Assembly (NCBI GenBank): GCA_937936035.1
Contig: CALGXJ010000085.1
Coordinates: 1 to 40,867, forward strand
Source of the DNA: Eximiradius proteiniborus
GTDB taxonomy: Bacteria > Bacteroidota > Ignavibacteria > Kapaibacteriales > UBA2268
Length of the DNA: 40,867 bases
Direction of reading: 5' to 3'
Positions within the stretch are counted from its first letter, which is position 1. The number at the start of each line of letters is the position of its first letter. Made by a program: the position numbers and the translations under genes. Below, piece after piece: positions 1-40,867 of the stretch. The notes below the pieces were generated by a model, which was not told the DNA's origin, searched no databases, and saw only the letters and a list, made by a program, of their open reading frames with translations.

Positions 1-1125
1 TTTACAGATATAGCAAGCGAAATGCTATATCCGGTTCTTCCAATTTATTTAAAAACAATAGGCTTTTCAATATTATTCATAGGACTATTGGAAGGAATAG
101 CCGAAGCCACAGCTGGGCTTAGCAAAGGCTATTTCGGTAAACTATCGGACGTAACCGGAAAGAGAGTGCCGTTTGTTCGAATGGGATATGCTCTGAGTGC
201 AATATCAAAGCCAATGCTTGTAATGCTTGCACACCCGCTGTGGGTGCTTTTTTCGAGGACACTGGATAGATTTGGGAAGGGGCTTCGTACCGGCGCAAGA
301 GATGCTTTGCTTTCGGACGAAGCTACGCAAGAGACGAAAGGCAAAGTGTTTGGTTTCCACCGTTCTATGGATACATTGGGTGCAGTAATCGGTCCACTAT
401 TAGCATTGCTATATCTTTATTATTATCCACAAGACTACATAACGCTTTTCTATCTAGCATTTATCCCAGGAATGTTTGCAATACTTTTTACATTTTTTCT
501 GAAAGACAAGCAAAAGACAACTGGAAAAAAACAAGAAAGGACTGGATTTTTCTCATTTATTAAGTATTGGAAGGAAAGCCCGCAAACATACCGGCAAATA
601 GTAGTTGGATTGTTACTATTTACTTTGTTCAACAGCTCAGATGTGTTCCTACTGCTCAAAGCCAAGCAAGCCGGGCTCGACGACTCGATGGTTATTGGCA
701 CATATATTTTTTACAATCTGATATATGCAATATTTTCGTTACCACTTGGGATAATAGCCGACAAATTTGGTCTTAAAAGAATTTTTATCCTTGGATTAGT
801 GATTTTTTCTGTTGTTTATTTCGGCTTTGCATTGAACGAAAATTTATATGTATTTTATGGTTTGTTTTTCCTTTATGGGATATATGCCGCCGCAACGGAA
901 GGAATATCTAAGGCCTGGTTGTCGAACGTAACAGACAAAAAAGACACGGCAACAGCGATAGGTGCATATTCGGCATTTCAAAGTATTTGCACAATGCTTG
1001 CAAGCACAATAGCAGGATTATTATGGTATAAATTCGGCAGCTCTGCTACATTTTTTGCAACAGGAGGCGTTGCAATAATTGTAGCTGTATATTTTACTTT
1101 AATAATAAAGTCGAATGGTAAATAA
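1..1125 (+). CDS. MFS transporter, 5'-truncated by the window edge
   Basis: Open frame continues upstream of the ATG at 22 to base 1 (FTDIASEMLYPVLPIYLK); multiple hydrophobic TM segments; MFS-like GKLSDVTGKRVPFVRMGY and LGIIADKFGLKR loops. Confidence 0.88.
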   Translation, partial: FTDIASEMLYPVLPIYLKTIGFSILFIGLLEGIAEATAGLSKGYFGKLSDVTGKRVPFVRMGYALSAISKPMLVMLAHPLWVLFSRTLDRFGKGLRTGARDALLSDEATQETKGKVFGFHRSMDTLGAVIGPLLALLYLYYYPQDYITLFYLAFIPGMFAILFTFFLKDKQKTTGKKQERTGFFSFIKYWKESPQTYRQIVVGLLLFTLFNSSDVFLLLKAKQAGLDDSMVIGTYIFYNLIYAIFSLPLGIIADKFGLKRIFILGLVIFSVVYFGFALNENLYVFYGLFFLYGIYAAATEGISKAWLSNVTDKKDTATAIGAYSAFQSICTMLASTIAGLLWYKFGSSATFFATGGVAIIVAVYFTLIIKSNGK

Positions 1126-1158
1126 TAACCAACCCGACAAACTTTTTCTACTATTATC

Positions 1159-1189
1159 TTTGCTAATCATCAAAAAATCTTTATTTTTG
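1159..1189 (+). promoter_or_regulatory. Putative Bacteroidota-type promoter (-33 TTTG, 19-bp spacer, -7 TATTTTTG)
   Basis: TTTG at 1159-1162 and TATTTTTG at 1182-1189 match TTTG-N19-TAnnTTTG; 30 bp upstream of the ATG at 1219. Confidence 0.45.
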
Positions 1190-1218
1190 CTTAATTGCAT
1201 AAAACTTTTGGATTTACT

Positions 1219-2211
1219 ATGAAAGATATTCAACTATTTGGATTAGGGAATGGTCTTGTTGATATTCAGTACGAAGTCGAGGAAACCGAGCTTGCGGAAT
1301 TAGGTCTAAAGAAAGGCGAGATGCGACTTGTCGAAAGCGAAAAGCAACGTGGATTGCTCGAAAAATATTCTCATCGAAAATTCAACAGGTGTAGCGGTGG
1401 GGCAGCGGCAAATACAATTATTTGTTTTTCGCAGCTTGGAGGCAAAGCAGCATACTCAACTGTGTTAGGAAAAGACGAATTCGGGCAATTCTATGCTAAC
1501 GAATTTATTGAATTAGGCATAGAACTGAAAGCTGAAATGCTCGACAACTATCCCACGGGAACTTGCTTTGTGTTTATCACACCTGACAGCGAACGCACTA
1601 TGCATACTTCGCTCGGAGCTACAGCATTTTTTGGCAAGCATAATATTGACGAAACAATAATATCTCGCTCGCAATGGATTTATGCCGAAGGATATAAATT
1701 CACTGCACAAAGTAGCACCGAAGCACTGTTCTATTCCGTAGAATTAGCAAAAAAGCACGGGACAAAGGTGTCGCTTACTTTCTCTGATGTATTCATTATA
1801 GATAGTTTTCGAGAAAATTTGCAAAAAGTAGTAAATCAATCCGACCTTATTTTCTGCAACGAAAACGAGGCGATTTGCTACACAGGCAAGCAAAATGTAG
1901 AAGATGCAGTTGAAGCATTAAGCCGTGAATGTCCAAATGTTGTTGTTACTCTTGGCGGGAACGGTTCCATTGTAAAATGGGAAGGAAATATTTACAGGAT
2001 ACCGTCCTATCCGGCTCGTCCGGTCGATACCACAGGAGCAGGAGATTGCTTTGCTGGTGGCTTTATGTATGGAATTATCACAACTGGTAATCCCGTCATT
2101 GCCGGGCATATTGCGTCGGCTGTCGGAGCACGTGTTGTTTCGCAAATGGGAGCCAGAATTTCTGGCGATATTAAAGAACTTCGTGATGAAATATTGTCGA
2201 AAGTAAAATGA
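1219..2211 (+). CDS. PfkB-family carbohydrate/adenosine kinase
   Basis: C-terminal PfkB signature PVDTTGAGDCFAGGFMYG; N-terminal GGAAANTIICFSQLGGKAAYSTVLGKDEFG. ORF-track start at 1195 is a TTG; the ATG at 1219 is preferred. Confidence 0.9.
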   Translation: MKDIQLFGLGNGLVDIQYEVEETELAELGLKKGEMRLVESEKQRGLLEKYSHRKFNRCSGGAAANTIICFSQLGGKAAYSTVLGKDEFGQFYANEFIELGIELKAEMLDNYPTGTCFVFITPDSERTMHTSLGATAFFGKHNIDETIISRSQWIYAEGYKFTAQSSTEALFYSVELAKKHGTKVSLTFSDVFIIDSFRENLQKVVNQSDLIFCNENEAICYTGKQNVEDAVEALSRECPNVVVTLGGNGSIVKWEGNIYRIPSYPARPVDTTGAGDCFAGGFMYGIITTGNPVIAGHIASAVGARVVSQMGARISGDIKELRDEILSKVK

Positions 2212-3536
2212 GAAAATTGATTTGCCTCATATTATTTTTCTTTGTCATTAGTGAATTTGCATATTCACAGAATGGAATACGTTTCCCTGAACTATCCCGA
2301 CGATTAGAAAATTATTTCAACAAAGAAATGATTCAAGACTTGCAGAGTGAATTCCCGCAGGGAAGCGATTATACAATCTGGGGATGGGATGTAGGCGACT
2401 TTTCGGGTGATGGGGTGCCTGATGCGGCTTTCTCTGTGAGGATTGCCGGACAACGTGGGCGAATTATGCAAGTGTATTTGTTTGTAGATATAGATGGATA
2501 TTTTGTCAAAGCCGGACAATTTGCTTATGAATTTGTGGAGCTTCCGCTTGAAATTGGAGTTGTAATTAGGGACAATGCCTGCTATGTTACTCAGAAACAC
2601 AAGCAGTTCAATTGGCTTATACGAGGATACCGCTTTGATAATGGTGCTTTAATTATGTTGGACGAATTTCTAACAGAAAGAATTGGTGAGTACACATATG
2701 AATCTTATAAAAACTATCAGAATTTGTATAATACGGATAAATTCATTGAAACAAATACAGGCAAAACGCGATTTTTTGCAGAATATACAACTATTCCGTC
2801 TTATAGAAGAGGACGTCAGGTATACAAAGGCTATAGCTCGGAAGTATATGTTGATAATATAAATTTCGTTCCGAAAGGTGCCTTTTGGTGGGGCGGCAGT
2901 GAAGATTTGTCGTTTTCAGTAAGTTCAGCGTGGGATGAATCATATTTATATATGACGGTTAAAGTGAAAGATGATAGGATTGTTCCCCAAAATTGCGATA
3001 CCTGCATTTGCGATTATGTAGAAGTTTGGTTCAACGTTAATACCGATGGAAGCAATCGTTTTGCAAATCTGAAAGGGAATAAAGTAACGTTCAAAGAAAG
3101 CATCGAAGGTGGAATATACAATATCAAAATATTTCCTGGTAACTTTTTGGATAGAACTGCCTCGGTAAAGGTAAGTACGACAGATGAATTGGAACCATAC
3201 CAGAAAATTGCAGCACACGATATTATGGCAATATCTGACATTCAGGATACTGTGTATGTAGTCCGTTTCAAAGTGCCATTTGCATTTTTCGGAATACAGG
3301 GCAATCCGGTTGAAACAGGAAAGTTAATCGAATTTGGTTGCACAGTATCTGTGCACGATTACGATAATGAATTTCGTCCGGAGGAATATACACGCAAAAA
3401 CAGTTCTGTATTTGACCCGCAAAATCCCTCTACATACGGCTCAATTGTGCTTGTCCCCGACGATAAATGGTATGGCTCATCGAAAAACATTTTTTTAGAG
3501 GACATACTTAAAACGCTCGTGGAGTATGGCTTCTAA
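2208..3536 (+). CDS. Exported protein with CBM9-like (carbohydrate-binding/DOMON-type) C-terminal domain
   Basis: Signal peptide MRKLICLILFFFVISEFAYSQ; WDVGDFSGDGVPDAAFSV repeat-like segment; CBM9-like WDESYLYMTVKVKDDRI...CDYVEVWFNVNTDG. ATGA overlap with the upstream kinase. Confidence 0.65.
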   Translation: MRKLICLILFFFVISEFAYSQNGIRFPELSRRLENYFNKEMIQDLQSEFPQGSDYTIWGWDVGDFSGDGVPDAAFSVRIAGQRGRIMQVYLFVDIDGYFVKAGQFAYEFVELPLEIGVVIRDNACYVTQKHKQFNWLIRGYRFDNGALIMLDEFLTERIGEYTYESYKNYQNLYNTDKFIETNTGKTRFFAEYTTIPSYRRGRQVYKGYSSEVYVDNINFVPKGAFWWGGSEDLSFSVSSAWDESYLYMTVKVKDDRIVPQNCDTCICDYVEVWFNVNTDGSNRFANLKGNKVTFKESIEGGIYNIKIFPGNFLDRTASVKVSTTDELEPYQKIAAHDIMAISDIQDTVYVVRFKVPFAFFGIQGNPVETGKLIEFGCTVSVHDYDNEFRPEEYTRKNSSVFDPQNPSTYGSIVLVPDDKWYGSSKNIFLEDILKTLVEYGF

Positions 3537-3759
3537 AAGCAAACAAAAAGTCAAGGACGCACTTTTCCGCTCCATAAGAGAGATGGCTCCGCTTATGAAT
3601 TTAGGGATGCAGATGGCAATTCCAGTTGTATTATTTACATTGCTTGGATGGTGGATAGATAAAAAATATAGCTCTTCTCCTCTTTTTATATTATTGTTTG
3701 CAGCAATTGGAGTATTTGCTGCATTTTATTATTTTTTCAAAGCAATTAAGAGAAAATGA
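3526..3759 (+). CDS. AtpI/AtpZ-like small membrane protein (putative F0F1-ATPase-associated subunit)
   Basis: 77 aa, two TM helices, GMQMAIPVVLFTLLGWWIDKKYSSSPLFILLFAAIGVFAAFYYFFKAIK resembles ATPase gene 1 proteins. Confidence 0.7.
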   Translation: MASKSKQKVKDALFRSIREMAPLMNLGMQMAIPVVLFTLLGWWIDKKYSSSPLFILLFAAIGVFAAFYYFFKAIKRK

Positions 3760-4340
3760 GTGAAGGATATATCAAATACAATACAATTTGCATAGGGAAC
3801 GAATATCCCGATGCAATTAATATAGTTGATTTGCAAGTATTGAGAAATGAATTAAAAATAAAAAACTTAATCGGAATGCTTCCGGGTGGGATTGGGTATG
3901 GCAACGTAAGCAAGAAATGGAACGATAAGTTCATCGTTAGCGGCTCGCAAACTGGTGGCGAAGCAATTCTCAGTTGTAGTGATTATTCAATTATTCACGA
4001 TTACGATATTTTGCAGAATACATTAGTTTATAGTGGGTTAAGACAACCTTCGTCTGAAACTATTACTCACATAGCAATTTATGAAGCACAACCTAATACA
4101 AAGTTTGTTGCTCACCTGCATAATAAAAGAATTTGGGAAAAATTAATCAAAGATGGAGCTAAAACTAATGGCGTTTCTGAGTATGGCACAGTGGGAATTG
4201 CGCTTGAAGCAAAAGATTATGTTTCAGGTTTTCCTTACGACGAAGGAATTTTTGCATTAAGTGGGCACGAAGATGGTGTAATTGCTTTTTCGAATGAACT
4301 TAAATCAATTATTGTTCTGATTAATAAACATATTAAGTAG
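3756..4340 (+). CDS. Class II aldolase/adducin-family protein
   Basis: GIGYGNVSKKWNDKFIVSGSQTGG, metal-ligand-like VAHLHNKRIW and LSGHEDGVIAF; about 190 aa; ATGA overlap with upstream CDS. Confidence 0.8.
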   Translation: MSEGYIKYNTICIGNEYPDAINIVDLQVLRNELKIKNLIGMLPGGIGYGNVSKKWNDKFIVSGSQTGGEAILSCSDYSIIHDYDILQNTLVYSGLRQPSSETITHIAIYEAQPNTKFVAHLHNKRIWEKLIKDGAKTNGVSEYGTVGIALEAKDYVSGFPYDEGIFALSGHEDGVIAFSNELKSIIVLINKHIK

Positions 4341-6416
4341 TTTCTGCACATCAATTATCATTACTGGCTTGTTGTTGTAAACTGACGATGCAGCAATAAA
4401 TGGAGTATCACTGAGAAGTTTGTTAGGTGGCGAAGGCACAAGTTCCGCTTCCCCGATAAATTTATCGAAAATCAAAGCGAAATTGCTATTAACGTCGTTT
4501 ACCAACAGAACAGGTTTATTCTTTGCAATATATTCGGCTTCAATATTTAAGACTTTTCGAATGTCAATAGAGTTGGTGTTTGGGAACTGCTCGCGAAAAG
4601 TCTTTTCGTCTATAAGAGCCTCGCAATTTAGAATTTGGACTGCATAGAGATTGCCATCGACATCAAAAACGAGAGATTTCAGCAAAACATAGTTCATATT
4701 GAATGAAATAGTAAGTTTGGTGCCGGAATCTGGTTTAGAACTAATATCAATTCTACCGTTGTTATTGCTAATCAAATTGATAAGCCCTTCCAAGCGACTC
4801 GCGATAGTAGTTGCATTTTCACCTTTGCCATCATCAACAATTTCAATAAAGAGCTTACCGCCCAAAGTGCGGGCAGAAATAGAAATCTCAGCCATTTCCG
4901 ACTTCTTTTTCCGCAAATTGGGAGGTTCGATGTTGTTCAAAATAATATCGCGAAGCAACTGCGGAAGCAATATTTCAAGCAAAGTATGCAATTCAGCACC
5001 AACTCGAACAAATCGACCTGCAATTTTAAGGCTTACTTTCTTGTTTGAATAATTTGCCAAATCATTTGCAAGCTCATTGTAGCCACGGACTATATCACCA
5101 AAAGCAATTGAACGGAAATTGTAAAGACCGTTATAAATAGTATTAATTCTGTTTTTTATGTTTTGCAGATGTTCATCAGCCGAAGAAGAGAATAGATCTA
5201 ATTGAGAAATAAGATCATCAAGTTTCTTTGAATTGTTTATTGCAATTTCAGTAAGCGTTTCGGTATTTGTGATATTATACAAGATGTTATTATTATCGAG
5301 TAGTATCTGTCGGATAAGCGATTTCAAAGATTTCAGGTTTCCGATAGAATTGGCCATTGGAGCTAGGTTGGAAATAATACCGACAGTAGCATCGAGCAAT
5401 CTGTTATACTTAGAATAATCATTGAATTGAGAAGATTTGTAACCAAAATAATAGAGTTTATCGTCCGAAGCAATTTCAGTTGTATCACTACCAGAGATTA
5501 CAATCGGAAGAATTTCGTCACTTGATAACTTAGCCGAAGGCGTTGGTTGCAATTGTTCCTGGTCTGTCAGAAATGAACGCAGAAAATCAGAATAGGTATC
5601 GATATAGTCGCTATAGTCTTTGATTTTGTCGATGATTGCGATGGCACTTGTAGCCGCAATTTCTTTGAACAATCGATTACAGCTCAATAATAAATCCATC
5701 TGATACGGATTAATTGGAAGATTATGATCGGCAAGGAAACGAATGAAGTCGCTCAATGCATCAGCAAGGTCGAATGCTTTGGAAACTCCAGCACTTATTG
5801 CTGCTCCCTTGATTGCATTCAATGCTTGCGAAATTGGGACCACATCTATTGTTGCATTTTGCGTTTCAGACTGCTCCAGTACGTGTTCGATTGTACTGAC
5901 AGAACGCACTATCGCATACTTGAATTTCTCGAGCAATATTCCTTTGCTTTGCTGCTCGTTGGAAGATGTTTTGGATTTGGCTCTGGTTGGCTGCACTTTT
6001 TTTATTCTATGAGGTGCAGCAATCGATTGCAATTCGCTCGTAATCTCATTGATAATTGCAAATTCGGAATTAAGCAATTCCAGAATTTCAAACGAGGAAA
6101 ACTGAATGATTGAATAATAGAAATCGTTTGCACGCAAGACAACATCGATATCGTTCGGAAACAAATCTAACCGTTTTTCTTTTGCAAGAGATACAATTTT
6201 GAGCATTGCATCAGCAATAAGAACAGCATTATCAACAGACAATTTCTTTGCCGACAGTCTGATTTGATTGATTGAATTAGCCGCATTTGCTAAAAGTTCC
6301 GATATTTGATATTTTTCGTAATCAAGCAAACAGGTTTCTATAATATCGCAATGGTGACGGCATGTTTCCCTGAAATATTCAATATGTTGCTCAATATTAC
6401 TCAAATTCAAGTTCAT
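4305..6416 (-). CDS. CheA-like chemosensory protein, probable pseudokinase: two Hpt-like regions, P3/HATPase-like region, CheW-like domain
   Basis: Hpt-like ALNAIKGAAISAGV (canonical FHTIKGAA), P3-to-P4 segment FRSIAFGDIVRGYNELANDLANYSNKKVSLKIAG, HATPase VDDGKG, C-terminal CheW-like regulatory fold ending FIAASSVYNNKPVMIIDVQKLLN. Follows MCP-like and CheW-like genes. Confidence 0.8.
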   Translation of the reverse strand: MNLNLSNIEQHIEYFRETCRHHCDIIETCLLDYEKYQISELLANAANSINQIRLSAKKLSVDNAVLIADAMLKIVSLAKEKRLDLFPNDIDVVLRANDFYYSIIQFSSFEILELLNSEFAIINEITSELQSIAAPHRIKKVQPTRAKSKTSSNEQQSKGILLEKFKYAIVRSVSTIEHVLEQSETQNATIDVVPISQALNAIKGAAISAGVSKAFDLADALSDFIRFLADHNLPINPYQMDLLLSCNRLFKEIAATSAIAIIDKIKDYSDYIDTYSDFLRSFLTDQEQLQPTPSAKLSSDEILPIVISGSDTTEIASDDKLYYFGYKSSQFNDYSKYNRLLDATVGIISNLAPMANSIGNLKSLKSLIRQILLDNNNILYNITNTETLTEIAINNSKKLDDLISQLDLFSSSADEHLQNIKNRINTIYNGLYNFRSIAFGDIVRGYNELANDLANYSNKKVSLKIAGRFVRVGAELHTLLEILLPQLLRDIILNNIEPPNLRKKKSEMAEISISARTLGGKLFIEIVDDGKGENATTIASRLEGLINLISNNNGRIDISSKPDSGTKLTISFNMNYVLLKSLVFDVDGNLYAVQILNCEALIDEKTFREQFPNTNSIDIRKVLNIEAEYIAKNKPVLLVNDVNSNFALIFDKFIGEAELVPSPPNKLLSDTPFIAASSVYNNKPVMIIDVQKLLNMFINQNNN

Positions 6417-6915
6417 TCATTAATTCAAATATCATTTCAATGTTTAGAAAATAATAATCTCTTTGCTGAATTTTAATCTTGCTATACAACGAACTATCTG
6501 TAGCTGAAAACGTATTATGATCGAGCGGGAAACGCACAAAATCAACTTCTATACCAAATCGGGATGTCCCGTCATTAAAAATAAGAGTGCAAAATGGTTG
6601 GGTGCTTGCTTGAAAATCACCCAATTGCTTTAAATCAACTATCGGCAAGATAGTCCCTTCGTAGGCAATAAGTCCGGAAATCCATTTGGGGAAATTTTGG
6701 TTGGTGTATTTTTCTCTGTTCGGGATTGCTATCTCAATAAACTTGCTATTAGCAACAAAGTTTATGTTTCCTATTTTGAAAGGCAATAAAGATACTTTTG
6801 TGTTTAAATTGGTTAAATGCGTCTCTTCAATAATATGATTTGAAGATAGTTTATACTTGAAAAAATCATTATCAGTAAATCTACGTTTATAATATTTAAT
6901 TTTACGGACAGCCAC
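6397..6915 (-). CDS. CheW-like coupling protein
   Basis: FPKWISGLIAYEGTILPIVDLKQLG matches the CheW core (IRGVINLRGxIIPVIDL); GTG start overlapping the upstream stop by 1 nt; 20-nt overlap with the CheA-like gene. Confidence 0.75.
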   Translation of the reverse strand: MAVRKIKYYKRRFTDNDFFKYKLSSNHIIEETHLTNLNTKVSLLPFKIGNINFVANSKFIEIAIPNREKYTNQNFPKWISGLIAYEGTILPIVDLKQLGDFQASTQPFCTLIFNDGTSRFGIEVDFVRFPLDHNTFSATDSSLYSKIKIQQRDYYFLNIEMIFELMNELEFE

Positions 6916-8903
6916 TATATTTTCTCAGAAACATCAATTAAATCTTCAATAATACCATCAAGTTTTGATAAATCGCTTCTAGCGTTTTCAGTATTTTTGA
7001 GAATAGTGCGAAAATCATCTACCACAGAATCGAACTTATTGGAAATATAAGCAAGACGCTCGTTGAATTTGGAGTATTCAAGCAACATTTTGGCTAAATC
7101 AGATTGGGTTGGGGTATTTTCCAGAACAATTTCAATAGTTTCAAGGTCGTTGCTACAAGCATAAATTGCGTTGCGTGCTTCGGTAGCAAGATAATAGATC
7201 TGATCCAGCGAATTAAGAAGATTTTCGGAAATTTTCTTAATTTCGTTCGATAATAATTCCATTTTGTTTGAACTTACTTTTTCAGCAAAAATTGAAGAAT
7301 TAACAGCAACAAGGTAAGTATGGTCTGATATTTTCTTTAGATTGTTTAATTCTGTGAATAATTTATCAAGTTTGTCGGAAAGAAGTTTGGCTTTGCTCTG
7401 AATAGTAATTGCTTTTTGTTTGACTTTTTCTCTTGCCGAATTATTGTCGAATTTAGAAGCAATATCGGCTGGGGTCTCCCATCGGGCAAGTTCGTTGGCG
7501 GTGGTAGCAAGTTGAGTGATTTTAACAGTCAGGCTGGTAATGTATTCTATCGAGGTATCGAAGGCAAGCGAGGCATTTGTCTTCAGTTGTCCAATTTTAT
7601 CGGCAACGTCAAGCAGGCGATTAATTTTAATTTCAATAAAATCCTGCAAATCAGATTTATCTTGTTGCAAATCGTAAATAGTTTTATTAATTCTATTTAG
7701 CGACTTAATAAGCTCATCGTTTGTGATTTGACCTTTGAATGATTTCTCGATAATCTCGTTTTCAAATTCACGGCTTTTGCCTGTGGCAACGTAGTCAAGG
7801 AATTTGATTAGTTCCCGCTCTTTTTCTTTCAATTTGAGAGCAAAATTGTCCGATGCTCTCACAGAATAAAAAACAAGCAACGCAATCACAAGAATTGCAA
7901 CAGCGAGAACCATTTTCAGACCATTTGCCCGTAATCCGGACGGCATAATTTTGGGCTGCTGCGGGAACTCTGACAAAATCAGCAAGTTCAATTTGCCTGA
8001 ATATACGGCTGAACGTCCCCAGTCATAGCTGCAAGTCTGAAAATCAATGTTACTAAGTTGCAAGCTATCAGCCCAGGCTAATGTGCTTTTGCGAGGCGAA
8101 TCCCCAAACGAAAGAAGAACATTTTTTGTGAATGCATCATAATAAGTGATATTGTAATTTATCTTGGAAATGTTGAAATCGATAAAGCCTGAAAGTTTGT
8201 TGAGAATGCCCATCATACCAAGAATTTTGCCTTGACGGTTGATTATCCGGCGGAATGTAACGGAATAAATATTATCGTTAATATTTTGCAAGATAGTGAA
8301 GCTCTGACCTTTGAATATTTTTTCGATAAGTAGAGCAGCTGAACGATTTTTTTTCGGACTAATCAAATTCAGATTGAAATTATCAGGGAGATTGTAGAAA
8401 GTGTGGTTTACAAGGAACATATCGCCGTCTTCGCTTATTCGTTGAAAGATAAGAAAATCTTTACCGGAAACAGATTTCAATGATTGGAGGAAAGGATGTA
8501 TTCTGTTTTTTTCGTTTCTGCTAAGATTAATATTGCCAAAGTACATAGATGGAATACTTTCGTAATACATTTTATCAAATGGAATATCTGGAACAAGTCG
8601 CCATCCGGCGCCTAATTTTAAATTTTCGTCTATTGCATAAGCAGTTTTTTCGAAATTGACAGAAACATTTTGTTCTATATATTTGCAAAGCAATTCAGCT
8701 GTTTTGTCGATTTGTTTCGATACTGCTGTCTGCTCAGAACTTTGATTGTCCGGTAAATTGCTCGAAAGGGCATAAATCCCGATTGCAACAATAATCCCGA
8801 AAAGAAATACGCCCAAAAAATTTGCTTTAAAAAGCGTTCGCAGAAAGTATTTTTTTTCGTCGAAATTCAATTTAATTTCGCTCCCTATATTATCAACAAA
8901 CAA
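6915..8903 (-). CDS. Divergent methyl-accepting chemotaxis-like receptor
   Basis: TM1 (NFLGVFLFGIIVAIGIYALSS), about 270-aa extracytoplasmic region, TM2 (MVLAVAILVIALLVFYSVRA), long coiled coil with MCP-tip-like ISDHTYLVAVNSSI...NEIKKISEN. Start codon (TTG at 8903) uncertain. Confidence 0.75.
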   Translation of the reverse strand: MFVDNIGSEIKLNFDEKKYFLRTLFKANFLGVFLFGIIVAIGIYALSSNLPDNQSSEQTAVSKQIDKTAELLCKYIEQNVSVNFEKTAYAIDENLKLGAGWRLVPDIPFDKMYYESIPSMYFGNINLSRNEKNRIHPFLQSLKSVSGKDFLIFQRISEDGDMFLVNHTFYNLPDNFNLNLISPKKNRSAALLIEKIFKGQSFTILQNINDNIYSVTFRRIINRQGKILGMMGILNKLSGFIDFNISKINYNITYYDAFTKNVLLSFGDSPRKSTLAWADSLQLSNIDFQTCSYDWGRSAVYSGKLNLLILSEFPQQPKIMPSGLRANGLKMVLAVAILVIALLVFYSVRASDNFALKLKEKERELIKFLDYVATGKSREFENEIIEKSFKGQITNDELIKSLNRINKTIYDLQQDKSDLQDFIEIKINRLLDVADKIGQLKTNASLAFDTSIEYITSLTVKITQLATTANELARWETPADIASKFDNNSAREKVKQKAITIQSKAKLLSDKLDKLFTELNNLKKISDHTYLVAVNSSIFAEKVSSNKMELLSNEIKKISENLLNSLDQIYYLATEARNAIYACSNDLETIEIVLENTPTQSDLAKMLLEYSKFNERLAYISNKFDSVVDDFRTILKNTENARSDLSKLDGIIEDLIDVSEKI

Positions 8904-9060
8904 TTTATCAAATATCTTGCCAAAAAATTCGATTAAACAAATCGTTATTTATCAACAACTTACAAGACGATATTTTTTTGTGTTGTTTAGAAACAATTAA
9001 ATGTAATTTATAATGATTTATTTATAATTTTGTAAAAGAGGAATATCAAAATGGTGTTCG

Positions 9061-12000
9061 ATGCAATTAGCAGCAGGAATTTGCATAGGTGCTTCAAGCG
9101 TTAAATTAGCAATTATCAGCCGAACAAGTTCGGATGGTTTTGCTCTTCAAAGTTGGGAAGTACAACCGCACAATGGAACTCCACAGGAAATAATCAAAGA
9201 CTTTTACCAAAAGTATAATCTAAACAAAATTCCGGCTGCCTTCACTGGCAGAAAGTTCAGGTCAATTATCAAAGCAAAAAATATTTCAGAACCCGAAGCA
9301 ACAGAATTAGCTTATAGCAAAGTATATGGTGCAGGCAGATTCGATGCAATTGCGTCGCTTGGCAGCGAAACTTTCCTTGTTTACACTCTCGACCGTTACG
9401 GTAAAATATCGGGTGTCATTACAAAAAACCAGTGTGCTTCCGGTACTGGTGAATTTTTCCTGCAACAAATAAAGCGAATGAACCTTTCGCTCGACGAGAT
9501 TAATGAAATTACTGAAGAGGCCAAACCTTTCAGAGTATCTGGACGTTGTTCGGTCTTCTGCAAGTCTGATTGCACTCACGCACTAAACAAAGGTGTGCCA
9601 AAGGCGGAGGTTGCCGCAGGCCTTTCGCAAATGATAGCAGAAAAAGCTCAGGAATTGTTCGAAAAGCAAAAAATAGAACGAGTGTTGCTGCTGGGTGGAG
9701 TTACACGCAATAGTGCTGTAATGAAATTTTTGCAGGCTAAATATCCAAACGCAGAAGTATCAGAGTATTCAGATGTTTTCGAAGCTTTGGGTGCTGCCCT
9801 ATATGCTTCCGAAAACGAACTCGAACCAATTGCTGATTGCGAGCAAATTTTCAAGCACAAAGAAAGCTCGTTTGCGTTTCTGGCACCACTCCAAAAGTAT
9901 GCAGATAAAGTTCTATTCGAGCAAATTGCTGTTCGCAAAGCAATGGATGGAGAGCGTTGTATCATAGGGCTGGATGTAGGTTCTACCACCACAAAAGCTG
10001 TTGCAATAAGTGCCGAAAATAAGCAAGTTCTTGCAAAATCTTATCTTTATACATACGGCAATCCAATTGAAGCTGCCAAAAATTGCTACCGCGAGCTTCG
10101 GCAACAGCTGCCTGATAAAATTGAAATTATCGGAATTGGGACAACCGGCTCTGGACGTCATATTGCCGCTTTGCACGCAGAAACCGAATCTGTAATTAAC
10201 GAGATAACTGCACACTCCACAGCTGCCGTTCATTTCGACAAAGATGTGGACACAATTTTCGAAATTGGCGGTCAAGATGCAAAATACACCTACATTGTAA
10301 ATCGTGTTCCTGCAGACTATGCTATGAACGAAGCATGTTCGGCAGGCACCGGGTCGTTTCTGGAAGAAGCTGCAAACGAGAGTTTAAAAGTAGCTCTGCA
10401 CGAGATAGAGCAGCTTGCAATGAAAGCAGACAACCCACCAAATTTTAGCGACCAATGCGCCGCTTTCATCGGTTCAGACATCAAAACTGCTCAGCAAGAG
10501 GGAATTTCACGCGAAAATATTGTAGCAGGGCTTGTTTATTCCGTTTGTATGAATTACGCAAATCGTGTGAAAGGAAATCGTCCAGTTGGAAACAAGATTT
10601 TTATGCAAGGTGGTGTTTGCTATAATCGCGCCGTGCCAATTGCTATGGCAGCTATCACAGGCAAAGAAATTATTGTACCACCAGAACCAGGTCTGATGGG
10701 AGCTTACGGAGTTGCTCTCGACGTCCTGAATAAAATAAATCTTGGCATCTGCACAGAAAAAAAATTCGACCTCGACGTTCTAATCAATCGTGAAGTAATA
10801 TACAAAAAGCCATTCATTTGCCGCGGCGGAAAAGAAAAATGCGATCTTAAATGCTCAATAAACATGATACAAATCGAGGATCGCACCTATCCATTTGGCG
10901 GTGCTTGCGATAAATATTACTCAATCAACCTTAAACGCGATACAAACATTAGCAGATACGATTATGTTTCTTTGCGAAATCATTTGTTTTTCGAAAAGTA
11001 TGCGCCAGCGAGCGATTTGCCATCGGATGCAAAAACAATTGGAATTAACAATTCGTTTTTGACGCATTCGCTTTATCCTCTGTTTTACAACTTTTTCACT
11101 CAGTTAGGCTTTCGGGTTGTAATTCCTGAAAATCCCGATAAAAAAGGGTTCGAGCGGGAAATTTCATCCTTCTGCTTTCCTGCACAGCTTTCGCTTGGTT
11201 TGATGGAAGAACTGTTAAATCTCAAGCCCGACTATGTTTTCCTTCCAGCTGTTTTCGAAATAAATGCAGGAGACCGAAAGCCGCAGAGACTTGATTTCAA
11301 CTGTACCTGCGTATTTGTAAGTGGCGAGGCGTTTTATTTGCGGCAGGCTTTCAAAGATAGATTGCAAAATATTCCACTTCTGACTGAAAACTTCAATTTT
11401 GCTAACGGATTTGAAAGAGAATTCGATAAATTTTTCAATATTGCTGTAAAAATTGGGATTCCGGGCAAGGAAAAAGTTCGTTCAGCTCTCGAATACGCAA
11501 TAGAAATGCAGCAGCGATGTCAGCAGGAAGCGTTTGAATTCGGGCGCAAAGCTCTAAAAGAAATAGATCAATCACCTGACAAATTCGGAGTTGTGCTTGT
11601 TGGCCGCCATTACAATGCATTGCCGGATTTTGCAAATAAAGGAATACCGCAGAAATATGCATCACGCGGGATTTACGTACTGCCGTTCGATTTGTTTGAC
11701 TGCTCCGAAGAAACAATCGACGACAATATGTTCTGGGAAGCAGGCAAAAGAATCTTGCGAGTTGGCAAATTCATCAAAAAACATAAACAACTATTTGCAA
11801 CTTATATCACTAATTTTTCTTGTGGTCCCGATTCGATGATTATAAGTTCGTTTCGGAACATAATGAAGGACAAGCCATCGCTAACACTCGAATTAGACAG
11901 CCATTCAGCCGACGCCGGTATCAACACGCGTATAGATGCTTCCATTGATATTATCAACAACTATTTGAGAATAAATAAAAGTTTACAGCCCAGGCAAGTC

Positions 12001-13407
12001 AATTTAGCACGAATTGAATTTGCCGAACCAGTGGCACGTTTTGTCAGGTCTTCGGGTGAAATTGTGCCGCTGAACGATCCAAGCGTGGAAATACTCATAC
12101 CGTCGATGGGCGAGCTTTCGGCAAAATTCTTTGCTGCTGCTCTGCGATCGTTAGGTTTCCGTGCAAAAGCATTGGAAGTGCCAACACCTGAAGTATTGAA
12201 ACTTGGCAGGGCAAATTGCACAGGCAAAGAGTGTTTGCCGCTAATCATAATGGTTGGTTTGCTAATAGACTATATCGAAAACCACTGGGACCATCGCACA
12301 AATCTTGCCTATTTCACTGTGCAAGGAGCAGGCAACTGCCGGCTTGGGCAATATCCGGTGTTCATACGTCAGTTGCTTGAACGGCGCGGCATCGAGAATG
12401 TAGCTCAGATGGTGTTGATGAACGAAGATGGTTTTGCCGGACTTGGCGAAAATTTTGCACTACGGGGAATTCAGGCAATTTTGGCGGCTGATGTTATCGA
12501 GGACATTAGAAATGCAATTCTGGCTAATGCAGAAAACCCCGACAGAGGAATTGAAATTTTTGAGAACGAGTTCGATAATCTAATTCATCATTTTGAACAG
12601 AACCCAGAGCAGATTTACAGTCATCTGGAAAATTTCGCTTATGCCTTGAAGAGCAAAATTCCAGCAAGAATACCTATTGAAAAATCCAGTTATATTGCGT
12701 TTGTCGGGGAAATATACGTCAGACGCGACCATTTTGCTCACAAGTGGTTGAACGAGTATTTCGCGAAACGTGGATTTGTTTTGCTTCCTGCCCATATTTC
12801 CGAATGGATATTTTACGTTGATTATCTGCTGCAAATAGATTTGCTCGAAAGCGAGAAATCGCTCCGCAAGAAGTTTGAGCGTCAAATACGTAATTTCTTT
12901 ATGCGCGACGCGGAAAGAAAAATCAAGAAAGCCCTCGAAAAAAGCGGCTACTATAAGTTTCATCGCACCGAAATCGAACCGATTTTGAAGCACAGCCGGC
13001 ATCTGCTGCCATACGAATTCAAAGGTGAACCCGGTTTAACTCTCGGCATTGCTCTCAAAGACGGACTGGGGAAATACTGTGGTATCATTAATTTCGGACC
13101 ATTCACCTGTATGCCCACCCGGTTTACTGAAGCAGTAGGATTACCTGAAATGAACATCAAAGGAAAATTGCGGGCAAAAACAGAATGCAATCAGGATGTT
13201 TCATTTACAGATACCTTTGATGGAATTGAGAATATACCATTTTTGACAATAGAAACAGACGGAAATGTGTATTCGCAAATAATCGAGGCACGGCTCGAAA
13301 CATTTGCACTTGCCGCAGAGAGAGTTGCCCAGGCACGCGAGCGTCGCACAAACGGAGTCCAGAATTTAAGTTTCCGGCAACGAGTTAGCAAATTTTTCGG
13401 TGATTAG
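9061..13407 (+). CDS. Giant fused acyl-CoA dehydratase activase (BcrAD/BadFG-type ATPase x2) plus 2-hydroxyacyl-CoA dehydratase-like region
   Basis: Two ASKHA modules (GICIGASSVKLAII...NQCASGTGEFF and IGLDVGSTTTKAVAIS...EACSAGTGSFLEEAA), Cys-rich linker CRGGKEKCDLKCSINMIQ...FGGACDKY, HgdB-like C-terminal half. Confidence 0.88.
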   Translation: MQLAAGICIGASSVKLAIISRTSSDGFALQSWEVQPHNGTPQEIIKDFYQKYNLNKIPAAFTGRKFRSIIKAKNISEPEATELAYSKVYGAGRFDAIASLGSETFLVYTLDRYGKISGVITKNQCASGTGEFFLQQIKRMNLSLDEINEITEEAKPFRVSGRCSVFCKSDCTHALNKGVPKAEVAAGLSQMIAEKAQELFEKQKIERVLLLGGVTRNSAVMKFLQAKYPNAEVSEYSDVFEALGAALYASENELEPIADCEQIFKHKESSFAFLAPLQKYADKVLFEQIAVRKAMDGERCIIGLDVGSTTTKAVAISAENKQVLAKSYLYTYGNPIEAAKNCYRELRQQLPDKIEIIGIGTTGSGRHIAALHAETESVINEITAHSTAAVHFDKDVDTIFEIGGQDAKYTYIVNRVPADYAMNEACSAGTGSFLEEAANESLKVALHEIEQLAMKADNPPNFSDQCAAFIGSDIKTAQQEGISRENIVAGLVYSVCMNYANRVKGNRPVGNKIFMQGGVCYNRAVPIAMAAITGKEIIVPPEPGLMGAYGVALDVLNKINLGICTEKKFDLDVLINREVIYKKPFICRGGKEKCDLKCSINMIQIEDRTYPFGGACDKYYSINLKRDTNISRYDYVSLRNHLFFEKYAPASDLPSDAKTIGINNSFLTHSLYPLFYNFFTQLGFRVVIPENPDKKGFEREISSFCFPAQLSLGLMEELLNLKPDYVFLPAVFEINAGDRKPQRLDFNCTCVFVSGEAFYLRQAFKDRLQNIPLLTENFNFANGFEREFDKFFNIAVKIGIPGKEKVRSALEYAIEMQQRCQQEAFEFGRKALKEIDQSPDKFGVVLVGRHYNALPDFANKGIPQKYASRGIYVLPFDLFDCSEETIDDNMFWEAGKRILRVGKFIKKHKQLFATYITNFSCGPDSMIISSFRNIMKDKPSLTLELDSHSADAGINTRIDASIDIINNYLRINKSLQPRQVNLARIEFAEPVARFVRSSGEIVPLNDPSVEILIPSMGELSAKFFAAALRSLGFRAKALEVPTPEVLKLGRANCTGKECLPLIIMVGLLIDYIENHWDHRTNLAYFTVQGAGNCRLGQYPVFIRQLLERRGIENVAQMVLMNEDGFAGLGENFALRGIQAILAADVIEDIRNAILANAENPDRGIEIFENEFDNLIHHFEQNPEQIYSHLENFAYALKSKIPARIPIEKSSYIAFVGEIYVRRDHFAHKWLNEYFAKRGFVLLPAHISEWIFYVDYLLQIDLLESEKSLRKKFERQIRNFFMRDAERKIKKALEKSGYYKFHRTEIEPILKHSRHLLPYEFKGEPGLTLGIALKDGLGKYCGIINFGPFTCMPTRFTEAVGLPEMNIKGKLRAKTECNQDVSFTDTFDGIENIPFLTIETDGNVYSQIIEARLETFALAAERVAQARERRTNGVQNLSFRQRVSKFFGD

Positions 13408-14400
13408 TTGATGCACATATTCCGGCTTAATTAATTTCATACAGTTGTGATGCCCAAGCGGACAGCGTCGGCTGCCGTGCTTGCTGCAAGGGCGACATTC
13501 AAGATGTACTTCGAGAATTTTGTCGTTCTGACGATAAGGAAAGCAACCAAACTGCCGTACAGTTGGACCAAAGAAGGCGAAAACGTCTGTTCCAACAGCA
13601 TTAGCAATATGAAGCGGGCTACTATCGTTGCAAATAAGCAAATCCATTTCGGCAACCAGTGCCGCTGATTCAAGTAAATTTAACTTGCCTGCAAAATTAT
13701 AAGCGTTTTGATTTTGTGATTGTAAAATAATTTTTTCGCATAGCTCGGTTTCTTGCTTGCTCCCTATGAAAAAAACATCAAAATTATCGGGAAAAAGCAA
13801 TTTTGTTAGCTCCGCATAATATCCTGATGGCCATTTTTTAGTTTCCCACACAGAGCCTGGTGCAATTGCGATTTTTCTATTGTTATTATTACTATACTTT
13901 TGAATAATTTCTCTTGCTTTTAATACTTCCGATTCGGAAAGGAAAATTTCTGTACTATCAGAAAAGTTATTTTTGCTAAGCGGACCGAGCAGTTTTAATA
14001 CACGCAAACGGTTGTGCAATCCTTTTGGTAGTAACATTTTATCTGTTGCAAATGGCAGGCGTCTGTAACCAATGCGGCGAGCAATACCGGAAAGCAGAAG
14101 AATAAAGGCACTTGTATATGAACTCTGCACAGAAATTCCGATGTCATATTTTTCTTTGCGTAATTGATGAATGATACGAAAGAAGGAATAAATTTTTCTG
14201 GTTAATCCGTTTTTTTTGTCGAAAGTGCGGATATTATCTATATAAGGATTGTATTTAAGAATTATCGAGGATTGAGGAATTACAAGCGTATCGATTTGAG
14301 CTTTTGGGAATATTTCACGCAAAGCGCGAAAAATCGGTGTCGTCATTATTAGATCGCCGATGAAAGCTGTTTGAATAACCAGAATTTTCATATTACTCAT
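13366..14400 (-). CDS. Glycosyltransferase family 9 (lipopolysaccharide heptosyltransferase-like)
   Basis: MKILVIQTAFIGDLIMTTPIFRALREIFPKAQIDTLV; IAPGSVWETKKWPSGYYAEL; LLICNDSSPLHIANAVGTDVFAFFGPT; CRPCSKHGSRRCPLGHHNCM. Confidence 0.9.
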   Translation of the reverse strand: MSNMKILVIQTAFIGDLIMTTPIFRALREIFPKAQIDTLVIPQSSIILKYNPYIDNIRTFDKKNGLTRKIYSFFRIIHQLRKEKYDIGISVQSSYTSAFILLLSGIARRIGYRRLPFATDKMLLPKGLHNRLRVLKLLGPLSKNNFSDSTEIFLSESEVLKAREIIQKYSNNNNRKIAIAPGSVWETKKWPSGYYAELTKLLFPDNFDVFFIGSKQETELCEKIILQSQNQNAYNFAGKLNLLESAALVAEMDLLICNDSSPLHIANAVGTDVFAFFGPTVRQFGCFPYRQNDKILEVHLECRPCSKHGSRRCPLGHHNCMKLIKPEYVHQLITEKFANSLPET

Positions 14401-15469
14401 TTAAAATTTCGTAATAAAGATTAATATTCGCTTCGACAGTCTTATTAATGTCGAAATCTTTTACAAGATCAAGCGAATAAGCACCAAATTGGTAACGTAG
14501 GTCGGCACTTTCTGCGAGCAAGCGGAAACGCTCGGCAAGTTCATTAGGATTGTTGGGGTGCACAAGAAAGCCATTTTTACCATCACGCACAGCTTCTGGA
14601 ATACCACCAACAGCAGTTGCAACAACCGGCAAACCCACAGACATTGCATCGAGCAGAGAAGTGCCGAGACCTTCTTTTTTCGAAACGAGAGTAAAAATAT
14701 CGAAAGCTTTTAGATAATCGCCAATGTTTGTTTGATACCCTTCGAAATGAAAATTATTCAGGGAACGTTTTGCTGCAAGATTTTTCGTTTGTTCAAAAAG
14801 TTCGCCATTGCCAACGGCAACAAATGCAACAGGTTCATTTTTAAGCAAAGTAGCTGCTTCGAGCAAAAGTGGATAATTTTTGTGTCGGGCAAAAGCAGCA
14901 ACAGTGCCAATTATTATTTTGTCCGGAAACTTTTTGCGAATAGCCGAACCGTCTGAATTAGAAAATTTACTTAAATTAATACCGCTTCGGATAGTAACAA
15001 GGCGATTTTCCGGGAAGCCGCAACCAAGAAGGACATTGCGAATAGCATCGGAAATACATATTATTTTAGCAACCCGCTTATTGAGATATTTCCAGCGGTT
15101 GAAAACAGTTTGTTTCACGGGAAAATCCACACGACGAGAAGCGACAATTTTCACATCTGAATTGAAAAAAGTTGAAAGAACAGCGATGCTCAGACTATGC
15201 GAGCAGTGGCAGTGCAGAATATTGTAATCATTCTCCTTTGCAATTCGAGCTATTTTACGAGCTGAAAATGCATCAAATTCGCTACGCAGTGGAAGTTCGT
15301 AGAGCGGATATCCTAAATTATTCAATTTTTCTGAAAAAGCAGAAGCAGACGCAACGCATATATTCGTTGAAAAGCCTTTTTTTAGCATTGCTTCGTAGAG
15401 GTAAAGGGCTTGCTGCTGACCGCCGCGCCAGGTGCGTCCGGTGTCGATATGTAGCACTTGAGGTGTCAT
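14393..15469 (-). CDS. Glycosyltransferase family 4
   Basis: HIDTGRTWRGGQQQALYL, IIGTVAAFARHKNYPLLLEAA, E-x7-E-type SKKEGLGTSLLDAMSVGLPVVATAVGGIPEAVRDGKNG. Confidence 0.92.
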   Translation of the reverse strand: MTPQVLHIDTGRTWRGGQQQALYLYEAMLKKGFSTNICVASASAFSEKLNNLGYPLYELPLRSEFDAFSARKIARIAKENDYNILHCHCSHSLSIAVLSTFFNSDVKIVASRRVDFPVKQTVFNRWKYLNKRVAKIICISDAIRNVLLGCGFPENRLVTIRSGINLSKFSNSDGSAIRKKFPDKIIIGTVAAFARHKNYPLLLEAATLLKNEPVAFVAVGNGELFEQTKNLAAKRSLNNFHFEGYQTNIGDYLKAFDIFTLVSKKEGLGTSLLDAMSVGLPVVATAVGGIPEAVRDGKNGFLVHPNNPNELAERFRLLAESADLRYQFGAYSLDLVKDFDINKTVEANINLYYEILNE

Positions 15470-16206
15470 TTGCTTTGCTTTTCGATAATTTTTAAATATT
15501 TGAGAGCGACTCCGAAAGCAGAGATAAAGGAAAGAACAAGCCCCTTGTATCCATCCAAAAATCCCCTGTCGAGAAAATACATTTTACAGAATTTAGCAAA
15601 AAAGCTCAGGAATGGCTTGCAAATACTGTATTTTTTCGCTATGCTTTGGTTTGCGGCAATATCAGTGTAGAAATCTATTTTTTGCAAATGAGATTTTATC
15701 GTGGGATAAGTGTAATGATAGATTGGTTCGTAGATTGTTCCGATTGGACAATTTCCGACAACGCTTTCGTGAAGTGGCTTATCGTTGAAATTAGCTTGTT
15801 TGCGATTGAATAGACGCTTTGGAAAGTCGCGCTGCCAACCGCAATGTTTTATCATTTTGCCCAAGTAGAAAGAATTACGCTTAATTCGGTAGAGAAAGAA
15901 CTCCGGATTTTCCAAAATTTGCTGAATACGATATCGTAGTTCGTCTGATACAACTTCATCTGCATCAATTGAAAGAATCCAGTCGTTTGTGGCAAGCTCT
16001 GCAGCTCGGCGTTTGGCAAGTCCGAAACCTTCCCATCTGTCAAGACGGAAAACTTTTGCACCGAGAGATTGAGAAATTTCGCAGGTGCGGTCGGTCGAGC
16101 CAGTATCGAGCAGAATTATTTCATCGGCGAATTTGAGTGAACTCATACATCGAGAAATATTATTCTCTTCGTTCTTTGCAATTATAACAGCAGAAAGATT
16201 AAGCAT
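15466..16206 (-). CDS. Glycosyltransferase family 2 (LPS-core WaaE/KdtX-like)
   Basis: LSAVIIAKNEENNISRCMSSLKFADEIILLDTGSTDRTCEI...NDWILSIDADEVVSDELR. Confidence 0.9.
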   Translation of the reverse strand: MLNLSAVIIAKNEENNISRCMSSLKFADEIILLDTGSTDRTCEISQSLGAKVFRLDRWEGFGLAKRRAAELATNDWILSIDADEVVSDELRYRIQQILENPEFFLYRIKRNSFYLGKMIKHCGWQRDFPKRLFNRKQANFNDKPLHESVVGNCPIGTIYEPIYHYTYPTIKSHLQKIDFYTDIAANQSIAKKYSICKPFLSFFAKFCKMYFLDRGFLDGYKGLVLSFISAFGVALKYLKIIEKQSK

Positions 16207-16211
16207 AGTTC

Positions 16212-17375
16212 TTAGATCAAACTAATCTTATTTTTATTTGCATCTGCTTTTTGCTGAACAATTTCGTAGTGCAAGTCTGCTATTTTGCGAGCAAGACTCC
16301 CCCAAGATGCAATAGATTTATACGCTTGAATATTTTTACGATATTTTTCGAGCAAGTTTTGTTGGAACGCAGCTTTGATAGCCTCGGCTAAAAGCAAAGC
16401 ATCAGGTTTTGCAACGAGATAGCCTGTATCGTTCGGTTCTATTGCTTCGCGTAAGCTACCGACATTTGTTGCGATAACAGGTAAATCAAAATGGTAAGCA
16501 ATAGAAACAATTCCACTTTGTGTAGCTGAGCGATAAGGTAGCACGCACACATCAGCTGCCGAGAAACAAAGCGGGACTTCACTATCAGAAATGTAGCGAA
16601 CGTGTTTTGTGATACGATTTTCCACTCCGTGCAGCTTTATGAGCCGTTCGTATTTATCGAAGTTGCCATAGGGTTCCCCAGCTATGAGCAGATGGTAATC
16701 TTCGGGCAAATACTTCAACGCTTCGATAAGTATATCGAGCCCTTTGTAGTCGCGAATAAAACCGAAAAATAGCAAAATCTTTTTGTCGAAAGGCAGAAAG
16801 AGCTTGTCCTGTGCAATTTTCTGAGGGACTATTTCCCCGAAGTGGTGGTAAAGGGGGTGAATGTGTTCGATATATTTTGCGTCGGGCTTGAATTCTAAAA
16901 GGTCGTTTTTTACAGTATCGCTCATTACAACGAAAGCATCGTTGTATTTAAGGAAATATTTTGTCAATTTTATATCACCGGGACGTTTTTCGTGTGGCTT
17001 GACATTGTCGAGAATAGAAATTTTTGTTATTTTTTCAGGCAAATACTTGCACACAGTGCCAAGAGAAGGTGCAAAAAATGGCATCCAATATTTAGTTAGC
17101 AACAAATCAGGTTCGTAGCGTCGTATTTTCTGAGCCGAGCGCAAATAGCTCATTGGATTTATTGTGTCAAGTATACGTTCCGCTATAAGTCTATCGACTT
17201 TATCAGTAGGCAAAACAAATTGAGTTTCACCCGGGAATAAAACTGATGGATACTGCCGTGAAAAAGTATAAGCTTTGACTTCTGCAAATTTTTCAAATGC
17301 TCTGAAAAGTGCAGCATTGAACTGGGCAATACCACCACGAAAAGGATAAAATGTCGAAAGATATGCTATTTTCAT
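16212..17375 (-). CDS. Glycosyltransferase family 4
   Basis: MKIAYLSTFYPFRGGIAQFNAALFRAF, ILLFFGFIRDYKGLDILIEAL, ATQSGIVSIAYHFDLPVIATNVGSLREAIEPNDTGYLV. Confidence 0.92.
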   Translation of the reverse strand: MKIAYLSTFYPFRGGIAQFNAALFRAFEKFAEVKAYTFSRQYPSVLFPGETQFVLPTDKVDRLIAERILDTINPMSYLRSAQKIRRYEPDLLLTKYWMPFFAPSLGTVCKYLPEKITKISILDNVKPHEKRPGDIKLTKYFLKYNDAFVVMSDTVKNDLLEFKPDAKYIEHIHPLYHHFGEIVPQKIAQDKLFLPFDKKILLFFGFIRDYKGLDILIEALKYLPEDYHLLIAGEPYGNFDKYERLIKLHGVENRITKHVRYISDSEVPLCFSAADVCVLPYRSATQSGIVSIAYHFDLPVIATNVGSLREAIEPNDTGYLVAKPDALLLAEAIKAAFQQNLLEKYRKNIQAYKSIASWGSLARKIADLHYEIVQQKADANKNKISLI

Positions 17376-17456
17376 ATAAAAGCAATTAATTATTATAAAT
17401 TTCGTTTTTCGATATTTAAATTTAACTAATTTATTAAAAATATCCGATTAAAAATA

Positions 17457-18266
17457 ATGGCAGACGAAATTATCACACAAGCTGAGCGAAGCGGTCTTGG
17501 GAAGGCTGATTTTTACTATTGGCGGTATCAATATGAATTAGGCAGGGATATTATTGTGCCATTTTTTCAAAACAACATCTGCGAAATAAAGGATAAGAAA
17601 ATTGCCGAGATTGGCTCTGCCGAGGGAGGTGTGCTTCATTCATTTGTCCGGGCAGGCGCCTGCTATGGTTTGGGCACTGATATTGCTAAAAATAGATTGG
17701 AAAGCGGAAGAAAAGTATCTGCGGCAACGCAATTAAATGTAGAATTCACCTCTCATAATATTCTTACCGATGAAATTCCTCAGAAGTGGCAAAACTACTT
17801 CGATATAGTTATATTAAGGGATGTTATTGAACATTTGCCCGAACCGGATCTCGCGATTCTTAAAATACGGGAACTACTGAGTGATGAAGGATTTCTCTAC
17901 GTTACATTTCCGCCCTACCGTTCGCCTTATGGTGGACACCAACATACGCTTGCCGGCAATTTCCTTACGAAATTGCCGTATATTCATTTATTCCCGGACT
18001 TTATTTTCCGAAAAATGATAAGTTCCGGAAGGCAAATCGACCAGGAGGAAACGTTAAGATTACGCAAAATCAGGCTTTCCTCTAAAAAATTCAAAGAATG
18101 CGTTTATTCTGCTGGCTACAAAATAGCTAAGGAAGACTATTTTTTGTTGCGTCCAGTATTCAAAAAGAAGTTCGGATTGCCGACCTTGAAAATCGGACCA
18201 ATTGGTAAGATACCGTTTTTGGGTGATTTTCTGTCGCTTGAATGTATGTATGTTTTGAAGAAATAG
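17457..18266 (+). CDS. Class I SAM-dependent methyltransferase
   Basis: VAEIGSAEGG-like motif I (KIAEIGSAEGGVLHSFV), FDIVILRDVIEHLPEPDLAI, Methyltransf_11/23-type arrangement. Confidence 0.85.
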   Translation: MADEIITQAERSGLGKADFYYWRYQYELGRDIIVPFFQNNICEIKDKKIAEIGSAEGGVLHSFVRAGACYGLGTDIAKNRLESGRKVSAATQLNVEFTSHNILTDEIPQKWQNYFDIVILRDVIEHLPEPDLAILKIRELLSDEGFLYVTFPPYRSPYGGHQHTLAGNFLTKLPYIHLFPDFIFRKMISSGRQIDQEETLRLRKIRLSSKKFKECVYSAGYKIAKEDYFLLRPVFKKKFGLPTLKIGPIGKIPFLGDFLSLECMYVLKK

Positions 18267-18299
18267 ATTTGGTATAAATTTTGTCATAATTATCGATAA

Positions 18300-20261
18300 A
18301 TGAAAGGGAAAAATATGTTGATAAATTTGAACAAATACAATATTGCACGCTTTGCGGTTGTCTCGCCTGAGGTTAGAATTGCGGATGTCCCGTTCAATGT
18401 GGAAAAAATCAAGGAAGCAGTAGGAACAGGTTTAGAAAACAAGTGTAATTTTTATTTATTCCCTGAATTGTCGATAACAGGATATTCCTGCGGTGATTTA
18501 TTTTTTCAGGATAACTTGAATCGGGCTGTCGAGCAAGGACTGTTGGATTTGCAGAAATTCACTCAGCAACAAGCCGTTTCAATCGTGGTTGGTGCACCTT
18601 TGCGCTCGCTCGGAAAAATGTTTAACTGTGCTGTTTTCATTTCAAATGGGCAAATTCTGGGGGTTGTTCCAAAAACATTTATTCCGAATTACGATGAATA
18701 TTACGAAGAACGCTGGTTTTCCGGCGATGGTGATAGAAACTGTTCGTTTATTGAAATAAATGGAATGGAAATTCCTTTTGGAGCGGACTTAGTGTTCCAA
18801 GCAAAGGATTTTCCATTACTTCGCATAGGCATTGAAATATGCGAGGATTTGTGGTCGGTAGTGCCACCGAGTTCGGATTTGGCTCTTGCGGGTGCGAATG
18901 TTTTGCTGAATTTGTCGGCGAGCAGTGAGTATCTGGGGAAGGCAGAATACAGGAGAAATCTGGTAGTATCGCAATCTGCACGTTGCCATGCTGCATATCT
19001 TTATTCATCGGCGGGACCGGGCGAAAGCTCAACCGATTTTATAATGTCCGGGCATTGCATTATAGCAGAAAATGGGAGAGCATTGGAAGAAAGCCGCCGG
19101 TTTTCGTTTAATACACAAATGATTATCTCAGATGTAGATATTGAGAAACTAAATTCAGAACGTTTGAAAAATAGTTCATTTGCAACTGGACGCACACAGA
19201 AACAATATAAAACAATTGGGTTTGAATTTGGGACTGTATCGTCTACAAAGCTATTACGGCATATTCCAAAGTTGCCGTTTGTTCCGCGCTCTTATCAGCA
19301 GAAAAAAGAAGTGTGTGAAGAAATATTAAACATACAAATCACTGCTCTTTCGAAGCGCCTAAAGCATATTGGAATACAAAATGTAGTGTTGGGTGTTTCC
19401 GGCGGGCTGGATTCAACTCTTGCATTGATTGTATGTGCCAAAACTTTTGAAAGACTTGGATTAAACAAAAACGGTATTCTGGCGGTCTCTATGCCTTGCT
19501 TTGGCACTTCGAGCCGAACAAAGATAAATGCAAAGAAATTGTCAGAGGCGCTTGGAGTTAGCTTTAGAGAAATTGATATTACAGACACAGTCAGGTCGCA
19601 CTTTAAAGATATTTTGCACAATGAAAATCAAACCGATTTAGTTTTCGAAAATGCACAGGCGCGGGTAAGAACATTAATATTAATGGACTTAGCAAACAAG
19701 CTCAACGGTATTGTGGTCGGAACAGGCGATTTATCTGAAGCTGCATTGGGATGGAGCACATACAACGGCGACCATATGTCTATGTATAACGTTAATTCGG
19801 GAGTTCCAAAAACACTTGTGATGTATTTGATTGACTGGGCAAAAGACAATTTGTTCTCGGGAGAGGCGTCCCAAATACTTGGGAACATTATGGAAACACC
19901 GATCTCCCCTGAACTATTGCCTGCAAGCGAGGACGAACTTGTTCAGCAGACTGAAAAAATCATAGGTCCCTATTTACTACACGATTTTTTCCTATATTAC
20001 TTTGCCCGGTTTGGTTATTCGCCCACAAAAATTATGATGATGGCAAAAGTTGCATTTGGCGAAAAGTTTAAAAATTATGAAATCAAAGATAGTATGAAAA
20101 AATTTATTACACGGTTTTTCGTTAATCAATATAAACGTTCTTGCGTTCCCGATGGAGTAAAAGTAGGAACGGTTGCATTATCTCCGCGAGGAGACTGGAG
20201 AATGCCGAGCGACGCTGTGATGGAAGTATGGCTTTCAGAAATCGATAGGTTCGAGATATGA
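18300..20261 (+). CDS. nadE: Glutamine-dependent NAD+ synthetase
   Basis: N-terminal nitrilase-like domain (FPELSITGYSCGDLF, IGIEICEDLW); synthetase P-loop LGVSGGLDSTLALIV; VVGTGDLSEAALGWSTYNGDHMSMYNVNSGVPKTLV. Confidence 0.95.
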   Translation: MKGKNMLINLNKYNIARFAVVSPEVRIADVPFNVEKIKEAVGTGLENKCNFYLFPELSITGYSCGDLFFQDNLNRAVEQGLLDLQKFTQQQAVSIVVGAPLRSLGKMFNCAVFISNGQILGVVPKTFIPNYDEYYEERWFSGDGDRNCSFIEINGMEIPFGADLVFQAKDFPLLRIGIEICEDLWSVVPPSSDLALAGANVLLNLSASSEYLGKAEYRRNLVVSQSARCHAAYLYSSAGPGESSTDFIMSGHCIIAENGRALEESRRFSFNTQMIISDVDIEKLNSERLKNSSFATGRTQKQYKTIGFEFGTVSSTKLLRHIPKLPFVPRSYQQKKEVCEEILNIQITALSKRLKHIGIQNVVLGVSGGLDSTLALIVCAKTFERLGLNKNGILAVSMPCFGTSSRTKINAKKLSEALGVSFREIDITDTVRSHFKDILHNENQTDLVFENAQARVRTLILMDLANKLNGIVVGTGDLSEAALGWSTYNGDHMSMYNVNSGVPKTLVMYLIDWAKDNLFSGEASQILGNIMETPISPELLPASEDELVQQTEKIIGPYLLHDFFLYYFARFGYSPTKIMMMAKVAFGEKFKNYEIKDSMKKFITRFFVNQYKRSCVPDGVKVGTVALSPRGDWRMPSDAVMEVWLSEIDRFEI

Positions 20262-20920
20262 GCGATTTATTCGATATAAATAATCCGCTATTGATAGTAA
20301 TAGCAGACGACCACGAGATAGTCCGTGCTGGGCTTAAACGTTTGCTTAATATTGAAAAATCTTTCAGAATAATTGATGAAGCACGTAATGGCGAAGAAGC
20401 AGTGGAGCTTGCGAGCTACCACAAGCCAAATGTAATGCTACTCGATATACTGATGCCAGTAATGACAGGGATTGAGGCATTGCCTATGATTAAGAAAATG
20501 TCGCCAGACACGATGGTTGTGATGCTTACTGCATTCGAGGACTCATTGCATATAGAACAGGCAATTGAAGCCGGAGCCGACGGGTATTTATCGAAAGATA
20601 TTTCATCAGCTGGTTTGATAGATGCTATTAAAAAAGTGGTGCTGGGCGAAAGAGTATTCAGCAAGTCAATTCTGAATATGATGCAGCATAAGTTATTAAA
20701 ATCTCAGACAGAAGCCAAAACAGTTTCTATTACAAAACGAGAGCAGGAAGTGCTGAATCTGATTGCTGAAGGCAAGACCAATGCAGAAATTGCAGAAATA
20801 CTATTCTTAAGCGTTCGCACAGTGGAATCGCACCGTTATAATTTAATGCAGAAGCTTCAATGTTCGAACACTGCAAGTTTAGTTCGTTATGCCATAAAGA
20901 ACAGAATAGCCAACGTTTAG
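20258..20920 (+). CDS. NarL/LuxR-family response regulator
   Basis: Receiver with IVIADDHEIVRAGL, LLDILMP, TAFE, SKD; C-terminal HTH TKREQEVLNLIAEGKTNAEIAEILFLSVRTVESHRYNLMQKL. Confidence 0.93.
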   Translation: MSDLFDINNPLLIVIADDHEIVRAGLKRLLNIEKSFRIIDEARNGEEAVELASYHKPNVMLLDILMPVMTGIEALPMIKKMSPDTMVVMLTAFEDSLHIEQAIEAGADGYLSKDISSAGLIDAIKKVVLGERVFSKSILNMMQHKLLKSQTEAKTVSITKREQEVLNLIAEGKTNAEIAEILFLSVRTVESHRYNLMQKLQCSNTASLVRYAIKNRIANV

Positions 20921-20949
20921 TAATTATTAAGCATCAATCAATAAAAAAA

Positions 20950-20979
20950 CAGGCTGCACTTTTGACATAATGCAGCCTG
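20950..20979. terminator. Bidirectional-looking intrinsic terminator between convergent operons
   Basis: Perfect 9-bp inverted repeat CAGGCTGCA (20950-20958) / TGCAGCCTG (20971-20979), 12-nt loop, A-run upstream (T-run on minus strand) and T-rich downstream. Confidence 0.8.
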
Positions 20980-21000
20980 AATAATTATTATTTTGATAGA

Positions 21001-24000
21001 TTATGCTGTTTTTCTCTTAAATATACCTTTAATTTTTCCGAATATTGCTTTCCCGAATGCGTCATTAAGATAATCAGCAGCTGGAATAACATAGATAGTT
21101 AGAATAGTCGATACCAGCAATCCACCTAAGGAAACAATACCAAGTGGCATACGCAATTCTTTACCGAAATCGCCAATCCCCAAAGCCAAAGGGAGCATGC
21201 CCAGAATAATTGCAGCAGAAGCCATAATCTGTGGTTTTAGCTTTGTCGGGGCAGCTTCCACCAATGCATCGCGGTGGCTCAAACCATTACGAACCAATTG
21301 GTTAGAGTAATCGAGTATGAGAATTGCGTTGTTGACTACAATTCCCACAAGCATTATTATTGCCATCATCGAAATTGTGTTCATAGTTGCACCAGTGATA
21401 AACAAAATTCCAAGCACACCGATAAAGGACAATGGCAAAGTGCTCATAATAATAAGCGGTTGCACTAAATCTTCGAGTAGTGCAGCAAGCAACATATATG
21501 TAAGCACAATTGCAATTAAAAATGCACGCAACATTTCAGCAATAGTTTCCTTCATCATCTCTGCACTACCACCCCATTTATAGTAATAGCCGGCAGGCAT
21601 TTCAATTTTAGCAAGGCGTTTTTCTATTTCATTGGTAACCTGACCTAACGGAACACCAGCGGCAGGTGAGCCGGTAAACTTGATTGTTGTTAGCTTGTCG
21701 CGGTGCAGAATTTTTGCGAAACCTTTGGTGAAGCGAACTTCACCTAATTGTGATAAGCGATAGGAGCCATTCGGAGTTGCAACTGGGATATTGCCAACCT
21801 TTTCGGGGGTGTTGTATACGTCGTCAAAAAGTTTTACTTTAATGTCATATTCTTCGCCTTTTTCTCTGTATGTTGTAGCTACAAGCCCTTCCATAGAAGC
21901 GCGGAGTGTCATTGCCACATCCATTACAGTAATACCTGCTTCCTCTATTATGTCCCGATACGGATAAATTGTAATTTCAGGCTTACCAGAACGTGAGGAA
22001 TTATCGAAGTTTATTAGTCCTGGAACAGTTGATATTTCGTTGACGACTTGAGTTTTTAATCGTTCAAGCACAAGTGCGTCGTCTCCCAACAAGTAGAATT
22101 CCACAGGAGCACCAGGACCGCCAACGTTATTTGCGTAATCAACTTTTATTTTTGCATTTGGTATATCGGAAAGCAAGTTTGTAAATTCAGTAATATATTC
22201 TTGAAGCATAGTTTCGCGTTTGTTTGCGTCTGTAACAGTAACATCCATCATAGCAAGGTTTGTATTTTTGTCGAGTTCGCTTTGCTTGCCCAAGCTTGTA
22301 ACAATTTTGACAACATCCGGATATTGGCTTATGCGCCGCTCAATTTCTGCCATTACGATAGCCGTTTCGTCAATATTATAACCATCAGGTAATTCTACGT
22401 ATATTCTAACCTGCGAATCGTCGACACGTGGGAAGTTTTCGAAACCAATAGAAGGACCTAAAACAATAAAGCTAAGAATAAGCAGAGCAAACGAACCGAA
22501 GGCAACAAGCGAAGCATAGAGCTTTCGGCTTAGAACCCACGCAAGAGTGCGTTTATAGAATTGTTCCACTTTAGACCAATATTTTTCTATGGCAGCACCA
22601 ATTTTCCCGACTTTTATCTCTTTCGGCAGTAGCAAAGAAGCAAGCATCGGGGTTACAGTAAACGAAACCAACAAAGAGAACAAAGTTGCATAAGTAACTG
22701 TCAGAGCAAATTCACGGAAGAAGAGACCAACCATAGAAGTCATCTGTGCAATCGGGAGAAATACAACGAGGTTTGTCATTGTAGCAGCAAGGACAGCGAC
22801 AACTACTTCGTCGGTTCCCTTAGCAGCTGCTTCTTTATTGCTCGAACCGAGCTCTTCTTTGTGTCGGAAAATGTTTTCAATAACAACAATTGAGTTGGAA
22901 ACAAGCACACCGACCGAGACGGAAAGCCCCATCAGAGTCATCACATTTAACGAGAAACCGGAAATTTGCATTAAAAAGAATGTTGAAATTATCGAAATTG
23001 GCATTGCCAAAGCAACAATAAATGTTGTTCTGATATTGTGTAGGAAGAACAGCAATACAAATCCGGTCAGGATAATTCCCATATATATATTTGATAAAGC
23101 ATCGCTGACAGAGCTTTTAATAAATTCAGAGCGGTCCAATGCGATGTCTAATTTCATACCTTTGGGCAGTGTTTTCTCGATTTGAGGCAATGATTTGCGT
23201 ATTGCATTTGCTACATTAACAACGTTTCCATCGGGTGATTTTATGATGCCGATGTTGATAACGTTATCGAGACGTTCTTTTGTTTTATTATCGAAGAATA
23301 CGGCACGTTCGCGGACATCTTTTCCTTCGTCGAAAACCTCAGCAAGCTGCCCGATTTTTTTTAGTCCCCCGCTGGTAGGAACTTGTAGTTCTTTGATTTG
23401 TTCTGGAGTAGAATATTGTCCTTGCATACGAACAGTGTATTCCTGCCCTTGCAGTTTAAAATATCCTGCTGGAATATCAATATTGTGCGCTCTTAAAACT
23501 TGAATGAGCTGTGGCAGAGAAATATTGTTCTCGTAAACGGTGCGATTGTCGAGTTTCACTTGAATTTCGCGTTCCTGCCCGCCGGTGATGGTAACATTCG
23601 CTACGCCTTCAATTTGCGAGAAGCGATCGCGAAGCACTCTATCGGCGTAGAAATAAAGTTGACGAGGGTCGGTTTGCTCACCTGATAGGATAACATTAAC
23701 AACAGGGAAAGCCTGCAAGTCTACTTTTTGAATGATTGGCAATTTAGCATCTGTTGGGAGTTCGCTCAGAATAGCATCTACCTTATCTTTCACTTCCTGA
23801 TTGGCAATATCTATGTCTTTGTCGAGTTCAAACTGAATAATAGAAATAGAAACACCATCGAGCGAATATGAATCGATTACTTTAATTTTTGAGACTGTCG
23901 AGACTGCATCTTCGATTTTCTTTGTAATTTGTGTTTCAATTTCTTTCGGACCGGCACCCGGATAAACTGTTGAGATGGTTACATAAGGGATTTCAACATC

Positions 24001-24114
24001 GGGCATCTGGTTGAGAGTAAGGCTGAAATATGCCAATCCACCGAATAAGACAAATACGATGATTAGCATACTCATCATTATTGGTCGATTGACAGATATA
24101 TGGGCAATTTTCAT
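21001..24114 (-). CDS. RND-family efflux pump inner-membrane permease (AcrB/MMPL-type HAE)
   Basis: 1037 aa; MKIAHISVNRPIMMSMLIIVFVLFGGLAYFSLTLNQMPDVEIPYVTISTVYPGAGPKEIETQITKKIEDAV; GLSVSVGVLVSNSIVVIENIFRH; MLVGIVVNNAILILDY. Confidence 0.96.
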   Translation of the reverse strand: MKIAHISVNRPIMMSMLIIVFVLFGGLAYFSLTLNQMPDVEIPYVTISTVYPGAGPKEIETQITKKIEDAVSTVSKIKVIDSYSLDGVSISIIQFELDKDIDIANQEVKDKVDAILSELPTDAKLPIIQKVDLQAFPVVNVILSGEQTDPRQLYFYADRVLRDRFSQIEGVANVTITGGQEREIQVKLDNRTVYENNISLPQLIQVLRAHNIDIPAGYFKLQGQEYTVRMQGQYSTPEQIKELQVPTSGGLKKIGQLAEVFDEGKDVRERAVFFDNKTKERLDNVINIGIIKSPDGNVVNVANAIRKSLPQIEKTLPKGMKLDIALDRSEFIKSSVSDALSNIYMGIILTGFVLLFFLHNIRTTFIVALAMPISIISTFFLMQISGFSLNVMTLMGLSVSVGVLVSNSIVVIENIFRHKEELGSSNKEAAAKGTDEVVVAVLAATMTNLVVFLPIAQMTSMVGLFFREFALTVTYATLFSLLVSFTVTPMLASLLLPKEIKVGKIGAAIEKYWSKVEQFYKRTLAWVLSRKLYASLVAFGSFALLILSFIVLGPSIGFENFPRVDDSQVRIYVELPDGYNIDETAIVMAEIERRISQYPDVVKIVTSLGKQSELDKNTNLAMMDVTVTDANKRETMLQEYITEFTNLLSDIPNAKIKVDYANNVGGPGAPVEFYLLGDDALVLERLKTQVVNEISTVPGLINFDNSSRSGKPEITIYPYRDIIEEAGITVMDVAMTLRASMEGLVATTYREKGEEYDIKVKLFDDVYNTPEKVGNIPVATPNGSYRLSQLGEVRFTKGFAKILHRDKLTTIKFTGSPAAGVPLGQVTNEIEKRLAKIEMPAGYYYKWGGSAEMMKETIAEMLRAFLIAIVLTYMLLAALLEDLVQPLIIMSTLPLSFIGVLGILFITGATMNTISMMAIIMLVGIVVNNAILILDYSNQLVRNGLSHRDALVEAAPTKLKPQIMASAAIILGMLPLALGIGDFGKELRMPLGIVSLGGLLVSTILTIYVIPAADYLNDAFGKAIFGKIKGIFKRKTA

Positions 24115-24124
24115 ATTTTCACCT

Positions 24125-25162
24125 CTAATTTACGATTTTAACTTTACTACCATTGCGCAGAAGGAAAATACCGTCTGTAATAAGACGATCGCCGGGATTT
24201 AATCCTTCGGTAATTTCAATATCAATACTACTTTCAATACCCGTTTTTACTGTTTGCTTGTAAGCTTTGCCATCTTTTTCCACAAACACATATTTATCGT
24301 CTCCGTCGAATACTATATATCGGCGTGGTACCACAATTGCATTGCTTTTTTTGTATGCATTAATGCGAATATCTGCTGTAACGCCACTGCGTATTTTCCC
24401 GTGTGAATTATCGAACACAATTTCCACGCCATAGGCATTGTGTTTAGGATCGATTGATAAATCAACAGCAGCCACCTTGCCAGTAAATACATCACCATTA
24501 AGTTTCATTGTAGCGTCCATTCCAGGCTTAACGTATTGCACTTCAATAGGTGAAGCCCAAACTTTAGCTTTTACTTTATTCAGTTGGGCAACAGTGAATA
24601 GATTATCCCCTGCTTTGACCTTATCGCCTTCTTTGACAAGCATTTGAGTGATTGTGCCGCTAATCGGAGATTCTATATTAATAAGTTTGTAGATAGATTC
24701 CCAATTGCGTTTTGCAACTAAATACTGAGCTTCGGCATTATCGAAATTCTGTTGTGAAGTTTCGCCTGCTGCGAGCAATTGCTTCATACGCTCGTAGAGC
24801 TTTTTCGCATTTTCGTAGCCGACTTTGGCTTGTTCGTATTGTATACGAGGATTGTCCTTTGGAAATTCTACAATTACTTGGCCCTCGCGGACACGAGAGC
24901 CGACTTTGGCGTTTATTCTCGCTATTTTGTCTTCGAGAGCAGCCTGCTGCATAGTTTCTTTAATTCCTGATATTTTGGCTAAGAATCTGAGGTCTTTTTC
25001 GAATCCGCGTTCGCCAATTGTAGTAATACGAACCGGGACGCCGGCTTCGGCGCGAATTTGTTCGATACTTTTGCCTGGTTTCACTTTCTTTTGGCAGGCA
25101 GAAAAGGACAGTGCAATAATAAGTCCCAGTAGTAATGTTTTAGATAAATTAAAATTTTTCAT
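24125..25162 (-). CDS. RND efflux periplasmic adaptor (membrane fusion protein), probable lipoprotein
   Basis: Lipobox-like LIIALSFSACQKK; EDKIARINAKVGSRVREGQVIVEF; SPISGTITQMLVKEGDKVKAGDNLFTVAQL. Confidence 0.93.
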   Translation of the reverse strand: MKNFNLSKTLLLGLIIALSFSACQKKVKPGKSIEQIRAEAGVPVRITTIGERGFEKDLRFLAKISGIKETMQQAALEDKIARINAKVGSRVREGQVIVEFPKDNPRIQYEQAKVGYENAKKLYERMKQLLAAGETSQQNFDNAEAQYLVAKRNWESIYKLINIESPISGTITQMLVKEGDKVKAGDNLFTVAQLNKVKAKVWASPIEVQYVKPGMDATMKLNGDVFTGKVAAVDLSIDPKHNAYGVEIVFDNSHGKIRSGVTADIRINAYKKSNAIVVPRRYIVFDGDDKYVFVEKDGKAYKQTVKTGIESSIDIEITEGLNPGDRLITDGIFLLRNGSKVKIVN

Positions 25163-25185
25163 AATTTATAAAACTCCTTCAATTA

Positions 25186-26607
25186 TTAATTTTCATCAAT
25201 ATATTTCGAATAAATTGTGAAATATTTAGAGCTAATGTTTCCAAGCAAAGCTTCGAGTTCGTTCTTTGCGATAGTACAGTCGTAGTATGATTGCAACAGG
25301 TTAGTTTTTGCCTGACGAAGAGCAAGGTCTGCATTCTCGATTTCAAGTTGGCTGCCGGTTCCTTCGCGATAGCGTGTGGTTGCAATTTCGTAGCCGCGTT
25401 CCGCAAGTTTCACATTTCGTTCCTGAGCTTCAATGTTGGACTTAATACGAGCTAAGTCGTTAATTTTGGATTTCACCTGGATGGAAATCGCCTGACGAAG
25501 CTGCATAATCTGGTAGTCGGTTTTTTCAACATCTATCATGCTTTGCTGAACTTTGTTTGTTGTTCGCATACCGTTGAATAAGTTAATGCTAAAACTTAAA
25601 CCAACAATAGCACTTCTGTAATTATTAAAATTCAAATTGTCAGATGAACCATTAAATGAATAGTTCCCAAAAGCTACAATCGAAGGCCAGTATTCAGAAC
25701 GACTAACTTCGACAAATGCATTATTCACTCTGCGAAGGTTTTCCAGAGTGAGCAAATCATAGTTGCTCTTCATTGCTTGCTCAATTGCTGTTTGCTCGGG
25801 AAGTATGTCGCTGCTGTCGTAGTCGATTTCGCCTTCGACGTCAATTTCCTGCGATTGCGGGATTGCCATTGATATTTTGAGACCTTCTTTTGCAAGTTTC
25901 AGTGCATTTTCCATTTGAAGTACCGCGGGGCGAATGTTTTCAACACGAACTTCGGCTGTAAGTGCATCGAATTCCGAAACAAGTCCTTGCTGACGAAGTG
26001 ACTTTACATTCGACAAATTGCGTTGAGCATTTTCGAAGCTTTCGCGGGTAATCTCCAATAATTTTTTAGTAAGAATCACGGAATAGAAATTTTTTTTAAT
26101 CTCTGTAATTTTAGACACAATACTTGATTTTAAGGCAACTTTCGATGTTTGAAGGTATGTACCGGATGCTCCGATACCTTCAAAAACTGCCGAGTTAAAA
26201 AGAATCTGGGAAACCTGTATTTTTGTTTCGTAAGAGTTCGCCTGAGCAAACGATTGAAGTTTAGTTTTCATTGGAAGAAATTTTGAATTATCACGGGGCA
26301 GTAAGCCTTCGTCAAACAAAACCCCATAGGTAGCATTTGTAAGCATTGAACGAAAATCCGGGAAAGCCATTTTCGGCTTTTCTACAAAATGATTGAACCC
26401 GGCTGATAAATCAACCGAAGGCATAGCATAGCCGTATGCTTCGCGGACAGCTGCACGGGCTTTCTCGATTTCTAAAACTGCTTGCTTTATGTCGTAGTTG
26501 TTCTCCAACCCTGTACGGATAGCGTCTTCGAGGGTATAGACTTTCACTTGAGCGGAAGCAGCCAGCGAGCAAAAAGCTAAAATAGTTATTAAAATAAGTT
26601 TTTTCAT
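25186..26607 (-). CDS. TolC-family outer membrane efflux protein
   Basis: Signal peptide MKKLILITILAFCSLAASAQ; two long coiled-coil repeats; SFSINLFNGMRTTNKVQQS, TTRYREGTGSQLEIENADLALRQAKTNLLQSYYD. ORF track starts at 26634; the ATG at 26607 fits the signal peptide. Confidence 0.92.
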   Translation of the reverse strand: MKKLILITILAFCSLAASAQVKVYTLEDAIRTGLENNYDIKQAVLEIEKARAAVREAYGYAMPSVDLSAGFNHFVEKPKMAFPDFRSMLTNATYGVLFDEGLLPRDNSKFLPMKTKLQSFAQANSYETKIQVSQILFNSAVFEGIGASGTYLQTSKVALKSSIVSKITEIKKNFYSVILTKKLLEITRESFENAQRNLSNVKSLRQQGLVSEFDALTAEVRVENIRPAVLQMENALKLAKEGLKISMAIPQSQEIDVEGEIDYDSSDILPEQTAIEQAMKSNYDLLTLENLRRVNNAFVEVSRSEYWPSIVAFGNYSFNGSSDNLNFNNYRSAIVGLSFSINLFNGMRTTNKVQQSMIDVEKTDYQIMQLRQAISIQVKSKINDLARIKSNIEAQERNVKLAERGYEIATTRYREGTGSQLEIENADLALRQAKTNLLQSYYDCTIAKNELEALLGNISSKYFTIYSKYIDEN

Positions 26608-27254
26608 CAACTTTCTTGAAAATTTATTGGACATAATTTATTGTGATAATCAGAATATTTCTGACGAGCAGAATCAGTTAGCACGCCTCTAAAGATAACA
26701 CTGAAAATAGTTCCCAAAATTTCCTTTGGTGCAGCTTGCAACCGCATAATCATAGTTGGGGTAACAAGGTTCTGCACAAGAGTAAGATGCATATGAAAGA
26801 GAACTTCAGCATTTACATCAGATCGGAAAAAACCTTGTTCGACACCAATTTTGAAGATACGGGAAAAATTTTTCTCAATAACTTTTTGACGGAACTGATA
26901 GATTTTGTCCCAGAGGTGCGGAGTATATTTTTGCATATCGTCGAAGAATTCCCGGGTAAATTTAATCGCCGAGTCGGCATCTAATTGCCATATTTTATTA
27001 ATTTCTTCGATCAGGTTAGCCTCAGGATTTTGTTCTACGTATTCGAGAATATTTTCTACAAACGACTTGGTTTTTTCCAGTTCCAAATCAATAATCGACT
27101 CGAACAATTCTTCTTTTGTCCGGAAATGTTCGTAGAGAGTGCGTTTACTAATACCAATTTTTTGAGATAATTCGTCTGTACGAACATTCCGGAACCCAAG
27201 ACGGGCAAATTCTTCGCGAGCAATTTTGAGTATTTTATCTTTTACTTCCAACAC
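26607..27254 (-). CDS. TetR-family transcriptional regulator
   Basis: VKDKILKIAREEFARLGFRNVRTDELSQKIGISKRTLYEHFRTKEELFESII. ORF track start (27299) is a TTG; the GTG near 27254 is a plausible start, so the 5' end is uncertain. Confidence 0.85.
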   Translation of the reverse strand: MLEVKDKILKIAREEFARLGFRNVRTDELSQKIGISKRTLYEHFRTKEELFESIIDLELEKTKSFVENILEYVEQNPEANLIEEINKIWQLDADSAIKFTREFFDDMQKYTPHLWDKIYQFRQKVIEKNFSRIFKIGVEQGFFRSDVNAEVLFHMHLTLVQNLVTPTMIMRLQAAPKEILGTIFSVIFRGVLTDSARQKYSDYHNKLCPINFQES

Positions 27255-27394
27255 AAACTCCGAAAACTTAAAAAACGAAATTAGTTTTTTGACGCACAAA
27301 ATTATAAAATATTTCGGAGAAAATACGTAATTTTTTCACGTAAGTTTCAATTTTTTATGTTTATGGAGTTAAAGTGCAACGAAAAATGATTTTT

Positions 27395-27426
27395 TTTGGA
27401 AAAAAATAAAAAATCAATTATTTTTG
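27395..27426 (+). promoter_or_regulatory. Putative Bacteroidota-type promoter for tRNA-Ser
   Basis: TTTG at 27395-27398, 20-bp spacer, TATTTTTG at 27419-27426 (TAnnTTTG), 16 nt before the mature tRNA 5' end. Confidence 0.55.
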
Positions 27427-27442
27427 TAACTCAAGACGCGAC

Positions 27443-27524
27443 GGAGGATTCGCATAATGGTATTGCAGCGGTCTTGAAAACCGCCGGGCGCAAGCCTGTG
27501 GGGGTTCGAGTCCCTCATCCTCCG
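27443..27524 (+). tRNA. tRNA-Ser (anticodon UGA at 27475-27477)
   Basis: Acceptor GGAGGAT/ATCCTCC, D stem GCA/TGC, anticodon stem-loop GCGGT-CTTGAAA-ACCGC, class II variable arm GGGC-GCAA-GCCT, T arm GGGGG-TTCGAGT-CCCTC, discriminator G. CCA not encoded. Confidence 0.95.
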
Positions 27525-27596
27525 CAAAGTTGTTGAAATACAACTACCGGCTGAAGTTTGTTAGGATGTTGATAATTATTGAAATGCAGATTATGT

Positions 27597-27626
27597 AAAC
27601 CCCAGTTTTAGCAAAATCTGGGGTTT
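27597..27626 (+). terminator. Intrinsic terminator downstream of tRNA-Ser
   Basis: Perfect 9-bp inverted repeat AAACCCCAG (27597-27605) / CTGGGGTTT (27618-27626) followed by AATATTTTTATTAT. Confidence 0.8.
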
Positions 27627-27729
27627 AATATTTTTATTATAAGAAAGATAAATTATTTTGTAAATAATCTAAATATCACATCAGATTAAAATTACTAAAG
27701 GCTTTTTAGCTGAACTGTTAATCGCACTA

Positions 27730-27764
27730 TTTGCTAAAAATTAGCATAATTTTTACTATATTTG
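27730..27764 (+). promoter_or_regulatory. Putative Bacteroidota-type promoter for lspA
   Basis: TTTG at 27730-27733, 23-bp spacer, TATATTTG at 27757-27764; 29 bp before the ATG at 27794. Confidence 0.45.
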
Positions 27765-27793
27765 TTGTTTTATGAATTGTTGATGAAATAGTT

Positions 27794-28411
27794 ATGGAAA
27801 ATCGGGAAAATAACAACATATATTTTATAGCGTCAATTTTATTGATAATATTCGACCAATCCACCAAACTTGCTGTAAAGGGTTTCAACTTGTTCGGTTG
27901 GCAGCACCAAGGAATGTATTACGGGGAATCAATACCAATTTGGGGGACATTTCTTCAGCTTACGTATATCGAAAATCCCGGAATGGCTTTTGGAATAGAG
28001 TTTGGCTGGGGGAAGATTTTTTTAAGTTTATTTTCAATATTTGCCTCAATAGCACTTGGATATTATTTATACAAAATCACTTTTGCACACAAAGCAGTAA
28101 GAATTGGGATAAGCCTTGTATTTGCAGGAGCAGTCGGGAATTTAATCGACAGAGTGTTTTACGGTGTTTTTTATGGAACTCAGCCACTATTTTACGGGCA
28201 CGTAGTAGATTTCATACAAGTGGATATACCGGATATAAACATAATGGGCGTAAATTACACACACTTCCCCATTTTCAATATTGCAGATAGTTGCGTTACC
28301 TGCGGAATTATTCTGCTAATATTATTTCACAATAAATTACCTGGAATAAAGGAAATACTTGGGAAAAAATCGGCAACAGAGGACTTGCAGAAAGGCAATG
28401 CAGGCGAATAA
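27794..28411 (+). CDS. lspA: Lipoprotein signal peptidase (signal peptidase II)
   Basis: IFDQSTKLAVKG, YIENPGMAFGI, FAGAVGNLIDRVFYG, VVDFIQVDIPD, FPIFNIADSCVTCGIILL; catalytic Asp pair present. Confidence 0.95.
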   Translation: MENRENNNIYFIASILLIIFDQSTKLAVKGFNLFGWQHQGMYYGESIPIWGTFLQLTYIENPGMAFGIEFGWGKIFLSLFSIFASIALGYYLYKITFAHKAVRIGISLVFAGAVGNLIDRVFYGVFYGTQPLFYGHVVDFIQVDIPDINIMGVNYTHFPIFNIADSCVTCGIILLILFHNKLPGIKEILGKKSATEDLQKGNAGE

Positions 28412-29471
28412 TAATTATCCCGACAAAATAAAGACAATCTATAAATTCACTATTACCTCCGGGCAGAAGCCAGAGCGCGTAGATGTGTTTTTGACCCGGG
28501 CAATTGCAGGAGCAACCCGCAACCGTGTGCAGAAAGCCATCGATGCAGAGTGCGTCCGTATCAACGGCAATCCAGTTAAAGCAAGTCGGAAAATTCAACC
28601 GGGTGACGAAGTTGAATGCGTTATAATGAAACTTCCGCCAATTGAACTAATTCCAGAGCCAATTAAGATTGAAATCGTATATGAAGACGAACACCTTGTA
28701 GTGGTAAATAAGCAACGTGGGCTGGTTGTTCATCCATCGATCGGGCACAGGAGCGGTACTCTTATCAATGCTTTGCTATATCATTTGGGGATGCGAGAAG
28801 CAATTAAGCTGGAACTCGAAGACGAGGACGAAGAATCTGACAACGACGACGACGAGCAAATTTTTGCGAGCGACGCTGTTCGCCCGGGATTAGTCCATAG
28901 AATAGACAAAGACACTTCCGGGCTGCTTGTCGTCGCCAAAAATGCTACTATCCACGCAGAACTTTCCCGGCAATTTGCCGAAAAAACAACCGAACGCGAA
29001 TATCAGGCAATAATCTGGGGCAATCCAAAGCAAGAGAAAGGAACAATAGTAGGCAATATAGGACGTTCGCTCAAAAATCGGAAGATTTTCACTATTCTTC
29101 CAAAAGGTGGAAAATACGCAAAAACTGATTACGAAGTGCTTGAAAATTTTAAATACGTATCGCTTGCACGGTTTGTACTGCACACGGGACGCACACACCA
29201 AATACGCGTTCATTCTCACTATATCGGGCATCCCATTTTCGGGGACCCAACCTATGGCGGGGCGTCTGTTTTATTTGGAGGAGAGAACCCAAAATTTCGT
29301 TCCAGAGCGGAAAAATGCCTGCAAATTGCAAACGAGCGTCAGATATTGCACGCGAAAACGCTAGGGTTTTACCACCCAGCGTTGAAGCAATTTATGCGTT
29401 TCGATAGTGAGCTCCCGGAGGACTTCCGGCAAATTCTGGAATTATTCAGGGAAGTCAGTTTTGATTATTGA
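28398..29471 (+). CDS. RluA/RluD-family 23S rRNA pseudouridine synthase
   Basis: S4-like N-terminus (RVDVFLTRAIAGATRNRVQKAIDAECVRINGNPVKASRKIQPGDEV); PGLVHRIDKDTSGLLVVAKN; HTGRTHQIRVHSHYIGHPIFGDPTYGG. Start moved to the ATG at 28398. Confidence 0.94.
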   Translation: MQANNNYPDKIKTIYKFTITSGQKPERVDVFLTRAIAGATRNRVQKAIDAECVRINGNPVKASRKIQPGDEVECVIMKLPPIELIPEPIKIEIVYEDEHLVVVNKQRGLVVHPSIGHRSGTLINALLYHLGMREAIKLELEDEDEESDNDDDEQIFASDAVRPGLVHRIDKDTSGLLVVAKNATIHAELSRQFAEKTTEREYQAIIWGNPKQEKGTIVGNIGRSLKNRKIFTILPKGGKYAKTDYEVLENFKYVSLARFVLHTGRTHQIRVHSHYIGHPIFGDPTYGGASVLFGGENPKFRSRAEKCLQIANERQILHAKTLGFYHPALKQFMRFDSELPEDFRQILELFREVSFDY

Positions 29472-30658
29472 TCAGGACAGTTTGGGAATTTAATTGTAAA
29501 TTTACTTCCTTCGCCAAGTTTGCTCTCAGCAAAAATTTCGCCATTCATTTTTTCAACAAATTCTTTGCAGATAACAAGTCCGAGCCCTGTTCCAACTTCC
29601 TTATTTGTTCCAAGCTTAGAATGAGTTTTATCTAATTTAAATAGGTTATCTAAAGTATCATCATCCATACCAACTCCGTTGTCCTCTACGGTAATATATG
29701 AGAAATCATCATCTACACGGCAACTGACAGAGATTTTACCACCATAGTTTGTGAATTTAACAGCATTGGAAAGGAGATTTCGAAGAATCGTTGATAGCAG
29801 ATTATTATCGCAGCAAACAGATACGTTGCAATCTTCGGAGAGACTGAGTGTGATTTTTTTCATTGTTATTTGAGAGGATACATCGCTTGCAGATAATTTA
29901 ATAATATCCGACAAATTATGTTTATCAATATTTACCGAAAATTTATTTAACTGCGAACGAGACCACGTGAGCAGATTTTCGAGCAACTTATACGTGTGCG
30001 AAGATGACTGCTCAATTTCATTAATAATATCAATAATATCTTCTTTGCTGAATTGCTCAATATTATCTTTAAGAATTTTAACAAGTTTATATTGTGCAGA
30101 GATTGGATTTATTAAATCGTGAGCAATAATGGAAAAGAATTTGTCTTTTGTAGAGTTTAACTGCTCTAATTTTTTTGTATATTCTTTCAGTTTTTCTTCG
30201 GCTTCGATACGACGATTTAATTCATCAATAGATTGGTTTTTAATAATTCTATATTGCTTAACTTTGTTGAACAAAGTAGCAACATTTTCTATTGCAATAA
30301 TGACATTATAAGATCCAGTTTCATTAGTTGGGATTGACAAAAGAGTAACAGTTTGAGCCTGGTAGTTGCCCTCGTTGTCTTTTATTGGGATGAAATATTC
30401 ATTAAGCATTGGTGAAAGCACCATCGGCGGGCGTCCGGAAAACATCAACTGCAATCTTGACTTATATTTAGGGGTTTTCAAATGTGGGAATAATTCAAAA
30501 ATATTTTTAAAAATAACATCTTCACGATGAATATTTGTCCAGGCTTCGAGAGTTCTATTCCAGAAAATAATATTGAAATTACTATTGATTATGCAAATAC
30601 CGATTGGGATATGGTCGTAAGCGATGAAAGGATTTTCGTAATAAATATCTTTGAGCAT
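29465..30658 (-). CDS. PAS-domain sensor histidine kinase
   Basis: PAS-like IPIGICIINSNFNIIFWNRTLEAW; H-box KDKFFSIIAHDLINPI; N-box LLSNAVKFT; G boxes VEDNGVGMD and GTGLGLVICKEFVEKMNG. Confidence 0.93.
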   Translation of the reverse strand: MLKDIYYENPFIAYDHIPIGICIINSNFNIIFWNRTLEAWTNIHREDVIFKNIFELFPHLKTPKYKSRLQLMFSGRPPMVLSPMLNEYFIPIKDNEGNYQAQTVTLLSIPTNETGSYNVIIAIENVATLFNKVKQYRIIKNQSIDELNRRIEAEEKLKEYTKKLEQLNSTKDKFFSIIAHDLINPISAQYKLVKILKDNIEQFSKEDIIDIINEIEQSSSHTYKLLENLLTWSRSQLNKFSVNIDKHNLSDIIKLSASDVSSQITMKKITLSLSEDCNVSVCCDNNLLSTILRNLLSNAVKFTNYGGKISVSCRVDDDFSYITVEDNGVGMDDDTLDNLFKLDKTHSKLGTNKEVGTGLGLVICKEFVEKMNGEIFAESKLGEGSKFTIKFPNCPDQ

Positions 30659-30676
30659 AGTATCACAGAATAATGT

Positions 30677-31291
30677 TTAACTGATTTTATTAATATATTG
30701 GTCAATAATACTTACGAAGTATTGGAAGGAATGAATATTGAAGAAGAGAATAATGTCACCAGATATTTCTAGCTCTTTGATTACAAATATTGCTTTTCCG
30801 AGAAGAACAACTTCATCAACAAATTTTAGCCGTTGTTCGAAAAATTCTTTTTTGTAGTTTTCAAAAAATACAGGCACATAGAATTCGAACTCGTGCTCAA
30901 GAGAATTACTGAAAGTAGCAAGAATAGTATTGAGAATAATATTTCCGATCTCTACCAGAGCACCAGCCTTGATTTCATCAAATTCATACGAATCGAGCAC
31001 CTGACGCGAGAATACATCTACTAATTTATTCGCACTCTCTTGCGAAAATACAAGCTGCGAAATACCAGAAAAACTATTGTGAAATTCCATATTTACAGCT
31101 GAATAATCTTCCTTTCCTAAATCTTGCAATTCTTCGATAAGTCGGTCGGAAGAAATTATTCTGATTTTTGGAATAGAGAGCTCAATCTCGACATTTAGAA
31201 TATCGCTAAGAATATTGGTGCTTTCATTTACTCCGATATTAAGAAGTTCAAGAATGGCTTCCTGTTGAATCAGCGTAAGATCATAGTTCAT
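30677..31291 (-). CDS. CheC-like phosphatase (CheC/CheX/FliY superfamily)
   Basis: Two E-x-x-N motifs, ELLNIGVNEST and EIGNIILNTILATFSNSL, in the CheC arrangement; adjacent to a CheY. Confidence 0.85.
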   Translation of the reverse strand: MNYDLTLIQQEAILELLNIGVNESTNILSDILNVEIELSIPKIRIISSDRLIEELQDLGKEDYSAVNMEFHNSFSGISQLVFSQESANKLVDVFSRQVLDSYEFDEIKAGALVEIGNIILNTILATFSNSLEHEFEFYVPVFFENYKKEFFEQRLKFVDEVVLLGKAIFVIKELEISGDIILFFNIHSFQYFVSIIDQYINKIS

Positions 31292-31293
31292 AG

Positions 31294-31671
31294 CTAACCT
31301 CCACAGGACGAAAATGCTTTTTCGATAGCGTCGAACAATTCCTGTTCTGCCACTTGTTTTTTCAAAACGGCTACAACACCAAGCTCATAGAATTTGTCTA
31401 AAATAGATTTCTGTTGATTTGCAGAAATAACTATAATAGGAGTGTTAATGCCCATTTCGCGTAAAATTTTGATTGTGGTAATTCCATTGATGCCCGGCAT
31501 AAGATAATCGACAAGAATGCAGTCAAATTGCTCATTTTTTAGTAAACTGACAGCTTCTGTCCCACTACTTACTTCTTTGACTGAAGTGAATTTTTTTGAT
31601 AGAATTTTTCGAATTGCCATCCGGGCAACTATGGAATCATCAACTATCAATATTTTTTTGTTGTTCTCCAT
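31294..31671 (-). CDS. CheY-like single-domain response regulator
   Basis: ILIVDDSIVARMAIRKIL, CILVDYLMPGINGI, IIVISANQ, VLKKQ: acidic pair, phospho-Asp, Ser/Thr and Lys all present. Confidence 0.94.
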   Translation of the reverse strand: MENNKKILIVDDSIVARMAIRKILSKKFTSVKEVSSGTEAVSLLKNEQFDCILVDYLMPGINGITTIKILREMGINTPIIVISANQQKSILDKFYELGVVAVLKKQVAEQELFDAIEKAFSSCGG

Positions 31672-31681
31672 AGAAAGCCTT

Positions 31682-32971
31682 TTATTTTTTTATTTCCCAA
31701 TAAATTTCTTTGCGCAATTTTTGAATAAAGTCATTATATATTTTCATTTTTTTATGGTCAAGGGCAATACTGTTAATATAATCATAATCCTGTTCAATAG
31801 TAGCAAAATGCTCTGGGATAGTTGATTTTTTGTAAATTATATGGAAAGCAGGCTTATTTTGGACTAAATTATACGGAAGAGGTTCTGAAATACCTCCATC
31901 TTTAAGTTTAGTGATTTGTTCGCGAAAATTGGATGGAATTTCTTTTATTGGCAACCTACCAATAAGACCTCCGAAACCGCGTGTTTCTTTGTCGTCGGAG
32001 TGCAGGCGAGCAATCTCCGAGAAATTATTATTTTCTATTGCAACTAAACGAAGCGAGTCCAAAAAAGCACGGGTGCGTTCATAATCTTCTGTTGATTGCG
32101 AAATTTTGAATAAAATATGACGAGCGTGAATAGCATCCTTCTTTTTTTCTACAACTTGAATCAGATGAAACCCGAATGGAGTTTCAACCGGGCGCGAAAT
32201 ATCTCCGGGTTCGAGCGAAAATGCAGCATTTTCGAACTCAGGGAAGAACTTACCACGAGCGACCCAGCCCAAATCGCCCCCTTTCGAAGAGGTGGCAAAA
32301 TCCTGACTATAGCGGGCAGCAAAGCCTTCGAAATCTCCCAGCCGCAGAATAGAATCTCTTACAATTCGAGCAAGTTCAAAAGTTCGTTTCTTTTCGTCAA
32401 GTTGGACGTCTACGTTTTTTACAAGATGATATATTTCATATGTTTCTGGCACTTTAGGTATAGAATCGCGATAAGATTTGTAGAATTCTTCAACTTCTTT
32501 TGGAGTAATTGAAACATTTCCTATGAGTTGCTGAACAAGGTTAGCAGAAAGTAATTTATTTCGAATATCGTCGCGTAATTCAAATTTAATCCTATTTATT
32601 GATTTCTTATAAACTTGCTCCACTCTATCTTCTGAACCGAATTGCTGAAGCAGGGTTTGCAGAAATGCCTGCCAGCGAGCTTCGATTTGTTCATCAGTAA
32701 CAACTATAGAGTCTTCAATTGCCTTTGTGATAAGCAATTTTTCGTTTATCAGAGCATCAAGTAGTTCCTGAAAAAGCTGAGGGTCGTTAGGATTAACCCG
32801 TGGATCCTGCTGAGCCATCATAAGAAGTTGCCCCCGAACGTCGCTAAGCAAAATCACCTCGTTGCCAACGACTGCCAGCACTTTGTCCATCGTTTCGCCT
32901 CGGGAAATCTGGGTTTGTGCAAATTGTGAACTAATAATCAGAAAGCATATAAACAACAGTATTTTTTTCAT
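31682..32971 (-). CDS. SurA-like periplasmic peptidyl-prolyl cis-trans isomerase
   Basis: Signal peptide MKKILLFICFLIISSQFAQTQ; KVLAVVGNEVILLSDVRGQ; parvulin motifs DFATSSKGGDLGWVARGKFFPEFENAAFSLEPGDISRPVETPFGFHLIQVVEKK and IHARHILFKI; second parvulin-like copy. Confidence 0.92.
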   Translation of the reverse strand: MKKILLFICFLIISSQFAQTQISRGETMDKVLAVVGNEVILLSDVRGQLLMMAQQDPRVNPNDPQLFQELLDALINEKLLITKAIEDSIVVTDEQIEARWQAFLQTLLQQFGSEDRVEQVYKKSINRIKFELRDDIRNKLLSANLVQQLIGNVSITPKEVEEFYKSYRDSIPKVPETYEIYHLVKNVDVQLDEKKRTFELARIVRDSILRLGDFEGFAARYSQDFATSSKGGDLGWVARGKFFPEFENAAFSLEPGDISRPVETPFGFHLIQVVEKKKDAIHARHILFKISQSTEDYERTRAFLDSLRLVAIENNNFSEIARLHSDDKETRGFGGLIGRLPIKEIPSNFREQITKLKDGGISEPLPYNLVQNKPAFHIIYKKSTIPEHFATIEQDYDYINSIALDHKKMKIYNDFIQKLRKEIYWEIKK

Positions 32972-33075
32972 ACTAAGCACAAAAAATATTGAAAATAAAT
33001 AAAATATAATTTATAACAAATAAACGATAAATTCAAATTTATGACGTATTAATTCAATAAAAAAGTCGAGAATAA

Positions 33076-35169
33076 TTAACTATTTCTATTATTTGTCAAT
33101 AAATATTCCTGCACAGAGAAAGGTTTAGCTCCTTTCGACGGTGTGATTTTTTCGTAAGAACCATCTGGTAGCAACTTCCACGATTTAGTATTGTCCTTCC
33201 AATAAAGATTAAGAAGTTCAGTCAGTTGTTTTTTTATTTGAGTTTGATAAACGGGGAACATAATTTCAACTCTGCGGTGCAAGTTGCGGGTCATCCAGTC
33301 GGCACTTGACAGGTAGACTTCTTCGTTGCCACCATTTTTGAAGTAAAACACACGGCTATGCTCCAAGAAACGACCGAGAATAGAACGAACTTCGATATTT
33401 TCGCTAATGTTTGGAACGCCGGGCTTCAAACAGCACACTCCACGACAAATAAGATGGATTTTGACACCTTTTGAAGATGCTTTGTAAAGTTCCGCAATAA
33501 CTTCTTTTTGAGCAATTTGGTTAAGTTTTGCAATAATAAGCCCGGGATTTTCAGGCGTATGTAGTTCGGCTTCGCGACGAATCAGAGAAATCAATTTTTT
33601 ATGTAGATTAATCGGAGCAACAGAAAAATGTTTCCAGTTGTCGTAGTGAGAATAACCGGTAAGGTAATTAAACAAATCAATAGCATCGTCGCCAAATTCA
33701 TCGTTAGAGGTAAACATAGCAATGTCTGTATAGATGCGAGCAGTAACTTGGTTGTAGTTACCGGTGGAGAGATGGAGGTATTTTTTTAATTTTCCGCCTT
33801 CACGGCGAACAATCAGAGCAATTTTGCAGTGGGTTTTTAGTCCCGGGACGCCATATACAACGTGTACACCTACATTTTCAAGTTCCTTTGCCCAGATAAT
33901 GTTGGATTCCTCGTCGAAACGAGCTTTAAGTTCGACAAAAGCAGTTACGTATTTCCCATTTTCTGCTGCGCGCTTGAGAGCCTCGACTATAGCGGAGTAT
34001 CGCCCAGTTCGATAGAGAGTAATCTTGATGGCGAGGACGTCTGGGTCGTCGGCAGCTTGATTTAAGAAACGCAAAGTGCTATTTGTAAATGAATCGTAGG
34101 GATGATGCACAAGCAAATCAGATTGGCGAATAGCTTCGAAAACACCTGGACCATCCTGCTTAAATTGCGGCAGATCCCGCGTAGAGAAAGGCTTATCTTT
34201 AATATCTTTAAGTTCGAGTTTGAGCAGTTCCATAAAATCGGGTAGATTAAGAGGACGATTAAGAGTATAAACGTCTGTTGGTTCCAGATCAAGTGATTTC
34301 ATAAGAATGTTTGCAACAAAATCGGGCATATTGGAATTAACTTCAAGGCGAACGGCTGCTCCTCCCCAGCGTCGTTGTTTTACTTGCTCTGCGATTTCGG
34401 AGAGCAAATCTTCGGCTTCGTCTTCTGCAATTTCTATATCGGCATCGCGGGTAACACGAAAAGTGTTAGACGAAAGTATAGTCATTCCCGGATAGAGTTG
34501 CTCGGCAAAAGCTCGAATAACCTGCTCAACCAAAATATAGTTGTGCTTTCGTTTCCCGTTGAGTGGAATAAATCTTGGCACAACAGAAGGAATTTGCAGG
34601 AATCCAATACGACGATCCTCATCATCAGCTAAATTATCCTGAAAAGCAAAAGCAATATTAAGGCTACGATTAATCAGTCGCGGGAAAGGATTAGCCGGAC
34701 CGAGAGTAAGCGGAGTAAGCACAGGCATAATATTTTCGCGGAAGTATTTTTCTAAATAAGATTTATCTTTTTCATCAAGTTCGTCAAAACGATGAAAAAC
34801 AACACCGTATTTACGCAGTTCTGGAAAAATTTCTTCGTTTAGCAGTTGTTCCTGCATCTGGTATAGCGGTAGCAGAGCGTTACGAATTTCTGTTAGCTGT
34901 TCGCGGGGAGTTTTGCCGTCGTAAGAGTATTCTATTACACCTTCGGCAATCTGGCTTTTGAGTCCTGCAACGCGAATCATAAAAAATTCGTCCATATTCG
35001 AACTAAAAATGCACACAAATTTAAGTCTTTCCAGCAGTGGGTGCTGGTTGCCAGAGGCTTCGAGCAGCACTTTGCGGTTAAATTCAATCAAGCTGAGTTC
35101 ACGATTTATATAATATTGCGGAGCAAAATAATCTATTTTATTTGTTTGGATTTTGTTTGGTTTATTCAT
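33076..35169 (-). CDS. ppk1: Polyphosphate kinase 1
   Basis: YINRELSLIEFNRKVL; SSNMDEFFMIRVAGLKSQ; VHVVYGVPGLKTHCKIALIVRREGGKLKKYLHLSTGNYN; FLEHSRVFYFKNGG; SSADWMTRNLHRRVEIMFPV. Confidence 0.97.
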   Translation of the reverse strand: MNKPNKIQTNKIDYFAPQYYINRELSLIEFNRKVLLEASGNQHPLLERLKFVCIFSSNMDEFFMIRVAGLKSQIAEGVIEYSYDGKTPREQLTEIRNALLPLYQMQEQLLNEEIFPELRKYGVVFHRFDELDEKDKSYLEKYFRENIMPVLTPLTLGPANPFPRLINRSLNIAFAFQDNLADDEDRRIGFLQIPSVVPRFIPLNGKRKHNYILVEQVIRAFAEQLYPGMTILSSNTFRVTRDADIEIAEDEAEDLLSEIAEQVKQRRWGGAAVRLEVNSNMPDFVANILMKSLDLEPTDVYTLNRPLNLPDFMELLKLELKDIKDKPFSTRDLPQFKQDGPGVFEAIRQSDLLVHHPYDSFTNSTLRFLNQAADDPDVLAIKITLYRTGRYSAIVEALKRAAENGKYVTAFVELKARFDEESNIIWAKELENVGVHVVYGVPGLKTHCKIALIVRREGGKLKKYLHLSTGNYNQVTARIYTDIAMFTSNDEFGDDAIDLFNYLTGYSHYDNWKHFSVAPINLHKKLISLIRREAELHTPENPGLIIAKLNQIAQKEVIAELYKASSKGVKIHLICRGVCCLKPGVPNISENIEVRSILGRFLEHSRVFYFKNGGNEEVYLSSADWMTRNLHRRVEIMFPVYQTQIKKQLTELLNLYWKDNTKSWKLLPDGSYEKITPSKGAKPFSVQEYLLTNNRNS

Positions 35170-35413
35170 TGTGCTTCCTACTAAATTGCAAATAAACTAT
35201 TTAAATTAATATTAATATTTCGAAAAATCAAGCAATTATAGGTAAATATTGTAAATTTACTTTTGAAAAGGAAATCAATTGCAAGCAATTTATTTTTACC
35301 ATAATAGAAATTCAGTATTTTTTCTTAATGATTTAATGATTAGTAATGGTTAATTTAAATGCAATATAATACTAACAACAAAGTCAATAATTGAAAAACC
35401 ATTACAAAAAACT

Positions 35414-38400
35414 ATGAAAGAAAACTCATTAAAAATAATAGCCGACAACATTGCTGATTGGATATATTGGATAAACAAAGAAGGAAAAGTAATTTTTTAT
35501 TCTAAATCAATCGAGCAGCTTACTGAATATACCTTAGATGAGATATCCGCAAATGAGAATTTTTTAATTAGTATCGTTTATGATGAAGATAAAGAAAAAT
35601 TTACTGAACACATCAAAACAGCATATTCTGAAAATCCAGACACTTTTGAGTTAGAATTCAGAATTGTTACAAAAAGCGGGCAGATTAAAACAATTTCGCA
35701 TATATGCAAGCCAATCTACGAAAATGATAAGTATATTGGCAGAATTGCCGACAATCGAGATATTACAACTCAAAAATCCCAATCAGAAACTATTTTATCT
35801 GAAAAGAAAAGATTTGATTTATATATGGATAATATTTTGGATGTGCTTTGGGAAGTTGATGAAAATTTCATTGTAAAATATCTTTCATCGGCATTTGAGA
35901 GGCTTTCTGGTTTGCCTTGCAAAGAAGCAATTGAAAAATCCGTATTTGAATTATTGAACATTTCCGAAGGAAGTGAACCGTTCAATTTTTTAATAAATAG
36001 ACGCAATGCTTTCTACGAAAAGGGAATTATCGAAGATGCAATTTTTGAAGTCCCATTTTCTAATAAAGAAGGCAGAATAATTTGGTTTGAAGTATCTTCT
36101 CGACCTGTGATTAAGGACAATATTTTAATGGGTTTTGTCGGTGTTGCAAGAGATATTACAATACGTAAAAATCATCTAACAAAACTGGAAACAATCACAG
36201 ATATTATCGAAAACAGTATTCTGGAATTTGATATTGTAAACCGGAACATCAATTTTAATAATAAGTTCTATCAAATGCTGGGATATACGCCCGATGAATT
36301 TGAAAACAGTATAGAAAATATGATTGAACATATTCACATAGATGACAGAGAAAAAGTATCAAGGTCTATTCAGGAATTAATATCTAAAAAAATAGTTAAG
36401 TTTAGTCACGAATATAGGATGAAGACAAAAGATGGAAATTGGAAATGGTTGAAATGCAACGGTAAAATAACTGAATGGGACAAAGAAGGCAGCCCGACAA
36501 AAATTATTGCTGCTCATATAGATATTGATAAAGAAAAACGCCTTCAAGAAGAGAAACTACTGCTTCTTAGTTCTGCTATCAGTGCGACTTCTGAGAGTGT
36601 TGTAATTACGGACGTTCGAGGCAATATACAATATGCAAACCCAGCATTTACCGAGCTAACACAATATTCTTTAGAAGAAGCAATAGGAAAAAATCCGAGA
36701 GAGCTCGTTAATTCCGGCGAGCAGAATAAAGAATTTTACAAAACAATGTGGAGAACCATAGCAAACGGCAAAACCTGGAAAGGTGAAATTATCAACAGGC
36801 GAAAAGATGGCTCCAAATATGTAGAATTTTTAACAATAACACCGGTTAAAAATGATCGAGGGGAGATCATTAATTATGTTGCAATAAAGCGTGATATTTC
36901 ATATGAGCGAGAGTTAATAAAAGAGCTTAACAAAATAAATTCTGAATTACAAGCAATTTATGATAGTTCACCTGTTCTGATAAGTTTGCTTGATAGAAGC
37001 TCGAGAATTGTCTACGCCAACAAAACAACGACTGACTTTTTGGGAATACCGCTTGAAGAACTAATCAACAAGCGGGCTTGTGGTTGTTTTGGTTGTATAC
37101 ACGAGAATGATTCTGAGCTTGGATGTGGATTCGGACCAAATTGCGCCGAATGCCATCTGAATAAAGCAATTCAAAAAACGTTTGAAACTAAGCAAAGCCT
37201 TACCGGAATAGAACACGAAGCCAAATTGATGGTAAATGGGTTCCTGCGAGAATACACATTTCTGGCTACAACCTCATTTATACAATCCGGTAGTAGTCAA
37301 TATGTATTATTAAACTTGCTTGATATAACAGAAAAGAAAATAAGCGAGAAATTACTTGAACAAAGCTACAAAACATTCAGAACTTATATCCAGTCTGCAC
37401 CTATGGGGATTGTTTCTATTGGGAGAGATGGCAAAATACGTGGATGCAACCGGGCATTTCAGGAACTACTCAAAACATCGGAAGAAAATCTACTCGATAG
37501 AAATATTCTTTATTATATTTTCCAGAGGCAAGATCTGCTAATTGATACAATTGCACATCTAAATGGAGAAAATCAAAAAATAGAAGTGATAATGCAAGAT
37601 GCTAATGAAAAGATATTCTGGGCAAAAATTTCTGCTGTATTATTAAATGATGATGAAATTTTATGTTTTATTGAAGATGTCGACAATAAAAAGCGAGCCG
37701 AAGAAGAGCAACGAGCATTGTTAGACGCATTAAGACTTTCGAACCAAAAGATAGAACAGACTTTGCAGGAAAAAGATAAATTAATAAAAGAACTTGAAGA
37801 AACTCAAAAACGACTTCAGGGAACCATATCTGCAAAAGATAAGTTTTTCTCAATTATTTCTCACGATTTACGAGGACCTTTCAGTGGATTTTTGGGGCTA
37901 ACAGATATGATGGCAAAAGATATGGAAGATTTGTCGTTGCGAGAACTTAGAAAAATGTCGCAAGCTATATACAAATCAGCGAATTCAGTATATAAACTAC
38001 TTGATGATTTATTGCAATGGTCCCGCTTACAGCTTGGGAAAATACCATATAATCCTGAAACAATTACATTAAAGGAAATCGTCAATAATTCTCTATATAC
38101 TTTAAGAGAACTTGCCAATAATAAAGAAATAAATCTATCTATTGATGTGCCTGATGATTTTGCAGTTTATTGCGACAGGAATATGATAACAGGAGTAATC
38201 CGGAATCTCGTAACGAACGGTATAAAATTTACTCACCGTGGTGGTAGAATTAAAATATTTATTAATCAAGTGGAAGGAGACTTTGCTGAAATTGCAGTCG
38301 AAGACAATGGAGTAGGTATCCCTAACGAGATACAAGATAAAATATTTAGGTTAGATTCGCAAGTTTCAACAAAAGGAACAGAACAGGAAACGGGTTCGGG

Positions 38401-38521
38401 ACTTGGACTAATATTATGCAAAGAATTTGTTGAAAAACATGGTGGAAAGATGTATTTTAACAGTAAGGAAAATGAAGGAACAACATTTTTCTTCACGCTT
38501 CCTATTGCGAAAAACATCTGA
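35414..38521 (+). CDS. Multi-PAS sensor histidine kinase with a Cys-rich PAS-associated segment
   Basis: Several PAS/PAC units (WIYWINKEGKVIFYSKSIEQLTEYT; SVVITDVRGNIQYANPAFTELTQYSLEEAIGKNPRELVNSG; MGIVSIGRDGKIRGCNRAFQELL), H-box KDKFFSIISHDLRGPF, N-box IRNLVTNGIKFT, GSGLGLILCKEFVEKHGG. Confidence 0.95.
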   Translation: MKENSLKIIADNIADWIYWINKEGKVIFYSKSIEQLTEYTLDEISANENFLISIVYDEDKEKFTEHIKTAYSENPDTFELEFRIVTKSGQIKTISHICKPIYENDKYIGRIADNRDITTQKSQSETILSEKKRFDLYMDNILDVLWEVDENFIVKYLSSAFERLSGLPCKEAIEKSVFELLNISEGSEPFNFLINRRNAFYEKGIIEDAIFEVPFSNKEGRIIWFEVSSRPVIKDNILMGFVGVARDITIRKNHLTKLETITDIIENSILEFDIVNRNINFNNKFYQMLGYTPDEFENSIENMIEHIHIDDREKVSRSIQELISKKIVKFSHEYRMKTKDGNWKWLKCNGKITEWDKEGSPTKIIAAHIDIDKEKRLQEEKLLLLSSAISATSESVVITDVRGNIQYANPAFTELTQYSLEEAIGKNPRELVNSGEQNKEFYKTMWRTIANGKTWKGEIINRRKDGSKYVEFLTITPVKNDRGEIINYVAIKRDISYERELIKELNKINSELQAIYDSSPVLISLLDRSSRIVYANKTTTDFLGIPLEELINKRACGCFGCIHENDSELGCGFGPNCAECHLNKAIQKTFETKQSLTGIEHEAKLMVNGFLREYTFLATTSFIQSGSSQYVLLNLLDITEKKISEKLLEQSYKTFRTYIQSAPMGIVSIGRDGKIRGCNRAFQELLKTSEENLLDRNILYYIFQRQDLLIDTIAHLNGENQKIEVIMQDANEKIFWAKISAVLLNDDEILCFIEDVDNKKRAEEEQRALLDALRLSNQKIEQTLQEKDKLIKELEETQKRLQGTISAKDKFFSIISHDLRGPFSGFLGLTDMMAKDMEDLSLRELRKMSQAIYKSANSVYKLLDDLLQWSRLQLGKIPYNPETITLKEIVNNSLYTLRELANNKEINLSIDVPDDFAVYCDRNMITGVIRNLVTNGIKFTHRGGRIKIFINQVEGDFAEIAVEDNGVGIPNEIQDKIFRLDSQVSTKGTEQETGSGLGLILCKEFVEKHGGKMYFNSKENEGTTFFFTLPIAKNI

Positions 38522-38535
38522 TTTCCAATGAACTT

Positions 38536-40867
38536 ATGAGTGGCAACAACAATATTGATGAACTTATTTTAAGAATTAGGGCTCTCGAAGGGGAACTAAG
38601 CAAAGCAAAAAAAATACAGGAAGCCTTGATTGCAAGAATTGAGAGAAGCCAGTCAATAGATGAAAATGATTTTGGTCTGTTCGAAGTTAATGCATTACTG
38701 AACGAAATATTAGAGAAGAAAAACTTAGAATTTCAATCGATATATTCCGAACTAACTCATTTTGCAGAGGGAAAAAAATCATATGAAAAGAGCCTAAAAG
38801 AAAATGAAAAAAGACTTTACGCAGTAATAAATTCACTTGATGATATAGTTTGGTCGGCATCATATCCAGAGCTAAATTTAATATTCACAAACCAAAGTAT
38901 AGAAAAAATATTTGAGTTTCCGGCGGAAGATTTCAGGAAATATCCTCAGCTTTGGTTGGATATTATTCATCCCGAAGATAGAGGTGATTTTGAACGAAAA
39001 ATTGAACTTTCGAAGGATGGTGAACTGCAAGAAACAATATATAGGGTGTTTTTGCCAAGCGGTAAAATATGTTGGATAAGAAACCGGTTCCGGATGACAA
39101 AAGACGAAATGCTAGACAAATGTAGGTTAGACGGAATTGCATCAGACATCACTTATCAAAGAGAAGCCGAATTAAAGCTACTTAGCAGCGAACGAAAATT
39201 TAGAACACTTGCCGATTACACCTACGACTGGGAATACTGGATAGACCCGGAAAACAAATATGTGTATATTTCCCCATCTTGCGAACGTATTACCGGATAT
39301 TTACCCGACGAATTCATTACAAATCCAGATTTAATATATAATATCGTCCATCCTGATGATTATGATTACTTTTCAGAAACAGCTAATGTTGGTGCAGAGA
39401 ATAGAACACTTGATCTCGAGTTTCGAATAAAATGCAAGGACGGGAAAATAAGATATATTCAGCATATTAACAGACCAATATTCGACGGACAAGGTAATTA
39501 TTTAGGACGAAGAATTTCGAACCGTGATATCACAGAGAAAAAAATAGCAGAAATCAACTTAAATCGTCAAAAGAAATTAATCGAATCAATATTAGATAAT
39601 GCACCTATATTTATCTGGCTGAACGATACCGAAAGCAATACGATTTTTGAAAATATGCTTATGCGATTAAGCACAAGACAGGGCGGAGAATTATCCTTTA
39701 CAGAAGACGAAGTAAAACGGTTGCGAGAAACTGACAGGCAAGCAATTCAATCGCAATTGCCTATCGAATTTGTCGAAAAAGTAACATTTAACGATGGGAC
39801 AAGGCATTACCTTCAAATTGTAAAGTCTCGAATGACTGACGAAGAGGGGAAAATTATTGGTGTGCTTGGTTTGGGGCTGGATATAACTGAAAGCAAGCTG
39901 GCAAACGAAGCTTTACGAGAAAGCGAAGCACGAAATCGTGCGCTCCTCGATTCATCTCCAGACCTTGTGTTTATTTTGACGCGAGATGGTAGATTTATTG
40001 ATTATCATACATCAAATCCTGAACAATTGCTTATTCCACCAAGATTCTTTCTTGGGAAGAAATTAAATGAAGCACTTCCAGAAGATATCGCTAAAAATTT
40101 TTTCTATTATATCGAAAAAGCACTATATACAGGAGAGCTTCAACGCTACGAGTTCGATATAAATTACAGAGATAAATATAAATACTATGAAGTGCGAATA
40201 AGTGCGTTTGGTAATAATTTATTAATGGCATTAGTTCGAGATATTACAGAGAACAAGCTATCCGAAAAGAAATTAGAAAGAATGTATAGATTAAACACAA
40301 TAATAAATGAGCTGTCTTCTGTATTAATCCAATCAACAACAGAGAATTTGCATAATGGTATTGTATTTTCACTTGAAATATTAGGACGTTTCTCTGAAGC
40401 TGATAGAGTGTATATCTTTTCGGTTCACGAATCAAGCCAACATATTGAAAATACATATAGCTGGATAAATGAAAATGTGTCGAAGGGGATTGAAAAAATC
40501 AGTTCCATACGATATAAAACATTTCAGCGATGGATTGAAATTTTCAAGAACAATGATTTTGTTCAGATACAAAACGTTAATAAACTCTCCAATGAATTCG
40601 AAGAAAAAGCAACTCTTCTTGAAATTGGCATTGTTTCTTTACTCAGCGTTCCAATGTATTACGGGAATCAATTAATTGGCTTCATAGTGTTTGATACGTT
40701 GCAAGAAGAGAAAAACTGGGATTTCGACACGGTTTCATTATTCAGGCTTGCAGCTGAAATTATAGCAGGAGCAATAGCACGAAATAATTTCGAACTTGAA
40801 ATCATAAAACAAAAGCAAATAGCGGATCAGGCAAACCGGGCAAAGTCTGAATTTTTGGCAAATATGA
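38536..40867 (+). CDS. Multi-PAS/GAF sensor histidine kinase, 3'-truncated at window end
   Basis: Not in the ORF track because it has no stop in the window. Reads MSGNNNIDELILRIRALEGELSKAKK... through PAS domains (YDWEYWIDPENKYVYISPSCERITGYLPDEF), a GAF-like domain and ends ADQANRAKSEFLANM at the start of a HisKA domain. Confidence 0.9.
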   Translation, partial: MSGNNNIDELILRIRALEGELSKAKKIQEALIARIERSQSIDENDFGLFEVNALLNEILEKKNLEFQSIYSELTHFAEGKKSYEKSLKENEKRLYAVINSLDDIVWSASYPELNLIFTNQSIEKIFEFPAEDFRKYPQLWLDIIHPEDRGDFERKIELSKDGELQETIYRVFLPSGKICWIRNRFRMTKDEMLDKCRLDGIASDITYQREAELKLLSSERKFRTLADYTYDWEYWIDPENKYVYISPSCERITGYLPDEFITNPDLIYNIVHPDDYDYFSETANVGAENRTLDLEFRIKCKDGKIRYIQHINRPIFDGQGNYLGRRISNRDITEKKIAEINLNRQKKLIESILDNAPIFIWLNDTESNTIFENMLMRLSTRQGGELSFTEDEVKRLRETDRQAIQSQLPIEFVEKVTFNDGTRHYLQIVKSRMTDEEGKIIGVLGLGLDITESKLANEALRESEARNRALLDSSPDLVFILTRDGRFIDYHTSNPEQLLIPPRFFLGKKLNEALPEDIAKNFFYYIEKALYTGELQRYEFDINYRDKYKYYEVRISAFGNNLLMALVRDITENKLSEKKLERMYRLNTIINELSSVLIQSTTENLHNGIVFSLEILGRFSEADRVYIFSVHESSQHIENTYSWINENVSKGIEKISSIRYKTFQRWIEIFKNNDFVQIQNVNKLSNEFEEKATLLEIGIVSLLSVPMYYGNQLIGFIVFDTLQEEKNWDFDTVSLFRLAAEIIAGAIARNNFELEIIKQKQIADQANRAKSEFLANM

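Follow-up and report, generated by a model that had tools for sequence, protein, structure and literature searches.

Three overlapping genes lie on the reverse strand of the window, i.e. the whole stretch of 40,867 nucleotides that was analysed: a dCache-type receptor, a CheW-like protein and a CheA homologue, here called pseudo-CheA, follow each other in this order and form a translationally coupled operon (the trio; Table 1). The pseudo-CheA open reading frame (4305-6416, minus strand) is unbroken and can code for a 703 amino acid protein. The cheW-like gene ends with GAA TTT GAG TAA and is overlapped there by a TTG codon at 6404 (TTGAGTAA); since the orthologues from the same genus begin at that residue, TTG 6404 is probably the start of pseudo-CheA, which would then be 699 amino acids long.

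Table 1. Genes of the trio and domains of pseudo-CheA (positions in the window; residue numbers refer to pseudo-CheA)
Feature	Position	Strand	Remarks
Receptor-like protein	6915..8903	-	TM1, Cache_3-Cache_2-like periplasmic domain, TM2, long coiled coil, degenerate MCP hairpin tip ISDHTYLVAVNSSIFAEKVSS
CheW-like adaptor, 172 aa	6397..6915	-	GTG start overlaps the receptor stop codon
Pseudo-CheA	4305..6404	-	ORF reaches 6416; likely start TTG 6404
Pseudo-Hpt1	6021..6395	-	residues 8-132; Asn50 at the phospho-His position; H+4 Gly and E67-equivalent lost
Pseudo-Hpt2	5556..5951	-	residues 156-287; Asn200 at the phospho-His position; IKGAA kept; most constrained domain
P3 dimerisation hairpin, extended	5112..5417	-	residues 334-435; two helices of 47 and 51 residues
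Pseudo-kinase P4	4695..5111	-	residues 436-574; N-box QLLRDIILNN; G1 Asp kept (VDDGKG); lid, F box and G2 box deleted
P5 CheW-like domain	4317..4694	-	residues 575-700

Homology of the third protein to CheA, as claimed in the original prediction, is secure. In Pfam the CheW-like domain scored above its cut-off, with HATPase_c and Hpt remaining sub-threshold; the CheA of Thermotoga maritima was matched by phmmer among PDB chains (E = 2e-12). The AlphaFold model (mean pLDDT 74.5) consists of two helical bundles, a long P3 hairpin, P4 and P5, and was found by Foldseek to resemble PDB structures of CheA (TM 0.74 for P4; E = 1.6e-18 for P3-P5). The P3-P4-P5 architecture of CheA is thus present. The CheW-like adaptor contains a Pfam CheW domain (25.1 bits, cut-off 23.5) and aligns with CheWs (hhalign E = 2e-8). 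The receptor-like protein matches Cache_3-Cache_2 in Pfam and has no match there to MCPsignal or HAMP; residues that are usually conserved in MCPs have changed at its tip, and its AlphaFold model is of low confidence (pLDDT 48).

Five full-length orthologues of pseudo-CheA were found among 54 genomes of the family: three from the same genus (92, 83 and 81% identity), one from a second genus (G023, 48%) and one from a third (G034, 29%), after which the next matches drop to about 24%. Together with the protein of the window's genome, which is 78% complete, they make up the six orthologues referred to below; the orthologue genomes with named records are all metagenome assemblies (Ignavibacteria/Candidatus Kapaibacterium). 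The synteny of the trio is kept in all four members of the genus. The G023 locus has the receptor and pseudo-CheA genes without a CheW-like gene between them, and that of G034, at a contig edge, has the CheW-like and pseudo-CheA genes.

It had been proposed that Asn replaces the phospho-accepting His in two Hpt-like regions. Both motifs (QALNAIKGAAISAGV and ANAANSINQIRLSAKKL) are found in the pseudo-CheA reading frame, and alignment with intact relatives places N50 and N200 exactly in the phospho-His columns, which bears this out. Column-by-column alignment showed that the phospho-accepting His is absent at the Hpt1 and Hpt2 sites from 6/6 orthologues: both columns hold Asn in five (the four genus members and G023), and G034 has Gln at the first and Lys at the second. 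A recent mutation confined to one genome was therefore ruled out. Nor does any other His in residues 1-300 occur in all six orthologues, so that no conserved alternative acceptor was found in that region. The alignment of pseudo-Hpt1 with Hpt1 of the intact relatives is gap-free around the site (hhalign E = 5.6e-12); this domain also lacks the Gly at H+4 (the Gly following a conserved Lys/Arg) and the Glu equivalent to E67. For pseudo-Hpt2, residues 178-244 gave a weak Pfam Hpt match that stayed under the cut-off (E = 0.0078).

The kinase domain is affected as well. In GHKL kinases Mg2+ is coordinated by the N-box Asn and the lid closes over ATP. The N-box HLIRNAIDHG of the relatives reads QLLRDIILNN in pseudo-CheA, and its first His, Asp and Gly are lost in all six orthologues; the Asn is lost in five, being replaced by Asp in the genus and by Tyr in G023, and retained only in G034. 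P4 lacks a stretch of about 44 residues that carries the ATP lid, F box and G2 box: the lid and F box are missing in 6/6 orthologues and the G2 box in 5/6, G034 retaining a short G-I-G remnant of it. G1 still has its Asp-Gly core, and since the Asp is found in all six, some nucleotide binding by P4, e.g. as a structural switch, is possible; the same may hold for G034 in particular, because of its N-box Asn and G-I-G remnant. The original prediction that the protein would not autophosphorylate in cis gains support, since the P4 active site has been lost besides both His residues; judged from the sequences, phosphotransfer within pseudo-CheA does not seem plausible. That the kinase site is lost, that the receptor is degenerate and that the three genes of the trio have a common origin (see below) had not been part of that prediction.

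When the search was extended with profiles to the order (123 genomes), the class (391) and the phylum (396), no further degenerate CheA was found; for class and phylum, scoring covered the two top candidates of each genome. The other matches checked in these searches retain a phospho-His, G1 and G2.

The closest architecture was found within the family, in a Wsp-like operon (L051-L057) which, according to Pfam, contains two MCPs, CheW, CheR-TPR, CheW, CheA-REC, CheB and a REC-SpoIIE phosphatase. Its CheA-REC shares with pseudo-CheA two Hpt domains (the second is absent in g24), an extended P3, P4 and P5, and the operon shares with the trio a dCache MCP and CheW. The extended P3 is missing from the cell's own CheA1 and CheA2, as judged by alignment. 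The trio receptor aligns with the dCache MCP of this operon over Cache, TM and hairpin (hhalign E = 3.7e-10), and its hairpin alone with a second MCP family (profile-profile E = 1.3e-4); two of the three trio proteins are homologous to members of one operon type. The relatives differ in that they keep the Hpt1 His and the P4 kinase motifs, including N-box and G2 box, as well as REC, CheR, CheB and REC-SpoIIE, all of which the trio lacks. The full Wsp-like (ACF-type) operon is absent from the trio locus, where only receptor, CheW-like protein and pseudo-CheA remain, and no CheR or CheB (as judged by size and BLAST only) was found in the trio operon at the orthologue loci. In the tree, pseudo-CheA sits on a long branch beside a grade of CheA-REC proteins. 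As the branches are long, derivation from CheA-REC draws mainly on the shared architecture (two Hpts and extended P3) and on the dCache MCP; the simplest history appears to be reduction of a Wsp-like operon to its non-enzymatic core.

Two observations concern the intact operons themselves. In G028 and G029, CheA-REC is otherwise intact but has Asn at the second Hpt His (L054:8310-11054 and L055:8840-11602), which the sister G027 retains; this may represent an intermediate step. The operon at L056:6878-18224 encodes a response regulator with a SpoIIE-type phosphatase domain, which suggests chemosensory input to partner-switching in Kapabacteria.

Selection on the trio was assessed from within-genus pairs with finite dS. 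Pseudo-CheA had dN/dS ratios of 0.065-0.123, while the CheW-like gene gave 0.06-0.18 and the receptor-like gene 0.11-0.16; values of 0.06-0.18 exclude decay within the genus. Inside pseudo-CheA the ratio is lowest for pseudo-Hpt2 (about 0.03) and reaches 0.4 in the linkers. In the comparison of the window with G023, pseudo-Hpt2 is the best conserved domain, with 62% against 52% for Hpt1, 51% for P4, 43% for P3 and 39% for P5. Canonical and intact relatives show the reverse order, P4 being the most conserved domain (64-77%) and Hpt2 the least (24-43%). In the comparison with the very divergent G034, pseudo-Hpt2 is not the top-conserved domain. Selection thus seems to have shifted away from the kinase and onto the pseudo-Hpts. 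This inverted constraint is the best clue to function and points to binding by pseudo-Hpt2 as what is selected; a binding role of the pseudo-Hpts is therefore favoured over a merely structural array.

The window's genome also encodes two canonical CheAs (contigs C136 and C188), and the genus has in addition several CheWs, a CheV-sized CheW-domain protein and FliG; the cells thus also carry a flagellum. It is therefore likely that other proteins of the cell handle ordinary chemotaxis, with the trio as an additional unit. A stand-alone Hpt of 103 amino acids with an intact HTLKG is present too (contig C191; L060:14629-14940). The idea that the system uses another Hpt is nevertheless disfavoured, because charging it would need a working kinase, which pseudo-CheA does not have.

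With the phospho-acceptor sites and the kinase active site both gone, the trio of these uncultured Kapabacteria probably signals by protein binding, in contrast to all familiar chemosensory systems, which use phosphate transfer. We lean, by a little more than an even chance, towards a conserved pseudo-chemosensory unit that would be receptor-gated and free of phosphotransfer, its pseudo-Hpts binding a partner; signalling without phosphotransfer was among the options of the original prediction and stays live. As to mechanism, we would give about equal weight to both sides of the proposal that phosphotransfer has been replaced by a chain of conformational changes, running from a ligand signal through receptor, CheW and pseudo-CheA, with the pseudo-Hpts as a regulated binding output. 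The three proteins would assemble like ordinary chemosensory complexes in which no phosphate is passed. Ligand binding in the Cache domain would alter the receptor hairpin, the change would spread to P5/CheW and P3-P4, and the availability of the pseudo-Hpts to their partner would be altered. A receiver domain would be the likeliest partner, in a response regulator that receives its phosphate from one of the canonical CheAs; this regulator could then be sequestered or dephosphorylated under control of the receptor, as with AHP6 or CheA3 (see below), known analogues that make the mechanism plausible.

Alternatively, the trio could be purely structural, a receptor array or scaffold (e.g. for positioning proteins or at the cell pole) without any signal output from the pseudo-Hpts. 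The catalytic features are indeed all gone and the domains that serve assembly (P3, P5 and CheW) have been preserved, and the structural or allosteric array of the original prediction stays live as a broad notion. Its strictly structural form fits poorly, since the pseudo-Hpts are the most constrained part: P3 and P5 fall below both of them in the G023 comparison, and purifying selection also acts on the receptor gene, which encodes a periplasmic Cache-type domain. We regard this form as unlikely. Pseudo-CheA or the receptor might instead act as a dominant-negative or diluting subunit in arrays of CheA1/CheA2; in its favour, several CheW genes exist in the genus alongside the two canonical CheAs, and the P5 and CheW-like folds are preserved. 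However, the extended P3 hairpin, common to the Wsp-like relatives, does not occur in CheA1/CheA2, so that mixed dimers are unlikely, and the receptor tip has strongly diverged from standard MCPs; such modulation seems quite improbable. A split system, in which another kinase phosphorylates the trio at a non-standard residue (another His or a Ser/Thr), has a precedent in Rhodobacter sphaeroides, where CheA4 phosphorylates CheA3 in trans (PMC6829392), and H22 in the first helix is conserved in 5/6 orthologues. But H22 does not coincide with the phospho-site, is replaced by Glu in G034 and occurs in some intact relatives, and no additional P3-P4-P5 kinase gene lies beside the trio, which leaves this explanation with a low probability. 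That the trio is a decaying remnant of a Wsp-like system heading for loss is scarcely credible in spite of the lost enzymatic parts and adaptation enzymes and the long tree branch, given a pseudo-CheA frame unbroken in six genomes from three genera, the preserved gene overlaps and the low dN/dS of the trio, above all of pseudo-Hpt2.

For the receptor-gated, phosphotransfer-free unit that we favour, the nearest precedent is the TlpC/CheA3 pair of R. sphaeroides, in which CheA3, paired with an atypical receptor, dephosphorylates CheY6 (PMC6829392). CheA3 likewise has a degenerate P4, from which helices and Mg/ATP residues are missing, and Hpt domains without His, and TlpC, in the role of the trio receptor, lacks the Gly turn and the adaptation sites (PMC10782961, PMC6829392). 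CheA3 differs in keeping a His in its first Hpt and in being served by CheA4 from the same operon, whereas in the trio no Hpt His remains and there is no adjacent partner kinase. Arabidopsis AHP6 is a pseudo-Hpt that retains the fold without the phospho-His and works as a competitor in plant phosphorelays (PMC6963811); it is stand-alone and eukaryotic, whereas the pseudo-Hpts of the trio are part of a receptor-coupled CheA. ChpA of Pseudomonas aeruginosa is a multi-Hpt CheA in which some Hpts lack the His, but several are intact, six having the His (PMC10782961). In a 2023 genome survey, P1, P3, P4 and P5 were found in all CheA homologues and considered the minimal functional unit, Hpts without His were reported only alongside intact ones, and the single dead P4 belonged to a protein that retains its His (PMC10782961). 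A CheA in which both functions are lost was not found in the open-access literature, which is weak evidence; CheA3 and the Hpts of ChpA come nearest.

A selected lineage that keeps every core-domain fold without either half of the phosphotransfer chemistry amounts to a natural separation-of-function mutant. The trio would allow testing whether complexes of receptor, CheW and CheA signal, or serve otherwise, by conformation alone, and it widens the concept of the pseudo-enzyme, here a pseudo-Hpt together with a pseudo-kinase, to an entire chemosensory unit.

The surroundings of the trio were also inspected. A class II aldolase-like open reading frame (3756-4340) is convergent with pseudo-CheA and overlaps its end; in g1 and g15 it adjoins the gene convergently, and in G023 it has the same location. 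It was considered as a linked output and rejected: homologues occur in 20 of the 54 family genomes, mostly without the trio, so that it is probably unrelated. An open reading frame of 1448 amino acids (9061-13407), by eye resembling a fusion of a BadF/HgdC-type activator and a dehydratase, was not seen at the G023 locus and adjoins the trio throughout the genus. Elsewhere in the window (29465-31671), a PAS histidine kinase, a CheX-like protein and a stand-alone receiver are encoded side by side, the receiver (31294-31671) being a candidate partner of the pseudo-Hpts.
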